Both the position numbers and the translations under genes were made by a program. A DNA stretch of 64,000 nt. Source: Tolypothrix bouteillei VB521301. GTDB lineage: Bacteria; Cyanobacteriota; Cyanobacteriia; Cyanobacteriales; Nostocaceae. The DNA is taken from NCBI RefSeq assembly GCF_000760695.4, contig NZ_JHEG04000001.1:1396717-1460716 (forward strand), given 5' to 3'. The notes below the pieces were generated by a model. The model ran no database searches and was not told where the DNA came from. It saw nothing but the letters and a program-made list of their open reading frames with translations. Below are positions 1 to 64,000 of the stretch, piece after piece (the first letter of the stretch is position 1; each line of letters opens with the position of its first letter).

Positions 1-2
1 TA

Positions 3-128
3 CTTGCCAAGCATCCTCCCACAACTGTTGATAACCTCAAAAACCTTGCTGCCGATTTTTGGCCTGAAGAAGACTCTATTGAAGATTTTCTCGCTTTCCT
101 GCGACAACAGCGCCAAGAAGCAATCTAA
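3..128 (+). CDS. Probable antitoxin partner of VapC (C-terminal part, 5' end outside window)
   Basis: An open frame enters from the left edge and stops at TAA 126-128, leaving 41 codons. The visible tail contains DFWPEEDSIEDFLAFLRQQR, an acidic then arginine/glutamine-rich helix of the kind that ends small antitoxins. It ends 10 bases before the ATG of a PIN-domain gene on the same strand, the usual antitoxin-then-toxin order. The DNA-binding N-terminus is not in the window, so the family cannot be named. The role is inferred from position and composition. Confidence 0.55.
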   Translation, partial: LAKHPPTTVDNLKNLAADFWPEEDSIEDFLAFLRQQRQEAI

Positions 129-138
129 CTAAACTACC

Positions 139-534
139 ATGAGTCTTTTTCTGATTGATACTGACATTGCTTCCTTCATCCTTAAAGGTAGTAATTATGC
201 CGACCCTTACCTACCACTTTTGAGTGGTCAGGAATTGGCATTGTCATTCATGAGCGTCGCTGAACTGTTTCAGTGGGCAATCTTGCGTCAGTGGGGAGAG
301 CGTCGTCTCACCCAGTTAGAACAATACCTATCGAATTACCTTATTATTCCAGTGGATCGACCGCTTTGTCGAGAATGGGCACAGGTTTGTGCCTATCGAC
401 AAAACGCGGGAAGACCGATTTCACCCCAAGACGCCTGGATTGCTGCAACGGCTCTACGTTACGACTTACCGCTAGTCACTCACAACATCAAAGACTTCCT
501 AGAAATTCCCAATTTACAAATGATTGCACCTTAA
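139..534 (+). CDS. VapC-like PIN-domain ribonuclease toxin
   Basis: This 131-residue protein has the length and motif order of a PIN-domain toxin. LIDTD near residues 5-9 supplies the first metal-binding aspartate, VAELFQWA carries Glu42, SPQDAWIAATAL carries Asp98, and LVTHNIKDF near residue 115 is the last conserved strand. PIN toxins are Mg-dependent endoribonucleases that cut tRNA or other RNAs and are neutralised by the antitoxin encoded just upstream. The reading frame is intact and all acidic positions are present, so it is probably active, unlike the PIN remnant near 33.8 kb. An overlapping frame at 273-539 is a shadow. Confidence 0.85.
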   Translation: MSLFLIDTDIASFILKGSNYADPYLPLLSGQELALSFMSVAELFQWAILRQWGERRLTQLEQYLSNYLIIPVDRPLCREWAQVCAYRQNAGRPISPQDAWIAATALRYDLPLVTHNIKDFLEIPNLQMIAP

Positions 535-559
535 TTTAGTTTTTTCCTCGAACAGTAGT

Positions 560-1150
560 TTATTTAACAACTTGACTTCCGTGACTGCGGGGATCGTCTT
601 GAGTGTTTGTTGGTGCGACTGGTGCGGAAAACTGGGAAATTTTGCCACTTGCTTGAGCATATGGCAGAGGAGAATCGGCAACTAAAGCTTCTAAATTGCT
701 TGATAATATTGTACGAGGTTGATCGCCAATCGCCTGTGTAAGAGGTTCGCCATTTTTACTCAGGTAGACGAAGTGAGGGATACCATCCACCCGGTACTTC
801 AACATTTCTGGCAACCACTTGGTATTATCTACGTTCAGCATGACAAAATTAACTTTGCCAGCATACTCTTGTTCTAGCTGTGCAATATCTGGTGCCATTT
901 TTTGACAGACAGTACACCAGTTCGCGTAAAATTCTACAAATGAGGGTTTGTTGTTGGTTAACGCGACTTCCAAAGGTGTGGACTGTTCGTCTAACTGAGT
1001 TAAAGAAGCGGAGGTTGTCTCTGTCTTCAGTCCCAACACCAGAGCAACGCTAAGAGCGATCGCGACTATTGCAACTAAGAAGTTACGCAAGCGCTGTCCG
1101 AGAGGGAATTCAGATTTTTCTTTTGAGTTAACAGGTGATTCCGTACTCAT
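560..1150 (-). CDS. txlA: Membrane-anchored thioredoxin-like protein (TxlA/HCF164 type)
   Basis: The 196-residue protein has a charged N-terminus, one hydrophobic helix at about residues 22-41 and a thioredoxin fold with the active site NWCTVCQK (Cys79, Cys82). This is the architecture of cyanobacterial TxlA and plant HCF164. Those proteins are tethered to the thylakoid or plasma membrane and pass reducing power to lumenal or periplasmic thiols, for example during cytochrome b6f maturation. IPHFVYLSKNGEP contains the cis-proline region of the fold. It stands alone, convergent with the toxin gene. The family is clear; the membrane and the partner CcdA are inferred. Confidence 0.85.
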   Translation of the reverse strand: MSTESPVNSKEKSEFPLGQRLRNFLVAIVAIALSVALVLGLKTETTSASLTQLDEQSTPLEVALTNNKPSFVEFYANWCTVCQKMAPDIAQLEQEYAGKVNFVMLNVDNTKWLPEMLKYRVDGIPHFVYLSKNGEPLTQAIGDQPRTILSSNLEALVADSPLPYAQASGKISQFSAPVAPTNTQDDPRSHGSQVVK

Positions 1151-1282
1151 AATAAAATTATTAAAACTTATTAAGTGCCAGTATCTTCAGTTTAACTTGT
1201 TGTTTGGGGCGTTTAGTTAGCAAAACGGTACTTCTAGAATAGAGTCAGTGCTATTTATTTGCAAAAATTACTAGAAAAAAAC

Positions 1283-1687
1283 GTGAAAAAACGAGTTACC
1301 CTGTCTTTTCCCAGACGTGTCGTTCAAATGCCAGTTACTTACCGATTGGCGCGAGACTTTAATGTCGCAGCAAATATCATCCGCGCTCAAGTCGCTCCCA
1401 ACCAAATTGGTAAATTGGTAGTGGAACTGTCTGGCGATATTGATGAATTGGATGCAGCAATAGAGTGGATGCGATCGCAAAATATCAATGTTTCTCAGGC
1501 ATTAGGAGAAATCATAATTGATGAAGACTTGTGCGTTCATTGCGGTTTGTGTACGGGCGTCTGTCCCACAGAAGCCCTGAACCTAGACACACATAGTTAC
1601 AAGCTGACATTTACGCGATCGCGCTGTATTGTTTGCGAACAGTGTATTCCCACTTGTCCGGTACAAGCAATATCAACTAACTTGTAG
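1283..1687 (+). CDS. NIL-domain protein with two [4Fe-4S] ferredoxin motifs
   Basis: The N-terminal half is a NIL domain (regulatory ACT-like fold of methionine-transport ATPases), followed by two ferredoxin motifs: CVHCGLCTGVCPTEA and CIVCEQCIPTCPVQA. Similar 130-residue proteins occur in many cyanobacteria, where NIL-ferredoxins have been linked to sulfur or methionine metabolism. No in-frame ATG precedes the domain. I chose GTG 1283 (VKKRVTLSFP) because it begins exactly at the first strand of NIL. TTG 1259 would add eight residues, and ATG 1328 would remove the first strand. Its 3' end overlaps the convergent DUF3616 gene by 11 bases. Confidence 0.8.
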   Translation: MKKRVTLSFPRRVVQMPVTYRLARDFNVAANIIRAQVAPNQIGKLVVELSGDIDELDAAIEWMRSQNINVSQALGEIIIDEDLCVHCGLCTGVCPTEALNLDTHSYKLTFTRSRCIVCEQCIPTCPVQAISTNL

Positions 1688-2759
1688 CCTCTAACTTAAA
1701 TACATCTGCCATCACGCCTGTCTCGCCCACCAGCCGCTTTTTACTGGGAGAGTCATAAACTACCAGTAATGAAGGAACCCCAGTGATATCTTGATATGGA
1801 GTTATTCCTTCTGCGTGGTCGTCTCTATTGCCATATGGAATATCAAGTACAAGTTTTGGATAATGCAAGATATTGTCTTGCAAATTTCCATCATTTTTCC
1901 AACTATACACTTGTACGGGACCATCTAAATCCATAGTAGGTCCTGCTAAGATAATAAACTCTTGACCGTTAAAAAAGATATCTCTTATTCCCAAACCATT
2001 TAAAGAAAGGAAGTACTTTTTATACCTCTGTCCTTCTTCTCCGATTTTTTTTAATTTCATCAGTCCGGGGCTAGAGTCTTCTAATTCTATTTCTAGAACG
2101 ATCGCCCAGCCCCGCAATACGGGACCGCGCAAACCCAAAAAAATTTTATTTTGATAAACAGTGATTCCCTCAACATCAAAACCATTGTCTTTTCCAGGAA
2201 TTGCTGCTTGCACAAAAAAGCCTAAATGGGAATCGTTGACTAGTGCTTCCATTAGCAAGTTACCGTTTTTAGTGACTTCCAATTTGGCTGCAGACAATAT
2301 TTTCTGGGGTTCTGTAGGGTGAGGATGGGATGTAAATAATTCTCCATCTATATAGGGAATACGTCCTATGAAATATCTATTAGGTTCTGATTCAACTTTG
2401 GCCAGTCTTTTAATATTTTTTTCCTCTGATTTATCAAGCTTGGGTTTTTTGCGTTTATAGCTATGAGAACCAACAAGCCATAAATAATGTTCGTTAAGAG
2501 CAAGCCCTTCTATATCGATCTCTTCTTCTTCTGGCGCTGGTAAATTTATAAAATTTGCCACCCGAAATTGTTTGTGTTCTCCAAATTGATTATTTTCTTT
2601 TAAAGAGAGACGCTCAAGAGTTGAGGTTTCATCTGAACCCAGCCATAGATATTTTTCTTTCGTAAATAGAACCGCAGAAAGATCGTCTCTATGTTTTGTA
2701 AAGTTATTGTTACTGAATGCGAGCAGGACCTGATGTATCAAAGAAGGTGTATTTTGCAT
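1677..2759 (-). CDS. DUF3616 domain protein
   Basis: The 360-residue protein resembles the DUF3616 family in its opening (DDLSAVLFTKEKYLWLGSDE) and in repeated motifs such as DIEGLALNEHYLWLVGSHS, GFDVEGITVYQNKIFLGLRG and HAEGITPYQDITGVPSLLVV. These spaced EGI/EGL blocks with short beta-strand patterns suggest a beta-propeller-like esterase or phytase-type fold. No biochemical role is known to me. There is no signal peptide. It is convergent with, and overlaps, the NIL-ferredoxin gene. Confidence 0.65.
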   Translation of the reverse strand: MQNTPSLIHQVLLAFSNNNFTKHRDDLSAVLFTKEKYLWLGSDETSTLERLSLKENNQFGEHKQFRVANFINLPAPEEEEIDIEGLALNEHYLWLVGSHSYKRKKPKLDKSEEKNIKRLAKVESEPNRYFIGRIPYIDGELFTSHPHPTEPQKILSAAKLEVTKNGNLLMEALVNDSHLGFFVQAAIPGKDNGFDVEGITVYQNKIFLGLRGPVLRGWAIVLEIELEDSSPGLMKLKKIGEEGQRYKKYFLSLNGLGIRDIFFNGQEFIILAGPTMDLDGPVQVYSWKNDGNLQDNILHYPKLVLDIPYGNRDDHAEGITPYQDITGVPSLLVVYDSPSKKRLVGETGVMADVFKLEATS

Positions 2760-3276
2760 TTTACATGAATCGAGCGGTCTTCAAAGGTTTTGTTGTTGCC
2801 TGTACAACTATAGCATCAGTATTTACCGTAAGCTTTTTATAAGAATGGGTCTTACCCAATATCAACGGTATTGTGGAGCTTCTACGCGTTGTAGATTCCC
2901 AAACCACCTTAAAAAGGTGAGCTATATGTAATACCATTTCACCAAACGATCGCTACACAACGAGCCCCCTAGTACCTATAAATAAAAGGAGGTTGGGAGA
3001 ATCGCATTTGTCTCAAAGATACGCGGGAATTGGTAGAAGTCCTAATTAAGCCACAAATCAATAAAGTAGTTGAATAAACTTAAGAATCTTTCATATGGAT
3101 GAGTACAACTGATAGAAAAAGACACTAAAGTAATAGAAAAAGCTAAAATATACGTTAAAAAAATCTAAAGAAATAATAGGCTCGGCTATCAAAGCACTAT
3201 GTACATTTTTAACTAAATGATACTATTCAATAATTTCGTGCAATCAAATATTGGTATTGTAGGTGTATCAACTACT
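2760..3276. other. Gene-free stretch with minor coding debris
   Basis: No convincing gene. A short frame ending with TAA near 3077 reads LKDTRELVEVLIKPQINKVV and could be the tail of a lost gene, but nothing upstream supports it. The last 150 bases are AT-rich and presumably contain the promoter of the CHAD gene. No clear Shine-Dalgarno or palindromic operator was seen. Confidence 0.4.
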
Positions 3277-4248
3277 ATGACATTAGCTTCAAAACCGAAA
3301 CTAAAAAAAACTCTAGGAAATTGTGCTCATTCAGCCCTTCAAAAACATTTGAAGAAAACCGTAAAGTGGGAATCAGCAGTTAAAAAAGATAAAGATCCCG
3401 AAGCATTGCATCAAATGAGAGTAGGAATGCGGCGCTTGCGTACTAGTGTAACTAGCTTTGCTCCGGCTTTAGATTTGCCAAAAGCAGCTAGCAATAAAAA
3501 TATTGGGAAAATAGCACGTTGCTTGGGCAATCTTAGAGATTTGGATGTGCTTAAAGAAACTTTGGAAAATCTGTATCAACCGCGTTTACCTCGGAAAGAA
3601 CAGGAACAATTGCAAACTGCTTTGGATGTGTTGGGCAAACAACGTGAGAATGCTGTCTCTGACGTAAAAGCAACTTTAAAAGATGAACGTTACAAGTCTC
3701 TCAAAGAGAAATTGCAAGAGTGGTTAGAAGAACCAATATATCAACCACTTGGATGTATGGCAATTGAGCAAGTGTTACCAGATTTACTTTTGCCCGAAAT
3801 TAGTGAATTTTTGTTGCATCCGGGATGGCTGATTGGAACACAGTTAGAGGAAACAGAAATTGTTATTTCCAAAAATTTGAAAGCAGCAAAAGTAGAGCAA
3901 CAATTGGCAGACAATGGGGAAACTCTTCACAGTTTGCGGAAACAAGCCAAACGCCTGCGCTACCAGATGGAACTATTTACTGACATATATGATGAGCCTT
4001 ACACGGCGTATATGCAAGACATCAAAAGCATTCAAGAAATTTTGGGGGGAATGCAAGATAGCGTTGTTTTGGCAGGATGGCTCGGTCATGCTTTGAAATC
4101 TGATGTTCAAACTCAGTTACCCGCACTTGCAGGTTTGCTAGCAGAGAATCGCTATCAGTTATGGCAGCAATGGCAACCTTTACAAGAGCGATATCTAAAA
4201 GCTGAGACAAGGCAAAGATTTCATTCCATGATTTTACAAGTCGTTTGA
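3277..4248 (+). CDS. CHAD domain protein
   Basis: CHAD domains are alpha-helical bundles with conserved histidines and basic residues that bind inorganic polyphosphate. The marks are ALHQMRVGMRRLRT near the N-terminus and LHSLRKQAKRLRYQMELF near residue 225, the paired His/Arg helices of the family. CLGNLRDLDVL is also typical. I start at ATG 3277 (MTLASKPKLKK), which matches the usual beginning. ATG 3217 is in frame and would add 20 residues unlike the family. It is a single gene with no CYTH or ppk neighbour in view, so its polyphosphate partner is unknown. Confidence 0.85.
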   Translation: MTLASKPKLKKTLGNCAHSALQKHLKKTVKWESAVKKDKDPEALHQMRVGMRRLRTSVTSFAPALDLPKAASNKNIGKIARCLGNLRDLDVLKETLENLYQPRLPRKEQEQLQTALDVLGKQRENAVSDVKATLKDERYKSLKEKLQEWLEEPIYQPLGCMAIEQVLPDLLLPEISEFLLHPGWLIGTQLEETEIVISKNLKAAKVEQQLADNGETLHSLRKQAKRLRYQMELFTDIYDEPYTAYMQDIKSIQEILGGMQDSVVLAGWLGHALKSDVQTQLPALAGLLAENRYQLWQQWQPLQERYLKAETRQRFHSMILQVV

Positions 4249-4439
4249 TGCAGTGGCGGGAACGCTCCCCCTCACCTTCAGCCCAACTCCCTCAACGGAG
4301 TTAAGGGCTCACTTTATATATGGCGAGGAGCTTAGCACGCGTGTATTTTTTTATATATTTCTATGCTGCTTTTATTCAGTTCTTGAGGAAAGTGCTTCTC
4401 AAAACAGAATTTAAGCAATCTTTTACGGTGCATTCAAAA

Positions 4440-4934
4440 TTACACCATCTCGAATTCCACATTATGACTCTTGAGAAAATCGTGAGTGAAATGGTCTACA
4501 ACATTGGTATCGCTCAATTCTAAATTATAAAAATTTACAACTTCATGTTCAAAGTAAGGTCCGGCATGCCAAGTTCCTACTTCTAACTTTATAAAGCAAT
4601 TTCCTGGGATACGAAAAGCTGCAATATCCTCTAAGACTGGTTCGTTCGCACTATTCTTAGGAGGACAAACTCCCATCAACCAATCTTTTCCTTCCAATGA
4701 ACCCAAGCATTGAGTGCATTGAACGTGGCGGGTGATTTTATGAAATTTCCGCCCTCTACTTTGCAATTGCATGATATAAAAGCGTGGGATGCCTTTATCT
4801 AATAGCAATTGAGCATCTTCTCCATCAAAGTGTTTCCCGTCTTGGCTGGGAAAAATCACTTGTCCGTAGCGGCGAAAGTTCTCAGGGGTTATCCATTGAG
4901 CCTGTAACTGCTGAACTGTCTTTGATGTTGTCAT
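4440..4934 (-). CDS. allA: Ureidoglycolate lyase family protein
   Basis: At 164 residues it matches the AllA/ureidoglycolate lyase family, a cupin-fold enzyme that splits ureidoglycolate into glyoxylate and urea at the end of purine/allantoin breakdown. Recognisable blocks are WITPENFRRYGQVI, FYIMQLQSRGRKFHKITRHV, IAAFRIPGNCFIKLEVGTWH and the terminal DTNVVDHF. The His in the HKITRHVQCTQ segment and GTWHAGP are typical ligand positions. It is divergent from a BMP-type binding protein 75 bases away, which fits recovery of nitrogen from purines. The family is fairly sure; the reaction is inferred. Confidence 0.75.
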   Translation of the reverse strand: MTTSKTVQQLQAQWITPENFRRYGQVIFPSQDGKHFDGEDAQLLLDKGIPRFYIMQLQSRGRKFHKITRHVQCTQCLGSLEGKDWLMGVCPPKNSANEPVLEDIAAFRIPGNCFIKLEVGTWHAGPYFEHEVVNFYNLELSDTNVVDHFTHDFLKSHNVEFEMV

Positions 4935-5009
4935 GGATCGTTACGTTAGATGGAAAATTGTGGCTTTCTCCTTTATTCTTTATACTTTATACCTCGTGAG
5001 AGTATATCT

Positions 5010-6053
5010 ATGACGGCAAACTTTAGCAGGCGTCAGTTTTTTTTATACAGTTCAGCTACCTTAAGCACTAGTTTATTATTGAAAGCTTGCAGTAATAATA
5101 CAGCAAACACAGGAGATAGTGGAGGATTTAAGATGGCGATCGCACTTCCTGGAGCGATCGCAGATAAAGCCTGGAACCAATCTGGTTATGAGGGCTTACA
5201 GCTAGCCAAACAAAAACTGGGTGCGGAAACGGCTTATGTTGAACAAGTTCCACAAGCAGACCAAACAGAAGCACTTTCAGATTTTGCACGTCGGGGGTAT
5301 AACCTGATTGTTGCTCATGGAGGTCAATTTGATGCGGCAATTAAACAGGTTGCACCCAAGTTTCCCAAAACCTTTTTTCTTGGTGTCAATGGAGCTGTTA
5401 GCGGTACCAACATAGCTTCTTTGAGAATAGATCACCTCCAAGCAAGCTACGTCTGTGGAATTATCGGTGCATTAATGACGAAATCTAATAAGTTAGCATA
5501 TATTGCAGGACAAGAATTTGAAGCAACTCAACAAGAATTTCGTGGTTTTGAATTGGGGGCAAAATCCGTCAAACCCAATATTAAAATTAGCTCTACATTT
5601 ACAGGCGATTGGAATGATGTTGCTAAAGCAAAAGAAGCAACTGTTGCAATTATTTCTTCCGGTGCTGATGTTATCTATCAGTGGTTGGACAATGCCTCAC
5701 CTGCTGTCCTGCAAACAGCTAGTGAAAAAGGAGTTTATGCTTTTGGTAACACTCTAGATCAGTTAGAAGTTGCACCAAAAGCTGTTTTGACAAGTGCTGT
5801 TAAACGGTTGGATTTAGCAATAGCTTTTTTAGCAGAACTAGCAAAACAAAATCAACTTAAAGGTCAAATTTACACGATAGGTTTAGAAAAATCAGATATA
5901 CTAAAGTTAGGGAATTTTGGCACGATGGTTCCAAAACCAGTTCAAGAGAAGGCGTTAACCACAATTCAAGAAATTGTTAATAAGAAAATTACTTTTGAAA
6001 AATGTCAAGAAGGTGGCAAAAATACCCGTTGTGTGAAAAAAGTAGGAGTATAA
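5010..6053 (+). CDS. BMP-family ABC substrate-binding lipoprotein (nucleoside/purine type)
   Basis: The sequence begins SRRQFFLYSSATLSTSLLLKAC, a twin-arginine-like then hydrophobic signal ending in a lipobox Cys. It continues with BMP-family blocks: DKAWNQSGYEGLQLAKQKLG, PKTFFLGVNGAV, SLRIDHLQASYVCGIIGALM, KLAYIAGQEF and GADVIYQWLDNASPAV. BMP proteins bind nucleosides or related purines for YufNOPQ-type importers. The start is placed at ATG 5010; an upstream frame to 4950 is unlikely because the signal sequence begins here. No permease or ATPase adjoins it, but a matching ATPase and two permeases lie at 19.9-23.8 kb. Ureidoglycolate lyase is divergent. Confidence 0.85.
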   Translation: MTANFSRRQFFLYSSATLSTSLLLKACSNNTANTGDSGGFKMAIALPGAIADKAWNQSGYEGLQLAKQKLGAETAYVEQVPQADQTEALSDFARRGYNLIVAHGGQFDAAIKQVAPKFPKTFFLGVNGAVSGTNIASLRIDHLQASYVCGIIGALMTKSNKLAYIAGQEFEATQQEFRGFELGAKSVKPNIKISSTFTGDWNDVAKAKEATVAIISSGADVIYQWLDNASPAVLQTASEKGVYAFGNTLDQLEVAPKAVLTSAVKRLDLAIAFLAELAKQNQLKGQIYTIGLEKSDILKLGNFGTMVPKPVQEKALTTIQEIVNKKITFEKCQEGGKNTRCVKKVGV

Positions 6054-6085
6054 CACGCAGGCTAGACCATGCCTGAGGAGGGCTA

Positions 6086-7420
6086 ATGAGCAGTAAGAAG
6101 CAGTTGAAACTGGGCGCTTTCATGCGTCCCGTTAGCATACATACAGGCGCTTGGCGCTATCCTGGAGCTTTGCCTGATGCCAATTTCAACTTCCCAGCGC
6201 TGAAACGTTTTATCCAGAAACTAGAGCAGGGCAAATTTGATGCATTCTTCATGGCCGATCACTTGGCGGTTCTCAATATGCCGATCGACGCGCTCAAGCG
6301 CAGCCACACCGTCACTTCGTTCGAGCCTTTTACCCTGCTTTCTGCTCTCGCAAGCGTCACCGAACATATCGGGTTGATAGCCAGCGCTTCCACAACCTAT
6401 GACCAGCCTTTCCACGTTGCTCGCCGCTTCGCGTCTGTTGACCATATTAGTGGCGGTCGCGCCGGATGGAACATCGTTACCACATACAATCCAGATGCAG
6501 CCCTCAACTTCGGCTTGGAAGAAGAGTTAGAGCATGACGAACGCTACGTCAGAGCTAGGGAATTTTATGATGTCGTAACAGGTCTTTGGGATTCCTTCGC
6601 TGACGATGCGTTCATCCAGGACGTGGGATCGGGGATTTATTTCGATCCCGCAAAACTTCACATTCTGGGTCATAAGGGAAAATATTTTTCGGTGCGGGGA
6701 CCATTGAATATTGCTAGACCTGTTCAGGGGTGGCCAGTCATAGTTCAGGCGGGAGCCTCTGAAGCAGGACGGCAGTTAGCTGCCGAAACTGCTGAGGTTG
6801 TGTTTGCACCAGCTGGGAATCTGGAGGCAGGCAAGGCGTTATTTGCAGATATTAAGGGGCGAGGGCGGGCGATCGGACGCGATCCAGAAAGCATTAAAAT
6901 TCTTCCAGGTGCTTTGGTTATCGTAGGTGAAACCGTTGCAGAGGCGCATGCCAAGCGTACACATTTGGATAGCTTAGTACACTATGACAGTAGAATAGCC
7001 AGCCTGAATATCGCACTTGGCTACGACGTTTCGGGCTTCGACCCGGACGGTCCCTTGCCTGAAATCCCGCACACCAACGGCAGCCAGAGCGGGCGAGAAC
7101 GAGCGATCGCACTGGCGCAACGCGAGAACCTGACCATTCGACAGCTAGCTCAACGCATCAGTGGTTACGGCGGGCTGGCGTTTGTTGGTACCCCCCAAAC
7201 TATCGCCGATGAAATGGAGCAATGGCTCATTGAGGAAGGATCTGACGGCTTCAACGTCATGTTTCCTTTTGTTCCTGAAGGACTGAATGATTTCGTTGAC
7301 AGGGTTGTGCCAGAACTCCAACGACGTGGGATCTTCCGTCAGGATTATGAGGGCAAAACGCTGCGCGAAAATCTGGGACTTGCCCGCCCTGCCAACCGCT
7401 TCTTCGAGACCGCTCATTAA
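6086..7420 (+). CDS. LLM-class flavin-dependent monooxygenase (NtaA/SnaA/DszA family)
   Basis: This 444-residue flavin monooxygenase has the NtaA/SnaA/DszA hallmarks: FFMADHLAVL, FEPFTLLSALASVTEHIGL, RRFASVDHISGGRAGWNIVT, the long insertion with GKYFSVRGPLNIARPVQGWP and VIVQAGASEAGRQLAA. Such enzymes use FMNH2 from a separate reductase to oxidise chelators, sulfones, sulfonates or pristinamycin-like molecules; the substrate cannot be read here. A strong ribosome site (GAGGAGGG) lies five bases before ATG 6086. The gene looks richer in G+C than its flanks and uses more GGC/GCC/CGC codons, which suggests acquisition from a proteobacterium-like donor. No flavin reductase adjoins it. Confidence 0.85.
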   Translation: MSSKKQLKLGAFMRPVSIHTGAWRYPGALPDANFNFPALKRFIQKLEQGKFDAFFMADHLAVLNMPIDALKRSHTVTSFEPFTLLSALASVTEHIGLIASASTTYDQPFHVARRFASVDHISGGRAGWNIVTTYNPDAALNFGLEEELEHDERYVRAREFYDVVTGLWDSFADDAFIQDVGSGIYFDPAKLHILGHKGKYFSVRGPLNIARPVQGWPVIVQAGASEAGRQLAAETAEVVFAPAGNLEAGKALFADIKGRGRAIGRDPESIKILPGALVIVGETVAEAHAKRTHLDSLVHYDSRIASLNIALGYDVSGFDPDGPLPEIPHTNGSQSGRERAIALAQRENLTIRQLAQRISGYGGLAFVGTPQTIADEMEQWLIEEGSDGFNVMFPFVPEGLNDFVDRVVPELQRRGIFRQDYEGKTLRENLGLARPANRFFETAH

Positions 7421-7503
7421 ATTGATTGGAGAAAACGAATTGTTTATTATACGGAATAGAAAGAATCATGCTACAAATAGATGATTTTAGAGGATAGTTA
7501 GGG

Positions 7504-7671
7504 ATGTCAGGAGTGTTAAAGATAGAGATTAAAGCATCTTTAGAAGAACTCAAAGAATTAATATCCTCAAAAAAAACAGGACAGAGCAAAGAAAGATTAC
7601 AAGTGTTATATTGACTCAAAAGTACACAAAGTCAAACTGTAGATGAATTAGCAGCCTTGACTCAAATCTAG
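7504..7671 (+). pseudogene. IS630-type transposase N-terminal remnant
   Basis: Reading from ATG 7504 gives MSGVLKIEIKASLEELKEL then KTGQSKERLQVLY, an in-frame TGA at the place of a usual Trp, LKSTQSQTVDELAALTQ and a stop at 7669. This is the start of the helix-turn-helix region of cyanobacterial IS630-family transposases, normally continuing for some 300 more residues. The remainder and the inverted repeats are absent. It is short and untranslatable as one protein, so it is a dead fragment. Confidence 0.7.
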
Positions 7672-7716
7672 AATTTATCTAGTGCTTCATTATCAATTAT
7701 TACGGCTACGCAGTTG

Positions 7717-8574
7717 TTATATTCCTCTGTGCGTTGAATGTGGTGATGCTGTTTGTTTTTGGCAATTTCTATAAAAGATAAAAGCAGCATAACTGCTAAA
7801 GGCAACAGCTATGAATCCCGAAAAATACTTCGCACGACTGCGACTACTCAAATTAACTTTAGGGGTGATAGTCCAATAACTGTCGCTAATGACAGTTCCT
7901 TGCTTTTCTAACCAGGTTTTCACTACTCCTTCTCCACCCTCAGTCACAAATCCACTCACCGTTACTGTTTCACTTTTTGGATCTTGGTGAACATACTCTT
8001 CAATATCACCCTTGTCTAATGAAATAATCAGATGAACCGGGGCGTTCGACTGAGAATTTTCTCTCAATGGAATATAGACTCTAGGCATACTAGTTCCCTT
8101 TTGTGTTACTAACACATTGGGGTCTGGATAGCCTGAAATATTGGCGTAAAAACTGTGTTCGGCAATTTTTCCGTCAGTTAGTTGAGCGATGTTAATCGTA
8201 CCGATATCTTTGCCGAATGATTGCGCTAATGTAATATTCAGTACAACAAACCCGATAATTAAAATAATTATCGGCACAAGCGCATTTTGTAGAAGTCGGT
8301 TTTTTGTCAAATCATCAATTACATTCCACTCAGCAGAAAAGTTTTTATCTGGATTTTGGCTTTGAACTCGATTACGTAAATAAGTTATGAACGATATAAC
8401 TGGAATATGAAGGATTATTAAACTTACAGATGACCACTGCTTACCAAATAGACTTATTTGCATTTCTCCCAAAAATTGCACTGGCCCAATATAGTGAAAG
8501 TGCCAATATATTGTCAGTGCAAGATAGGCACAATACGCAAGAGATAAATATTTAAATTTTTGATTGTTGCTCAT
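7717..8574 (-). CDS. Hypothetical membrane protein
   Basis: A 285-residue protein of no family I recognise. Four hydrophobic segments are visible: about residues 9-29, 46-66, 97-118 and one near 253-273 before a basic tail. The roughly 130 residues between helices three and four would form a soluble domain containing PRVYIPLRENSQSNAPVHL and EGGEGVVKTWLEKQGTVISD, likely on the outer face. It starts at ATG 8574. It has no operon partner; the IS630 fragment lies just downstream. Confidence 0.6.
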   Translation of the reverse strand: MSNNQKFKYLSLAYCAYLALTIYWHFHYIGPVQFLGEMQISLFGKQWSSVSLIILHIPVISFITYLRNRVQSQNPDKNFSAEWNVIDDLTKNRLLQNALVPIIILIIGFVVLNITLAQSFGKDIGTINIAQLTDGKIAEHSFYANISGYPDPNVLVTQKGTSMPRVYIPLRENSQSNAPVHLIISLDKGDIEEYVHQDPKSETVTVSGFVTEGGEGVVKTWLEKQGTVISDSYWTITPKVNLSSRSRAKYFSGFIAVAFSSYAAFIFYRNCQKQTASPHSTHRGI

Positions 8575-9005
8575 TTGTTAAATTTTGATCGCTGCTTACT
8601 TGTTAACCTAAAAGAGGTTAAATCGAGATCCGTACTTAAACGCAAATAGAAAGGGGCAGATATAGCAAACAGTGCAATGTAGCGATCTCTAATTTCAGGG
8701 CTGTGGTAGCAAGAGATACTGGGGCAAAAGCAACGGGGGCAGCCTTCTTCGCAACGAGTTTTTAAATTTTTGTCTGGAAATTAGTAAAAACAAACAGACT
8801 AGAAAAATTTTTCAACGCTTTTTTTGAAGTACGTTTGCAATATATCAGTATTATAATTTTTGGTGAAAATTCCCCAACAGCAGCATAACTATTTTTGATA
8901 AAAATAGCTCTGTTGCAGTCACCATATGACTTAGAAACAATTTTTAAGCAAATCTTTAGTTCCCCACCCATTCAATCAATTAGGACTATATCGCCCTGTT
9001 ATTAA
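8575..9005. other. Gene-free stretch
   Basis: No supported gene. A 69-codon open frame on the minus strand (8762-8971) is lysine/phenylalanine-rich and lacks family signals, so it is not called. The last part reads toward the nuclease remnant. A possible frame N-Q-L-G-L-Y-R-P-V-I before 9003 may be further eroded nuclease sequence. Confidence 0.35.
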
Positions 9006-9134
9006 CAACAAAACAAAGCCGAATGGAGAAATTGGCAAACATGGCGGTTAACTGTTAGTGAAATTGAAGATTTAGTAGCACTCGACTTCTTTTCAAATAT
9101 TCCTGACGACGTTGAGGAGATAATCGAGTCCGAC
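9006..9134 (+). pseudogene. C-terminal remnant of a NucA-like DNA/RNA non-specific endonuclease
   Basis: The plus-strand frame between the stop at 9003 and ATG 9135 reads NWQTWRLTVSEIEDL and DFFSNIPDDVEEII. This matches the last 40 residues of secreted NucA-type nucleases (typically NWRTWRVSVD...YDFLSNV). The catalytic DRGH half is missing. The frame runs without a stop straight into a plus-strand open frame that is the exact antisense of the pentapeptide gene (to 9779). The sequence resemblance is observed; the nuclease origin is inference from the C-terminal motif only. Confidence 0.5.
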
Positions 9135-9179
9135 ATGGGACCTGTTATTTCTCTTGCTTCTCTCTTAGCAGATCCAGAG

Positions 9180-9674
9180 CTAACGGCTGTCTACCCAGTT
9201 GGAAACATCGTTGATGATAGCGCCATCAGGCATAATGGTATTACGAAAAAGAGTTCCGTCGTCACCGCTAACTCCTTGGAAGAAAGCATCACTGAGATTA
9301 GCTCCCGTCAAGTCAGCACGGTCAAATATGGTCAGGGACATTTGAGTTTCCCTCAAATCAGCGTTCGTGAGGTTGACAGCAGTAAAGTCAGTCATTTCCA
9401 GGTTAGCACCTCTCAAGTTGGCGTTAGACAAATCGGCACAACCCAGTTCAGCCTTAGTCAAATCAGCACCGCTCAGATTTGCTCCAGTCAAATTAACATA
9501 AGCCAAGCAAGCTCTGGACAAATTAGCCCCACTGAGGTCAATATCGCTCAGAACGTTCTGAGTGGGATCGTAGTCACAGATATCAGCAATGCTAAGAACA
9601 GCCCCACTCAAGTCAACTCCAGAGAAATCTCGCTCAAGAGCAGCATAGCGCCTGTACAATTCTTCTCCATCCAT
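9180..9674 (-). CDS. Pentapeptide-repeat protein
   Basis: The 164-residue protein starts ELYRRYAALERDFSGVDLSG, continues as A(D/N)LXX pentapeptides (GANLS, GADLT, GCADLSNANLRGANLE) and closes with FRNTIMPDGAIINDV. These proteins form a right-handed quadrilateral beta helix; the function is unknown here. The minus strand is preferred because the start and the closing NTIMPDG block recur in two paralogues at 30.4 and 31.7 kb. The opposite strand is also open for its whole length, reading Q-(V/I)-(S/G)-T repeats, because 15-base periodic DNA keeps several frames free of stops. No membrane segment or signal. Confidence 0.75.
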   Translation of the reverse strand: MDGEELYRRYAALERDFSGVDLSGAVLSIADICDYDPTQNVLSDIDLSGANLSRACLAYVNLTGANLSGADLTKAELGCADLSNANLRGANLEMTDFTAVNLTNADLRETQMSLTIFDRADLTGANLSDAFFQGVSGDDGTLFRNTIMPDGAIINDVSNWVDSR

Positions 9675-10056
9675 AACTCAATTCCTGCATTAACTAACAC
9701 CTATAAAGATAATCTACTAAACCTCTTCGATCCCACCTTAGAGGGATATCTGGCTATTTTACCTGCTTATCAAAGGTAAGGTTTTGGTAGCCAGCTTGTT
9801 GGCATCGAGCTTTATTATTGATGGAATAGTGCAGCAGTAGATACGTGGCAGATACTTAACAGTATTTCGTGACCAGTCAAAACACAAAACTACTACTTTT
9901 AATTGGGGTAACCCGTACCAAGGGTAGAAATAAGATGAATTTTTCCTCCTTTACAATAGAGATATGTCAGAAAGAAAACTATTATTCAATACTCTTCATT
10001 AATTCCCTCGCAATAATATTTCATTTCTTTCCCGTCTTCTCTACTCCCTCATTGAA

Positions 10057-11139
10057 ATGATTGCAAGTACTGTCTCAACACCAAAAGCACCTTCCGTGCG
10101 AGAACCGAAATTATGGATGCCAGAACGAGTTTTGTTTACACCAGCTGCTCTGGATGAACCTTGGGGACAGCAAATTCTTCAACGACTGCAGTCTTATAAT
10201 TTACCGATAGAGGAGTTACCGCGAAATCGCCTTACAGGTTTGCGCGGTGAATCCGAACGTGAAACTTATGATATCGCCAAGCGTACTCTTGCAGTTGTGA
10301 CGGCTCCGCCTAGTTCCTTCAAGCTTAGCCCCATCCCACCATCTGCTGATTGGCAATTTCACATTGCAGAAGGTTGTCCGGCGCACTGTCAATACTGTTA
10401 TCTTGCAGGAAGTTTGCAAGGTCCACCAGTCATTCGCGTATTTGCTAACTTACCTCAAATATTGGAGAATTTAGCAGGATACGAGCAACCGGATAAGGCA
10501 ACATCTTATGAAGCAAGCTGTTATACCGATCCCTTGGGTATTGAACACCTTACGGGTAGCCTTGCTGAATGCATTCGTTATTTTGGGACTCGCGATCGCG
10601 CCTATTTACGTTGCGTATCCAAGTTTGATGCAGTGGATAAACTTCTTGAGATACCGCATAACGGTCATACCCGCTTTCGCATGAGTGTGAATGCTGCTCC
10701 TGTTTCCGGTCGATTTGAGGGTGGGACTGCATCAGTACCGTCACGACTTATGGCATTGCGAAAGCTAGCCCTACCACAAGAGAGTGGTGGTGGCGGTTAT
10801 CCCGTTGGTTTGGTTATTGCACCAATTATGCTTGTAGATGATTGGCAATCTTCTTACGAGCGCTTGTTTGACCAGATAAGTGAAGCGTTAGATTTTGATT
10901 GCGACCTCACTTTTGAACTGATCTCGCACCGCTTTACACCAGGATCGAAAGAAGTTTTGCAAACTTGGTATCCCCAATCAAAGCTAGATATGGATGAAGA
11001 TAAGCGCAGTGTTAAACGCAATAAGTTTGGTGGAACCAAGTATGTTTATGAAGCTGACGCGATGAAGACATTACGCCGCTATTTTGAGAGTGAGATTCAA
11101 AGACGTTTTCCAAAAGCCAAAATTCTATATTGGACGTAG
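10057..11139 (+). CDS. splB: Spore photoproduct lyase-like radical SAM protein
   Basis: The 360-residue protein carries the radical SAM cluster EGCPAHCQYCYL (Cys107, Cys111, Cys114; the CxxxCxxC spacing of SPL). It also has ASCYTDPLGIEHLTG with Cys155 in the place of the hydrogen-donating cysteine of Bacillus spore photoproduct lyase. The opening KLWMPERVLFTPAALDEPWG and the ending RRYFESEIQRRFPKAKILYWT fit cyanobacterial SPL-family proteins. In spore formers SPL repairs 5-thyminyl-5,6-dihydrothymine. Cyanobacteria make no endospores, so the substrate here may be a similar lesion in desiccated cells or something else. Single gene with no close neighbour. Confidence 0.8.
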   Translation: MIASTVSTPKAPSVREPKLWMPERVLFTPAALDEPWGQQILQRLQSYNLPIEELPRNRLTGLRGESERETYDIAKRTLAVVTAPPSSFKLSPIPPSADWQFHIAEGCPAHCQYCYLAGSLQGPPVIRVFANLPQILENLAGYEQPDKATSYEASCYTDPLGIEHLTGSLAECIRYFGTRDRAYLRCVSKFDAVDKLLEIPHNGHTRFRMSVNAAPVSGRFEGGTASVPSRLMALRKLALPQESGGGGYPVGLVIAPIMLVDDWQSSYERLFDQISEALDFDCDLTFELISHRFTPGSKEVLQTWYPQSKLDMDEDKRSVKRNKFGGTKYVYEADAMKTLRRYFESEIQRRFPKAKILYWT

Positions 11140-11185
11140 AGTGGAAAGGGAGTACTAGGGACAAGACCTTTGCCAATTTCTCAAA

Positions 11186-11305
11186 AACCCTACAGACTCC
11201 AAGTCTGTAGCTATATAAAAGAAGCCCACTCGCGTGAGCTAAAACCATTAGCCCTTGCCTTGCGGGCTAATTTTGTATAGCCCCATTCTTTGAGAGTGAG
11301 GGCAT
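11186..11305. repeat. Pair of dispersed palindromic repeats
   Basis: CTACAGACT-CCA-AGTCTGTAG (11190-11210) is a perfect nine-base-pair hairpin, followed at 11248-11270 by TTAGCCC...GGGCTAA. The tail TTTGTATAGCCCCA...GAGGGC recurs near 33.65 kb around another hairpin (33669-33683). These are dispersed cyanobacterial repeats. The first could act as a transcription stop after the radical SAM gene, but it lacks a U-tract. Confidence 0.6.
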
Positions 11306-11437
11306 TTTGGCAGATGAAAACTATGCATATCTAGACAAATCTTTGAAGTAGTTGTCCGCATTCATCTGTAGTTCCATAACTTTTACAACAAACTTTCTCA
11401 TCACTTTGATACCCGGAGAATGCTTTTTTGATTTTCT

Positions 11438-12313
11438 TTAAGAGACTTCTACCTGTTTGACCTCTTGAGTCTGTACTTGGTCAAGTGCTGGTAACTTTTG
11501 CCCCAAAATCATCACTATTACCATCATTAATAAACTCGTTACCATAATGACGCTCACCACATTTGGATCTTCAAAATTACTCGTACCTATTAACAATGCG
11601 GCGGCGAAATTGCGTTGAGCGGTTCCTACTCCTAGTACTCTCTGGGTATCAATACTAGGACCGCCTAGAAGATAACCCACAGTAAAGGAGAAGACAATAA
11701 AAATGGCACAAACAAAGATGACACCAGTTTTTAATAAAAAAATAATCTCGTTAAAGTGTACTATCAGCCTCACGACTAAACCTAGAATTAAGCCAAAATT
11801 AGATATTTTCAAGGCTATTGTTTGAATATTAAAAGCGTTCGCTTCATATTTTGCCTTAATTAATAACCCAATTCCCAAGGGGATTAACATCAGAAATATT
11901 AAGGGTTTGGCAATATCCCAAGAGTTAACTTGTACGCCTTGTAAAACTAATGGTAGTACGAGCGGCATATAAAAGACTGTACCGAACATTAACAACATCA
12001 TCAGTCCTGTAGAAAAAGCTAAATTTCCCTTGACTATTTGGGCAAGTTTGGGTAATGCTGGAGGACCAGATGCTAATGCCATGACAATTAAACCATCTTT
12101 TACGGGTTCTGTAAGAGGTATGACTTGCAGCAGTAAATACACAAAAAGTGGCACTAAGACAAAGTTGGTCAGCAACGAGAAAGTTACCAAACGAACATTA
12201 CAAAGAGGTTGCCAAATTTGTTGTACAGTTAACTTTAACCCTGTTCCAAACATTGTAGCAACAACAAATGCTAGAAAGGCTATTTTGTCAAGCACTGGGA
12301 TAATTTCATGCAT
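11438..12313 (-). CDS. BASS-type sodium-dependent transporter
   Basis: The 291-residue protein is almost entirely hydrophobic with eight to nine membrane helices and the bile acid:sodium symporter signatures FGTGLKLT, MALASGPPALPKLAQIVKGN and GTAQRNFAAALLIGTSNF (the crossover region that binds sodium). Relatives carry bile acids, pantoate, pyruvate or other organic acids, so the substrate is open. It lies just downstream of the arylsulfatase on the same strand with a 193-base gap, so co-transcription is possible but not shown. It starts at ATG 12313. Confidence 0.8.
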   Translation of the reverse strand: MHEIIPVLDKIAFLAFVVATMFGTGLKLTVQQIWQPLCNVRLVTFSLLTNFVLVPLFVYLLLQVIPLTEPVKDGLIVMALASGPPALPKLAQIVKGNLAFSTGLMMLLMFGTVFYMPLVLPLVLQGVQVNSWDIAKPLIFLMLIPLGIGLLIKAKYEANAFNIQTIALKISNFGLILGLVVRLIVHFNEIIFLLKTGVIFVCAIFIVFSFTVGYLLGGPSIDTQRVLGVGTAQRNFAAALLIGTSNFEDPNVVSVIMVTSLLMMVIVMILGQKLPALDQVQTQEVKQVEVS

Positions 12314-12506
12314 AAATTTTTAATTTTTTACTGGTTATAAAATATTTTTTTATTCCGATAATGACACAAGAAAGAGGTAATTGATGAATTCTACCGTTTC
12401 TCCAAATGTTGGCAGTAGACGATCCCCCTAGCCACTCTTAAAAGGGGAATTTCTGAAAGTTAATGTGTCGCTTTAATTTAGAGAATTGGTATTACCTCTT
12501 TATGAT

Positions 12507-14867
12507 TTAATTCAAATTCAAGGTAACTTTCTGTAAATTACCTGTGAATGCAAATGGAACTTGATAAGTTTCACTTGCAGGAGTACCTGTATCTCGACCA
12601 ACATCAAAGGTTTCATCTAATGCCAATCGATAGGGTACAGTTTTTTGAATTCGACCTTCAGCTACCTGTCGATCGTTGATAAATAACTTCCCAGTTCCTC
12701 CTGCACCAACCTCACCGCCATCGCAATCAAAATCAAATCTGATTGTTGATTTCCCTGGAAGTAGTTTTTCAGAAGATTGAATTACATAACGTTCTGCATT
12801 GACGAAGTTGTAGAGATATGTCGGTTTACTCTTTTCTAAAAAAAAGCTCCAACCAGCAAAACGTCCCCCTTGGGTTAATAGCACACCTTCTGCACCACGT
12901 TCTGGAATCTCCACATCAGCAGTGATGGTGAAGGATCTATTTTTCAAACTTGGTGCGCTCCCTTCTGGAATGGGTGCTACACCAGAATAGTAAGTAAAAG
13001 TTTTCTGTCCGGAGGCTGGAGAGGGACGGCTGGTGACATCAAACCGTTCAGAAATGCGATCGTCTAATGGCAAAACTTTATATTGACGGGCTTGTGATAA
13101 AAACAATTCTTGCAGTTTTGCCAGTTTCTGAGGATTTTCAGCCGCTAGGTTATTGGCTTCACTAAAATCTTCTTCAATGTTGTACAGTTCCCAAGGGTCT
13201 TGTTGGAAATCAGCATTAATTGTACCTTGCCAAGGTAATCGAGGATGACGAGCGGCGGCTATCCATCCTCGATCGTAAATAGCGCGGTTGCCAAACATCT
13301 CGAAATACTGGGTTTTACGATGGGAAGGTGCATCAGGATTATCGAAGGTGTAGGCTAAGCTAGTTCCTTCTAGTTTCTGTTGCTTTACTCCGTTAACTTC
13401 AGTCGGTACAGTAATTCCTGCAACCTCTAATATCGTGGGAGTAATATCGATTACATGATGGAATTGACTTCGGATTCCACCACGATCTTTAATGCGCTCG
13501 CCCCAAGCGACAATCAAGGGATTACGAGTACCGCCGAAGTGAGAGGCGATTTGTTTTGTCCATTGAAAAGGGGTAGCGCCTGCCCATGCCCAGGCTGCAT
13601 GATAGTGATTAAAGGTTTTGGCACTACCTAAATCATTCAATGAAGCCAGCAGTTGCTCTCGACTTTCAGGTACTTTATTGAAAACTCTTAATTCATTGAT
13701 ACTACCTGCTAAACCGCCCTCTGCACTAGCACCATTATCTCCAACAATATAGAAAATAATCGTATTATCCAATTCACCAATTTGGTCGATCGCATTAATT
13801 AATCTGCCAACTTCAAAGTCAGTCTGTGCTAAAAAGCCTGCAAACACTTCCATTTCATGGGCATAAATTCTTTGTTCATCTTTAGATAAGGAATCCCAAG
13901 CAGGAAGTTCTTTAGGACGGGGTGTAAGCTGTGCATTAGCCGGAATTACGCCTAGTTGTTTTTGACGGGCAAAGGTTTCTTCTCGCAAACGATCCCAGCC
14001 TTCATCAAATTTCCCTTTATATTTGTCTATCCAGGCTTTGGGGGCATGGTGGGGCGCATGGGTAGCACCAGTCGCTAAATAGGTGAATGTTGGTTTATCA
14101 GGGGCTATGGATTGTTGAGAGCGAATCCAGGCGATCGCACGATCTACTAGATCTGAAGTCAAATGGTAATCGGGGTTATTCATTGGTGGTGCAACCCGTT
14201 TAGTATTCTCTACTAAAGCCGGACTCCATTGATTGGTATCACCACCTAAAAAACCGTAAAAATACTCGAATCCCAACCCTGCTGGCCAGCGATCGAAAGG
14301 ACCAGCTGCGCTAGTTTCATAATCTGGCGTGTTGTGCCATTTACCGAAAGCAGCAGTATTATAACCATTTTGCCGCAATATTTCTGCTACTGTAGCAGCA
14401 CTCTTAGGTAAGATAGTTGTGTACCCGGGAAAGCCTGTTGCTAATTCCTCAACAACTCCCGTACTCACTGAGTGATGATTGCGTCCAGTCAACAAAGCTG
14501 CTCGTGTAGGGGAACAAAGGGCTGTGGTATGGAATTGGTTGTAACGCAATCCTCTTTCTGCTAAGCGAGTCAGATTTGGTGTTTCTACAAGTCCACCAAA
14601 GGTACTTGCTTGCCCAAAGCCCACATCATCAAGCAGTACTAACAGCACATTCGGGGCTTTTTCTGGTGCAGCGATTGGGGCGGGAAAGTCTGGTGTTGAC
14701 TCGGGATAAGTGGTGCCGATTTTACCCTGAAAGAACGGTTGGGGAACAGGCAGTACCTTGGCTGTATCTGCTAGAGCAGGGCTAATAAGGGTGGCTAAGC
14801 TGATGACAACAGATACGGCGATACTTGTTGCGAGCAAAGCGAACGCCCGTAGAATTAAACGTAGCAT
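12507..14867 (-). CDS. Secreted arylsulfatase
   Basis: The 786-residue sulfatase has a signal peptide (residues 1-33, ending SPALA) and the metal ligands LLDDVGFGQ. Its maturation motif is [14 protein letters not shown], in which Cys118 would be oxidised to formylglycine. A second metal site is [12 protein letters not shown], and a C-terminal beta domain of roughly 150 residues follows. It is close in layout to Pseudomonas AtsA-type enzymes that free sulfate from aromatic or alkyl sulfate esters. Remnants of sulfonate genes (TauD-like, SsuA-like) lie upstream at 15.5-17.2 kb, so the area was probably a sulfur-scavenging island. The formylglycine-generating enzyme is not in the window. Confidence 0.9.
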
Positions 14868-15097
14868 GCATTCAATAACCTAATTACTTCAAGTTTTGCG
14901 CTTGGTGCTGTTCTACAAGGGAACGGGAACAGGGAAACAAAGCTTTAATTGTTTGAAAGGCTAATAATTAGAGTATCATATCGGTTACAGCTAACAATCA
15001 CAAATAAATCAGCTTTTTAGGGATATCCAAGAAATAAATTATTCATCTTGTGGGACGGGCGTCCTCGCCCGTTCTTTATTAGTAACGGGCTAGAAGC

Positions 15098-15478
15098 TTG
15101 TGTCCTATTGCGATCGGGATTGGACTCATTGCCTTTGCACTATCGACAGAGGTCTTGCTTTCGTTGTTGATGCTAGTGGTGGTTGGCGGCGGTGGAATAC
15201 TTCAGGTTTCTTGCAGTAACACGATTGTCCAAACCCTAGTAGAAGACGATAAGCGTGGCAAGGTGATGAGTCTTTATTCTCTTGCTATGATTGGCACGTT
15301 ACTTTTAGGTAACTTAATAGCTGGTAGTCTAGCACACTACATTGGCGCTCCTAATACAACAATCAGAAGTGGTATTGTTTGCCTTTTAGAATCGGTTTGG
15401 TTTGCGCGACACTTACCCCTTCTCACAAGTTGGATTGTTAATCGAACTAGCCACAATTTAAAAAGTACGGTAAACTGA
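15098..15478 (+). pseudogene. C-terminal fragment of an MFS transporter
   Basis: About 126 codons match the last third of EntS-like major facilitator transporters. They contain SNTIVQTLVEDDKRGKVMSL, GNLIAGSLAHYIGAPNT and ARHLPLL, with three or four hydrophobic helices, while intact proteins have about 410 residues. In frame, a stop sits at 15083 directly upstream, inside a palindromic dispersed repeat (GACGGGCGTCCTCGCCCGTTC near 15055). A repeat-associated deletion therefore probably removed the 5' part. The only possible start is TTG 15098 with no ribosome site, so I treat it as dead. Confidence 0.75.
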
Positions 15479-15519
15479 TAGAATAATAGTAAAATAGAAA
15501 TAAACTCTGAAAAATTCTT

Positions 15520-15693
15520 ATGAGCAACGAGCACATAAAAGTAAAACAGGTAACTGGTTTCATTGGTGCTGAAATTAGTAGTGTCAATCGTTTGCGATCG
15601 CAAGCGGTTGAAGGTGAGCCGTTCGGTGTCGAAGCCCCAAACATCGTACAGAAGAAAGCAGAGAAGGTAGAAGCAGAACCAGTACTTTCGTAA
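15520..15693 (+). pseudogene. TauD/TfdA-like dioxygenase N-terminal fragment fused to unrelated tail
   Basis: This 57-codon frame begins MSNEHIKVKQVTGFIGAEIS, resembling the first strand of Fe(II)/2-oxoglutarate-dependent TauD/TfdA dioxygenases, which normally continue with (S)GVDLS for about 280 residues. After a GCGATCGC octamer the sequence changes to a charged tail rich in Glu/Lys/Val. Its sulfur-related neighbours (arylsulfatase, SsuA remnant) make a taurine/alkylsulfonate dioxygenase origin plausible. Only about 18 residues carry the resemblance, so the call is tentative; a small unrelated protein is the alternative. Confidence 0.4.
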
Positions 15694-16371
15694 GCTACAG
15701 ATATTAAAAAAACCTGCCTTCGGAGGTTTCGTTTATATAGCCGCGATTTCTAATCGCTTGGGCTGAATTAAATTTTACTCAAAATTCAATTATGATTGCT
15801 AGAGTACAGAGCAAAAAGCCATAGAAACTGCTTTCAAAGCATTAGAATTACTTATTTTAAAAAGCAATTAATAAATGAATCAATCATAATACACTCATTT
15901 GATTGTAATTTGCTACAATCCTATATCTTTAATAAGATATAGGATTGGTATTTTATTTCTGAAAAACCGACCTACTTTTGAAGAGATATAAAATCAAATG
16001 TAGTGTTTTGGAGAAATTAGTCAATTTTTTATAAACTGAGCTAATCGAAATAGTACTAAACTATATTTCTAAATTTAAAAACTCAATTTTTTAATATAAA
16101 TGGAGAAGATAGTATTTGGGGGTAGTTGCAATCTCTAACTGGAGAAAGAAGAGTCCTTGCAGGCAGAATGGCATTATGAAATTAAGTAAAGCTTAACTTT
16201 GACTCAATCTACTTTGGTTGGAAAAAGATTCAAGCTAATAGATTCCGATCTAATTCCAAAAAGATAGTTTAAGTCAGAGTCAAGAAGCTAAACTCATATT
16301 GCTAATTTTAAGCCACTGCCTACAAGGTATTAAATACGGCTTTTAACTCAATTCTTTACTCCAATAAGAAC
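15694..16371. other. Long AT-rich gene-free stretch
   Basis: A small hairpin AAACCTgccttcggAGGTTT (15710-15729) followed by GTTTATATAGCC is a dispersed repeat or a weak terminator. The next 600 bases are AT-rich with stops in all frames. I see no gene and no further structure. The part nearest 16372 presumably holds the promoter of the small secreted protein. Confidence 0.5.
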
Positions 16372-16743
16372 ATGAAACGTTTAATTTTTGGTAGCTTATC
16401 TGCGTTGTTGCTCTCTACTTCTACTCTGCCTGTTTTTGCCACTGAAAAGACATCGGTCAATCGTGTGGAATCGAGCAATACTCAATCAAGTATTACTCAA
16501 CTAGAACCTTTAGAGCTTGTTAATTTAGCTTATCAAGGTTACTTTAGTCAACAAGGAATTCCTGGCTATAGTGATTTTCTTCTGGCTATTCGACAAAAAG
16601 AAATTAGTGCTGAAGATATTGTTCAAGTCGCTGTTAATACCAGAAAAGTACCATCACAAGCTTTGAGTGATGAAGAATATTTAAATGCAGTTAAAGTCAA
16701 AGTAGATGCATTAGCTAACACCGCAGATGGAAGTTTTAATTAG
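16372..16743 (+). CDS. Small secreted protein of unknown function
   Basis: The 123-residue protein has a clear signal peptide: a basic start, a hydrophobic run and a cut after PVFA near residue 24. The mature part has about 100 residues, acidic and helical. It reads LEPLELVNLAYQGYFSQQGI and DEEYLNAVKVKVDALANT and resembles short periplasmic hypothetical proteins of filamentous cyanobacteria. No catalytic motif or cysteine is seen. Its stop lies within the 3' end of the antisense SsuA remnant. Confidence 0.6.
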   Translation: MKRLIFGSLSALLLSTSTLPVFATEKTSVNRVESSNTQSSITQLEPLELVNLAYQGYFSQQGIPGYSDFLLAIRQKEISAEDIVQVAVNTRKVPSQALSDEEYLNAVKVKVDALANTADGSFN

Positions 16744-17167
16744 TCATAAAAGAATTAACAGGAACCAAATGAGAAATAGATTTAGCATTAGCCGAAGCTG
16801 TAGCTAGATAAACTAACTGTGTTCCAGCCGCTTGTGCAAAAACTAGCGGCGATTCGTCTGTAGATGCAATATCAAGTCCACCTGCATTCAAAGCTTCTAA
16901 TTGTTGAGGATCTGCTGCAAATTCAGGGCATTCTAGCTTATATCTAAGATATTCTAATCTTTTTTAAAGAGTGCCTTGTTTTTCTAAGATTGCGAGTGAA
17001 GTCAGTTATTTAGCGCGTACTACTCTTACGACTTTTATATCTCTAGCAGCAAGTTTTGTACTACCTGTATTAAGTGTAGATGCTTTTTCTTGCTTTTGAG
17101 TACTCTTTACCGATTGCTTGCTACTAAATAAAAAAGTAGCGATTACAAGGCTATAACCTACAGGCAT
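16736..17167 (-). pseudogene. ssuA: SsuA-like sulfonate-binding protein, N-terminal remnant with internal stops
   Basis: Reading the minus strand from ATG 17167 in one frame gives ARDIKVVRVVRAK, stop, LTSLAILEKQGTL, stop, KRLEYL, LEALNAGGLDIASTDESPLV and FAQAAGTQLVYLA, ending at TAA 16736. This follows the order of aliphatic-sulfonate ABC binding proteins: KVVRIGYQK..., LEKRL, QLLEALNAGSIDFG.TGEAPPIFAQAAG. Two in-frame stops and loss of the C-terminal half make it a pseudogene. The hydrophobic start before a Ser/Lys-rich stretch suits an export signal. With the sulfatase and TauD fragment it records a lost sulfonate uptake system. Confidence 0.8.
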
Positions 17168-17169
17168 CT

Positions 17170-17520
17170 GCCAAGCGAGGTGGAGCCTTCCTTATGGCGT
17201 TCCCACGCGGAGCGTGAGAACCTTCGTGCCACGCTTCGCTATCAGGACTGGACTCACCAGTCGCCAGGACGTGAGAAAACCCTCCGGGTTCGCCCTTCTC
17301 CTTACGGAGACGCTAAGCGCAAAGCGCACGCTCCGCGACGAACGCGTTGCAAAGCTATGCCCGCAGGGCTATACGGGTATCTCAGGAGCACAGACGCTAT
17401 GTGCAAGGCACACGCTTCGTGATGCCTTTATGCCATGCCCGAAGGGCTATATGCCAGTCCCCAGGGCGCAGGAAACTTGTCTACAGGGCTGGACTCACCG
17501 CCTACACGGACTTAATCATA
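17170..17520. repeat. Dense cluster of palindromic dispersed repeats
   Basis: About 350 bases are built from G+C-rich modules such as CTCCTTACGGAGACGCT, GCACGCTCCGCGA, GTTGCAAAGCTATGCCCGCA and GGACTGGACTCACC. The same modules occur at 22.56-22.67, 32.57-32.72 and 61.95 kb. Open frames of 80-120 codons on the plus strand are by-products of this sequence and are not called. The cluster sits directly upstream of the SsuA remnant's start and may mark the deletion edge. Confidence 0.75.
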
Positions 17521-17702
17521 AAGGGGGTACAAGAGGCGGATTTAGTATTACCCGTCAACAATTCCTTAGAGCCTAAATTTGTAAATTTAAATTACTTGTA
17601 GGTGCATAAAAATATATTACATAAATCCTATCGATTTACTGTAGATTTTTAACTTTCATAATGTTACAGTATTTAACAGATTCAAGAAAACAGGTGAAAC
17701 AC

Positions 17703-18107
17703 ATGGCTGACATTGTTGATACTGCTGTTAATGCCGGTTCCTTTAACACTCTAGTTGCTGCAGTTAAAGCTGCCAATTTAGTAGATACACTAAAAGGCGC
17801 TGGTCCATTCACTGTTTTTGCGCCTACAGATGAAGCTTTTGCTAAGCTTCCAGAAGGTACGGTAGACGGATTACTTCAAGACATTCCAAAGCTCACACAA
17901 ATCTTGACCTATCACGTTGTTCCTGGCAAAGTGACTTCATCTGAAGTAGTTAACTTAACTTCAGCGACTACTGTTGAAGGATCGTCCGTGAAAATTGATG
18001 CTTCTAATGGTGGCGTCAAGGTGAATGATGCAATAGTTACAACACCTGATGTTACTGCTGATAACGGTGTTATCCATGTCATTGACAAAGTGTTGCTTCC
18101 TGCATAA
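17703..18107 (+). CDS. Fasciclin (FAS1) domain protein
   Basis: The protein is a single FAS1 domain of 134 residues: [19 protein letters not shown], the H1 box [20 protein letters not shown], the YH motif LTYHVVPGK and the H2 box [16 protein letters not shown]1 domains mediate adhesion or bind small ligands; in cyanobacteria short versions are common and poorly understood. I use ATG 17703, preceded by AGGTGAAACAC. The frame extends upstream to 17661, but that part lacks domain homology. There is no signal peptide at the chosen start, so it may be cytoplasmic. Confidence 0.85.
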
Positions 18108-18670
18108 GCGATCATCCCATATTGGCAAATATAGCTTCAGAATAGAATTCTGGAGCTACACAAACGCTCGTCCACGGAGGTGGACTTAATATGAAGTCCT
18201 TGTCTTGCGGACGATCGCTTGTATAACCACGATTTCAATCGCTCAATGTTTGTTCCAAATTGGGATTCTCCCTTAACAAGCATGCCATTCGGAACGAAAC
18301 CCAACATGAATTCTCCCTTGTGTTGGGTTTCTCCACGGTCAGCCCAACCTACGTTAATGAATTTTATTATGAGTAATCACCTGCACTTGATATTATGCCA
18401 AAAGCCCGATCGTCATCGACCGGGCTTTTGATTGGGGTAAGTCCCCTTCTGTTCGTTATATAAGTGATGTAAGGTTTCGGTATAAGTTGCTTATCTAATA
18501 GTGTCTACTACTCAAGCCACAACCATTCCGGAAAAAGACCGAGCTTTTTTTTCGTGAAAAATAAAGTATAAAGCTCGAAAAATGAAACAATGCCCAAAAA
18601 CCAGGGATTTCACCAGCTTGAAAGGATGAAAAAGTTCATCTTTCACCCTGTATTCTTTATTTTTTCTTCA
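18108..18670. other. Gene-free stretch with dispersed repeats
   Basis: It contains a GTCCACGGAGGTGGAC hairpin near 18170, a CCCAACA...TGTTGGG palindrome near 18300-18330 and the strong hairpin listed separately at 18400. A 70-codon plus-strand frame over these repeats is not a gene. The short motif IMSNHLHLIL near 18370 resembles the HUH site of REP-associated transposases but is too short to call. Confidence 0.5.
18400..18429 (+). terminator. Terminator-like hairpin
   Basis: AAAAGCCCG (18400-18408) pairs perfectly with CGGGCTTTT (18421-18429) across a 12-base loop. The run of A before and T after the stem would allow termination in either direction. It lies 290 bases after the fasciclin gene and 240 bases beyond the 3' end of the EamA gene, and could also be part of a REP-type repeat. 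Confidence 0.5.
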
Positions 18671-19594
18671 TTATACGTGTCCCAATAATAAACCAATTCC
18701 CGCAAAGGCAATGAGCACACCTTGAATAGCACGGGAACTGACTTTCTCACCCATCCACATAGCAATTGGTAAAATAAACGCGGGGCTGGTAGCACAAAGT
18801 GCTTGCGCCACTCCTGTCGCCGTGTACTTGAAAGCGGTTTGTTGCAAGCACCCACCCACAAAGGTTCCAAAAAAAGCACTTATAGTAACTGTACCCATGG
18901 GTAATCCACCAAATATCTTCTGTTGTTTTCTGTGCGGGAAATGCTTTCTTTTTTGAAGAAAATACCACAGTAACAATACTGCAACGCCTGCACTTAGACG
19001 CAGTAGCGTACTCCATAAAGGATTGATACTCGTTTGAGTTAAAGCAGCTCTAGACAAGACGGCTCCAATAGCCTGTCCCATAGATGCTAAAACACCGAAT
19101 ATAATTCCTGTTTGCAATTTGGGAGATCGATTGCTATGGCTCTTTTCAGAATTCTCTTCGCCTATGACCCAAGCAACCCCAACAAGAGTAACTCCCATAC
19201 CCAACCAGTTAATGAGGCTGAGGCTCTCATGCAAGTAAGCATAAGCTAGTAAAGCAGAGAAAGGAGAAGTTAATGTTTGCAAGAGCAAAGCCCGCCTGGG
19301 TCCAAGACAGTAAAGTGCTTGAAAATAACAAGTATCGCTAAAACAAATTCCTATTACACCGCTTAACAACAAAAATCCAATACTTACAGGATTTAAAATT
19401 GGGAACCCAATTCCTTGCCAAAGTATAGTTAAAACAATAGCAACAATTCCAATTGACGCTTTCAATAAGGTCATTTTCCAAGGAGAAATTTTTTGACCTA
19501 AGCCGTTATCCACGATCGCAGTAAATGCCCAAATTGAAGCAGCACTTAGTGCTGCAATTTCCCCTAAAGAATTTATTAATAAATTGACAAACAT
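18671..19594 (-). CDS. EamA/DMT family transporter
   Basis: The 307-residue protein has ten predicted membrane helices arranged as two EamA repeats. The first repeat includes ALSAASIWAFTAIV and ends around INWLGMGVTLVGVAWVIG; the second starts at GIIFGVLASMGQAIGAVLSR and ends with IAFAGIGLLLG. DMT exporters move amino acids, nucleosides or drugs; the substrate cannot be told. It is a single gene pointing away from the nucleoside ABC operon. Confidence 0.85.
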   Translation of the reverse strand: MFVNLLINSLGEIAALSAASIWAFTAIVDNGLGQKISPWKMTLLKASIGIVAIVLTILWQGIGFPILNPVSIGFLLLSGVIGICFSDTCYFQALYCLGPRRALLLQTLTSPFSALLAYAYLHESLSLINWLGMGVTLVGVAWVIGEENSEKSHSNRSPKLQTGIIFGVLASMGQAIGAVLSRAALTQTSINPLWSTLLRLSAGVAVLLLWYFLQKRKHFPHRKQQKIFGGLPMGTVTISAFFGTFVGGCLQQTAFKYTATGVAQALCATSPAFILPIAMWMGEKVSSRAIQGVLIAFAGIGLLLGHV

Positions 19595-19956
19595 AAAAAA
19601 CTAAATATAATTGTCAGTTTGAAATATATGTCTATTTCTGGTGAAATTTTCCCCAAAGGATAAATCATATATTTTGCTAATTTCTCTGGTAATTTCAAGA
19701 AGTCATATTATTGAAATCAGCATTTAGAATTATGGTTCAAGATTCTGACACTAGGCTGAGGATTAACACTGATGTTCTTAGAGATAAAAGATACTAGTTA
19801 TGACTGAAACTTGTGGGTATTTGCCTGCAAGGGTAAAATTTCCTATAAAAGCAGAAAATACCTGTATTTTTGTTGGAAGTGACCCGTTATTGTTCTACTT
19901 TGTAACAAACTTATGCAATCTTAGATCGAGATGACTTGTACTGATAAACTGTAAAA
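19595..19956. other. Divergent promoter region, nothing specific seen
   Basis: The stretch lies between the divergent EamA and ABC ATPase genes. It is AT-rich and presumably holds both promoters. No palindromic operator, riboswitch-like structure or strong ribosome site was recognised. Confidence 0.35.
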
Positions 19957-21489
19957 ATGCCGTACTTGTGCTTGGAAAAAATTACCAAAAGCTTTGGCTC
20001 ATTCGTAGCTAATGACAACGTTAGCTTTAGTGTTGAATATGGAACCATTCATGCCATATTGGGTGAAAATGGTGCAGGTAAGACTACGTTAATGAATATT
20101 CTCAGTGGTCTGTATCAACCTGATGGCGGTCAGATATATTTGGAGGAAAAAGCTGTCAAAATAACTTCTCCAAGTGCAGCTATTACATTGGGTATTGGCA
20201 TGATTCACCAACACTTCATGCTAGTTCCGCAGTTAACTGTTACAGAAAATATTATTTTGGGGACATCAAATAGCTGGCGTCTCAATTTCCGTCAAAAAAA
20301 ACAAGAAATAGCAGCTTTATGCCAAACTTACGGCTTAGATGTTGACCCAACGGCTAAAGTAGGCAATTTACCAGTGGGAGTGCAGCAGCGAGTTGAAATT
20401 CTCAAAGTTCTTTATCGTAAAGCAAAATTATTGATTCTTGATGAACCCACAGCAGTCTTGACACCGTCGGAAGTCGCATCCTTAGTGGCGACTTTGCGAC
20501 AACTAGCAGCTAGCGGACATATCATTATTTTTATCAGTCACAAGTTGGATGAGGTGATAAGCTTGTGCGATACAATCACGGTTTTGCGTCGGGGAAAAGT
20601 AGTTGCAAATACGACGACTCAAGAGATAACTGCTCAAAAATTAGCTGAATTGATGGTTGGGCGTGAGGTGGCTCTGAAGTTAGATAAATTGGCTGCAACA
20701 CCAGGGAAAGTTGTATTGTCAGCACGGGAATTATACGTCGTAGATGACCGAGGTGCGCTCGCAGTTCGTAATGTCTCATTTGAACTGCGATCGGGGGAAG
20801 TTTTGGGAATTGCGGGGGTAGATGGTAACGGACAGCGAGAATTGGCTGATGCATTAACTGGCTTGCGAACTGTGAAGCACGGAAAAATTGCGTTGAGTTC
20901 CGATTCTTTGTCACAAAGAATTTTAGGATATATTCCAGAAGATAGGCAAAAAATGGGTTTAGTATTGCAGTTTAATATTGCTGAAAATCTGATTTTGAAA
21001 GCTTTTAGGAAATTGCCCTTCTGTCGTCGCTTTTTGTTACAGGGTAAAGCGATAAAGAATCATGCCAAGTCTGCTATGCAAGAGTTTGATATCCGGGCGA
21101 GTAGCGAAGCCGTCAAAGTCAGTCAGCTTTCAGGGGGAAATCAACAAAAAGTGGTGCTAGCAAGGGAACTTGCAGGGGAACCAATGTTCATTGTGGCTAT
21201 GCAACCAACACGGGGACTCGATGTAGGTGCAACTGAAGCAGTACAGCAACGATTATTAGCCCAACGCGATCGCGGTGCTGCTATTTTGTACGTCTCCACA
21301 GAGTTAGAGGAAGTTATGGCGATCGGCGATCGTATTGCGGTGATGTATGGGGGTGAGTTTGTTGCTATTTTGGATGCAAGAACCACTACTGTAGGAGAAA
21401 TTGGGTTTTTAATGGGAGGGGGGACGAGGGAACAAGGAGGACAAGGGAGACAAGGGGGACAAGGAGAGAATCACAGGTATGATACTTAA
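19957..21489 (+). CDS. Nucleoside-type ABC transporter ATPase (two ABC domains)
   Basis: The 510-residue protein contains two ABC modules. The first has Walker A GENGAGKTT, LPVGVQQRVEILKVLYRKA and Walker B LLILDEPTAVL. The second has the degenerate P-loop GVDGNGQRELADALTG and LSGGNQQKVVLARELAG, then QPTRGLDVGA. This pattern is that of RbsA/YufO-like ATPases serving BMP-dependent nucleoside uptake. Two cognate permease genes follow. The last 20 residues are a Gly/Gln-rich tail encoded by purine-rich direct repeats (21418-21478), unlike the family, apparently a repeat expansion at the gene's end. Confidence 0.9.
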   Translation: MPYLCLEKITKSFGSFVANDNVSFSVEYGTIHAILGENGAGKTTLMNILSGLYQPDGGQIYLEEKAVKITSPSAAITLGIGMIHQHFMLVPQLTVTENIILGTSNSWRLNFRQKKQEIAALCQTYGLDVDPTAKVGNLPVGVQQRVEILKVLYRKAKLLILDEPTAVLTPSEVASLVATLRQLAASGHIIIFISHKLDEVISLCDTITVLRRGKVVANTTTQEITAQKLAELMVGREVALKLDKLAATPGKVVLSARELYVVDDRGALAVRNVSFELRSGEVLGIAGVDGNGQRELADALTGLRTVKHGKIALSSDSLSQRILGYIPEDRQKMGLVLQFNIAENLILKAFRKLPFCRRFLLQGKAIKNHAKSAMQEFDIRASSEAVKVSQLSGGNQQKVVLARELAGEPMFIVAMQPTRGLDVGATEAVQQRLLAQRDRGAAILYVSTELEEVMAIGDRIAVMYGGEFVAILDARTTTVGEIGFLMGGGTREQGGQGRQGGQGENHRYDT

Positions 21490-21521
21490 CTTGGATAAAT
21501 TCAAAAGAGAATTAAGGAAAT

Positions 21522-22547
21522 ATGACCAATGACAAACGACTTATCTTATCCCCTATCTTAGCGATCGCAGCAGCACTGCTCGTTGGTGCAATTCTTATTT
21601 TAATTGCTGGAGCAAATCCTATTGCTGCTTACACGGCTTTGTTTCAGGAGTCTTTGACAACATACTTTGGTTTTGGCAATACGCTAACCAAAATGGCACC
21701 ATTATTGTTAACAAGTTTGGGGGTTTTAGTCGCTCTACGTGCTGGCCAGTTTAACATTGGTGGAGAAGGGCAAATTTATCTCGGTGCTTTAGGAAGTGCT
21801 TTGGTAGGGTTGTACGTTACCGGATTGCCTTCATGGATTCATATTCCTTTAGCATTGACTTCTGGGTTCTTGTTTGCAGCAATTTGGGGTTTCATACCGG
21901 GTTACCTGAAAGCCATGCAAGGAGTTAATGAGGTAATCTCAACTCTGCTGTTAAACTACATTGCTTTTAACTTTATTAGCTATCTCGTACAAAATCCTCT
22001 AAAAGCACCTGATGCACCCAGCCCTTATTCCTCAGAAATTGCTCAGTCTGCTTATTTACCCATAATTTTACCAGACAGTCTTGCTCATGCAGGAATTTTA
22101 CTGGCGTTACTGGTTGCAGGGATTGTCTGGGTATTGTTGGTGCTGTCACCTCTAGGTTATCAAATTGCTGCCGTGGGATTTAATCCTGTAGCTTCGCGTT
22201 ACGGTGGTATTTCTGTAAAACGCACCATCGTGCTTGTTATGGCGCTAGCAGGTGGTTTAGCAGGATTAGCTGGGGCTATTGAGGTGATGGGAGCAAAATA
22301 TCGCCTATATGAAGTTGTTTCTCCCGGTTATGGATTTGATGCGATCGCCATAGCATTCCTCAGTCGCGGTAGTGTAACAGGTGTTGTATTCGCTTCTCTG
22401 TTTTTTGGTGCTTTAAGGAGTGGTGCAAACGTCATGCAACGCAGCGCTGGGGTTCCGGTAACAGTAGTTTATGTCATTCAAGGTTTGACGGTGCTGTTTA
22501 TTGCTGTTAGTCTGGCAATAGAAGGAAAAATTAGGGCTAATAGCTAA
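21522..22547 (+). CDS. Nucleoside ABC transporter permease (YufP-like)
   Basis: The 341-residue membrane protein has eight to ten helices and the BPD_transp_2 signatures PLLLTSLGVLVALRAGQFNI, GGEGQIYLGALGSALVG, GVNEVISTLLLNYIA and GFDAIAIAFLSRGSVTG. It forms the channel together with the second permease downstream and is powered by the upstream ATPase, with a 32-base gap between them. The likely binding subunit is the BMP lipoprotein encoded at 5.0 kb. Confidence 0.9.
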   Translation: MTNDKRLILSPILAIAAALLVGAILILIAGANPIAAYTALFQESLTTYFGFGNTLTKMAPLLLTSLGVLVALRAGQFNIGGEGQIYLGALGSALVGLYVTGLPSWIHIPLALTSGFLFAAIWGFIPGYLKAMQGVNEVISTLLLNYIAFNFISYLVQNPLKAPDAPSPYSSEIAQSAYLPIILPDSLAHAGILLALLVAGIVWVLLVLSPLGYQIAAVGFNPVASRYGGISVKRTIVLVMALAGGLAGLAGAIEVMGAKYRLYEVVSPGYGFDAIAIAFLSRGSVTGVVFASLFFGALRSGANVMQRSAGVPVTVVYVIQGLTVLFIAVSLAIEGKIRANS

Positions 22548-22840
22548 TGGCTAATGGTGAGTCCAGGGAAAGCAGGCGGGTTTCCCGCGCCCTGGGAACT
22601 GGCGTATAGCCCTGCGGGCATAGCTTCGCAACGCGAAGCGTCTCCGTAAGGAGATACCCGAAGGGCTAATGGCTGATGGCTAGTACGTGAAGGCAGAAGT
22701 ATGTAGAGCGGGCAGAAGGCGCAAACGCTTATTACTGAATCTTTTCTCTCAATCCTAATGGTATAGCTATTTCCGCCATGCTTTACTAATGGTGCAATTA
22801 GCTATTAGCTATTAGCCATTAGCCATTAGCCATTAACAAA
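22548..22840. repeat. Repeat block inserted between two permease genes
   Basis: The gap contains GCTAAT-type units just after the first permease, the G+C-rich dispersed modules GGGAACTGGCGTATAGCCCT, GCGGGCATAGCTTCGCAACG and CCGTAAGGAGATACCC, and then six tandem heptamers ATTAGCT/ATTAGCC (22797-22838) ending two bases before the next ATG. The outer GCTAAT/ATTAGC units are inverted relative to each other. It separates genes that usually touch or overlap. Confidence 0.75.
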
Positions 22841-23767
22841 ATGATTAACTTCTTTTCCGATTATTTAGTGTCTAGTCTGCGCCTTTCAGTACCTCTCGCA
22901 TTTGCAGCACTGGGGGGTCTGTTCTCAGAAAGGTCGGGGGTATTGAATATTGCTTTGGAAGGAATGTTATTAATTGGTGCTTTTACAAGTGCTGCTGCAA
23001 CTTTTTACACTGGTAATGTCTGGCTTGGTGTCCTTGCTTCCATCTGTGTTGGAGGATTGACGGGATTACTTCATGCTTTTTTATCTGTGTCTTTACGTGT
23101 GAATCAGTTAGTTTCTGGACTAGCAATCAATCTTGTTGCTTCTGGTTTAACATCATTTCTGTCTCGGTTGGTATTTGGTGGTGGGAATGCTCAAGGTATC
23201 CCAGGAATTAACCCAATTAGGGTTCCTCTTCTTGCAGATATTCCAGTTATAGGAGCTTTACTTTTCCGACAAGATGTTCTCGTCTACTTACTATTTCTCT
23301 TAGTTTTTCTCAGTACATATGTATTGTTTCACACTAGCTACGGTCTAACTTTACGAGCTGTTGGCGAATATCCCAGTGCGGCTGATACATCTGGCGTTTC
23401 AGTAGAACGGGTACGTTACTTGGCTGTCATAACGAGTGGTTGTCTGACTGGGTTGGGTGGTGCTTACTTAAGTTTAGTGCAAGTCAAATACTTTGCTGAA
23501 GGAATGAGTGCAGGCAAAGGTTTTATTGCCATTGCAGCACTTATCTTTGGTCGGTGGAATCCTATAGGAACGGCTTTAGCTTGTTTGTTATTTGGCGCAA
23601 CTGAAGCTTTACAATTGCGAATTCAAGCATTGGGTGGAAAGCTCCCCTATCAGTTTTTAATTATGCTACCTTATGCGATCGCACTCTTTGCCCTAATGGG
23701 AAAAAAGAACAAGTCTACTCCTCCTGCTGCATTGGGCGTACCTTATTGGAGAGAAAAGAATAGATAA
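22841..23767 (+). CDS. Nucleoside ABC transporter permease (YufQ-like)
   Basis: The 308-residue second channel subunit has SLRLSVPLAFAALGGLFSER, GVLNIALEGMLLIGAF, VNQLVSGLAINLVASGLTSF, ALIFGRWNPIGTALACLLFG and about eight hydrophobic helices. It pairs with the upstream permease. The ribosome-binding region is occupied by the tandem ATTAGCC repeats and has no recognisable Shine-Dalgarno, so its translation may be weakened or repeat-dependent. Confidence 0.9.
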   Translation: MINFFSDYLVSSLRLSVPLAFAALGGLFSERSGVLNIALEGMLLIGAFTSAAATFYTGNVWLGVLASICVGGLTGLLHAFLSVSLRVNQLVSGLAINLVASGLTSFLSRLVFGGGNAQGIPGINPIRVPLLADIPVIGALLFRQDVLVYLLFLLVFLSTYVLFHTSYGLTLRAVGEYPSAADTSGVSVERVRYLAVITSGCLTGLGGAYLSLVQVKYFAEGMSAGKGFIAIAALIFGRWNPIGTALACLLFGATEALQLRIQALGGKLPYQFLIMLPYAIALFALMGKKNKSTPPAALGVPYWREKNR

Positions 23768-24071
23768 GCTGATAACCATAAATATTAACACTCCTGACTC
23801 TCAAGTTCACTTAAATTTTTCAATACCTCTTGACTAATTGTCTGTTTAAGATAATCATATTTGCTTGATGCTGCCGCTAGCCTGCTGTATTCTTCCCTGA
23901 AAATTAGCGCAGATACAGTACCTAGTGAATTAAAGGCGAGTTCTATCTATGTTGAGCCGCGCACAGCCGCTTGAAAGGAGCCTCGTACATCTTTCAAAAA
24001 ACAGATTCTCTAAAAGATGTTTTAGTGAATAAAGTCTTGATATGTAATCTTTTCAAAGGCAACTATTATTT
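23768..24071. other. Gene-free stretch
   Basis: No gene seen. The first 100 bases contain antisense-like AT-rich sequence without a long frame. The rest probably contains the promoter of the response regulator, with no clear boxes. Confidence 0.35.
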
Positions 24072-24461
24072 ATGGATAGACAGCCATTAGTTTTGGTTGT
24101 AGAGCAAAATCTACACTATTTAGAATTAGTCAACTCTTATTTTAAGATACTTAAGTTGCCATGTATTTGTGCAAAACAAGGAGTCAAGGCTTTAATTTTG
24201 GCACAAACACATCAACCGGACTTAATTTTACTAGATCCTGCGCTCCCTGATTTAAGTGGACTACAAGTGATTCATTACTTGAAGCATACTCAAAAGACAA
24301 TGGCAATTCCTATCATTGGGATGACAGCTTCAATAAAAGAACAAGATGGAAATAATCTGCTTCTTGCTGGTGCCGATCGCTATATTCGTAAACCTTTCTA
24401 TCTTCACGAGTTACAAATAGCTATAAATTGCTATTTTAGTAACCTGAAATCCTCTAATTAG
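24072..24461 (+). CDS. Stand-alone response regulator receiver domain
   Basis: The 129-residue CheY-like receiver has no output domain. The phosphoacceptor Asp lies in LILLDPALPDLSG, Thr in IIGMTAS and Lys in YIRKPF. The acidic pocket reads VVEQN rather than VVEDN, so one of the two usual acidic residues is Gln. That could alter Mg binding or phosphorylation. It is convergent with, and overlaps by 8 bases, the DUF2294 gene. No histidine kinase is adjacent. Confidence 0.85.
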   Translation: MDRQPLVLVVEQNLHYLELVNSYFKILKLPCICAKQGVKALILAQTHQPDLILLDPALPDLSGLQVIHYLKHTQKTMAIPIIGMTASIKEQDGNNLLLAGADRYIRKPFYLHELQIAINCYFSNLKSSN

Positions 24462-24858
24462 CTTTAGGAATGCTCTCTCGATTCCGTACTTCTGGTAAGT
24501 CCTCTAAAACAACTAAAATTCCAGTACGTTCCGTCGCCAAACTTGTATTACTTATTAAATCTAGAACAGATTTTTGAACAACTTCTTCAATTATTTTTTT
24601 GATCTGAGGACTGATAATTTTGTTTAAATTTATTCGCACTTGTTCGGCTAAAGAATCGCAGCCTGCTGTCTTTAAAACTTGTTCCGAGCGGGTTACAGAG
24701 TTTTCTATAGAAATTACTAGTTCTGTATCAAAAAATTGACAGATAATTTTACCTGGACGATGTCCCAATTCCTTATTATAAAAGGAACGGAGTCGATTTG
24801 TAATTTCTCTTTCTAGTTCTCCAATGGTAGGTTTAGACATTTCTTCTACTAACATCAA
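24454..24858 (-). CDS. DUF2294 (MpsC-like) domain protein
   Basis: The 134-residue protein matches DUF2294: TIGELEREITNRLRSFYNKE, LGHRPGKIICQFFDTELVIS and VRINLNKIISPQIKKIIEEV. The family includes MpsC, an accessory of a staphylococcal sodium/membrane-potential system, but most members, including cyanobacterial ones, are uncharacterised. It starts at ATG 24858; the internal Met before SKPTIGELE is equally possible. The 3' end overlaps the response regulator gene. Confidence 0.75.
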   Translation of the reverse strand: MMLVEEMSKPTIGELEREITNRLRSFYNKELGHRPGKIICQFFDTELVISIENSVTRSEQVLKTAGCDSLAEQVRINLNKIISPQIKKIIEEVVQKSVLDLISNTSLATERTGILVVLEDLPEVRNRESIPKAN

Positions 24859-25423
24859 AATAGTTACCTGAGTAAAATATAAAGCGCTCGTGTTAGAATG
24901 CTATAACTATTGTAATTTATTATATATTTTAGAGTTGTAAAGTATAAAATTCTACGAGTTATATAAGAGAATGTTTGAAAAGTCTTTTCATCAATAGCAA
25001 AACATTTAAGAGCCCCCTAAATGTCATGAGAAATTGGGGGACTTTAAGAGTATTTATCCCTCTTTATTAAGGGGAGATAGGGATCGCTAAGTTCCTAAAA
25101 TCACAGCTAACCACTTTTCAAACAACCTCTAAGAACTTTATCAAACCTAAATTTCTGGCATTTTGCAGGTATGGCGAAAAAGCTAGTGTGGCAATAACTA
25201 GAAGAGGTATATGTAGTAACTTTAAATATAGAAATAAAGGTATTTTACTTTGGTACGAATGCCTCAGAATCCATGATTAATTGCCATCTTTTAATTAACC
25301 GGACTTAAACGGGTTGATGTAAAAAATTGATACAAAAGTAGTTCAAAATATGGTGAGTGGTTATTAGTAGCTACTAACTTCTAACCATTCACCACTAAAC
25401 TTTTATAGAGAATTGCCCAATTC
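24859..25423. other. Gene-free stretch
   Basis: A weak palindrome CCCCCTAAAT...AATTGGGGG lies near 25014-25045 and short GTGGTTATTAGTAGC-like repeats near 25360-25395. All frames are closed. No RNA gene was recognised. Confidence 0.4.
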
Positions 25424-26011
25424 TTAAGAGGAATAGGAATGCGTTATAACTCCACAGGCTATCCGTCCTCCACCTGCTTGTGCTGCTAGCCCTTCTGCTT
25501 GTTGTAAATCCTGCAATTGGTGAATGATAATTGCGCTGCCATTGTCGTCAAATACAGTGACAGGGCTTTCACGTAGAGTGACGCGGCTGGTTACTACATT
25601 GTACTTTGCGTAACCGTTTTCATCGACATATAAGTTTGGTAAATCACCTGAATGGAAGGGATGGTTGGCTTCGACAGGAACTTCCGAACCAAAAGGACCG
25701 GGGTCAAAGTGTCCGCCACTGGTGGTGAAAGCAGGTTGGACATCGGGATCGCAGACGCCTGCGGAATGAATGTGAAGCCCGTGCAAACCGGGTGTCAGAT
25801 CTCCTTGGATCTCACCTTTAATTTGTACAGATCCATCTTTTCGCTCTATGAAAAATAAAGTACCAGTGATGTTTTTACCTTCAATGTAAGTTTGTGCTAC
25901 TGATAGACCCTGTGCCATGCTCGGTTGTATGACTGCAAGTTTGGTAACTATTATCAAGCCAAGAGTAAGCCCGAGGACAAATATATGCTTTATTGGTAAT
26001 TTAATCTTCAT
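25424..26011 (-). CDS. sodC: Cu/Zn superoxide dismutase family protein, secreted
   Basis: The protein has about 195 residues with an N-terminal signal/anchor ending PSMAQ. The SOD motifs are GLHGLHIHSAGVCDP (copper histidines), SGGHFDPGP, NHPFHSGDLPNL, the fourth copper ligand in AIIIHQLQD, and GGGRIACGVI. Periplasmic Cu/Zn SODs are uncommon in cyanobacteria, which rely mostly on Fe and Mn enzymes. I prefer ATG 26011 (MKIKLPIKH) because the signal begins there; ATG 26059 would add 16 residues. A GTGTAGGTTG hairpin lies upstream. Confidence 0.88.
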   Translation of the reverse strand: MKIKLPIKHIFVLGLTLGLIIVTKLAVIQPSMAQGLSVAQTYIEGKNITGTLFFIERKDGSVQIKGEIQGDLTPGLHGLHIHSAGVCDPDVQPAFTTSGGHFDPGPFGSEVPVEANHPFHSGDLPNLYVDENGYAKYNVVTSRVTLRESPVTVFDDNGSAIIIHQLQDLQQAEGLAAQAGGGRIACGVITHSYSS

Positions 26012-26039
26012 GACTTGTTGTGGTACTGATAAATTGTCT

Positions 26040-26080
26040 GTGTAGGTTGGGTTGAGCAAAGCTCGAAACTCAACCTACAC
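26040..26080. repeat. Dispersed hairpin upstream of SOD
   Basis: GTGTAGGTTGGGTTGAG (26040-26056) pairs with CTCAACCTACAC (26069-26080). The same TGTAGGTTGGGTT palindrome is a frequent dispersed repeat of filamentous cyanobacteria. It overlaps the possible upstream start of the SOD gene, which supports the downstream start. Confidence 0.6.
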
Positions 26081-26387
26081 TAAGGTCTGTTTGGACGTTA
26101 CCATTAACCCTATTCATTTAGATAGTACCTCGCGTGGGTATATTTCCATTTGACATAAATTTAGGAAAACATCTTGGAGAAAAATAATATTGCGTGTTGT
26201 CTGTGAATTGCTAACTGAAAACTCAGAACAAAAGAGAATGGGATATTTTTGGAACAAGTGAAGTACTGAGCGCGTCCTGAAAGCGGACAACAATTGCTCA
26301 AAATCAGGCTACTGAGATGCTGACAATTGTTACGACTTATAAATCTGGTTAAAAAAACTGTTATCGTTGCCCAGACGAAGGTTGCTA

Positions 26388-27512
26388 ATGGAAAGCCTAA
26401 ATTCTTCACAACAAACCCAGCAAGTCACAGGACTAAACGAACAAACAACTTTAGTGTCGCAGCAAGAGGCGATCGCTACTCATTCCACTCAGACAACAAC
26501 TCATCACAAAAAATCTGTCTCGCCCTCTGCAAGCCATATAGTCCCTAAAGTGACAATTGGCGTGTTGTTAGGTACGGGAGCGATCGCTTCTGGGGTGTAC
26601 GGTTATCGTTCTTGGGAATTTGCTCAAAAATATCAAGTCACTGACAATGCTTTTATCACTGCAAATATTCAACCCGTTACATCACGTGTATCGGGAATAG
26701 TCACAGAAATTGCTATAAATGATAACCAAATGGTATCTCCTGGAGCGGTGTTGGTGAAACTCGATTCCCGCGATTATGAAGTCTCTGTGTCCCAAGCAAA
26801 AGCGTCTCTAGAGTTAGCCAAACAACAAGCAGCACAGGTACGAGAGAGTATGAAAGCTGCGGTTATTAACACAATTAATATTCCAGAACCAATTGCCACA
26901 AAATCTGCAAAGACAGGAACACAGGGTGCTAAATCAACCAGCAAGAACAAACAAGTCCAACAACCCGAGCGCATACAGAAAGTCTCGCAGTTGACACCCG
27001 CTAACCAGCAAAAAGAAATTGACGAGCAAAAGTACAAAACCGCTCTCGCTGCGATCGCGCAGAAAGAAACTGAGTTAAAAAAAGCACAACTCCAGTTATC
27101 CTACACTAAGATTGCTGCGCTGCTACCCGGAAAAGTAGGTAATAAAAACGTTCAAATAGGACAGCAGGTGCAACCAGGACAAACCCTGATTACAGTTGTA
27201 GAACCAAATCCTTGGATTGTGGCTAACTTTAAAGAAACACAGTTAGAAAAAATACAGCCCGGTCAAAAAGTAGATATCAAGATGACAGCTTTCCCCAGCC
27301 ACAAATTTCGTGGTACGGTGGAGAGTATGTCTCCTACATCTTTTGGTAAATTTACTCCTTTGCCACAAGAGAGTCAGGTATCATCATCTACAAAAAATTT
27401 GGACGAGCAAAGAATACCTGTCAAGATAGTGTTTGAGCCGCAGAGCATTCGCGGTTTTGAATCGCGCTTAACTCCCGGAATGTCAGCAACTGTCACGGTT
27501 ACAATTAAGTAA
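26388..27512 (+). CDS. HlyD/EmrA-like membrane fusion protein
   Basis: The 374-residue periplasmic adaptor has a Gln/Thr-rich cytoplasmic start, one membrane helix (VPKVTIGVLLGTGAIASGVY) and the biotinyl-lipoyl halves VTSRVSGIVTEIAINDNQMV and YTKIAALLPGKVGNKNVQIG. These flank an alpha-helical hairpin, followed by the beta barrel with RGTVESMSPTSFGKFT. This is the EmrA class that works with DHA2 drug exporters and an outer-membrane channel, but no exporter adjoins it here. I start at ATG 26388 rather than the in-frame TTG 26367. It is followed 96 bases later by a diguanylate cyclase gene. Confidence 0.85.
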   Translation: MESLNSSQQTQQVTGLNEQTTLVSQQEAIATHSTQTTTHHKKSVSPSASHIVPKVTIGVLLGTGAIASGVYGYRSWEFAQKYQVTDNAFITANIQPVTSRVSGIVTEIAINDNQMVSPGAVLVKLDSRDYEVSVSQAKASLELAKQQAAQVRESMKAAVINTINIPEPIATKSAKTGTQGAKSTSKNKQVQQPERIQKVSQLTPANQQKEIDEQKYKTALAAIAQKETELKKAQLQLSYTKIAALLPGKVGNKNVQIGQQVQPGQTLITVVEPNPWIVANFKETQLEKIQPGQKVDIKMTAFPSHKFRGTVESMSPTSFGKFTPLPQESQVSSSTKNLDEQRIPVKIVFEPQSIRGFESRLTPGMSATVTVTIK

Positions 27513-27608
27513 GTTTTTTTGCCATAAATACCAAGGTGTTTTGTAAGAATGGTGTTAAGATGGTTACCTTAACTATTTCTTTAGATTAACACCTTTGCTC
27601 TGACTGCA

Positions 27609-29183
27609 ATGTTGATTCAAAACCAGGAGTCTGAGAATAAGTATCAAGATGTAACCCTGGCAGTTCTGGAGGATACACAAACCCTCAAAAATCATGCTGA
27701 TTTATTGATTGTTGATGATAATATCGCTAACCTTACTCTACTTTTTACTATTCTCAGTCAACAAGGATACAAAGTTCGGAAAGCGCTCGGTGGTGAAGCC
27801 GCGTTAAAAACAATTTTCTTAGAGCCACCCGATCTCATTTTGTTGGATATTAAAATGCCAGGGATAGATGGGTATGCTGTTTGTACCCAATTAAAAGCAT
27901 CTCCTCAAACTCGTGAAATTCCCATTATCTTCCTGAGTGCTTTAGATGAAGCAGTCGATAAAATTAGAGCTTTTGAGGTTGGAGGTGAAGACTACATCAC
28001 CAAACCGTTCCTAGCGGAAGAAGTTTTGATCCGAATTCGCTATCAACTTAATATTCAAAAGCAACGCCAACAACTTAAGGAACACAATCGGCTGCTGCAA
28101 AAGGAGATTCAAGAGCGAAAGCAAGCTGAAGCAGCAACTCAGCTGTTGTTAACCACAATTCATGCTGTTCATCAAGCATCTGATTTTAAGGATGCTTTAA
28201 AAATCCTTTTATGTATGGTACGTCAAGCCATCGATTGGGATTACGGCGAAGGTTGGATTTTAGATGACGGTACGATTACTTTACAACTGAGTCAAACTTG
28301 TCACGATCCAATGCACGATTTATCACTTATGCAATTTCATCAGGCGCGATTGGGCATAACCTTTACTGATGGTGTTGGATTGCTGGGTCGGGTTTGGGTC
28401 ACTCAGCAATCGGAGTGGATTGAAGATGTTTCACAAAAGCAAGCGCCTGTTTTTTTGAGGACGGAAGCAGCTAATCGTGCTGGATTGAAAGCGGCTTTTG
28501 GTGTGCCAATTGTGTTGCAGGAGCAAGTGCTTGCTGTTTTGGTTTTTTTCAAGCGATCGCCATTGCCTTACGATCCAAAGTTAGTACAATTAGTTAATGC
28601 TGTTGCGATTGAGCTAGCTGAATTTATACAGCGAAAGCAAACAGAGGAAGCATTGATACGCACCAACCACGAACTACAGCGCTTGGCGACTCTGGATGGG
28701 TTAACACAAGTCAACAATCGGCGCTGTTTTGATGAAGTACTGGAACGGGAATGGCAAAGGCTTCAACGCAGACAGGCTTTTTTGGCATTAATTATGTGCG
28801 ATATCGATTATTTCAAATTCTATAACGATTGCTACGGTCATGTAGCAGGGGATAATTGTCTTAAAGAAGTCGCTCATGCGATCGTGCGTGCGTGCAAACG
28901 TCCCGCAGATTTAGTTGCTCGCTATGGTGGAGAAGAATTTGCTGTACTGCTTCCCGAAACTGATATAGAGGGCGCTATTTGCATAGCACAACAGATCCGA
29001 CAGCAAGTTGCCAAGTTAGCCATTCCTCACGCAGGCTCTAGAGCAAGTACTCACGTAACACTTAGTATGGGAATTGCTAGCTTGATTCCTACACCAGAGT
29101 CTTTGCAGGAAAAGCTGATCGTTACTGCCGATCGAGCACTCTATAAAGCCAAAGCACAAGGACGCGACACCTATCACATATGA
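27609..29183 (+). CDS. Response regulator-GAF-GGDEF diguanylate cyclase
   Basis: The 524-residue signalling protein has three parts. A receiver (about 32-150) carries LLIVDDNIANL, DLILLDIKMPGIDGY and YITKPF. A short coiled coil and a GAF-like domain (about 175-340) follow. The GGDEF domain (about 355-520) has LDGLTQVNNRRCFDEVLERE and the active-site ARYGGEEFAVLLPE. The GGEEF signature predicts active c-di-GMP synthesis. No RxxD inhibitory site is obvious five residues before it. The kinase that phosphorylates it is not in the neighbourhood. Confidence 0.92.
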   Translation: MLIQNQESENKYQDVTLAVLEDTQTLKNHADLLIVDDNIANLTLLFTILSQQGYKVRKALGGEAALKTIFLEPPDLILLDIKMPGIDGYAVCTQLKASPQTREIPIIFLSALDEAVDKIRAFEVGGEDYITKPFLAEEVLIRIRYQLNIQKQRQQLKEHNRLLQKEIQERKQAEAATQLLLTTIHAVHQASDFKDALKILLCMVRQAIDWDYGEGWILDDGTITLQLSQTCHDPMHDLSLMQFHQARLGITFTDGVGLLGRVWVTQQSEWIEDVSQKQAPVFLRTEAANRAGLKAAFGVPIVLQEQVLAVLVFFKRSPLPYDPKLVQLVNAVAIELAEFIQRKQTEEALIRTNHELQRLATLDGLTQVNNRRCFDEVLEREWQRLQRRQAFLALIMCDIDYFKFYNDCYGHVAGDNCLKEVAHAIVRACKRPADLVARYGGEEFAVLLPETDIEGAICIAQQIRQQVAKLAIPHAGSRASTHVTLSMGIASLIPTPESLQEKLIVTADRALYKAKAQGRDTYHI

Positions 29184-29228
29184 TCTTTGAGTTTATCGCT
29201 CGGAAAGTTTTTGTGAGAGTAGCACAAT

Positions 29229-29900
29229 TCATTTTTTGACACGAGCCAGTGCATCCTCAGCCGCCGCCTTTTCAGCATCTTTTTTGCTGCGTCCCTTACC
29301 TTCGCCGTATACGCGATTATTTACAAGTACTTTGGCTGTGAATTCAGGAGCGTGGGAAGAACCACCAGCTTGGACTGTAACATATTTGGGAGGTGTTTGA
29401 GTCACATTACGCTGTACCCATTCTTGAAACTTATTCTTTGAATCTATGCTAGAGCGAGATTCAACAACTTTTTGTGGTACGGAATCAAAAAGTGGTTCTA
29501 TAATTTGACGAACCGCTTCTGTATCTGAATCGTTGTCTAAGTAGTAGGCGGCTATGACTGCTTCAAAGGTGCTGCTAAGCAAATTGGGATTGTGGTACCC
29601 ACCTTCTCGAATCGCTCCTTTGCCCAACCGCATCCTTAAGTCTAAGCCAACTTCCATAGCAAACTTTGCCAGTTGCTTTTCATCAACAAGTGCGGAACGT
29701 CGCCGAGTGAGTTCGTCTTCTTCCTTATCTGGATGGCGGCGATGGAGATATTCAGCACTTAAAAAAGTTAGCAAAGCATCTCCTAGAAATTCCAGACGTT
29801 CGTTGTGTTCTCCTGCATCTGGGTTTTCATGGACATAAGAACGGTGAGTGAGAGCATGGCGCAAAAGTTTTTCATTTCGGAATGTCAACAGTTTGTGCAT
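29229..29900 (-). CDS. rnc: Ribonuclease III
   Basis: The 223-residue protein has the RNase III signature NERLEFLGDALL (about residues 33-44) with catalytic acidic residues, a second site in LLSSTFEAVIAAYYLDN, and a C-terminal double-stranded RNA-binding domain (about 149-223, GEGKGRSKKDAEKAAAEDAL). It processes rRNA precursors and other duplex RNAs. Filamentous cyanobacteria often carry two or three RNase III-type genes and this may be one of several. It starts at ATG 29900. Confidence 0.92.
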   Translation of the reverse strand: MHKLLTFRNEKLLRHALTHRSYVHENPDAGEHNERLEFLGDALLTFLSAEYLHRRHPDKEEDELTRRRSALVDEKQLAKFAMEVGLDLRMRLGKGAIREGGYHNPNLLSSTFEAVIAAYYLDNDSDTEAVRQIIEPLFDSVPQKVVESRSSIDSKNKFQEWVQRNVTQTPPKYVTVQAGGSSHAPEFTAKVLVNNRVYGEGKGRSKKDAEKAAAEDALARVKK

Positions 29901-30439
29901 TGGTCTGTTTGATTGTTAGGTGTGATGTGCGTGTTATGGCAATCTTATTTGAATTATGGAAATTTTAACGAACCGCAGAGGCGTTGAGGGCGCTGAGGGA
30001 GGAAAGAGGGGATTTCAAAAATTAAACTGGGTTCCTATTACAGTACAGGTATTTGTCTGAGAAGTTTAGTAATTCGCTAGCTATCTACATGAGAAATTCT
30101 AGGTGACTCTATCAAAGGCAAAACCCAGTTTCTTAAAGTCACTTTGTTTTTAAAATTTATAGAATTTTTAGATTTAGGGCACTTCAAATTACTTAAAGTC
30201 AATCGCAAATTTTCCCGACACACAGTCTACCTTTGCCAGTCATGATGCGATCGCTTATCTTAGTCTCCGTACAATTTACTGGTAACAAATACTGTTTTTC
30301 TAGAAATATTAATTTATCCGAGAGCAAACAATTTAACTTTCTGTCTAATATACCTGAAGAGATTCGGAGTATTCTTAAGGGCAAAAATCCTTATCCTTCG
30401 CTTTCAAGCCCTCTCATTGCTCAGACAGAAAATGAGAAT
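29901..30439. other. Intergenic region with eroded nuclease-like sequence
   Basis: A CGCAGAGGCGTTGAGGGCGC module near 29970 is a dispersed repeat also seen in inverted form near 63390. From about 30233 the plus strand is open and reads FNFLSNIPEEIRSIL (about 30330-30375), again like the end of a NucA-type nuclease, before running antisense through the pentapeptide gene. I regard this as a second nuclease remnant, at lower confidence than the one at 9 kb. Confidence 0.35.
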
Positions 30440-31336
30440 TTATTCTTCAAAGAAAATGTTTTCGCTGCTGGGGTGCAGTTTCCCAGTGGGTTCGTCAATG
30501 AAGACGCCATCACACCAGGTAACATGGCACTTGAAACTAGGTTCTTCACCAGAAGCGCCAAAATTAGCGCCTTGGAAATTGGAACAAACATAATTAGCAC
30601 AGGTAGAATCGATCCCAACCCCATTCATTCCACGGAAGTCGCAATAAATCAGCATAATGCTTTCAAAGTTGCAAATATCCATGTTGGCATCCCGAAAATC
30701 ACAATAGATGAATTTGGTCATCAAAAAATTAGAAGCACGGAATTTGACATTGCTAAAGTTGACGTAGCTCAAGCTCGCGCCGCTCAAGTCAATGGACTGG
30801 AGGTCAACGCCGCTCAAGTCACCACGATGCAAAACGATACTTCTAAAGTTTCGCTCCCCATCTGCATAACGCCTGAGCAATTCTCTTGTGGTAATAATTC
30901 TGGTGTCACTATTTTCAATACTGCCATCAGGCATAATGGTATTACAAAAAATAGTCCTTTCGTTGACTTGAATATTAGCCAAGTTGGCATCAGTCAAGTT
31001 TGCACCGCTCAAGTTAGCACCGCTCAAGTTGGCATCGCTCAAGTTGGCACCAGTCAAATTAGCACGATCCAAATTAGCACTTCGGAGATTGGTATTGCTC
31101 AAGTTGGTGTTAATAAAAAGAGTATTGGTAAAGTGAGATCTTTCCAAATTAGCACTCCTCAAGTTAGTATTCATCAAACCACCGCTCTCGATGTAAACTC
31201 CGCCCAAATCGACGTTGCTCAGGTTGACACCAATCAACCAAGGTGGTCTGACAAAGAAAGCTCCCAAATTAATTCTCCTAAAATCTCTTTCCCCTGCAGC
31301 ATATCGTTGCAACAACTCCTCAGCAGTTATAGTCAT
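30440..31336 (-). CDS. Pentapeptide-repeat protein with two repeat units
   Basis: The 298-residue protein contains two successive units. Unit one (about 1-140) starts EELLQRYAAGERDFRRINLG, holds pentapeptides such as SANLDRANLTGANLSDANLS and ends FCNTIMPDGSIENSD. Unit two starts again with RELLRRYADGERNFRSI and becomes irregular (FIYCDFRDAN, CDFRGMN). Each unit mirrors the single-unit paralogues at 9.2 and 31.7 kb, implying duplication and fusion. A strong ribosome site, GGAGG at 31344-31348, precedes ATG 31336, which supports this strand. The plus strand is also open but has no comparable start. Function unknown. Confidence 0.8.
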   Translation of the reverse strand: MTITAEELLQRYAAGERDFRRINLGAFFVRPPWLIGVNLSNVDLGGVYIESGGLMNTNLRSANLERSHFTNTLFINTNLSNTNLRSANLDRANLTGANLSDANLSGANLSGANLTDANLANIQVNERTIFCNTIMPDGSIENSDTRIITTRELLRRYADGERNFRSIVLHRGDLSGVDLQSIDLSGASLSYVNFSNVKFRASNFLMTKFIYCDFRDANMDICNFESIMLIYCDFRGMNGVGIDSTCANYVCSNFQGANFGASGEEPSFKCHVTWCDGVFIDEPTGKLHPSSENIFFEE

Positions 31337-31376
31337 CTATACACCTCCGCATTAATCGACACATACAAAGATAACC

Positions 31377-31637
31377 ACTGTTACAGGACAAACTGTTAGC
31401 CATACCTTCGTTGACAATGGCACTTACACCGCAACGCTCACAGTGACTGATTCAATGGGCACATCTGTCGTTCAAACGCTTTCACTGAGTGTCAACAATG
31501 TCGCACCCCGAGCGATCGCACTTGACGATTTTGCAGTCAACAAAGGAACTGCAATCTCCCTGAACGGTAGCTTCACCGATCGGATTTCTTCACAAATATT
31601 TCTAAGGATATCCAAGATGCTATTGAACGGACACTGA
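31377..31637 (+). pseudogene. PKD-domain fragment of a large secreted protein
   Basis: The frame from about 31377 reads TVTGQTVSHTFVDNGTYTAT then LTVTDSMGTSVVQTLSLSV, NVAPRAIALDD and VNKGTAISLNGSFTD. This is the end of one PKD immunoglobulin-like repeat and the start of the next, as in long calcium-binding or matrixin-type exoproteins of filamentous cyanobacteria. It lacks start, signal and neighbouring repeats and turns into unrelated sequence after 31580. It is a coding relic sandwiched between two antisense pentapeptide genes. Confidence 0.65.
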
Positions 31638-31733
31638 GTCCTGAAATAACCTCAAGGACATCTCTTTTGACAAATCTTAGATTTAGAAAGTTTTGAGGTG
31701 TTTAATCCTAGCAGCTTTTCTTCCTCATTAAAC

Positions 31734-32453
31734 CTAGAGGTTATTGCTAACCATTCCCCCGTCTGGCATAATGGTATTGAAAAGAATGCAACTATCAACA
31801 TCAGCATCCCAAGCACCAGTCAAATCCGCATTAGTCAAATCAACTTGTTCAAAGACAGCGCAGTCCAACATAGCATTGCTCAAGTTAACACCTCTCCAAT
31901 TAGCGTCTTTCACGTAGGTAGAATACAGGTCAGCACCGCTGAGGTTGGCATCACCGAAATCAGTACGCAACAATAGAGCAGAATCCAAACCAGAATTTCT
32001 CAAGTTGGCCCTACTGAATTTGGCATCTCTCATCTTGCAATACCTCAAATTGGCATCTTCCAGGATAGCATCACAGAAGCTAGCTTCAGTCAGATCGGCA
32101 CCCCCCAAATCGGAACCCCTCAAATTGGTGCGAATAAGCTTGGCACGAATCAAGTCAGTATTAATCAGGTTTGCACGACTCAAGTCAGCACCGCTCAAGT
32201 CGGCACAACTCAGTTTGGCATCAATCAGATCGGCACCGCTCAAGTTAGCACCACTAAAATTGATGCCAACCAAACGGCTTCGGCGCAGTTTACTTTGACT
32301 GAGATTAATTCCATTCAAATCGGTGGCACCCATCGGGTTTTCGTACTTATCCCAGACAGCCCCACTCAAATCAGCCTCACTCAAATCAACCCCACTAAAA
32401 TCTCTCTCCCCGATAGCATATTGCTGCAACAACTGCTCAACAGTTATCCTCAT
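31734..32453 (-). CDS. Pentapeptide-repeat protein
   Basis: The 239-residue protein starts EQLLQQYAIGERDFSGVDLS, has about 35 A(D/N)LXX units (GANLSGADLIDAKLSCADLS, GADLTEASFCDAI) and closes LFNTIMPDGGMVSNNL. It is a beta-helix scaffold of unknown role. GGGAGG at 32461-32466 precedes ATG 32453. The leader (TTGATTAACC...TATATAG) is similar to that of the paralogue at 31336, so regulation is probably shared. Here the opposite strand is broken by a frame change near 31973, while this strand stays intact. That argues the minus strand is the functional one at all three loci. Confidence 0.82.
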   Translation of the reverse strand: MRITVEQLLQQYAIGERDFSGVDLSEADLSGAVWDKYENPMGATDLNGINLSQSKLRRSRLVGINFSGANLSGADLIDAKLSCADLSGADLSRANLINTDLIRAKLIRTNLRGSDLGGADLTEASFCDAILEDANLRYCKMRDAKFSRANLRNSGLDSALLLRTDFGDANLSGADLYSTYVKDANWRGVNLSNAMLDCAVFEQVDLTNADLTGAWDADVDSCILFNTIMPDGGMVSNNL

Positions 32454-32568
32454 CTATATACCTCCCGGTTAATCAACACATATGCGCCCACTGAAACAAA
32501 TAGGGAGCATCCCTATTTGGAAAAAACACGCTTGCGATTGAAATCACGTCTACACAAACGAAGTCCCT

Positions 32569-32720
32569 CCGGGTTCGCCAGTTCCCTACGGCGGGAAACC
32601 CGCCTGCAGGACTAGACTCACCGCCTGCGCGGACTGTGTACAAAGTCCACGTAGGTGGACTTTGTTTGTATAGCCGAGGCAGCGCGTTGCGGGGGTTCCC
32701 CCCGTTGAAGCGCCTGCCGT
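32569..32720. repeat. Dispersed palindromic repeat cluster
   Basis: It carries modules CTCCGGGTTCGCCAGTTCCC, GACTAGACTCACCGCCTGCG, a GTCCACGTAGGTGGAC hairpin followed by TTTGTATAGCC, and GCGTTGCGGGGGTTCCCCCC. The first two modules are shared with 17.2-17.5 kb, and the hairpin-plus-TTTGTATAGCC unit with 11.2 and 33.65 kb. Frames crossing it on both strands are repeat products. Confidence 0.7.
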
Positions 32721-32992
32721 CCAGAATTCCATTCTGAGGGCAATTGGTAAATTTGGGATACTCCCGCATCAACAAGACTTTTAACAAATAAATATTCTTC
32801 AATCGTAGATATATAAATCGGAAAATTTACTAATTCTTCTGGCAATTGAGATTCATGCAAAGCTTTATTTAACTTACTTACAGTTTTTAAATACAAGTAA
32901 GCTATATAAAAAATAAGAAGTAATAATATTCCCAAAAACAAGAAACAAAAATATGAAAAGTATTGTAACATTTGTAGACGAACTGCGAGCAC
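32618..32992 (-). CDS. Possible small membrane protein whose end runs into a repeat
   Basis: A 124-codon frame with one strong hydrophobic helix near residues 12-35 (YFSYFCFLFLGILLLLIFYI), then a charged part (ISTIEEYLFVKSLVDAGVSQ). The last 35 codons fall inside the dispersed repeat cluster and give Arg/Gln-rich sequence unlike a protein domain. If a gene exists, its original 3' end has been replaced by the repeat. No family recognised. Confidence 0.35.
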   Translation of the reverse strand: MLAVRLQMLQYFSYFCFLFLGILLLLIFYIAYLYLKTVSKLNKALHESQLPEELVNFPIYISTIEEYLFVKSLVDAGVSQIYQLPSEWNSGRQALQRGEPPQRAASAIQTKSTYVDFVHSPRRR

Positions 32993-32996
32993 TAAA

Positions 32997-33221
32997 TTAC
33001 CGCAACTCTAACATTTCTTCTATTGTCAAATTAATATCACTTGCAATTTGGCGTAGCAACCTAGGAGAAATATCACGCCCTTTGTGAAACGGAACAGTTG
33101 TTCCTCTACCGTCTTCATAACGAAACTGCTTATATGAGCCTTTCTGACGCACCTCCACAAAGCCAAGGCTTTCCAATATCTTAACGACTTCCTATGGTTT
33201 CAGAACGGCTATGTTGCTTAT
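32997..33221 (-). pseudogene. hicA: HicA toxin, inactivated
   Basis: The frame, read from the position overlapping the hicB stop, gives I-S-N-I-A-V-L-K-P, stop (TAG), then EVVKILESLGFVEVRQKGSY, KQFRYEDGRGTTVPFHKGRD and ISPRLLRQIASDINLTIEEM. This is HicA over its full 75 codons. Three defects are visible: the expected ATG is ATA (33219-33221), codon 10 is TAG, and the catalytic His of the family's GSH motif is Tyr (GSY). Each fits a single C-to-T or G-to-A transition. HicA is an mRNA-cutting double-stranded RNA-binding-fold toxin; this copy cannot be active. Confidence 0.88.
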
Positions 33222-33433
33222 GCTGAATAGATGACAATCTGTTGCGTACCAACAAACTCTGTCTCGAATATGACCTCTTCGTCCTCCAGAAGCATCTCAA
33301 TCACTTCACGCAAATTTTCAAGTAACTCGTCTAAGGTTTCTCCTTGGGAATGAGCGCCTGGAAATCCAGGAACATAGCCCACATAAAGTTTGGTATCAGA
33401 ATCTTTCTCGACGATAGCAGTGAAGGTTTTCAT
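33218..33433 (-). CDS. hicB: HicB-family antitoxin
   Basis: The intact 71-residue protein reads FTAIVEKDSDTKLYVGYVPG, FPGAHSQGETLDELLENLRE, the partial RNase H-like fold that defines HicB antitoxins. HicB normally binds and blocks HicA. It precedes hicA in the operon, with stop and start overlapping. The C-terminal DNA-binding helix found in longer HicB proteins is absent, as in many cyanobacterial short versions. It appears to survive although its toxin is dead. Confidence 0.85.
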   Translation of the reverse strand: MKTFTAIVEKDSDTKLYVGYVPGFPGAHSQGETLDELLENLREVIEMLLEDEEVIFETEFVGTQQIVIYSA

Positions 33434-33718
33434 GATATTAACATCGCAATTGTTTCACTTATTCAGAGCATAGCGTTTACATGATTTCGGGAAGCACCAG
33501 TATTTTCATCATTTGAGCGATCGCTTTTTCGACTAATCGTTCAATTCGGAATTGCCATTAAATATACCGTAGCAAGAGCTAGCAACAACTTGCGAAAGAA
33601 ATTATACCAATTTTCGATAAAGATGCATACAATTAGCCTGCGAAGCGCCCTCTTTATTTGTATAGCTCCACCCTTCTAGGGTGAGGGCAATAATGTGCAA
33701 CTTCACATAGAGTTGGTC
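33434..33718. other. Intergenic region with a dispersed hairpin
   Basis: No gene. The perfect hairpin CACCCT-TCT-AGGGTG (33669-33683) sits in the TTTGTATAGC(T/C)CCA...GTGAGGGCA repeat that also occurs near 11.28 kb. A GCGATCGC octamer is near 33519. Confidence 0.5.
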
Positions 33719-33873
33719 TTAGAGTGATGGAGTAATTAGATTATCCAATGAAATCCAAGATTCTAGAGTAAGCGGTTTTACTTGTTGGATACGTTGAAAA
33801 TCATCCTCGGTTGAACCACGGTTAGATTGTAGTAGATTGCAGTTGCAGCAAGCCAAAGGTCATTAGCCATCAT
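33719..33873 (-). pseudogene. PIN-domain toxin C-terminal fragment with a one-base frameshift
   Basis: The minus strand reads MANDLWLAATAIYYNLTVV (ATG 33870), typical of the third acidic motif of PIN toxins. It then shifts frame near 33814 and continues STEDDFQRIQQVKPLTLESW to the TAA at 33719. Restoring one T would join the two halves into a normal VapC end. The first two thirds of the domain are missing. It is a dead relative of the intact VapC at the start of the window. Confidence 0.7.
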
Positions 33874-34086
33874 TTCATAAAAAGTCTGGTGAGGGTAGAT
33901 AGAACTATAGAACCCTTACAAAGGAGCGTTATTCTTGTCAAAGCCACCTGTAGTACAAAGATACTTTTTTAATCCGAGGCGGAGCCTCTAGAGCTGCATT
34001 CCCAGGCGGAGCCTGGGAACGAGTTGGTGGAGGAGAGAAATGATTACTTAGTTAAACATTTTACAAAATTTGATTTAATATGTTTG

Positions 34087-34896
34087 ATGGAGATGATGAC
34101 CACTATATCTTCTGAAAATCAGTTAAACTCAAGCTGTTCGAGTGCTTGTATCTGGGAGTTATTATACGCAGAACAAGCACGGCAGTTGCGGGGAAAAATT
34201 GCTGTGGATGAACAACTGCAAAATCTAATTCATGAGGTTTGCCGTCATGCAGATTTAAGTGCGGAACGGCAAAAAGCTCTCAATCGGCTGCTCGTACAAC
34301 TACAGCAACTACCCGGTATCTATAAGTCTGTTCACCAAGATTATCCTCAGGCTTTAAATGATACTTGGCAATGGGTTGGTCGCAGCATCTGTGATTTTCA
34401 ACCACGCCGGAGTTCCGTACAACAAAGCTTGGTCAGTTGGATTAATGGCTACCTGAAGTGGAGAATTGTAGATTTGTACGCTAAGGACAATCAATATGTT
34501 ACCAGTTTAGATAAACCAATACGGAATGATGATGGAGACCAAATAGCTCTGCTCGATTTCTTGCCCGATCCACAATTTACAAGCCTTTCTTTAGACTTAT
34601 TAGATATTAAAATTCTTCAACTGCAAGAAGGGGAACGCCAGGATCTCGGTCAAAAAATAAAGGCACAAATTATACAAGATACCCAAGGGACGCTCTGTGC
34701 AAGTCATCCGCGAAAGCACCCAGAATGTCACTGTCAGTTATTGGCAAAGCGTTTGCTATTGCAGGAACCTCCTGAAAAAATTTCTGACATTGCCAGAGAG
34801 TTTGATATAAACAACCAAACCCTTTATTCACACTGGAAGCAAAAATGCCTTCCTTTATTAGCAGAGCTTGGACGAAATTGCGGGTATAAACCATGA
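34087..34896 (+). CDS. Sigma-70-like factor of the DUF1822/CHAT operon
   Basis: The protein has about 270 residues. The middle QSLVSWINGYLKWRIVDLYA followed by SLDKPIRNDDGD resembles sigma region 2 to linker. The end PPEKISDIAREFDINNQTLY-SHWKQKCLPLL looks like a region-4 helix-turn-helix. It belongs to a divergent group of sigma-like proteins encoded in front of DUF1822 and CHAT genes in cyanobacteria. The start is uncertain: ATG 34087, 34093 or 34096 are all possible, and TTG 34024 is in frame behind a GGAGGAG run. ATGA overlap with the next gene implies translational coupling. Confidence 0.7.
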   Translation: MEMMTTISSENQLNSSCSSACIWELLYAEQARQLRGKIAVDEQLQNLIHEVCRHADLSAERQKALNRLLVQLQQLPGIYKSVHQDYPQALNDTWQWVGRSICDFQPRRSSVQQSLVSWINGYLKWRIVDLYAKDNQYVTSLDKPIRNDDGDQIALLDFLPDPQFTSLSLDLLDIKILQLQEGERQDLGQKIKAQIIQDTQGTLCASHPRKHPECHCQLLAKRLLLQEPPEKISDIAREFDINNQTLYSHWKQKCLPLLAELGRNCGYKP

Positions 34897-35828
34897 CTAG
34901 CGTAGAATTAGAACCGATTGGTGTTCCTCTGGGTAAAGATGCTCATCGTTGGGCTGAGATGTTTGCCTCAGAACAAGCGACACCCCAAAAAGGCAAACAA
35001 GTCTATCTCAATACTTTAGCTGTGTGTGCCGTTCACAGTTATTTAAAATGGTTGATGGTGGAAACCGACCTTACCAGTGGTGACAGTTGGGAACCGGGTT
35101 TGCGGGCAATTTTTAATGTTGCGGATTTAGTTGTCCCCAATGTAGGAACATTGGAATGTCGTCCGGTGCTACCTGGTGAGATTGCTTTTGAGTTACCAAT
35201 GGAGGTCACTGAAAATAGAATTGGTTATGTGGCAGTTCAATTTAGCGATCGCCTGGATTCCGTACAATTACTGGGATTTGCTCGTGCCACAACTGCTGAT
35301 GAATCTCTTGAAACTGTACAACTGTCTCAGCTACAGCCTTTAGAGGCTCTCATCGAGACTATTTTCCCCGTTCATAGCAACGAAGTTGTCAGTTCTAGAA
35401 TGAAATCAGAACAGTTTTTCGTTAACTTGCGTCAGTGGTTTGAGGGAATTTTTAACCAAGACTGGCAGCCTGCTGAATTGGCGCTTGCGGGTAATTTTAG
35501 GCACATGACTCCTGCAACCAATTTTGTAAGTCGGGTAAAAGAAATTTATTTGGTCGATCGCCCATTACGCCTTGTCGTACAAGTGACACCTCAAGAGACT
35601 GACTCAGTTGATATTCGCTTGCGTCTTTACCCAGGGAAGAATGGAAATTATTTGCCGGAAAATTTACAGCTTGTTTTGTTTGATGAAGTAGGAAGTGCTT
35701 GTATGGAAGCACAATCTAAAAAAACTGACAGTTGGATGGAATTGGAGTTTAGTTGCCAACAAAACGAAATGTTTAGTGTCAAAGTGGTGTTAGAAGGGAC
35801 AAGTTTGACTGAAAAGTTTATTGTCTGA
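34893..35828 (+). CDS. DUF1822 family protein
   Basis: The 311-residue soluble protein matches DUF1822: LGKDAHRWAEMFASEQATPQ, VYLNTLAVCAVHSYLKWLMV, CRPVLPGEIAFELPMEVTEN, RIGYVAVQFSDRL and FNQDWQPAELALAGNFR. The family is almost confined to cyanobacteria and its function is unknown. Its start overlaps the sigma-like gene by four bases and it ends 23 bases before the CHAT gene. It is therefore the middle member of a tight three-gene operon and a candidate partner or substrate of the protease. Confidence 0.85.
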   Translation: MTSVELEPIGVPLGKDAHRWAEMFASEQATPQKGKQVYLNTLAVCAVHSYLKWLMVETDLTSGDSWEPGLRAIFNVADLVVPNVGTLECRPVLPGEIAFELPMEVTENRIGYVAVQFSDRLDSVQLLGFARATTADESLETVQLSQLQPLEALIETIFPVHSNEVVSSRMKSEQFFVNLRQWFEGIFNQDWQPAELALAGNFRHMTPATNFVSRVKEIYLVDRPLRLVVQVTPQETDSVDIRLRLYPGKNGNYLPENLQLVLFDEVGSACMEAQSKKTDSWMELEFSCQQNEMFSVKVVLEGTSLTEKFIV

Positions 35829-35851
35829 GCATCAAATAACAGGTTACCTGT

Positions 35852-38029
35852 ATGGGCATTGTCAAGATTAAAATCAGGCGAACATCAGAAGAGGGATTTC
35901 TAGTTATTCTGACAGCAACAAATCGTGAATATGAAACGGAGGGCTTTCTTTTACCACTTCCACCAGAATTAGAAACTTCTTTTACTCAATGGCAATCTGC
36001 TTATCGTCAAATTGAAGATGTAAGGTCTTGCATTGCTCCCGCACCGGGTTTGCGTTTAACACCAAAGAGCGTGATAGTTCATTCCAACTTGGAACACACC
36101 CAAGCGCTGAAGACTAACCTGAATGAGTGGTTGAACTCGGGAGATAGTAAATGGCAGCCGATTCGGGATGGCTTGATTGCGATCGCCCAACAATTGCATT
36201 CCTCAGGTGAAGAAATTCGTGTCATTTTGGATGCAAAAGATATTAACTTGCGGCGTCTCCCTTGGCAAGAGTGGAGTTTATTTGAGCAACACTATCCTCA
36301 AGCGGAAATTGCCTTAAGTGCGCCTAAAACAACAGACCACAAGAGCGTTGCATGTCCCAACAGTTCAAAAGTTAGAATTTTAGTGGCTGTGGGGAGAAGT
36401 GACGGGATTAATACTAAGGACGACATAGAAGTTGTTCGCCGATTGGAGGAACTTGGAGCTGAAGTTGTCTGTTTGATGCAACCGAATCTCAAAAATTTGT
36501 GTGAAGCCCTTTGGGACGAACAGGGCTATCACATCTTCATTTTCACCGGACACAGTGGGAGTCGAAAGGATGGGCAAATTGGTTGGATAGAAGTTAATGA
36601 CCGAGAAAGTTTAAGTATTGAGGAATTTAAGGAAGCATTAAAAGAAGCGATCGCCAAAGGATTGCAATTAGCAATTTTCAACTCCTGCGATGGTTTGGGC
36701 TTAGCCAACCAACTTGCTGAGTTACATTTGCCACAAAGCGTTGTGATGCGGGAACCCGTCCCCGATCCCGTGGCTGTGGAATTTTTGAAACACTTTTTCT
36801 ACGAGTTTACTCGCAATAAATCTTTATTTGCTTCGGTCTTGAAAGCCCGCAAACGTTTGGAACATTTTAAGTCCCGTTATCCCGGTGCTATTTGGTTACC
36901 CACAATTTGCATTGCGTCTAATGTCGAACCTTTGACTTGGGTCGGGTTGAGCGGAAATTCTCCTAAACCCCCAACTTCAAAGCTAACCACTGCTAAATTC
37001 GAGCGCCCATATGTCCCAATTTTTAAAAGTCAAAAAGCCGCTTTATGGGCTGGGGTGATGGGATTGTGTCTTGGTTGTGCGCTCGTCGCAATTCCCGCGA
37101 CTATTGTTCTCAACCAGCGATCCGAATCAGCACAACAGCTCGAACAAACCACCATCAAATCGCTCTCGGTTCCAGTTGGAACTTGGCTGTATGGTGGAAG
37201 TACAACTTGGGCACCCATTCGTGGTTTGGTAGATAAGAAAATTAAACAGGAATTACCCGAATTTAACTTGACTTACACTCAACATCCTACTTTACCACCC
37301 GGTTCGGGAACTGGTATCAAGATGTTATTAGATGGTCAAATTTCTTTTGCTCAGTCTTCCAGACCGATTCTAGATAAAGAATATGAACTGGCGGCTGCGA
37401 GGGGTGTGAAACTCAAACAAGTTCCTGTGGCAATTGATGCGATCGCGATCGCAGTTCACCCCAGTTTAAAGATTGAAGGTTTAACTGTAGAACAACTCAA
37501 AGGAATTTATACGGGTAAGATAACTAACTGGAGTCAGATAGGTGGTCCCGATTTAAAAATAACACCATTATCTCGCCCATTAAACAGCGGAACAAGTGAA
37601 TTTTTTAAAGAAAATATTTTAGAAAACCAAGTGTTTGGTTCAAATATTGTCTTTATTCCCACAACCACTCAAGCACTGAACAAAGTGGGTAATTTTCCAG
37701 AAGAAGGAGCTATTTATTATGCTTCAGCTTCTGAAATTATCAAGCAGTGTACTGTGAAAACTTTACCCGTCAGCCGTCATAGAGGAAGTGCTTTAATTTC
37801 TCCGGAAATAATAAGTTCTCAACCAGGAGAGAAGTGTCAGAGACAACACAATAAGCTCAACCTTGAGGTTTTGCAAAATGGGGAATATCCATTGACGCGA
37901 CGCCTTTTTGTCATTATTAAACAAAACGGTCAAGTCGATGAACAAGCCGGAGAAGCTTACGCGAGTTTATTGTTAACAAGAGAAGGGCAAAACTTAACCG
38001 AGAAAGCTGAGTTTATTCCCATGAGATAA
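35852..38029 (+). CDS. CHAT protease - transmembrane helix - phosphate-binding-like domain fusion
   Basis: A 725-residue protein in three parts. Residues 1-165 are an N-terminal region of unknown fold. A CHAT (caspase-like) domain at about 170-365 has the catalytic pair His234 in FIFTGHSGS and Cys279 in AIFNSCDGLGLA. A single hydrophobic helix lies at about 397-420, followed by a PstS-like solute-binding domain at about 440-725 (PVGTWLYGGSTTWAPIRGLV, LPPGSGTGIKMLLDGQISFA, SSRPILDKEY, LSRPLNSGTSEFFKENIL). Topology puts the protease inside the cell and the binding domain outside. No permease is nearby, so ligand binding probably regulates proteolysis. Third gene of the operon. Confidence 0.85.
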   Translation: MGIVKIKIRRTSEEGFLVILTATNREYETEGFLLPLPPELETSFTQWQSAYRQIEDVRSCIAPAPGLRLTPKSVIVHSNLEHTQALKTNLNEWLNSGDSKWQPIRDGLIAIAQQLHSSGEEIRVILDAKDINLRRLPWQEWSLFEQHYPQAEIALSAPKTTDHKSVACPNSSKVRILVAVGRSDGINTKDDIEVVRRLEELGAEVVCLMQPNLKNLCEALWDEQGYHIFIFTGHSGSRKDGQIGWIEVNDRESLSIEEFKEALKEAIAKGLQLAIFNSCDGLGLANQLAELHLPQSVVMREPVPDPVAVEFLKHFFYEFTRNKSLFASVLKARKRLEHFKSRYPGAIWLPTICIASNVEPLTWVGLSGNSPKPPTSKLTTAKFERPYVPIFKSQKAALWAGVMGLCLGCALVAIPATIVLNQRSESAQQLEQTTIKSLSVPVGTWLYGGSTTWAPIRGLVDKKIKQELPEFNLTYTQHPTLPPGSGTGIKMLLDGQISFAQSSRPILDKEYELAAARGVKLKQVPVAIDAIAIAVHPSLKIEGLTVEQLKGIYTGKITNWSQIGGPDLKITPLSRPLNSGTSEFFKENILENQVFGSNIVFIPTTTQALNKVGNFPEEGAIYYASASEIIKQCTVKTLPVSRHRGSALISPEIISSQPGEKCQRQHNKLNLEVLQNGEYPLTRRLFVIIKQNGQVDEQAGEAYASLLLTREGQNLTEKAEFIPMR

Positions 38030-38121
38030 TCTGTACAAGTCTTTACGGTGATAGAATTTTCCACCATACATATAGTTCAAAGATCGAATAAAATTGCTAT
38101 AGAGGTTTAAATTTGTGTAAA

Positions 38122-38803
38122 ATGACAGCAACAATTGCTATACCCATCAGCCAGATAGAGTTAGCACCTGGTAGCGCTATCAAGATTGATAGAGTGACTT
38201 GGGAAAATTACATCACACTCTTAAAGGAACTTGGAGATAATCGCCCGACACGTATTGCTTATGATAATGGAGTATTAGAAATTAGAATGCCCGGTCAATT
38301 GCATGAAGCAGCTAACCGAGTTCTTGCTGCGTTCGCGAAGCGCAAGCCGTACCCGGCTTATCGCTCTTACATTAGCAGAAGAATTCGGTTTTGATTTTAA
38401 CGATCTGGGATCTATGACCATGAATCGACAAAACTTAGCAAGGGGTATTGAACCCGATAGTTGTTTTTACATTCAAAATGCTCGAGCAGGACAAGGGCTT
38501 AATGAAGCTATTCCTGACGACTTCCCACCAGATCTTGCTTTAGAGGTTGATATTGCCAACAAGTCAGATAGTAAGCTAAGCATTTATCAAGCAATGTTAG
38601 TTCCTGAAGTGTGGCTTTATCAACAAGAAACCATCAAAATCAAACAACTGCGAGAAGGGAAGTACATTGATTCACCTACTAGTCGGGCATTTCCTTTAAT
38701 TAGTGCAGAACAGTTGAATCAGTGGCTGCAGTTAAGAAGAACTGGGACGGATTTATCTGTTGTAAGGGCTGTCAGGCAGTTTTGCCGGGAAGAAAGAGCT
38801 TGA
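38122..38803 (+). pseudogene. Uma2-family (DUF820) endonuclease, split by a 28-bp insertion
   Basis: The first part reads TATIAIPISQIELAPGSAIK and THE TYPICAL IRMPGQLHEAANRVLAA; after a frame change the second part reads LTLAEEFGFDFNDLGSMTMN, GIEPDSCFYIQNARAGQG and PPDLALEVDIANKSDSKLSI. Together they form a normal Uma2 protein of about 215 residues with the PD-(D/E)XK acidic residues. Removing bases 38332-38359 joins LAA to IALTLAEE in frame and rebuilds a GCGATCGC site. As it stands translation stops at 38394. Uma2 proteins are putative nucleases, very numerous in cyanobacteria. Confidence 0.85.
38332..38359. mobile_element. 28-bp double-palindrome insertion inside a HIP1 octamer
   Basis: The inserted sequence is TTCGCGAA (self-complementary), GCGC, then AAGCCG-TACC-CGGCTT (six-base stem). 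It lies between GCG and ATCGC of what must have been GCGATCGC. The boundaries are deduced because excision restores both the octamer and the Uma2 reading frame. Its small size and hairpin structure resemble the short interspersed repeats of filamentous cyanobacteria. No target duplication is needed to explain it. Confidence 0.7.
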
Positions 38804-38927
38804 TGAGAAGAGTTAAGTTTTGATAATGTCAGTTAATTTATATTTATGGCAAAATATATTTATAAACCGTCTTTAAAGAAACAACAGCGCTAAAAACTTA
38901 TGTCGTTCTGTAACTTCTATACTTTGG

Positions 38928-39191
38928 ATGTTAAATAGACTAGCAGAAACTTATAAAATAGAAGAATTTCAAACTCTACAAAATTCTTTCAAACCCTTTT
39001 TAAAACATAAGGGTGAAACTCCAGAAGAATAACTCTTAAAAAATCAAGATGCCATGAACTTATTGAAAAGCTGGATTGAAGAAGAAGTATCAGAAGAAAA
39101 AGTCAAAGAAAGGGAAAGATTTTTTGAAACTTTTAAAGAAATCATAGATAATGAACGACCATCTGGTTATAAACTTTACTCAAAAGAATGA
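38928..39191 (+). pseudogene. Degraded small unknown gene
   Basis: One frame from ATG 38928 reads LNRLAETYKIEEFQTLQNSF and FLKHKGETPEE, a TAA near 39030, then LLKNQDAMNLLKSWIEEEVS and KEIIDNERPSGYKLYSKE to TGA 39189. Codon use is coding-like on both sides of the single stop, so this is probably an 87-codon helical protein broken by one nonsense mutation. I do not recognise the family. Confidence 0.4.
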
Positions 39192-39256
39192 TTGTTTTCT
39201 TAGCCACAGGAGTACTTGGTTTAGTATCTTCTCCCAGTAATACTGGAGATGTAAAA

Positions 39257-42200
39257 TTAGCTATTCATTTGTTGTAGTTGTTCGATCCTTTCTATCAAAA
39301 GACGAACTTGAACAGGTTTGTTACGAAACCAATCTGTTGACCAAATCCGGTGAATTTTCCAACCTAACCTTTCAAGCACCTGTTGTCTTAGCCGATCGCG
39401 ATCTCTTGCAGTGGGTGAACTATGGTAAGATGCGCCATCGCATTCAATCCCCAATAAAAACTCACCTGGGCGGTTATTGTTGACTACGGCCAAGTCAATC
39501 CGATAGTCCGAGCATCCAACTTGGGTGCGTATAGTGTATCCCTGGTGGACTAAGGTATGATAGACATCTTCTTCAAATGGGGAGTCAAAACAAAGCGTAT
39601 CTGTGTAGGAGTTACCTTGCAGTCTTTCTCCCCCACTTGCTACGTATTCCAAGTAATCACGTAGTAATTTTATGCCTTTGCTTTGAGTGCGTGTTAAATC
39701 AATGTCACCAGCTTGTATGGAAGACACCAGTGTAATTTTGCTTTTTGCCCGTGTGACAGCTACATTTAGGCGTCGTTCTCCTCCTTGGCGATTCAGGGGA
39801 CCAAAGTTAAGAGAAAGCTTACCTTGCTCGTCACGAGCATAGCCTACGCTAAGTATAATGACATCTCGCTCATCACCTTGAACGTTTTCCAGTGCTTTCA
39901 GAAAAAACTGAGGTGAATTATCGCTGCAAAAAGTCTCAAAATCGGGATTGTTTTTTCCTAAAATCTCAATTTGCTCCTGAATTGCATCAGATTGGGCTTC
40001 GCTAAACGCAATAATACCAAGAGATTGCTCGGGAAACTGTTGAAAATGCTCTAATGCCAACTGAGCAACTACTTCAGCCTCACGTCGATTATCTCTGCGT
40101 CCACCGCGATCGTAGACTCCATTAGGAACATACTTAAACCAAACGCCCAAATCGGAACTCTGTACTGGGTTGGGAAATGTAACTAATTGAGAGTCATAAA
40201 AATGTTTATTAGAAAAAGCTATCAACCGTTCATCTTGACTGCGATAATGCCATTTCAGCGTTCGCCTAAACATAAAACTTGAACATTCATCCAAAACACT
40301 TTCATAGCTTGCATCATCCTCATCATTAATATCTTCTTCGCTGTCTCCGCTTGAGAAGAATGATGTGGGAGGAAGTTGTTTATTATCGCCAATGACAATC
40401 ACTTGATTGGAACGGATAATCGCAGGAACTACATCCTCTGTACGCAGTTGAGATGCTTCATCAAAAATGAGAACATCAAAATGAACTACATCTGCATTGA
40501 TGTATTGGCTAACTGAAAGCGGACTCATCATCCAGCAAGGCTTCAACACTTTGACTAGATTTGGTATCCCCTTTTGTGTGTCGTTGAGGAGTTTACGGAT
40601 AGGCAAATGTTGTCTTTTCTTAGTCGCTTCTTTTTTCAGCTTTGGCAACTCAGCTTGAGCCAATGAAGTTTTTTCCCAATTTTTCCAACGTTGCACGTGA
40701 AGTTTTTTTAGACGTTCTCTAGCAACATTTAATTGGTTATAGTCGAGTTTGGCAAATTCCTTAATTAGCCGTTCGTGTACTTCAACATTAAAATTTTTCA
40801 ATTCAGGATTTCTAGCAAGAATTGCATCAAGACAGGTTTGGTAAATCAGCTTCTCTAGAATTGGAAACCAAAGTTTAGAATCTATTTTTCGATCGCGTAC
40901 AGCATTTAAAAACTTATCAGTTCCCATCTCTTCAAGTTGCTGATAGGTTTTTTTATAGATTAACCATTCTTGAAAATAAGGTAGTTCAGAATGAACCAAG
41001 TTCAAGAAAGCTTCTAGTTCGGCAAAGGGAATTTGATGACGCAGTAAGTAAGAACTTGTAATGTCAGTTTCATCAAAATATGACAATAAAAACGCTAGTC
41101 CTTTCCTAATACTATTATGACTTGATTCAAGTTTCTTAACTAACTCAGCCAGATCGCGTTGTCTAGAGGGAGAATTTATAACACGTTGAACGGAATCAGC
41201 CGAAAGCGAATACTTTTGTAAGCCAGTCAACCAATTTAAAGCTTGTTCAATGGGTTTCAATTCCGCTTCGCTAGAAACTTCTGGATTAAACAAAGAGCCA
41301 AAAACCTGACGGGGTAGGTAATCAACTAGACGTAGCCTATTTTGCACATCCTCAATAGGATTAGGTTTATTGTCTCGCAAAGCTTCTAAGAACCTTTTAG
41401 CTCCAAGCTTTTCAAGTTTTCCATAAGTTTCTTTGTATATCAACCATTCTTGGAAGTAGGCTAAGTCAGATAGAGCTAAACTTAAAAAACTTGCTAGTTC
41501 CGTAAATAAAATTTGATTTTGAGGCAGATATTGACCAATAATATCAGTTTCATTAAAGTATAACAATAGAAAATGAATACCCTGTCTAATATTTTCAGGA
41601 ATGGATTCAATTTTCTTAACTAATTCAGATAGTTCGCTAAATGCAGAGGGAGAATTGATAACGCGCTGAACGCAGTCAGCAGGAAATGAATAATTTTGTA
41701 AGGCAATTAACCAACTTAAAGCCTGTTCAATCGGTTTCAATTCTGCTTCACTAGAAATTTCTGGGTTAAATAAAGAGCCAAAAAGTTGACTGGCTGGGTA
41801 ATTGCTTTGATATAGTTCGTTTCGTGCGGCTTGTATTTGAACTGCTTGTGCTAAATCCCGTTTTAATTCGTTGTGAGAAATTTGCCCCTTTTTAGTACTT
41901 AGCTTTTTCAAAAGCCTGACATCACGCCTGTAGCTGGGATTAAAAACTCTAATAAGCCAAAAGCGACTATATTTCTGGTATCTGTTGGCTAAAGCAGGCA
42001 ATTCTGAAGAGAATAATTCTGCATTATATTTTTGTTTTAAAATTAACTCATTTTCTTGTAGGAAATTAACATCTTCTTTCAGTTTATTAAAGGCATTTTG
42101 AGCAGATAAAATATCTGTTCTAATCCAATTTGCAGGGAAAATCGATGGAGCTTTCAATATATGTTTGAGAGGAGTTAAGCGAGCTTCTGCATCTTCCAAA

Positions 42201-44185
42201 TTTAATAAAGGCTCAATTCCTAGAATTATTTGAAGTTGATGACTACTTATCTGAATCAAAGAAATTGCTTGTTGGAGTTTATTAATTTTTTGAGTAATTT
42301 CTAATTCCAATTGTTCAGAAAAAGATGTTAAGGTGCTTTGTGCCCAAACAGTTGTTTTTTCTCCTCTTAAAAAGGGTAAAAATGAAGAAAGCCGACTCAA
42401 TAAATTTTGTGCTTCTTGCGAAAGCTTATTTTTTTCAATTTCTTTTACGTCTTCTTGCAGAAGCGTCAAAGCATCCCGAGCAATAGCAATATCTACTTTA
42501 ACCCAATTTTCAGGCAGATTAGATGGAGCTTTTAGTATATAGATTAAGGCTGGATAGAAGCTTTCCAGAGATTCTAAATTTTGTAAAGAGTGAACTTGTA
42601 AAGTCTCTTGTAATTGTGGATTAAGTTTTTGGACAGAAAATAACGCTTCTTGAAATTCCTCTATTTTATCCTTGATTTCCAATTCAAGTTCATATGAATA
42701 AGTATCGAGAGAACTTTTTGCCCAAACGGTTGTTTTTTCTCCTTTAAAGAAAGGTAAAAACTTCGCTAATTCATTTAAGAGACTTTTGGCTTTTTGGAAT
42801 CTATTTTGATTCCACTCATAGTATTTGGAAAATACAACATTTAAGCTTGGTATTGCTTCACGTTGTTTTCTCAAAAGTTCCCCAAATATCTCGAATGGTG
42901 ATTTATCTAGAGGCTGCTCTTTGGTATGTAACCTCGTAAGATATGAATTTATGGATTGACGATTAGAAACGAGTTGTTCAAAGAAAAAAGAGCGATCGCT
43001 TAGCTCGTTAATTTCTGTAAGATAGGCAATAGTTTGCGATAAATTATTAACCAATTCCCGTTTATCTGTTGTGCTGCTATGATGGAGATTGAGGCACAAA
43101 TGATCTAGCCCACATTCAGCAATACGCTTTTGGACTACATTTAGTGCTGTTTCTTTTTCTGCAACTAATAAAACTGATTTACCATCACTAACCAGTTCAG
43201 CAATCATATTCACAATAGTTTGACTTTTGCCCGTTCCTGGTGGACCTTGAACAACAAAGCTAGAACCTGCCTTAGCTGCTTCAATAACGACTTGCTGGCT
43301 CGAATCAGCATCAAGAATTTGAAATGTTTGTTCGGGTTTAATGTGTGAATCAAGAGCAGATGCAGGCAATGGTTCTTTATAGTTAGACTGATATATGCTC
43401 AAATCACCACCCATCGCCTGCAATATGGGATGGGAAAAAATTCGAGCTTCATTTTCGATCAAGTCCCGAACCATTGCAGCTTTGGCATAGGAAAACAATG
43501 AGAGAAACACGTTTTCTTTAATCTGCCATTTATTTTGCTCTGCTAGCAGGTTGCGGATCTGAGCAAACAGTTCACCGTAGCTTATTCCTTGTACAGATTC
43601 TCCCTCTGGAAACTCAATTCCAAAAGTTTGCTTTAACTTTTGTCCTAATGTAGGATTGAGTGCAATATCTTCCTCTAAAATAGATAGTTTATAGATATCT
43701 CGTTTAGGTTCCTTCATTAATTCTACGGGAACCAAAATCAGTGGGGAGAGCAAAACATCGTCTGGTTTATCCTTGTCGTACCAGGTCAAAGTTCCAAATG
43801 CAAGAAACAAGCTGTTTACTCCTCGTTCCTCAAATGATTTTCGCGCCTCAGCACGTAATTTTTTGAGCCGTTTCAGTTGCTCGTTACCTGTTTGACGAGT
43901 TCTTAATTCAAGAGGATTTTTTTCTGTTGGTAATGCTTTGGGTTTTCCTGACTGGGAAATATCTTGATACTCGCTATCAACGAGCTGAAAATGAAGCAAT
44001 TTCTTCCCTTCTATAAGGTGTTTGAAGAGAAGGTCTGGTTCCTGTGTCAGAATTTCTAAAATTCGAGGGCTATCTTGCCGAAATTTAATCAGAGGGTTTC
44101 GCCGTCCCAAGTCAGCCAGTCCAGCTTTCCACTTGGCAATTTTTTGAATAAGGTTTGATTGAGAGCCGGGAGTGGACTGTGGCAT
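39257..44185 (-). CDS. Large DUF4011 superfamily 1 helicase with C-terminal Vsr/MTES_1575-type nuclease
   Basis: The 1642-residue protein has an N-terminal DUF4011 region (about 15-250) and SF1 helicase Walker A QGPPGTGKSQT at 313-323. A long helical insert follows, then Walker B LIFDEASQL near 1240, IGDNKQLPPTSFF, WHYRSQDERLI, VQGDERDVIILSVGYARDE and LNVAVTRAKSKITLVSS. The last 110 residues form a PD-(D/E)XK-like nuclease (DYRIDLAVV, GIECDGASYHSS, LERLGWKIHRIWSTDW). The insert contains two internal duplications. Such single-protein helicase-nucleases are associated with defence islands and resemble Mokosh-type systems in layout. It starts at ATG 44185 and is transcribed alone. Confidence 0.85.
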   Translation of the reverse strand: MPQSTPGSQSNLIQKIAKWKAGLADLGRRNPLIKFRQDSPRILEILTQEPDLLFKHLIEGKKLLHFQLVDSEYQDISQSGKPKALPTEKNPLELRTRQTGNEQLKRLKKLRAEARKSFEERGVNSLFLAFGTLTWYDKDKPDDVLLSPLILVPVELMKEPKRDIYKLSILEEDIALNPTLGQKLKQTFGIEFPEGESVQGISYGELFAQIRNLLAEQNKWQIKENVFLSLFSYAKAAMVRDLIENEARIFSHPILQAMGGDLSIYQSNYKEPLPASALDSHIKPEQTFQILDADSSQQVVIEAAKAGSSFVVQGPPGTGKSQTIVNMIAELVSDGKSVLLVAEKETALNVVQKRIAECGLDHLCLNLHHSSTTDKRELVNNLSQTIAYLTEINELSDRSFFFEQLVSNRQSINSYLTRLHTKEQPLDKSPFEIFGELLRKQREAIPSLNVVFSKYYEWNQNRFQKAKSLLNELAKFLPFFKGEKTTVWAKSSLDTYSYELELEIKDKIEEFQEALFSVQKLNPQLQETLQVHSLQNLESLESFYPALIYILKAPSNLPENWVKVDIAIARDALTLLQEDVKEIEKNKLSQEAQNLLSRLSSFLPFLRGEKTTVWAQSTLTSFSEQLELEITQKINKLQQAISLIQISSHQLQIILGIEPLLNLEDAEARLTPLKHILKAPSIFPANWIRTDILSAQNAFNKLKEDVNFLQENELILKQKYNAELFSSELPALANRYQKYSRFWLIRVFNPSYRRDVRLLKKLSTKKGQISHNELKRDLAQAVQIQAARNELYQSNYPASQLFGSLFNPEISSEAELKPIEQALSWLIALQNYSFPADCVQRVINSPSAFSELSELVKKIESIPENIRQGIHFLLLYFNETDIIGQYLPQNQILFTELASFLSLALSDLAYFQEWLIYKETYGKLEKLGAKRFLEALRDNKPNPIEDVQNRLRLVDYLPRQVFGSLFNPEVSSEAELKPIEQALNWLTGLQKYSLSADSVQRVINSPSRQRDLAELVKKLESSHNSIRKGLAFLLSYFDETDITSSYLLRHQIPFAELEAFLNLVHSELPYFQEWLIYKKTYQQLEEMGTDKFLNAVRDRKIDSKLWFPILEKLIYQTCLDAILARNPELKNFNVEVHERLIKEFAKLDYNQLNVARERLKKLHVQRWKNWEKTSLAQAELPKLKKEATKKRQHLPIRKLLNDTQKGIPNLVKVLKPCWMMSPLSVSQYINADVVHFDVLIFDEASQLRTEDVVPAIIRSNQVIVIGDNKQLPPTSFFSSGDSEEDINDEDDASYESVLDECSSFMFRRTLKWHYRSQDERLIAFSNKHFYDSQLVTFPNPVQSSDLGVWFKYVPNGVYDRGGRRDNRREAEVVAQLALEHFQQFPEQSLGIIAFSEAQSDAIQEQIEILGKNNPDFETFCSDNSPQFFLKALENVQGDERDVIILSVGYARDEQGKLSLNFGPLNRQGGERRLNVAVTRAKSKITLVSSIQAGDIDLTRTQSKGIKLLRDYLEYVASGGERLQGNSYTDTLCFDSPFEEDVYHTLVHQGYTIRTQVGCSDYRIDLAVVNNNRPGEFLLGIECDGASYHSSPTARDRDRLRQQVLERLGWKIHRIWSTDWFRNKPVQVRLLIERIEQLQQMNS

Positions 44186-44404
44186 TTTAGGTTTTTTGGT
44201 AAATTAGAGATGTTATCATATAGTATACTAGCGATTTCTTAGGTGAGTATTTGTCAGCCAACTGCTCTCCTAGGGAAAATGAATAAAGTTGATTTCAATA
44301 AGCAAAAAACCATATTACTTTACTTATCAGGCAGAGGAGCCACTAACTACCAGTTAATACTCAGATGCATTAAAAGTTTTATCCACTTTAAAGGCAAATT
44401 GGTA

Positions 44405-45397
44405 CTAAATTTTAGTAAGAATTGCTTGAGCCGCAACTTCATCAGTAATCAGCCCCGTAATTAATTTGCCACGCAGAGCAGCCAGAATTGCTTCTGCTTT
44501 TTTCACGCCACCAGCTACACCGATAATGAGTCGGCGTGCGGGTTGTTCGAGCGGTACACTGGCAACCCGGCTGTTGGTTCCTGTTTGCAGCAACACCCCG
44601 TAGCGATCGCAAGCCCAACCCGCAATTTCCCCTACGGCTCCGAGTTCAATCAATTCAGCCACTTCTTCGTCATTAATGAAGCCATCTTGATGTAATGGAG
44701 CATTCCAAGCAATATGACTAATTCCGACAAATGTTACTTTAGCTTGCTCTGCAAGAGCTTTGACGGTGATAAACGATCGCTGAGTCTGCAAGAGTTCTCG
44801 TTCTTCAATGCTAGTCGCCACAACCGGGGTCGGTACTGGGTAAGCTTGGGAACCGACGCGATCCGACAAATGTATGACCACTTCGTGGCGACCTGCACGC
44901 CCGCAGTGAGACATATTCCCAATAATTGAAACAATCTTATGCTGGGGTTGGTTCATTGAGGGAATTTGCTCCACCATTGCTCGCAATGTCCGACCTGAAG
45001 AAAACGCCATTATAGTTGGAGTTTTTGCAATCAGGTAAGCCTCTAAGTGGGTAGCAGCACATACCCCAAGTCCTTGTAATATATCGCTTTTGCCTGCATC
45101 AGTTGGTACCACTTCACAAAGCGACAGACCAAACTTATCGCGTAACGACTCAGCGAGAGCAATACACTCACTTAAGGGATGATCGAGCCGAAATTTGATT
45201 AATTTTTTAGTGACTGCCAGTGCAACCAGACGTTGTGCAGCCTGTCGGGAAACATTGAGCTTTGCTGCAATCTCCTCCTGTGTATTTCCAGCAATGTAAT
45301 AAAGCCAAGCAGCATGAGCGGCTAGATCTAATTTGCGAGACCTAGGAGGCAAGCTAGTTTTGCTAGCATCGTGCCCCTCTAAGAAAGGTTCTCCCAT
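44405..45397 (-). CDS. SorC/DeoR-type sugar-binding transcription regulator
   Basis: The 330-residue protein has an N-terminal helix-turn-helix (AAWLYYIAGNTQEEIAAKLN-VSRQAAQRLV) and a C-terminal SorC effector domain. The effector domain is marked by VSIIGNMSHCGRAGRHEVVI, YPVPTPVVATSIEERELL, VGEIAGWACDRYGVLL and LIIGVAGGVKKAEAILAALR. It probably responds to a polyol or a phosphorylated sugar made from it. It follows the SDR gene on the minus strand and faces the polyol ABC operon. Two 16-base TTGAGNNTNTGCCCAA sites at 45447 and 46405 are its likely operators. Confidence 0.88.
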   Translation of the reverse strand: MGEPFLEGHDASKTSLPPRSRKLDLAAHAAWLYYIAGNTQEEIAAKLNVSRQAAQRLVALAVTKKLIKFRLDHPLSECIALAESLRDKFGLSLCEVVPTDAGKSDILQGLGVCAATHLEAYLIAKTPTIMAFSSGRTLRAMVEQIPSMNQPQHKIVSIIGNMSHCGRAGRHEVVIHLSDRVGSQAYPVPTPVVATSIEERELLQTQRSFITVKALAEQAKVTFVGISHIAWNAPLHQDGFINDEEVAELIELGAVGEIAGWACDRYGVLLQTGTNSRVASVPLEQPARRLIIGVAGGVKKAEAILAALRGKLITGLITDEVAAQAILTKI

Positions 45398-45446
45398 ATC
45401 CCACCTTTAAAGACTGTGTAGCTACCAAAAGAAAGAGCGGATTAAT

Positions 45447-45462
45447 TTGAGTATATGCCCAA
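45447..45462. promoter_or_regulatory. Putative SorC-type operator in front of the regulator gene
   Basis: TTGAGTATATGCCCAA lies 50 bases upstream of the regulator's ATG. It is an imperfect inverted repeat (TTGAG/CCCAA arms) and matches 13 of 16 positions of the site at 46405, which suggests autoregulation. The match was found by eye. Confidence 0.5.
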
Positions 45463-45495
45463 AGACATATTTTTTGCTCAAAAGTTGTTCAATTT

Positions 45496-46299
45496 CTACT
45501 GCCCTCCTGTAATCTCCAAATTGAATCCAGTGATGTAGCTTGCCTCGTCACTCATCAGAAATGCCACCCCATTGGCAACCTCATCTAGGCTACCCAAACG
45601 GCGCATCGGTACTGAATGAATCATCTGTTGCTCAACAACCTTGGGATCGGTATCAAAGTACTGGGAACCGACGGCTGCTTGCAATTCTGTTTGTCGCGTC
45701 CACATAAAACCGGGACCGATGAGGGCAGGGGAGAGGGCATTCACCCGAACTCCGTGAGGAGCCAAGTCTTTCGCAGCCGTTTGAGTCATTCCAATGACAG
45801 CAAACTTTGAAGCGGCATAGGCAAGCATATTTGGCGGACCAACAACCCCTGCATAACTTGCCATATTGACGATGACTCCTCCTCCTGCATCCCGCAAATA
45901 TCGTGCAGCAGCCTTCAGAACTTGAAAAACGCCAACAACGTTAATGTCGATGACCTTTTGAAAGTCATCTTCGGGATATTCGTCAGTCTGAGCAAACACT
46001 CCTTGATAGCCCGCATTGTTAAAGACATAGTCTATATGACCGATCTGCTCTACAGAACCAGTAAAGGCTTTGGCAACATCATCAGCAGACGTAACATCGC
46101 AACGAAAAGTGCCAATTGGAACGTTATATTCTTTGAGTTCCTCAGCCACACTTGCCATCTTCGGTTCATTCAAATCCAGCAAGGCTACACCCGCGCCATT
46201 AGCGGCAAAACGGCATGCAGTAGCTTTACCAATATCTCCCGCACCACCCGTAATGAGGATAGTCTTGCCTGCAAACTGGTAAGTTGCTTTCGCTGTCAT
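45496..46299 (-). CDS. Short-chain dehydrogenase, probable polyol dehydrogenase
   Basis: The 267-residue classical SDR has the cofactor motif ITGGAGDIGKATA, the NNAG-type motif YVFNNAGYQG, the catalytic Ser in VNMASYAGV and YAASKFA (Tyr-x-x-x-Lys), and ends GFNLEITGGQ. Asp at LLDLNEP after the second strand favours NAD. It is divergent from the polyol transporter operon and is followed by its regulator, like sorbitol dehydrogenase SmoS beside the Rhodobacter smo genes. Oxidation of sorbitol or another hexitol is therefore the best guess; sequence alone does not fix the substrate. Confidence 0.82.
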   Translation of the reverse strand: MTAKATYQFAGKTILITGGAGDIGKATACRFAANGAGVALLDLNEPKMASVAEELKEYNVPIGTFRCDVTSADDVAKAFTGSVEQIGHIDYVFNNAGYQGVFAQTDEYPEDDFQKVIDINVVGVFQVLKAAARYLRDAGGGVIVNMASYAGVVGPPNMLAYAASKFAVIGMTQTAAKDLAPHGVRVNALSPALIGPGFMWTRQTELQAAVGSQYFDTDPKVVEQQMIHSVPMRRLGSLDEVANGVAFLMSDEASYITGFNLEITGGQ

Positions 46300-46404
46300 A
46301 GTTTCAACCTCTTCTACAACTTTAGTTTTGGATTAAAAATTGGGAGTAATTGAAGAATTGTTGCAAATACCTCTCCTCAAGGTGAGATTGGTATGATTCT
46401 ATTA

Positions 46405-46420
46405 TTGAGCTTTTGCCCAA
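46405..46420. promoter_or_regulatory. Putative SorC-type operator in the divergent polyol promoter
   Basis: TTGAGCTTTTGCCCAA sits within a longer palindrome, TCTATTATTG...CAATAGTAGA (46398-46427, nine of ten arm positions paired), between the divergent SDR and binding-protein genes. It shares TTGAGNNTNTGCCCAA with the site before the regulator gene. Its position could control both directions at once. Confidence 0.55.
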
Positions 46421-46484
46421 TAGTAGAGCATAAAATTAAAAATTTAATTTGTTTGATTTTTTACTTTAGATAAGGAGTTATGCG

Positions 46485-47834
46485 ATGCGTATTCCCCGCT
46501 TCGCTAGAGTGCTGGCTGCATTCCTTGCTGGAGTGATGCTGGTACCGCTGCTGCATGCTTGTTCACCGCAATCCCAAGCAGCAGAGAAAACGACATTAAC
46601 GATCGCCACTGTTAATAATGGCGATATGGTGGTAATGCAAGATCTTTCTCGCACATTTGAGAAAGTCAATCCCAGTATTCAACTCAGGTGGGTTGTACTG
46701 GAAGAAAACGTGTTGCGCCAGCGTACAACCACAGATATTGCCAGCCAAGGCGGGCAGTTTGATGTCCTGACCATCGGTTCTTATGAAACACCAATCTGGG
46801 CTAGGCGGAATTGGCTGACACCCTTAGATGGATTGGGAGCAAACTACGACGTCAATGACTTGCTCAAACCCATACGAGAAGGGCTTTCTCATAACGGCAA
46901 ACTCTATGCCGTGCCATTCTATGGAGAAAGTTCCATGCTCTACTACAGGAAAGATTTGTTTGAGAAAGCCGGGATAACAGTTCCCGAACAACCAACTTAT
47001 CCCCAAATAAGAGAATGGGCAAGCAAAATCCACGATCCAGCGCGTGGTGTTTACGGGGTTTGCCTGCGCGGGAAACCTGGTTGGGGTGAAAACATGGCAT
47101 TTGTTTCCACGTTGGTCAACACCTATGGCGGACGTTGGTTTGATATGAAGTGGCAACCGACCATCGATACCCCCGCTTGGAAAGAGGCAACTGGCTTCTA
47201 TGTCGATCTGCTCCACAAATATGGACCCCCCGGAGCCAGTTCTAATGGATTTAACGAGAATCTTGCTTTATTCTCAACAGGCAAATGCGGTATGTGGGTG
47301 GATGCAACCGTTGCTGCAGGGTTGTTATCCAATCCAAAAGAATCTCAAGTTTATAACAAACTGGGCTTTGCCCGTGCGCCCATTGAAAAATATCCAAATG
47401 GCTCAAACTGGCTTTGGGCATGGGCGCTAGCGGTTCCCAAAACCTCAAAATCACCCGCAGCCGCTCAAAAATTTGTTGCCTGGGCAACCTCCAAAGAATA
47501 CATCCAACTGGTTGCGCGAGAAAATGGCTGGGTTGCTGTACCGCCGGGTACTCGGACTTCCACCTATGAAAATCCCAATTATCGAAAAGCTGCACCCTTT
47601 GCAGAAATTGTGCTGAAAGCGATTCAATCAGCTGATGTCACCCGTCCATCCGCAGAACCTACTCCCTATAAGGGAGTTCAATACGTTGATATTCCAGAAT
47701 TTCAGGCGATCGGTTCTTCAGTCGGGCAAACCCTTGCAGCAGCACTAACCAATCGGACTTCCATAGACCAAGCGTTGCAGCAATCGCAAAGATCGACTGA
47801 ACGCTTTATGAAACACACGGGTTATATCGAGTGA
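46485..47834 (+). CDS. smoE: Polyol ABC transporter substrate-binding lipoprotein (SmoE/MtlE-like)
   Basis: The 449-residue family-1 extracellular binding protein has a signal ending in a lipobox (LLHAC). Blocks typical of sorbitol/mannitol binders are YAVPFYGESSMLYYRKDLFE, YGVCLRGKPGWGENMAFVST, GGRWFDMKWQPTID, KCGMWVDATVAAGLLS and WLWAWALAVPKTSKSPAAAQ. It captures the polyol outside the plasma membrane for the following permeases. AAGGAG (46472-46477) is seven bases before ATG 46485; an ATG at 46480 is out of frame. First gene of a six-gene operon. Confidence 0.9.
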   Translation: MRIPRFARVLAAFLAGVMLVPLLHACSPQSQAAEKTTLTIATVNNGDMVVMQDLSRTFEKVNPSIQLRWVVLEENVLRQRTTTDIASQGGQFDVLTIGSYETPIWARRNWLTPLDGLGANYDVNDLLKPIREGLSHNGKLYAVPFYGESSMLYYRKDLFEKAGITVPEQPTYPQIREWASKIHDPARGVYGVCLRGKPGWGENMAFVSTLVNTYGGRWFDMKWQPTIDTPAWKEATGFYVDLLHKYGPPGASSNGFNENLALFSTGKCGMWVDATVAAGLLSNPKESQVYNKLGFARAPIEKYPNGSNWLWAWALAVPKTSKSPAAAQKFVAWATSKEYIQLVARENGWVAVPPGTRTSTYENPNYRKAAPFAEIVLKAIQSADVTRPSAEPTPYKGVQYVDIPEFQAIGSSVGQTLAAALTNRTSIDQALQQSQRSTERFMKHTGYIE

Positions 47835-47841
47835 GTTTTCT

Positions 47842-48765
47842 ATGTCTTCTTCATTAGCGGTAAAACCTCAACGCGAAACGCCACCACCTACCGAGCAGCG
47901 TACCAGGCGACAAGTGTCAACCTTACCTTTGGTTGCTCCTTCAGTTGTTGTCCTGCTGCTGTGGATGGTTGTGCCTTTGGTGATGACGATATGGTTTTCC
48001 TTTCAGCGATATAACTTGCTGAATCCAGATGCACGAAAATTCATTGGGATTGAAAATTTTACCTTCATCCTCAGTGACTCAGCTCTGTGGACATCCATCG
48101 CCATCACAATAGTTTTGGTTGTTTCTGTCCTGGCAATCACAATCGGTCTCGGCACATTACTCGCAGTGCTATTTGACCAAGACTTCTACGGTCGTGGAAT
48201 TGCACGAGTGTTGGCAATCTCTCCCTTTTTCGTGATGCCTACAGTCAGTGCCCTGATTTGGAAAAATATGCTGATGCATCCAGTGAACGGGTTGTTTGCT
48301 CAAATCACCAGGGCTTTGGGTTTGGGGGCTATTGATTGGTTTACAAGCGTTCCCCTGCTTGCCATCATCATTATTGTTTCCTGGGAATGGTTGCCCTTTG
48401 CCTTACTGATTTTGTTGACCGCTATTCAATCCCTCGATCGCGACCAGTTAGAAGCAGCCCGGATGGATGGAGCAAATGCGATCGCGATCTTTCGTTTCGT
48501 CATGTTGCCCCATCTTAGCCGCGCCATTTCGGTGGTTGCTACCATCGAGACAATTTTCTTCCTGACCATTTTTGCCGAAATCTTTGTGACCACAGGTGGC
48601 GGTCCGGGGCTAGCAACCACCAACCTTGCTTATTACATCTTCTTAAAAGCTCTGTTGGAATTTGATGTAGGTGGTGCTTCAGCGGGTGGATTAATTGCTG
48701 TGATTCTTGCCAACATCGTAGTTATCTTTCTCATGCGTAGTGTTGCTCGTAATTTGGATACCTAA
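47842..48765 (+). CDS. smoF: Polyol ABC transporter permease (SmoF/MtlF-like)
   Basis: The 307-residue permease has six membrane helices, a cytoplasmic Pro/Arg-rich start and the MalF-type coupling loop LEAARMDGANAIAIFRFVMLPHL. LVAPSVVVLLLWMVVPLVMT is the first helix. It begins seven bases after the binding-protein gene and ends two bases before the next permease, so the three are co-translated. Confidence 0.9.
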   Translation: MSSSLAVKPQRETPPPTEQRTRRQVSTLPLVAPSVVVLLLWMVVPLVMTIWFSFQRYNLLNPDARKFIGIENFTFILSDSALWTSIAITIVLVVSVLAITIGLGTLLAVLFDQDFYGRGIARVLAISPFFVMPTVSALIWKNMLMHPVNGLFAQITRALGLGAIDWFTSVPLLAIIIIVSWEWLPFALLILLTAIQSLDRDQLEAARMDGANAIAIFRFVMLPHLSRAISVVATIETIFFLTIFAEIFVTTGGGPGLATTNLAYYIFLKALLEFDVGGASAGGLIAVILANIVVIFLMRSVARNLDT

Positions 48766-48767
48766 AA

Positions 48768-49589
48768 ATGGCACGTAAAACCTCAAAGCGCTGGCTGTGG
48801 ACATTACTTGGCTGGCTTACCGCTTGCATTTTGTTTTTCCCAATTTTCTGGATGTTTCTTACCAGTTTTAAAACGGAAGTAGCAGCAGTTTCTACTCCCC
48901 CTCAGCTGTTTTTTCAACCGACATTGGAAAACTATGTTGCCATCCAAGATCGGGCAAATTATTTCAATTATGCCTTTAACAGCGTAGCAATTTCCCTAGG
49001 AGCAACCATACTTGCGCTGTTGCTTGCTGTACCTGCTGCTTATGCAATGGCATTCTTCCCCACGAAGCGTACCAAGGGTACTTTACTCTGGATGCTGTCT
49101 ACTAAAATGCTACCACCCGTTGGGGTGCTGGTGCCCATTTACATTTTGTGTCGCAACTTGCGGTTACTGGATACCCGCATAGGATTAATTATCATTTATA
49201 CCCTGATTAATTTGCCGATTGTTATCTGGATGATCTACAGCTTCTTTAAAGAGGTTCCTAAAGATATTCTTGAAGCCGATCGCATGGATGGAGCAAGCAC
49301 CCAACAAGAACTCGTTCACGTGTTGTTACCTTTAGCATTACCGGGAATTGCATCCACCGCATTGCTTTCGATCATTTTGTCTTGGAACGAAGCATTTTGG
49401 AGCCTGAACTTAACAACAGCAGACGCTGCACCACTGACAGCATTTATTGCTTCATTTTCAAGTCCTCAAGGATTGTTTTGGGCAAAACTTTCGGCAGCAT
49501 CAACACTGGCGATCGCGCCTATCCTGATCTTTGGTTGGTTGAGTCAACGGCAATTAGTTCGAGGTCTTACCTTTGGGGCGGTGAAGTAA
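48768..49589 (+). CDS. smoG: Polyol ABC transporter permease (SmoG/MtlG-like)
   Basis: The 273-residue second permease has the MalG-type EAA motif ILEADRMDGASTQQELVHVL-LPLALPGI and six helices, including FFPIFWMFLTSFKTEV at the N-terminus. TKMLPPVGVLVPIYI is characteristic of the sorbitol/mannitol group. It pairs with the preceding permease. Confidence 0.9.
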   Translation: MARKTSKRWLWTLLGWLTACILFFPIFWMFLTSFKTEVAAVSTPPQLFFQPTLENYVAIQDRANYFNYAFNSVAISLGATILALLLAVPAAYAMAFFPTKRTKGTLLWMLSTKMLPPVGVLVPIYILCRNLRLLDTRIGLIIIYTLINLPIVIWMIYSFFKEVPKDILEADRMDGASTQQELVHVLLPLALPGIASTALLSIILSWNEAFWSLNLTTADAAPLTAFIASFSSPQGLFWAKLSAASTLAIAPILIFGWLSQRQLVRGLTFGAVK

Positions 49590-49640
49590 AAGACAGTCCC
49601 AATGAAACAAGTTTCACCGCCAAACATGAGAATCTTCATT

Positions 49641-49666
49641 CCCTCACTCCCTCACTCCCTCACTCC
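49641..49666 (+). repeat. Three tandem CCCTCACT units directly before a start codon
   Basis: CCCTCACT is repeated three times plus CC, ending two bases before ATG 49669 of the ATPase gene. It occupies the place of the ribosome-binding site, and no Shine-Dalgarno is present. Changes in unit number could alter expression. Confidence 0.8.
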
Positions 49667-49668
49667 TT

Positions 49669-50826
49669 ATGTCAACAGTTGCTTTAAGAGATATTCATAA
49701 AACCTATGCCGAGACTGAGATCATCAAAGGCATCGATCTTGACATCAAAGATCGCGAATTTGTTGTCTTTGTTGGTCCCTCTGGTTGTGGGAAATCGACT
49801 TTGCTCCGCATGATTGCTGGGCTTGAGGAAATCTCCTCTGGAGATTTGCTAATCGACGGGCAAAAAGTCAATGACGTACCTCCGGATAAACGCGGTTTAG
49901 CAATGGTGTTTCAAACCTATGCTTTATATCCTCACATGACCGTGGCAGAGAATATGGCGTTTAGCCTCCGCCTTGCGGGTATGCCGAAAGCCCAGAGGTA
50001 TGAAAGAGCACGTGAAGTGGCTCGCATCCTCCAACTGGAGCCGCTTTTGAATCGAAAGCCCAAAGAACTATCGGGAGGACAACGTCAACGGGTGGCGATC
50101 GGTCGTGCTTTGGTGCGGAATCCCAAAGTCTTCTTGTTTGACGAGCCCCTATCTAACCTTGATGCTGCTTTGCGGGTGCAGATGCGGATTGAGCTTGCTA
50201 GCTTGCATGACAGCCTGCAAGCTACGATGATTTATGTAACCCACGACCAAGTTGAGGCTATGACCCTTGCTGACAAAATTGTGGTGTTGCAAGGCGGAAT
50301 TATAGAACAAGTGGGTTCGCCACTCGAACTGTACCACCATCCCCGCAATCTATTTGTCGCGGGATTTATTGGTTCGCCCAAAATGAACTTTATCTCGGTG
50401 ACGGTAGCAGCCGTCAATGACTCCGGTACAACGGTTAGACTTCCTGGGGACGCAACTGTAATGATTCCGGTGCAACCTAAAACCCTGTCAGTTGGAGATA
50501 GAGCAACATTGGGAATTCGTCCCGAACATCTGCGCCTCGATCGCACGAACTCAAGCGTGAATGGCGAGGTGTTAGTTGTAGAACGATTGGGCGGAGAAAC
50601 CTATCTTTATGTCAAGATTGCGGGTGGTGACACCTTAGTCGTGCAAACAGATGGAGATAATCCTGCCAAAATACACGATTTCGTTTCTATTGACATTAAC
50701 GGTGAACTTTGCCATTTGTTCGCTCAAAACGGTGAAGCCCTTCCCAAAGCCAATCGTCACCACCTAACCCTTGATAAATCTTATGAACAGCAATACCAGC
50801 ACGGGCTCAGCAATCAAGCTGAATGA
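49669..50826 (+). CDS. smoK: Polyol ABC transporter ATPase (SmoK/MtlK/UgpC-like)
   Basis: The 385-residue ATPase has Walker A GPSGCGKST, the Q-loop VFQTYALYPHMTV, signature LSGGQRQRVAIGRALVR, Walker B VFLFDEPLSNLDA and H-loop YVTHDQVEAM. A TOBE/OB-fold regulatory domain from about residue 240 contains LGIRPEHLRLD. It powers the polyol importer. The 3' end overlaps the dehydrogenase gene by 44 bases. Confidence 0.92.
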   Translation: MSTVALRDIHKTYAETEIIKGIDLDIKDREFVVFVGPSGCGKSTLLRMIAGLEEISSGDLLIDGQKVNDVPPDKRGLAMVFQTYALYPHMTVAENMAFSLRLAGMPKAQRYERAREVARILQLEPLLNRKPKELSGGQRQRVAIGRALVRNPKVFLFDEPLSNLDAALRVQMRIELASLHDSLQATMIYVTHDQVEAMTLADKIVVLQGGIIEQVGSPLELYHHPRNLFVAGFIGSPKMNFISVTVAAVNDSGTTVRLPGDATVMIPVQPKTLSVGDRATLGIRPEHLRLDRTNSSVNGEVLVVERLGGETYLYVKIAGGDTLVVQTDGDNPAKIHDFVSIDINGELCHLFAQNGEALPKANRHHLTLDKSYEQQYQHGLSNQAE

Positions 50827-52279
50827 AGCATCTCTGTCTCGTTTAGCAAATAACGTTCGCGTACCCAATTACGATCGCCACCAAATTACCAATGGCATCG
50901 TTCATATCGGTGTGGGTGGGTTTCATCGAGCACATCAAGCATTATACCTTGATAATTACTTCCACCAGCATCCCGGCACTGATTGGGGAATTTGCGGGAT
51001 GGGACTGCTGGATTTTGACAAGCGGATGCGGGATGCACTGAAGGCTCAAGATTGTTTGTATACATTAGTAGAACGGTCACCAGAAGGCGATCGCGCTCGT
51101 GTTATCGGTGCAATTACGCAATATTTATTTGCGCCCGATAACCGTCAAGCAGCGATCGAGGCGTTAGCAGATCCGAAATGCCGCATTGTCACGCTGACAA
51201 TTACGGAAGGGGGTTACTACTACATTGAAGGAAGCGGTGAATTCGATGCCAATCACCCGACGATCCAGTACGATTTACAGCATCCTCATGAGCCAATCGG
51301 AGTCTATGGCTTTTTGACAGCAGCACTGGCTCGTCGCCGCCAACAGGGGCTAGCACCGTTTACCGTCTTATCCTGCGACAATCTACAAGGTAACGGCAAC
51401 ATTGCCCGCAAAATGTTAACGGCATTTGCCCAAATGCGCGATCCTGAGTTGGGAAACTGGATTACCGAACAAGTAGCCTTCCCCAACTGCATGGTCGATC
51501 GCATTACTCCCGCCACAACCCCAGCAGATATCAAAATGGTGGCGGAACAGTTTAACATTGATGATGCCTTCCCAGTTGTTGCCGAACCGTTTCTCCAGTG
51601 GGTTGTGGAAGACAAGTTCTGTGCGGGGAGACCCGATTGGGAAGCTGTTGGCGTTCAGATGACAGATGATGTTCATCCCTACGAAATGATGAAAATCAGG
51701 TTGCTCAACGCCAGTCATTTGTTAATTGGCTATCTCGGCACTTTAGCGGGGTACACTTACGTTCATGAGGTTATGGCTGATAAATACATCCGCCAAGCAG
51801 TTGATAACTTGATGGAAGAAGTGACTCCCACACTCCAACCCGTGCCAGGAATTGATTTAGACGATTACAAAAAGACCTTAATCGAACGCTTTGCCAATCC
51901 CAAAATTCGGGATCAACTGCCGCGTCTTTGCCTCAATAGTGCCGCCAAAATGCCAAAATTTGTTCTCGGTTCGCTCCGCGATGCGTTACAGCAGGGAGGA
52001 GCGCTCGACTACATGAGCTTTACAGTTGCTGCATGGTTCCGTTACCTCAACGGACGGGATGACCGAGGTAACTCCATTCCCATTGATGACCCAATGTCCG
52101 GTATCTTGACTGAACTCGCTCTTTCCGGCGGCTCCGATCCCAAGCCATTGCTCGGCTTAACTGAAATTTTTGGCGACTTATCACAGTCGTCGCGTTTTGT
52201 CGATTCAGTGACAAACCATTTACACAGTTTGTACGAGCTGAGCGCTCGCGAAACATTAGCCCAAATTCTGAAAATTTAG
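50783..52279 (+). CDS. mtlD: Mannitol dehydrogenase family (mannitol 2-/D-arabinitol 4-dehydrogenase)
   Basis: The 498-residue long-chain polyol dehydrogenase has GIVHIGVGGFHRAHQALYLD at the cofactor-binding start, FTVLSCDNLQGNGNIARKML, MVDRITPATTP, the catalytic Lys in EMMKIRLLNASHLLIGYLG and MSFTVAAWFRYLNGRD. Members oxidise D-mannitol to fructose or D-arabitol to xylulose with NAD. With a xylulokinase as the next gene, D-arabitol use is a real possibility; mannitol is the usual annotation. ATG 50783 lies inside the 3' end of the ATPase gene; the TTG at 50771 is a less likely start. Confidence 0.9.
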   Translation: MNSNTSTGSAIKLNEASLSRLANNVRVPNYDRHQITNGIVHIGVGGFHRAHQALYLDNYFHQHPGTDWGICGMGLLDFDKRMRDALKAQDCLYTLVERSPEGDRARVIGAITQYLFAPDNRQAAIEALADPKCRIVTLTITEGGYYYIEGSGEFDANHPTIQYDLQHPHEPIGVYGFLTAALARRRQQGLAPFTVLSCDNLQGNGNIARKMLTAFAQMRDPELGNWITEQVAFPNCMVDRITPATTPADIKMVAEQFNIDDAFPVVAEPFLQWVVEDKFCAGRPDWEAVGVQMTDDVHPYEMMKIRLLNASHLLIGYLGTLAGYTYVHEVMADKYIRQAVDNLMEEVTPTLQPVPGIDLDDYKKTLIERFANPKIRDQLPRLCLNSAAKMPKFVLGSLRDALQQGGALDYMSFTVAAWFRYLNGRDDRGNSIPIDDPMSGILTELALSGGSDPKPLLGLTEIFGDLSQSSRFVDSVTNHLHSLYELSARETLAQILKI

Positions 52280-52286
52280 GAGGGGG
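52278..52286 (+). promoter_or_regulatory. Strong Shine-Dalgarno that fixes a TTG start
   Basis: AGGAGGGGG overlaps the stop codon of the dehydrogenase gene. Its AGGAGG core is five bases before TTG 52289, where the conserved kinase N-terminus ([13 protein letters not shown]) begins. No in-frame ATG or GTG lies nearby, so the TTG start is well supported. Confidence 0.8.
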
Positions 52287-52288
52287 AA

Positions 52289-53755
52289 TTGACCGATATC
52301 GTAGTTGGCATAGACTTGGGTACGGGAGGAGTGCGGGCGATCGCAGTTGACCTACAAGGGAAAATTATCACTCAAACGACAAGAAGCTATCCCCTGTGTA
52401 CTCCACAACCCGGTTGGACAGAACAGAATCCATCCGATTGGGTCGAAGCAAGTTTGGATGCTCTGTTCGATGTCACTCAACAGCTGGAGGGACACCGAGC
52501 AATTGCCCTGGGTTTGTCCGGACAAATGCACGGTATGGTTCCTCTAAATGGGGATGGCAAAGCAATTAGAGCGGCAATTTTATGGAATGACCAGCGCACG
52601 GGTGAAGCTGTGGCTGAGATTGAAGCCACTATTCCCCGTCAGGAGTTAATCCAGCGGACTGGAAATCCTGCAATTACGGGGTTCCAACTGCCAAAGCTCT
52701 TATGGTTGAGGAGTGAAGAACCACAAGCCTATGCTCAACTGTGGCAGATTCTTTTGCCAAAAGATTATTTGGGATATGTGCTCACTGGCGAGCCTGTGAC
52801 GGAACCATCGGATGCATCTGGTGTTGGGTGTCTGAAACTGGCAAATCGACAATGGGATACAGATATTCTTGATGCTCTCAACATAGATCCAGCCTTGTTC
52901 CCCCCGGTGATTGAATCTACTGCGATCGCCGGACAGCTGAGATCGGAAATAGCTGCACGGGTGGGATTACCTGCAGGATTACCTGTGGTTGCAGGCGGAG
53001 GTGACAATGCAGCCGCCGCCATCGGTTTGGGTATTTCTTCAAGCAACCTGAACCGAGGGAGTTTGAGTATTGGCACATCGGGAGTTATTTTTGCACCGTG
53101 CGATCGCCCAGTACCCGATCCAGAAGGACGGGTGCATTTGTTCTGTCATGTGGATGGGGGCTATCATCAGCTGGGAGTGACACTGGCGGCTGGTGGTTCT
53201 CTGCGTTGGTACCGAGATACCTTTGCACCACATCTCTCCTATACCGAGCTGATGGAAATAGCAGAGCGATCGGAGCCCGGTGCGCGTGGTGTTCTATTTT
53301 TGCCGCACCTATCAGGTGAACGCAGTCCCCACCTCGATCCAAATACTCGGGGTGCTTTCGTGAATCTGTCATTGGCTCACACGCAAGCAGATATCACTCG
53401 TGCTGTTTTAGAGGGAGTTTCCTTCAGCCTGCGGGAAGTACTGGAAGTCATTGGTGCGATCGCACCCGTTCATCAACTCTTGGCGACAGGTGGAGGAGCA
53501 CGCTCTCACATTTGGTTGCAAATTTTATCTAATGTGTTGCAAACAGAACTTATTGCTCCCAAAGCCGAAGAAGGTGCTGCTTACGGAGCAGCTATTTTGG
53601 CAATGGTGGGCGTAGGTGTTTACCCCAACTTAGAAGTTGCTTTCAAGATACTACCCCAAGATAGTCATGTGGTACAGCCGCAAGCAAATCTTTTGTATGA
53701 AACAGAGTTTAAGCGGTACAAGTTACTCTACGATGCGTTGAAAGCTGTTCGTTAA
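52289..53755 (+). CDS. xylB: Xylulokinase
   Basis: The 488-residue FGGY-family kinase has [17 protein letters not shown] (phosphate 1), [13 protein letters not shown] with the xylulokinase MHG motif, [26 protein letters not shown], and [20 protein letters not shown] and [20 protein letters not shown] near the C-terminus. It phosphorylates D-xylulose to xylulose 5-phosphate, which enters the pentose phosphate and Calvin pathways. It starts with TTG behind a strong ribosome site. The arrangement matches mtlY of the Pseudomonas mannitol/arabitol operon. A separate fructokinase (mtlZ) is absent. Confidence 0.92.
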
Positions 53756-53776
53756 TCCAGTGCGATCGAATTCCGA

Positions 53777-55519
53777 TTAAGAATGTATCTGTTGAATTGG
53801 AAGAAGGACGGTTAATTCTGTTCCTTGGTTTTGTTGCGATTTGACTGAAATTTTGCCTTGATGCTTTTCTATAATTTGATAGCAAATAGATAACCCCAAG
53901 CCAGTCCCAGAACCAACTGGTTTTGTAGTAAAAAAAGGATCGAAAATTTTGTTTTGAATTTCCAAAGGAATACCAACTCCGTTATCTTGAATGTCTACTT
54001 GAATGGAGTTTGAGTTAATCAGTTTTGTTTGAATCACAATTTGTTTTTCTAATTGTTGAGAAGCGTTGCTTAAAGCATCAATTGCATTACTAAGGAGGTT
54101 CATAAACACTTGGTTAATCTGGGCTGGATAGCACTCTACTAATGGTAAATCTCCATATTTTTTAACAACTACAATATTATCTTTAATACGATTGCTGAGA
54201 ATTAAGAGTGTATTATCAATTCCTTCATGCAAGTCAACAGACTTTACTTCTGCTTCATCAAGGCGGGAAAAGTTTCTTAAAGATAACACAAGTTGGCGAA
54301 TGCGTTCCACACCCATTTTCATAGATCCTAAAATTTTGGGCAAATCAGAAATGATAAATTCTAGCTCAATATCCTCAATTTTTTCCTCAATTTCAGTCTC
54401 GACTTGAGGATATTTCTCCTGGTAAATATTTATGATGTCTAACAAATCTTGAACGTAGTTTTTAGTATGTTCGATATTGCCATAGATAAAGTTAATTGGG
54501 TTATTGATTTCATGGGCAATACCAGCAACCATCTGTCCGAGACTGGACATTTTTTCAGTTTGGATCAACTGGCTTTGAGCAAGACTCAATTCTTCAGTAT
54601 AGTCTGAAACTCTTTGGATCAGCTGATTGAGTGATGTCGTTAATTGACCAACTTCATCTTCTGTTGTCACGGGCGCAAAGATGGTAAAATTCGATTCTCT
54701 TGTGACTTGTTGGGCAATTTTGGTAGTTGCTTCGATAGGAGACGCAATCATCCAGCTAGTGTACATAGCTAATAGAGTAGCAAGCCCTGCTGCTAATATT
54801 AAAGCGATCGCTAGAATCATTGTTCCTATTGCTTTAGCTCGATCTAAGGCTTTCAGAGTTTTTTGAGCTTCTTTGCCTTGAATTTCGGCAATGAGCAATG
54901 ACATTTCTTGTGAAACTTTATTAACTGCTAAGTCAAGTTTTTTGCTTTTCTTAGTTGCGCTATTTAAAGATACTGAATCAACTGTATTTGTGTTTAAATC
55001 AGATGGAGATTTTTTTTCTAAAAATTCTAATCTTTTAGCATAATCTTGAATGGAATCAATATAAATTTTGATTGAATCTTTAATTATTTTTATTTTCACT
55101 TCTTTGCGATTGTCCTTTGGATTTAATTCTAAAGAATTTAAAGAAGTTTTAGTTTGATAAAGCAGTTCATTGACAGCATTAATATATTCTAAAAAACGAG
55201 AGTATTCTAACTCTAACCTAACTGGCTCAGCTAAGAAATAAATGAGTTTTGGTGTTTGAGTATGGGCTCGTAATGTAGATGCTTGTAAATTATTTAGAAG
55301 TAAGATAATTTCTTGAGACTCAACGAGTTGTTTTTTTGCTTGCTCCTGATAATAATTTTCTATAAGTTTTCCAGCAGTCGCGCCTAGCATTGCAATTCCA
55401 ATAGCAAGAGCATATCCATAGGTAATTTTTTGTCGAATACCCAGTCGATTAAACAAATATTTTAAGTTGAATTTATACTTAAAGGTGAGTAGCGAGATAA
55501 ATGTTTGCTTAACAGACAT
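53777..55519 (-). CDS. Membrane sensor histidine kinase
   Basis: The protein has about 580 residues. Two membrane helices (near ITYGYALAIGIAMLGATAGK and ILAIALILAAGLATLLAMYT) bracket a helical periplasmic region of about 200 residues. A HAMP segment and coiled coil follow, then the H-box MVAGIAHEINNPINFIYGN and the ATP site (VFMNLLSNAIDAL, DNGVGIPLEI, GSGTGLGLSICYQIIEKHQG). It is a four-helix-bundle type sensor lacking a receiver. Two ModA-like binding proteins are encoded immediately upstream on the same strand (17-base gap), so they probably present ligand to it. The upstream Met at 55537 would add six residues. Confidence 0.88.
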   Translation of the reverse strand: MSVKQTFISLLTFKYKFNLKYLFNRLGIRQKITYGYALAIGIAMLGATAGKLIENYYQEQAKKQLVESQEIILLLNNLQASTLRAHTQTPKLIYFLAEPVRLELEYSRFLEYINAVNELLYQTKTSLNSLELNPKDNRKEVKIKIIKDSIKIYIDSIQDYAKRLEFLEKKSPSDLNTNTVDSVSLNSATKKSKKLDLAVNKVSQEMSLLIAEIQGKEAQKTLKALDRAKAIGTMILAIALILAAGLATLLAMYTSWMIASPIEATTKIAQQVTRESNFTIFAPVTTEDEVGQLTTSLNQLIQRVSDYTEELSLAQSQLIQTEKMSSLGQMVAGIAHEINNPINFIYGNIEHTKNYVQDLLDIINIYQEKYPQVETEIEEKIEDIELEFIISDLPKILGSMKMGVERIRQLVLSLRNFSRLDEAEVKSVDLHEGIDNTLLILSNRIKDNIVVVKKYGDLPLVECYPAQINQVFMNLLSNAIDALSNASQQLEKQIVIQTKLINSNSIQVDIQDNGVGIPLEIQNKIFDPFFTTKPVGSGTGLGLSICYQIIEKHQGKISVKSQQNQGTELTVLLPIQQIHS

Positions 55520-55554
55520 AAAAAATAAGTAAAACAACTTGAATAAAAGATAAG

Positions 55555-56340
55555 CTATTTTCTAGCTTGCTCGTCCTTTGCCATCGCAAATCCATATTTC
55601 ACAAACACAGCACTCGCTTGAGTACTTCCTAAAAATTGGATAAACTCTTTAGCTTCAGGAATATGCTTGCTAGCCTTAAGGACTGCTACACTGTAGATAC
55701 TGGGCAAATGAGAGTCTTTAGGTGCGATCGCAACAATCTTAATTTGATTTGCGTTTATGGCGTCCGTAGCATAAATAATACCTGCATCGGCTTGTCTCAT
55801 CTCTATCAAACGAGCTACACCAAAACTAAATTCAGTAAAAACTAATTTTGGTTTTACCAGGTCTAAAATCTTTAAAGATTTTAGGATTTGTTCTGCGTGT
55901 TGACCAGGACTTGTAGTCTTAAAGTTACCCACAGCAACCGTCTTAACTTGTTTACCAGACAAATCTTTGAATGAAGATATACCAGTAGAATTCTTAGGTA
56001 CAATCAAAACTAATCTGTTACTAAGTAACTGTTTGCGAGTTTTTTCAAGCAGAAACCCTTTGGACTGCAAATCATCTAAAAATTCAGAGCCTCCTGTAAA
56101 GAAAATATCTATAGGTTCTCCCTTCTGAATTGAGTCTTTCAAGAAACCACCACTACTAAACTGATAAGCAATGGATACATTTGGTTGCTGCTGAGTATAA
56201 ATTTTTTTGATTTCAGTCATAGCAGGTTTTAAACTTTGACCTGCTGAGACGTTTAAACTAATTGTTTTTGTCTCCTGTTTTCCACAACTGACTAAAACTA
56301 GAGATAAGATTCCTAAGGAAAGATAAAAACTGCATTTCAT
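55555..56340 (-). CDS. ModA-like substrate-binding lipoprotein
   Basis: The 261-residue protein has a lipoprotein signal (LVLVSC-GKQ) and the ModA fold: LNVSAGQSLKPAMTEIKKIY, FSSGGFLKDSIQKGEPIDIF, LSNRLVLIVPKNSTG, VAVGNFKTTSPGQHAEQILK, MRQADAGIIYATDA and ASKHIPEAKEFIQFL. ModA normally delivers molybdate or tungstate to ModBC. No permease or ATPase is present; instead it is the middle gene of an operon ending in a histidine kinase. It may be a scavenging or sensing protein, and its oxyanion is not certain. Confidence 0.85.
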   Translation of the reverse strand: MKCSFYLSLGILSLVLVSCGKQETKTISLNVSAGQSLKPAMTEIKKIYTQQQPNVSIAYQFSSGGFLKDSIQKGEPIDIFFTGGSEFLDDLQSKGFLLEKTRKQLLSNRLVLIVPKNSTGISSFKDLSGKQVKTVAVGNFKTTSPGQHAEQILKSLKILDLVKPKLVFTEFSFGVARLIEMRQADAGIIYATDAINANQIKIVAIAPKDSHLPSIYSVAVLKASKHIPEAKEFIQFLGSTQASAVFVKYGFAMAKDEQARK

Positions 56341-56394
56341 AGCGAGCCAGTAAGTTATATGTAGAAAAGTTATTTGTATGATTTGAAATTATTG

Positions 56395-57192
56395 TTAATT
56401 TGAGATATTAGAATTAACTATAAATCGATACTTAAGAAACACAGCTTCAGCACGTTTGGTTTGAAGAAACTGGATAAAGCTCCTAGCTTCAGAGGGATGT
56501 GGGCTAGTTTTAAGTATAGCTATGGGATAAATAATTGGAGAATGAAGCCCTTGTGGTGCAAGCGTTACAATTTTTACTCCTTCTGATAAAATAGCATCTG
56601 TTGCATAGACTAAACCTGCATTTGCTTTACCACTTTCTATAAAACTCAATATTTCACTATTTTTAGACAGAAACACAAATTTTTGTTTGACTTGGTCTAA
56701 AATTCCAAGCTTTAAGAAAATTTCCACAGCATATTTACCTGATGCTTCTTGTGTCGTATCACCTACAGCAATTTTCTGAATTTGCCTGTGAGTCAAGTCT
56801 TTGAAATCAGAAATACTTTTACTATCCTTTGGGACAATCAAGACTATTTGATTTCCTAATAAATTCTGACGGGTACTTGCAAGAAGAAAATTTTTAGCTT
56901 GTAAGTTATCTAAAACTTTAGCTTTACTCGTAATGATAATATCACCTTTATAACCCTCTTCAATTAACTTTTCTAAAGTCCCAGAATTTGCAAGTTTATA
57001 TTTAATAATAATATTTGGATGTTCTTGGTTGTAAATTTTTTTAATATCTAAGAGCGCACTTTTTAAGCTAGTACTGGCATAGACTGTTAAAGTTGTAAAC
57101 TTTGATTCTTTGTTAACGTTAGTACAGCTAACAAAAAATACAGACACAACAACCGAGTAAATTAAGGTACAAAAAACATCTTTTTTTTTCAT
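56395..57192 (-). CDS. Second ModA-like substrate-binding lipoprotein
   Basis: The 265-residue paralogue of the next gene shares LTVYASTSLKSALLDIKKIY, LIEEGYKGDIIITSKAKVLD, LLGNQIVLIVPKDSKSISDF, VAVGDTTQEASGKYAVEIFL and SGKANAGLVYATDAIL, with a lipobox VSC at the signal end. It differs at the first ligand loop (TSLKSAL versus GQSLKPA) and lacks the SGGF segment of its partner. The pair may therefore bind different anions or one may be inactive. It is 54 bases upstream of the other and leads the operon. Confidence 0.85.
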   Translation of the reverse strand: MKKKDVFCTLIYSVVVSVFFVSCTNVNKESKFTTLTVYASTSLKSALLDIKKIYNQEHPNIIIKYKLANSGTLEKLIEEGYKGDIIITSKAKVLDNLQAKNFLLASTRQNLLGNQIVLIVPKDSKSISDFKDLTHRQIQKIAVGDTTQEASGKYAVEIFLKLGILDQVKQKFVFLSKNSEILSFIESGKANAGLVYATDAILSEGVKIVTLAPQGLHSPIIYPIAILKTSPHPSEARSFIQFLQTKRAEAVFLKYRFIVNSNISN

Positions 57193-57334
57193 TATAATAA
57201 TTTCAGGTTAGTTCTAAAAAATAACAAAATCATTAAGAATTGCCTTATTTTTATGCTTGACATGATACAGAATTTCATGTGTACATCATAGTAATAACTT
57301 TTTCTCGATAACAACAATAGGAAGATTACTGATA

Positions 57335-57526
57335 TTGGGGAATTTTACCCAGATCAAATGGAGGAGTTTTACCCACGCATCAATAGCTATCACCGAACCA
57401 TTAACTAAAGTTTTTAACCGCCGTCATTTGTTTACACTTGCAGAACAAGAGCTTAATCATTATCATTTGTTTGACTCTGAATCTTCCCCAACTGTAAAAG
57501 CAGGCTTTCTCATCATTCCATCTTAG
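57335..57526 (+). pseudogene. GGDEF-domain (diguanylate cyclase) fragment
   Basis: A 63-codon frame contains ITEPLTKVFNRRHLFTLAEQ followed by ELNHYH, matching the start of a GGDEF domain (DPLTGLYNRRHF...A). The GGDEF active site and all upstream sensor domains are missing, and the frame ends after unrelated residues. No ribosome site is seen. It is a relic between two operons that face away from each other. Confidence 0.65.
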
Positions 57527-58031
57527 TTGTACTGATACTCAAAACGGACTGGTTGACCTGTAATTTAGCTCTGTCGATAATGAATTATCTAAGTAGGTAT
57601 ATATTCGGTAGATGTACCCATTTGACTGATGAGTTGATTTCGCATTGCTTCTAAAGTTGTGGCGAAAAACCGACAGTATTGGTCTATGTATTGGTCTATG
57701 TCCTGCGGATACGCTGTAAGAACGCGGTTAAAAAGTGTTCTTGAACTGCCAAGACACAAAGTCAACGAGGAAAATACTTATTTTTCAGCGATCGCCCCAA
57801 TCAGATGAAGTGAGCTTTAGCCCTAACTCGTTTTTCATAAATTCTGACAACAAGCCTGATTGAGTAATAGCTCAATAACGGAGGTAAAAGAATCACCCAA
57901 AAATTTTATCTAGAAAGGGTTTCCAATACATAAAGCATTCTTAACTAAAAATTGTTACCTGAAGTAAAGCTCAGGGAACTATACGAATGTGCCTTTGCAA
58001 TGTTGCTATTCACTCTTTATGAACTTAGGCT
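57527..58031. other. Gene-free stretch with small repeats
   Basis: A tandem duplication of ATTGGTCTATGT lies near 57680-57703, followed by an AACGCGGTTAAAAAG...CCAAGACACAAAGTC module typical of dispersed cyanobacterial repeats. The AT-rich end presumably holds the promoter of the binding-protein/VWA operon. No gene. Confidence 0.5.
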
Positions 58032-59726
58032 ATGAAAAGAAAATTTTATATGAGTGCCATGTTAGGTACTTTCTTACTGACTGGCTGCGTTTCTGAAGTG
58101 AGTTCTCCGCCTAGAGATGGTTTTGAAGTCAAGTTTTTAGTCGGTAGTGCTTTACAACAATTTTGCAATCAAGCAGCAGAACAGTTCAATCAAACAAAAC
58201 CCAAACTGAGTGATGGTAAAGCTTTCTACTTAAGTTGTCAGGCGATGGGAAGCGGTGATGTAGTCACAACCCTAGTGAGTCAAGCCAAGCGACTTCAATC
58301 TGGAAGCTTGCAAGCGGACTCACCAGAGTTTCCTACTTTAGTTTCTTTAGATGGAGAAATTTACCACTCTCAATTAATCTCCCAATTCAATCAAATTTTC
58401 CCCGGACAAAACTACATTCCTCAAATTACCGATGCACCTTTACTGGCAAATAGCCCAATGGTGTTTATGGTTCCTGCGGATGTCGCAACTGGATTGCAAA
58501 AGCAAGAAGATGTCTACAAAGCATTAGTCAAGGCAAAAACTCACAAAGAACTTGATGCTAGTAGCCCCACACTACCAATTTACTTCGTTCAATCTGCACC
58601 AACTCGCTCAAATTCGGGCTTGCAAACACTTGTTGCACAATTTGTATCTGTCTCTGGGAAGCGTCCCGAACAAATGACAGCAGGGGATGTCCAGAAATTC
58701 CAAACCCAAATTCAAAATATCCAAAGCAAAATCACTCGCTATGGTGTTTCTACAGATGCTTTAGCAACCGACATGGTCAAAAATGGGTCATTTTGGGCAT
58801 CCATCGCTTCGGTTTACGAATCGTCCGTAATCAAAGCAAATTCCAATTTACAACCCGGTCAAACTCGCTACAAAGCAATTTATCCAAAAGCAACCTTTAC
58901 CTCTAATATGCGGGCGATCGTACCCAATACACCTTGGGTAAGTGCAAATGAAAAAGCTGCGGCGGAAAAAGTCATTGCTTATTTGCAATCCCCTCCCGCA
59001 CAGAAAATGGCAACAGAACTTGGTTTGAGACCGGGTGTTCCTGGGGTGGCGTTGGGAGCAAAATTTACTCCCGAGTATGGTGTCGATCCCAATGCTAAAT
59101 ATGATTCTTTGCGTCCCCCACAACCAGAAGTGGTGGCTGCTATGCTGAAATCTTGGCAAGAGTTTGCTAAAAAACCTTCACAGGTGATTGTGGTGGTAGA
59201 TTCTTCTGGTTCCATGCAAGGAAATAAATTACCTGCTGTACAAAGTACCTTGCGTCAATATATTGAAAGTCTCGGACCAAAAGAAAAGATTGCTCTCATT
59301 GATTTTGATTCTGCAATTCGTTCTCCCATCGTTGTGGACGGAACTCCTGAAGGTAAAGAACGGGGAATGCAGTTTATTGCCAGTTTGCAAGTTGGTGGTG
59401 GAACAAAATTATATGATTCTGCCCTTTATGCACGTAATTGGTTGGCATATAACCTCCGAAAAGATGCTATTAATGCTGTTGTTATCTTGACGGATGGTGA
59501 AGATTCTGAGTCTTCAATTAATTTAGAGAAATTACAGCAAGAACTTGGCAAAAGTAACTTTAATAGTGACAAAAGAATTGCCTTTTTTACTGTTGGGTAT
59601 GGCAAGGAAGGAGAATTTAATCCAGAAGCTTTGAAGAAAATTTCTCAAGTGAACGGTGGTTATTATCGGAAGGGCGATCCGTCTACAATTTCTACTTTGA
59701 TGTCTGAGTTACAGGTTGAGTTTTAG
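58032..59726 (+). CDS. Solute-binding domain fused to a von Willebrand factor A domain, lipoprotein
   Basis: The 564-residue lipoprotein has signal MKRKFYMSAMLGTFLLTGC. Residues about 30-360 form a periplasmic binding-protein fold (FLVGSALQQFCNQAAEQFNQ, YFVQSAPTRSNSGLQTLVAQ, SFWASIASVYESSVI, AEKVIAYLQSPPAQKMATEL). From about 380 a VWA domain follows with an intact metal site (VVVDSSGSM, GGGTKLYDS, VILTDGEDS). VWA domains bind protein ligands through Mg. Joined to a solute sensor on the cell surface, this suggests ligand-controlled protein assembly. It is the first of three genes; no permease is present. Confidence 0.82.
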   Translation: MKRKFYMSAMLGTFLLTGCVSEVSSPPRDGFEVKFLVGSALQQFCNQAAEQFNQTKPKLSDGKAFYLSCQAMGSGDVVTTLVSQAKRLQSGSLQADSPEFPTLVSLDGEIYHSQLISQFNQIFPGQNYIPQITDAPLLANSPMVFMVPADVATGLQKQEDVYKALVKAKTHKELDASSPTLPIYFVQSAPTRSNSGLQTLVAQFVSVSGKRPEQMTAGDVQKFQTQIQNIQSKITRYGVSTDALATDMVKNGSFWASIASVYESSVIKANSNLQPGQTRYKAIYPKATFTSNMRAIVPNTPWVSANEKAAAEKVIAYLQSPPAQKMATELGLRPGVPGVALGAKFTPEYGVDPNAKYDSLRPPQPEVVAAMLKSWQEFAKKPSQVIVVVDSSGSMQGNKLPAVQSTLRQYIESLGPKEKIALIDFDSAIRSPIVVDGTPEGKERGMQFIASLQVGGGTKLYDSALYARNWLAYNLRKDAINAVVILTDGEDSESSINLEKLQQELGKSNFNSDKRIAFFTVGYGKEGEFNPEALKKISQVNGGYYRKGDPSTISTLMSELQVEF

Positions 59727-59765
59727 CAATTTGAGATTGTATATTTTAGATTTTGGATTCTGGAA

Positions 59766-60497
59766 ATGATTAAATTAGCAAATCCTCTTTTTTACCCATT
59801 AAGTGTATTGCTTGGCGGTGTTGTTCTTGTTGTTGGCGTTCGTTTTGTTAGAGTTCCTAATGTTGTTATATTACCTACTGCTGCTTTAGTAGCAACAGTA
59901 GGGGCAACTTTTTTGAAATCTAGGGAACCCAGTGAGGAAAAACTGGCACAACAAAAGTTGCAAAAGGAATTACATATGCTACAGAACGCTGCTAAAATTT
60001 TGGCTGATAAATCGGGAAGCTTGCGACAGGAAGCAAAGCATTTGTTAACTGATGATAGTTTTAAAATCGAACTCTTGGCGATCGTCGAAGAAGCTTGCGA
60101 GCGTGCTACGGAACTACCTACAAAAATCGACGAACTATCTCGACGCGTACCAGGTCATAATTCCTTGCTATCTGCTACAGAATTACAGCAACAATTGCTA
60201 GAAGTGCAAAAGAAATTAGGTGCAAGTTCTGGGGTTGCACGCCAACATTTGGAGCAATTAGCAAACAGCTTACAACGCAATATTGAATTGGCAAAAGCAG
60301 GTGAAGATACTCGACAAGCACAAATTGTGAATCTTTATATGTTAATTCAAGACACTGGAGGTATATTGCAGAGGTTACAAAATAAGCTGCGGACTTCTGA
60401 TTTAAGTAAATTTGAGGAAATGAATGAGTTGCGTTCTTTAAGTGCTGAACTTAATAGTTATCAGGAAAATATGGAAATTTTAGTGAGTCAAAGGTGA
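59766..60497 (+). CDS. Unknown membrane protein with long coiled coil
   Basis: The 243-residue protein has two hydrophobic N-terminal helices (about 7-27 and 31-49) and then a helical, Gln/Glu/Leu-rich domain (KLAQQKLQKELHMLQNAAKI, ATELQQQLLEVQKKLG, LEQLANSLQRNIELAKAG). The helices would hold it in the membrane with the coiled coil in the cytoplasm. I recognise no family. It is flanked on both sides by solute-binding-type genes, with gaps of 39 and 92 bases, so it is a candidate signal transmitter or partner for them. Confidence 0.7.
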   Translation: MIKLANPLFYPLSVLLGGVVLVVGVRFVRVPNVVILPTAALVATVGATFLKSREPSEEKLAQQKLQKELHMLQNAAKILADKSGSLRQEAKHLLTDDSFKIELLAIVEEACERATELPTKIDELSRRVPGHNSLLSATELQQQLLEVQKKLGASSGVARQHLEQLANSLQRNIELAKAGEDTRQAQIVNLYMLIQDTGGILQRLQNKLRTSDLSKFEEMNELRSLSAELNSYQENMEILVSQR

Positions 60498-60589
60498 TTC
60501 TATTTGCGCCCTATGTTTCAATTCATTTACTAATAAAAGCACCACTCCTACAATTCCTTAACAGATAATAAAAAGTTAATAAGTCCTCT

Positions 60590-61738
60590 ATGCCTCTCAT
60601 TGAAAAGATATTTATGGCTATCAAAAACTCTCAATTTATTCGTCGCAACCGACCAGTCACTTCAATTACGATTGCTTCTGTAGCACTTGCTTTAGCCTAT
60701 GCTGCGCTACCGGGAATGCAACAGACAGTTGCAATTGTTAGCGGTACAGAATTACAAGCTCCATTGCAAGAAATAGCAACTAAGTTTCAAGAAAACAATC
60801 CCAACATTAAAATAGAATTAAAATTTCAAGGTTCTCAAGATATTGTTAATAACTATATAGACCAAAAAAATGAACAAAAACCGACGATATTGATTCCTGC
60901 TTCCTCTGAATTTTTGGATGAATTGCGCCAGCGTTATACAACACAAAATAACAGCGATCCATTTATAGAATCACCACAACCAATTGCTAAAACATTGCTA
61001 GTTGGTGTTGCTTGGTCGGAACGAGGTAAAGTTCTTTTTCCCAACGGTCGCTTTTCTTGGCAACGGGTAGAACAAGCCATGCAAGCTTCTAATTGGCAAG
61101 CGATCGGCGGTCAAAAAGATTGGGGAAGCTTTGATTTTATGATGACCGATCCCAGCCGTTCTAACAGCGGTCAAGTTACCCTCAGTTTGTGGTCGCTATC
61201 AAAATTTGGTGGCAATAATCTTAATAATGTAAACTTTAGCAATCCTACAGTCAGTTCCCTATTTGGAACAATAAAGCGTTCGGTTTACCAACCACCTCGT
61301 TCTACAGATATTCTTTTACAAGAGTTTATTGCTCGCGCTCCCAATGATGCGGATGTAGCAACTGTTTACGAAAGTATAGCTTTATCTCGATGGCAGCAAT
61401 CCAGTCAGAATCAGGCAAAACCCTATCAAATTTACTATCTCGATCCCACCATTGAAACGGTAGCAACTGCAGCAGTTCTTCGCCAAAATGTAGATGCAGC
61501 AACAGCCAGTGCTGCAAAAAGTTTTATCTCTTATCTTAGAGAACCCGAACAACAAAAAGTCTTTGTACAGCACGGTTTCCGTCCAGCAATTAATGGTGTT
61601 AATTTGCAAGGAGTTGCTAACAGCCCTTGGAATCAAAATATTCCTGGCGTGGAACTGAATCCATCTGTGAAAACAGTACCAGTTCCTAAAGCACAGGTTC
61701 AAGCCGAAATCCAGCGCATTTGGCAAAGATCGAATTAA
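60590..61738 (+). CDS. Membrane-anchored solute-binding-domain protein
   Basis: The 382-residue protein has an uncleaved-looking N-terminal helix (SITIASVALALAYAALPG) and a binding-protein fold: VAIVSGTELQAPLQEIATKF, IKIELKFQGSQDIVNNYID, FDFMMTDPSRSNSGQVTLSL, DADVATVYESIAL, SAAKSFISYLREPEQQKVFV and QHGFRPAING. The (T/S)xPSRSNSG block is shared with the VWA fusion two genes upstream (SAPTRSNSG), so the two domains are paralogous. There is no lipobox. The start may be ATG 60590 or 60614. Likely partner of the two preceding proteins. Confidence 0.78.
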   Translation: MPLIEKIFMAIKNSQFIRRNRPVTSITIASVALALAYAALPGMQQTVAIVSGTELQAPLQEIATKFQENNPNIKIELKFQGSQDIVNNYIDQKNEQKPTILIPASSEFLDELRQRYTTQNNSDPFIESPQPIAKTLLVGVAWSERGKVLFPNGRFSWQRVEQAMQASNWQAIGGQKDWGSFDFMMTDPSRSNSGQVTLSLWSLSKFGGNNLNNVNFSNPTVSSLFGTIKRSVYQPPRSTDILLQEFIARAPNDADVATVYESIALSRWQQSSQNQAKPYQIYYLDPTIETVATAAVLRQNVDAATASAAKSFISYLREPEQQKVFVQHGFRPAINGVNLQGVANSPWNQNIPGVELNPSVKTVPVPKAQVQAEIQRIWQRSN

Positions 61739-62050
61739 TGGAATTTTGTCAAGGATTAAGCAACCTCAACAACCGGAAGCAACGAATTAATAGAATTGCC
61801 CATAGAAAATTGTACTTGCCACAACCTGCACTTTTCTAAGCTCGCGTACAAGACGATGACCTTGATATTTATAAAATGGTGTTGGCAAAACTATGGGCAA
61901 ATTATTTATCCATTGCTTATACCATTTCTATATAAAGATGTATCTAATTAACTCGCGTAGGCGGTGAGTCCAGTCCTGTAGTCGGGTTACCTACAGATTT
62001 TGCTGTGAGTTAATTGGAAATTGTTGCAGTTAGCAATCACCATCTAAAAA
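61739..62050. other. Intergenic region with a dispersed repeat
   Basis: Near 61953-61985 the module CGTAGGCGGTGAGTCCAGTC is the reverse complement of the GACTGGACTCACCGCCTAC unit seen at 17.5 kb. No gene; it lies between the convergent binding-protein and SDR genes. Confidence 0.5.
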
Positions 62051-62839
62051 CTAATGTTGAATAGTTAAACCACCATCTAAAACTAATGAATGTCCAATAA
62101 CAAAATTAGCTGAATCTGAACATAACCATAATACTGCTTGAGCAATTTCTTCCGGTGTACCCAATCGTTTTATAGGATATTGATTGCCATAATTCGTGAT
62201 GGTTTCCTCACTTAAAGCTGACCTTACCATGGGAGTTACGATAGTTCCCGGGCAAACAGCATTAATTCTAATACCATCCTTAGCATATTGTACAGCTAAA
62301 GATTTAGTCAGCCCTAAAACAGCGTGTTTGCTAGTACAATAAAAATGATGATTGTGTTGTGGTTTATTTTCCGCTCCATTAGTTAAATTAGCAGCAATTA
62401 AGCCTCTAATAGAAGCATTATTCACAATGGCACCACCTCCATTTTGCAGCATTGCCGGAATTTGATATTTCATACATAACCAAACTCCTTTCAAATTAGT
62501 ATTAATAATTTGATTCCAATTTTCTTCTGAATCATCTATATTGACTTTTAAAATTCCAGGAGTTCCAGCATTATTAAATGCATAATCTAAACGACCAAAA
62601 GTTTTAACTGTTTGGCTTATTAAATTTTCAACTTCTGTTTCTTGAGTAATATCTGTAGGGATAAAAATACTTGAACTACCTGCTTTTTCAATTAAACTAA
62701 CAGTCTCTTCACCTTCAGTAATTCTCCTACCAGCGATCGCTACTTTTGCCCCACACGAGGCAAAAGCTAATGCTGTAGCTTTGCCAATACCAGAATTACC
62801 TCCTGTAATTAGAACAACTTTGTCAGTAAATTGCTTCAT
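62051..62839 (-). CDS. Short-chain dehydrogenase/reductase
   Basis: The 262-residue classical SDR has VLITGGNSGIGKATALAFA, YAFNNAGTPG, the Ser in IVNNASIRGL, the catalytic FYCTSKHAVLG (Tyr-x-x-x-Lys), NAVCPGTIVTPM and SLVLDGGLTIQ. AIAGRR after the second strand suggests NADP preference. Such proteins are often labelled glucose 1-dehydrogenase or 3-oxoacyl-ACP reductase; the substrate cannot be told. Single gene. Confidence 0.82.
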   Translation of the reverse strand: MKQFTDKVVLITGGNSGIGKATALAFASCGAKVAIAGRRITEGEETVSLIEKAGSSSIFIPTDITQETEVENLISQTVKTFGRLDYAFNNAGTPGILKVNIDDSEENWNQIINTNLKGVWLCMKYQIPAMLQNGGGAIVNNASIRGLIAANLTNGAENKPQHNHHFYCTSKHAVLGLTKSLAVQYAKDGIRINAVCPGTIVTPMVRSALSEETITNYGNQYPIKRLGTPEEIAQAVLWLCSDSANFVIGHSLVLDGGLTIQH

Positions 62840-62962
62840 AATTAAATAGTTTTACCCTTATTTAGAATTTAGTTAAAGTCAGAACCTTTGACTTCCGTGT
62901 TAAAGAAACTTTTGTACTAGTACAGGTCGGCATAAATAAGCAGACCATTAGATGTCATAAGA

Positions 62963-63169
62963 ATGATTTTGCTCGCAACACTATTTATTGTGACGTGTTA
63001 TGTCGGTTTAACTGTTGCAGTTGCTCCCGCTCGCTATCGCTTAAGTTTAATATTTTTGAAGTTAATCTTGCCACAGCCTAATTCCTCAATCACCACACTC
63101 AAACTGCTTTTTACCTTGCTCCTAATTTTCTCACAATATGGTCTATTTATTTCCGCCGCACTGTACTAG
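62963..63169 (+). CDS. Small two-helix membrane protein, possibly truncated
   Basis: A 68-codon frame with two hydrophobic helices (MILLATLFIVTCYVGLTVAV and LKLLFTLLLIFSQYGLFISA) around a basic loop. The stop TAG lies inside the left end of the MITE-like element (63165 onward), so the original C-terminus may have been cut by its insertion. No family recognised. Confidence 0.4.
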   Translation: MILLATLFIVTCYVGLTVAVAPARYRLSLIFLKLILPQPNSSITTLKLLFTLLLIFSQYGLFISAALY

Positions 63170-63321
63170 TAGTCTGTCACATCAACTTTCCCAGGTAGAG
63201 AAATTTTTAAATTCTTCTTCTTTTTCTCTGACTTCGTGCTCCTCGCGTCTATGCGCTGGCACGCACGCTTCGCTATCGTGTTTTTTTTCACTCGTCAATT
63301 TTAAGTTGACAGACTACTAGT
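63165..63321. mobile_element. MITE-like element 1
   Basis: ACTAGTAGTCTGTCA at the left and TGACAGACTACTAGT at the right (ending 63321) are perfect 15-base terminal inverted repeats enclosing about 125 bases with no gene. The internal part contains AT-rich and TCGCGTCTATGCGCTGGCAC-type sequence. Size and ends fit a non-autonomous miniature transposable element; the partner transposase is not in the window. Confidence 0.75.
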
Positions 63322-63448
63322 GGTTCACCACATAAGTTTTAATGGGTAAAACGATGTTCAAGCTCATCCTCTTTTTCTCTTCCTCTGCGCCCTCTGCGCC
63401 TCTGCGGTTTTTCAATCAACCCTCAAATTCAATGTGGTGAACCACTAG
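63317..63448. mobile_element. MITE-like element 2, abutting element 1
   Basis: CTAGTGGTTCACCACAT at the left and ATGTGGTGAACCACTAG at the right (ending 63448) are 17-base inverted repeats around about 100 bases that include CTCTGCGCCTCTGCGGTTTT. It shares CTAGT with the end of element 1, so one was inserted at the end of the other or both use a CTAG target. Its right end touches the ClpB fragment. Confidence 0.75.
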
Positions 63449-63449
63449 G

Positions 63450-63638
63450 TTAATAATGATTGCCTGGGTTAATTATTAACACGTTATAGCGCGAATCATC
63501 ACCAGCGACATCCAAGATGTAATGCGAACCGATGTTACTCGTCATGATAATGATAGAGTTCTTAAAGTCCACCGTATGACCTTGAGCATCCGTCACGCGA
63601 CCATCATCAAGAATTTGCAGGAAGATGTTAAGTTTAGA
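63450..63638 (-). pseudogene. clpB: ClpB chaperone fragment
   Basis: The minus-strand frame reads [35 protein letters not shown] and [13 protein letters not shown], then leaves homology and stops at 63450. This is part of the second AAA+ module of ClpB, including the sensor-1 segment MTSNIGS, normally inside an 870-residue protein. Both ends are lost. The right end of MITE-like element 2 is two bases away. It is a non-functional copy; an intact clpB elsewhere is expected. Confidence 0.85.
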
Positions 63639-63759
63639 ATATGTGCTTCGCTAACCAATATATTTGTGTCAGTTCATCTGGTTTGTATTGATAATCGCAC
63701 TGCGATTTATACTATAAACGGCTAACAACTGTTCTTTCTCGGAATGGTTTGATGCATTT

Positions 63760-63787
63760 GTAGGGGCGCAATGCCATGCGCCCCTAC
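63760..63787. repeat. Perfect 11-bp dispersed hairpin
   Basis: GTAGGGGCGCA and TGCGCCCCTAC pair perfectly across the six-base loop ATGCCA. This GTAGGGGCGCA palindrome is one of the common interspersed repeats of cyanobacterial genomes. A terminator role is possible but no U-tract follows. Confidence 0.75.
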
Positions 63788-63928
63788 GAGTTTTTGACAA
63801 CTTTTGGAAAGTTAGATTCTAAACCGTTTTTGGTATAATAATTATCGCTGGCGAAGAAACTCAAGCAGTAATTAATAACGAAGGGGAGGTTGATTATCGC
63901 GATTAGCGAAATTTCGTGTCTCTACACA

Positions 63929-64000
63929 TTAATTAAACTTTGCTAGTAACCAACGAGTAATAGCTCCATCATCTTCAGTTAGAGAACGCACAAGAGCTTC
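63929..64000 (-). CDS. C-terminal end of an unknown gene (5' part outside window)
   Basis: A frame enters from the right edge and ends at TAA 63929: EALVRSLTEDDGAITRWLLA then KFN. Twenty-three codons are too few to name a family. The pattern is compatible with the end of a helical repeat or regulatory protein. Confidence 0.4.
   Translation of the reverse strand, partial: EALVRSLTEDDGAITRWLLAKFN

Follow-up and report, generated by a model that had tools for sequence, protein, structure and literature searches.

A candidate transmembrane signalling operon of a sigma-like protein, DUF1822 and a CHAT protein with a PstS-like domain in Tolypothrix bouteillei

In the window analyzed here (a stretch of 64,000 nucleotides from Tolypothrix bouteillei VB521301), three closely packed genes on the + strand raise the question whether an external ligand can be coupled to a sigma factor through a protease encoded in the same operon. 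Reading of the ORFs gave a sigma-like gene ending at 34896, a DUF1822 gene (34893..35828, + strand, 311 aa) whose start overlaps the end of the sigma-like frame by 4 bases, and, after a gap of 23 bases, a gene for a CHAT-TM-PstS-like fusion protein (35852..38029, + strand, 725 aa). Thereby both junctions of the original prediction were confirmed. The sigma-like gene and its end also stood, while the start proposed at 34087 (269 aa) was not retained: the gene probably begins with GTG at 34204 (34204..34896, + strand, 230 aa). Of the 21 homologue rows displayed, 14 start at this position, and in all 11 PstS-type orthologues compared (10 from the comparison shown, locus L017 from its coordinates) the first start codon past the preceding stop is found there. 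Because an N-terminal extension beyond the GTG is open in some closer homologues, this start is likely, not certain.

Judged by its relatives and a predicted fold, the sigma-like protein consists of a helical region-2-like part, a flexible linker and a C-terminal HTH, and the region 2 and region 4 domains of an ECF-type sigma-70 factor were found. The window protein itself passes no curated sigma model (NCBIfam SigF: 17.7 bits, cut-off 261); TIGR02937 was matched by 14 of 53 neighbourhood sigmas (best 5.2e-12). These relatives, and more weakly the predicted fold, support the sigma-type partner that had been proposed.

For the operon as a whole, we give about an even chance to one-operon transmembrane signalling, in which CHAT, gated by a ligand, frees the sigma factor through proteolysis of DUF1822 as its anti-sigma factor. 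The sigma factor would be held inactive by DUF1822, its genetic partner, and the third protein would act as both receptor and protease, its PstS-like domain lying outside and its constant CHAT module in the cytoplasm, with a single membrane helix between them. A ligand bound or lost outside the cell would switch the CHAT protease, which would cut or otherwise inactivate DUF1822, and the freed sigma factor would transcribe its targets, perhaps including its own operon. In RseA/DegS-type systems an external signal likewise leads to proteolysis of an anti-sigma factor, and anti-sigma factor and proteases are separate membrane proteins, whereas receptor and protease would here be joined in one protein. 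The proposed mechanism has experimental precedent outside this family, since the CHAT protease Csx29 of type III-E CRISPR cuts the sigma inhibitor Csx30 (Strecker et al. 2022, PMC10028731, where RseA/DegS-type proteolysis of an anti-sigma factor is also named). This Craspase/CASP system (Cas7-11, the TPR-CHAT protein Csx29, Csx30 and CASP-sigma) resembles the locus in its ligand-switched CHAT protease and its co-encoded sigma inhibitor and ECF-like sigma factor; it differs from the proposed system in being a soluble, CRISPR-linked complex that responds to a target RNA, not to a ligand outside the cell. No Csx30 was found among the listed PDB matches of the DUF1822 profile and predicted model.

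The locus had been called undescribed, which was not borne out: the system was already predicted from sequence, since EACC2-caspase/ECF sigma/DUF1822 neighbourhoods are described by Kaur et al. 2021 (eLife, PMC8195603), who report, next to ECF sigma and DUF1822 genes, caspase-like proteins in which the N-terminus is constant and the C-terminus varies. Our locus shares with these systems the constant N-terminal module with a caspase-like domain, the highly variable C-terminus, extracellular and small-molecule-binding domains included, and the adjoining ECF sigma and DUF1822 genes, the window sigma failing curated sigma models as stated. The assignment of the constant module to EACC2 follows the description in that paper, not a seed alignment. 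The main text of Kaur et al. is without the words 'periplasmic', 'solute', 'anti-sigma' and 'PBP'; figures or source data may show a PstS-type fusion. New with respect to that work are the quantification, the sensor exchange and the pairing of DUF1822 with sigma even without CHAT. At the level of predictions, we add a promoter through which the operon may regulate itself and a bipartite model of DUF1822 that is not of TPR type and carries a pair of nearly invariant tryptophans. The theme of caspase-like proteases joined to sensors, external binding domains included, was noted even earlier for cyanobacterial metacaspases (peptidase C14) fused to CHASE2, WD40, HEAT, pentapeptide or ANF-receptor/periplasmic-binding domains (PMC2853523, 2010). 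These are annotated metacaspases, not CHAT proteins, and a sigma/DUF1822 context is absent from the relevant passages. HetF, involved in heterocyst development and cell division (PMC8406250), is likewise a cyanobacterial CHAT protein and putative protease, but with the model NF045509 (cut-off 1200) the window protein reaches 14.4 bits.

In the fusion protein, the constant N-terminal module (residues about 1-366) carries a CHAT domain (PF12770: 1.4e-8, 34.9 bits, above the curated cut-off of 24), a putative peptidase with the dyad H234 and C279. A profile from residues 1-372 recovered 99 proteins from the fetched loci, and mean column identity of the module alignment was 49% (26 rows). In an alignment of the window protein with its best 120 homologues, both dyad residues are present in 121/121 rows, so the His/Cys pair is invariant in close orthologues; among 87 aligned neighbourhood CHAT modules, His234 was found in 85/85 and Cys279 in 84/84 with a residue there, the gaps being due to fragments (L137, L160 and, for Cys, L087). 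Signalling without proteolysis, with the CHAT fold as conformational relay or the dyad serving another reaction, would agree with our search of the open-licence literature, in which titles, abstracts and passages revealed no experiment on the DUF1822/EACC2-CHAT family and no report of proteolysis. However, the invariance of the dyad over very different sensor types makes a pure CHAT scaffold unlikely, and we regard this explanation as very improbable. By sequence profile, just three weak and unrelated matches to solved CHAT structures were obtained, and a PADLOC search for defence systems gave no match at E <= 0.1.

The membrane helix previously placed at residues 397-420 was recovered as a predicted hydrophobic segment at 402-420, and a helix is predicted in 119 of the 121 rows. 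Positive charge is higher on the N-side of this segment than on its C-side in 102/121 rows; the predicted topology places the PstS-like domain outside and the CHAT module in the cytoplasm. This binding domain was also borne out, as PBP_like_2 at residues 445-710 (PF12849: 1.3e-35, 123.9 bits, cut-off 27), with the PstS-type motif residues S450 and S503 in 121/121 and R504 and G580 in 120/121 rows. The conserved motifs are suggestive only of phosphate binding, and a phosphate-like oxyanion is a plausible ligand. Several sources name homologues phosphate-binding proteins, and the best solved match of the domain by sequence is Sll0540 (E=7.5e-22), as would fit a phosphate-uptake accessory protein linked only incidentally to sigma and DUF1822. 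We consider such a role extremely improbable, given that the whole fusion reaches 142.5 bits with the PstS subfamily model TIGR02136 (curated cut-off 206.6), that the best Pho-box-like site upstream of the operon was equalled in 66 of 500 shuffles, which led us to reject a Pho box, and that the layout is unchanged in cassettes whose sensors differ.

Conservation of the operon was analyzed for 122 DUF1822 genes from Cyanobacteriota, counting sigma genes of any of three types. A sigma gene lies at most three genes upstream in 109 of them (directly upstream in 104) and an EACC2-type CHAT module at most two genes downstream in 76, in agreement with the expected linkage of the three families. The C-terminal sensors of the CHAT modules vary between CHASE2, PstS-like, Peripla_BP_6, WD40/STAND, TPR and HEAT, so that the suspected swapping of the binding domain was observed and the PstS version is one branch among exchanged sensors. 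The reading of the locus as one modular unit was supported. DUF1822 goes with sigma first, because 43 of the 109 sigma-DUF1822 pairs are without EACC2-type CHAT. For the 46 DUF1822 genes lacking it, the next two genes downstream include a TPR-CHAT in four cases and a trypsin-like protease in three (Pfam annotation for loci L068 and L150), and in most no protease was found in this range. The latter, the 39 places with CHAT matches in the genome and the missing anti-sigma signature in the predicted DUF1822 model would suit a DUF1822 that assists sigma as positive adaptor or co-factor, with the CHAT receptor acting elsewhere, e.g. as a stress or cell-death protease sharing the operon. This explanation appears unlikely to us in view of the CHAT gene found repeatedly behind DUF1822 and of the correlated divergence of the three genes (pairwise distances r 0.85-0.87, 51 triples), which is expected of any co-inherited operon.

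DUF1822, for which the Pfam entry gives the function as unknown, was recognized in the window protein with E=2e-66 (PF08852, 225 bits, cut-off 25). Of 244 Cyanobacteriota genomes sampled, 168 have a match, which exceeds the family cut-off in 158, and many carry several. The predicted model is bipartite, with an N-terminal alpha/beta domain, a variable linker containing the near-invariant W182 and W191, and a C-terminal Ig-like beta-sandwich; it is unlike the TPR protein assumed for DUF1822 by Kaur et al. 2021. Kinship of DUF1822 with the constant N-terminal module was rejected (hhalign probability 0.2-1.4%). We propose an anti-sigma role because the pairing with sigma is constant. Alternatively, CHAT could cut itself, releasing a cytoplasmic CHAT fragment, or cut a sigma factor that is inactive until cleaved, with DUF1822 as scaffold only. 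Autopeptidase activation was proposed by Kaur et al. 2021, the DUF1822 linker yielded no CHAT-specific cleavage motif, its W182/W191 segment being common to DUF1822 of cassettes without CHAT, and residues 133-141 and 163-166 of the sigma model (269-aa numbering) were predicted with low confidence and are probably flexible. Yet in Craspase the inhibitor is what is cut (PMC10028731), and the pairs persisting without EACC2-CHAT point to DUF1822 as sigma regulator, so cleavage of CHAT or sigma itself seems rather improbable. Extended beyond this locus, release of an anti-sigma factor becomes a reading to which we give slightly less than an even chance: the DUF1822 proteins of cyanobacteria would form a class of anti-sigma factors in the cytoplasm, every member having a sigma partner and many being controlled by an exchangeable receptor-protease made as one protein (usually CHAT, sometimes trypsin-like). 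Here an external PstS-type domain would gate the protease, so that nutrient status would directly determine the release of sigma by proteolysis and the self-activation of the operon. If so, a sizeable unexplained share of signalling in cyanobacteria would become accessible to tests, and the logic of CRISPR Craspase would be one case of a wider CHAT/anti-sigma/sigma design. The PstS cassette lends itself well to testing, since the class of its candidate ligand can readily be varied.

A two-box element, TCAGTTAAAC-N18-TGTATC (34119..34152, + strand), begins 85 bases 5′ of the GTG and is kept in close orthologues. It is a candidate sigma-dependent promoter, through which the operon may be self-regulated. 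The only exact site in the genome is at the operon itself. A regulon of the element was rejected, since, with at most two mismatches allowed, the pattern occurs at 66 sites and its reverse at 73; for a shorter pattern of one box the counts were 67 genome sites versus 41. Also, a single sigma family for all cassettes was rejected, and profile comparison distinguished three types. The type of the window is weakly related to the large second type (28% and 63%), and the third type is clearly related to the second (98.5%).

The operon lies on the + strand and comprises a sigma-like gene whose ORF ends at 34896, a DUF1822 gene (34893-35828) and a gene for a CHAT-PstS-like fusion (35852-38029). ORF calls and Pfam (DUF1822, CHAT, PBP_like_2) agree with the anatomy of the original prediction, including the gene positions, the 4-base overlap, the 23-base gap and the location of the three domains. 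From the ORF calls and homologue starts, the sigma gene probably begins at GTG 34204 (230 aa), which lies after a GGGGAAAA run; 14 of the 21 homologue rows listed also start there. Comparison of 11 PstS-type orthologues (L017 by coordinates) places the first start codon past the preceding stop at the GTG position. Since some close sigma homologues have an open extension upstream of this position, the start is likely rather than certain.

The system had been put forward as a candidate undescribed one, but the caspase-like/sigma/DUF1822 class to which it belongs is described in section 9 of Kaur et al. 2021 (PMC8195603). The PstS version was not found by search terms in the main text of that article, figures and source data aside. 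The class apparently lacks experimental work; searches of open-licence literature turned up neither an experiment on a family member nor an anti-sigma proposal for DUF1822.

Of 244 Cyanobacteriota genomes, 168 contained DUF1822 matches (158 above the family cut-off). From among the matches listed, 120 neighbourhoods were fetched in score order, with some lower places omitted by hand, which leaves long and weakly matching DUF1822 proteins under-represented. Gene prediction relied on a simple longest-ORF script. Conserved linkage was evaluated for the 122 DUF1822 genes of at least 250 aa, including the window and excluding 14 targeted loci. A sigma gene of one of three types was located at most three same-strand genes upstream in 109 (directly upstream in 104), and a CHAT gene of the EACC2 type, carrying the same constant N-terminal module as the fusion, at most two genes downstream in 76. 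Sigma without this CHAT occurred in 43 cases, CHAT without sigma in 10 and neither in three. Profiles for the second and third sigma types were derived from genes lying upstream in the very loci counted here; the one second-type member checked against libraries (L061) matched Sigma70_r4 (8.2e-8) and TIGR02937 (7.6e-31), and profile comparison links the third type to the second. Within two genes downstream of the 46 DUF1822 genes without EACC2-type CHAT, two rough profiles, backed by Pfam scans of loci L068 and L150, detected a TPR-CHAT in four, a trypsin-like protease in three and no protease in 39. This retention of the sigma partner with or without a protease is the main argument for reading DUF1822 as a putative sigma regulator. 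Across 51 sigma-DUF1822-CHAT triples the pairwise distances of the three genes are correlated (0.874, 0.868 and 0.845), a pattern that co-inheritance by itself would yield. Release of sigma by CHAT cleavage of DUF1822, as originally proposed, is thus far a reasonable but unproven mechanism; the Craspase work (PMC10028731) shows cleavage of a sigma inhibitor by a CHAT protease.

Several neighbourhoods differ in arrangement. In L142, L147 and L150 a trypsin-like protease replaces CHAT after sigma-DUF1822 (Trypsin_2 plus TPR repeats in L150). A gene of ~900-970 aa precedes DUF1822 in L099, L115, L095, L100 and L101, encoding a TPR-CHAT in the scanned one (L100), and follows a sigma gene in L099 and L115. 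In L059-L092, a second-type sigma (~385-450 aa) is regularly followed by a DUF1822 protein of ~380-410 aa; frequently no protease was detected. A small protein comes next after sigma-DUF1822 in L060-L062 and L073 (DUF4870 in L061).

The predicted DUF1822 model (pLDDT 80, pTM 0.57; alignment of 76 rows) starts with an alpha/beta domain at the N-terminus and ends in a sandwich, the linker between them being modelled in places with low confidence. Kaur et al. 2021 (PMC8195603) termed DUF1822 a TPR protein; contrary to this, the model shows no TPR repeats. Across 132 DUF1822 proteins the stretch bounded by window residues 146 and 209 ranges in length from 52 to 192 residues, and despite this variation W182 is kept in 98% and W191 in 100%, in every context, CHAT present or absent. 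We read the W182/W191 segment as a possible binding segment for a constant partner, with sigma as the obvious candidate.

The catalytic pair proposed for CHAT proved invariant: among 87 aligned neighbourhood modules His234 was found in 85/85 and Cys279 in 84/84 residue-bearing rows, and both in all 121 rows of a set made up of the window protein plus the top 120 of its 3545 homologues. Precomputed annotation lists both CHAT and PBP_like_2 for 119 of these 120. The predicted membrane helix was recovered as a hydrophobic segment between the two domains (19-residue mean >= 1.6) in 119/121 rows. Its more positive flank is the CHAT side in 102/121, which predicts a cytoplasmic CHAT and a PstS-like domain outside the cell.

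The top solved structure by sequence match to this sensor domain is Sll0540, a Synechocystis locus name (9L8J, 7.5e-22), followed mostly by phosphate-binding proteins. Motif residues common to the latter are retained in the same 121 rows (S450 and S503 in 121, R504 and G580 in 120, T581 in 114); residues of this kind contact phosphate in PstS. Because the fusion scores under the curated cut-off of the PstS subfamily and no Pho box beating shuffled sequence was found upstream of the operon, the phosphate suggested originally is kept as a candidate ligand only. In L024:5648-7488 a sigma-like start joins the C-terminal part of a CHAT-PstS protein, DUF1822 and the CHAT N-terminus being absent, by decay or misassembly.

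Other operons do swap the binding domain. When 87 CHAT proteins were clustered by C-terminus and each cluster labeled after scanning one or two representatives with Pfam, they comprised CHASE2 (41 plus 3 divergent), PstS (12, a count inflated by targeted loci, the unselected set supplying only the window and L161), Peripla_BP_6 (10), WD40/STAND (8), TPR (5), HEAT (2), N-terminal membrane/pentapeptide (2) and fragments (4). Placed on a tree built from 85 constant modules, the sensor labels require 18 changes (minimum 8, shuffled mean 41.8); with 15/82 inner branches open, any individual exchange is less certain than the total. PstS cassettes form a single branch (100/100) adjoining two long-branched CHASE2 rows (97/80). 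Locus L026 carries one sigma-DUF1822 pair and then two CHAT-type genes in a row, and in L016:51-3299 a PstS-like ORF stands ahead of a full CHAT-PstS gene, so several receptors may feed one sigma.

Upstream of the sigma gene, a two-box promoter-like element (34119-34152) is conserved in close orthologues and absent from more distant ones. TCAG[GT]TA[AG]A[AC] occurred without mismatch in 16 of the 42 loci compared (15/41 distinct places, since L161 and L181 are one place), including four orthologues with sigma just 56-57% identical. [CT]GTATC follows exactly 18 bases after this first box in 6/16 (window, L024, L182-L185), the others carrying variants. The genome search found no regulon of the element, the sole exact two-box site being the window's own. 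It is a plausible candidate for a sigma-dependent promoter of its own operon, with possible self-regulation.

Two pentapeptide-repeat proteins are encoded near the operon on the - strand (30440-31336 and 31734-32453). At 38113-38803 two ORFs overlap in different frames, the second matching the C-terminal part of Uma2 (PF05685), and a Uma2 gene may have been broken here by a frameshift.
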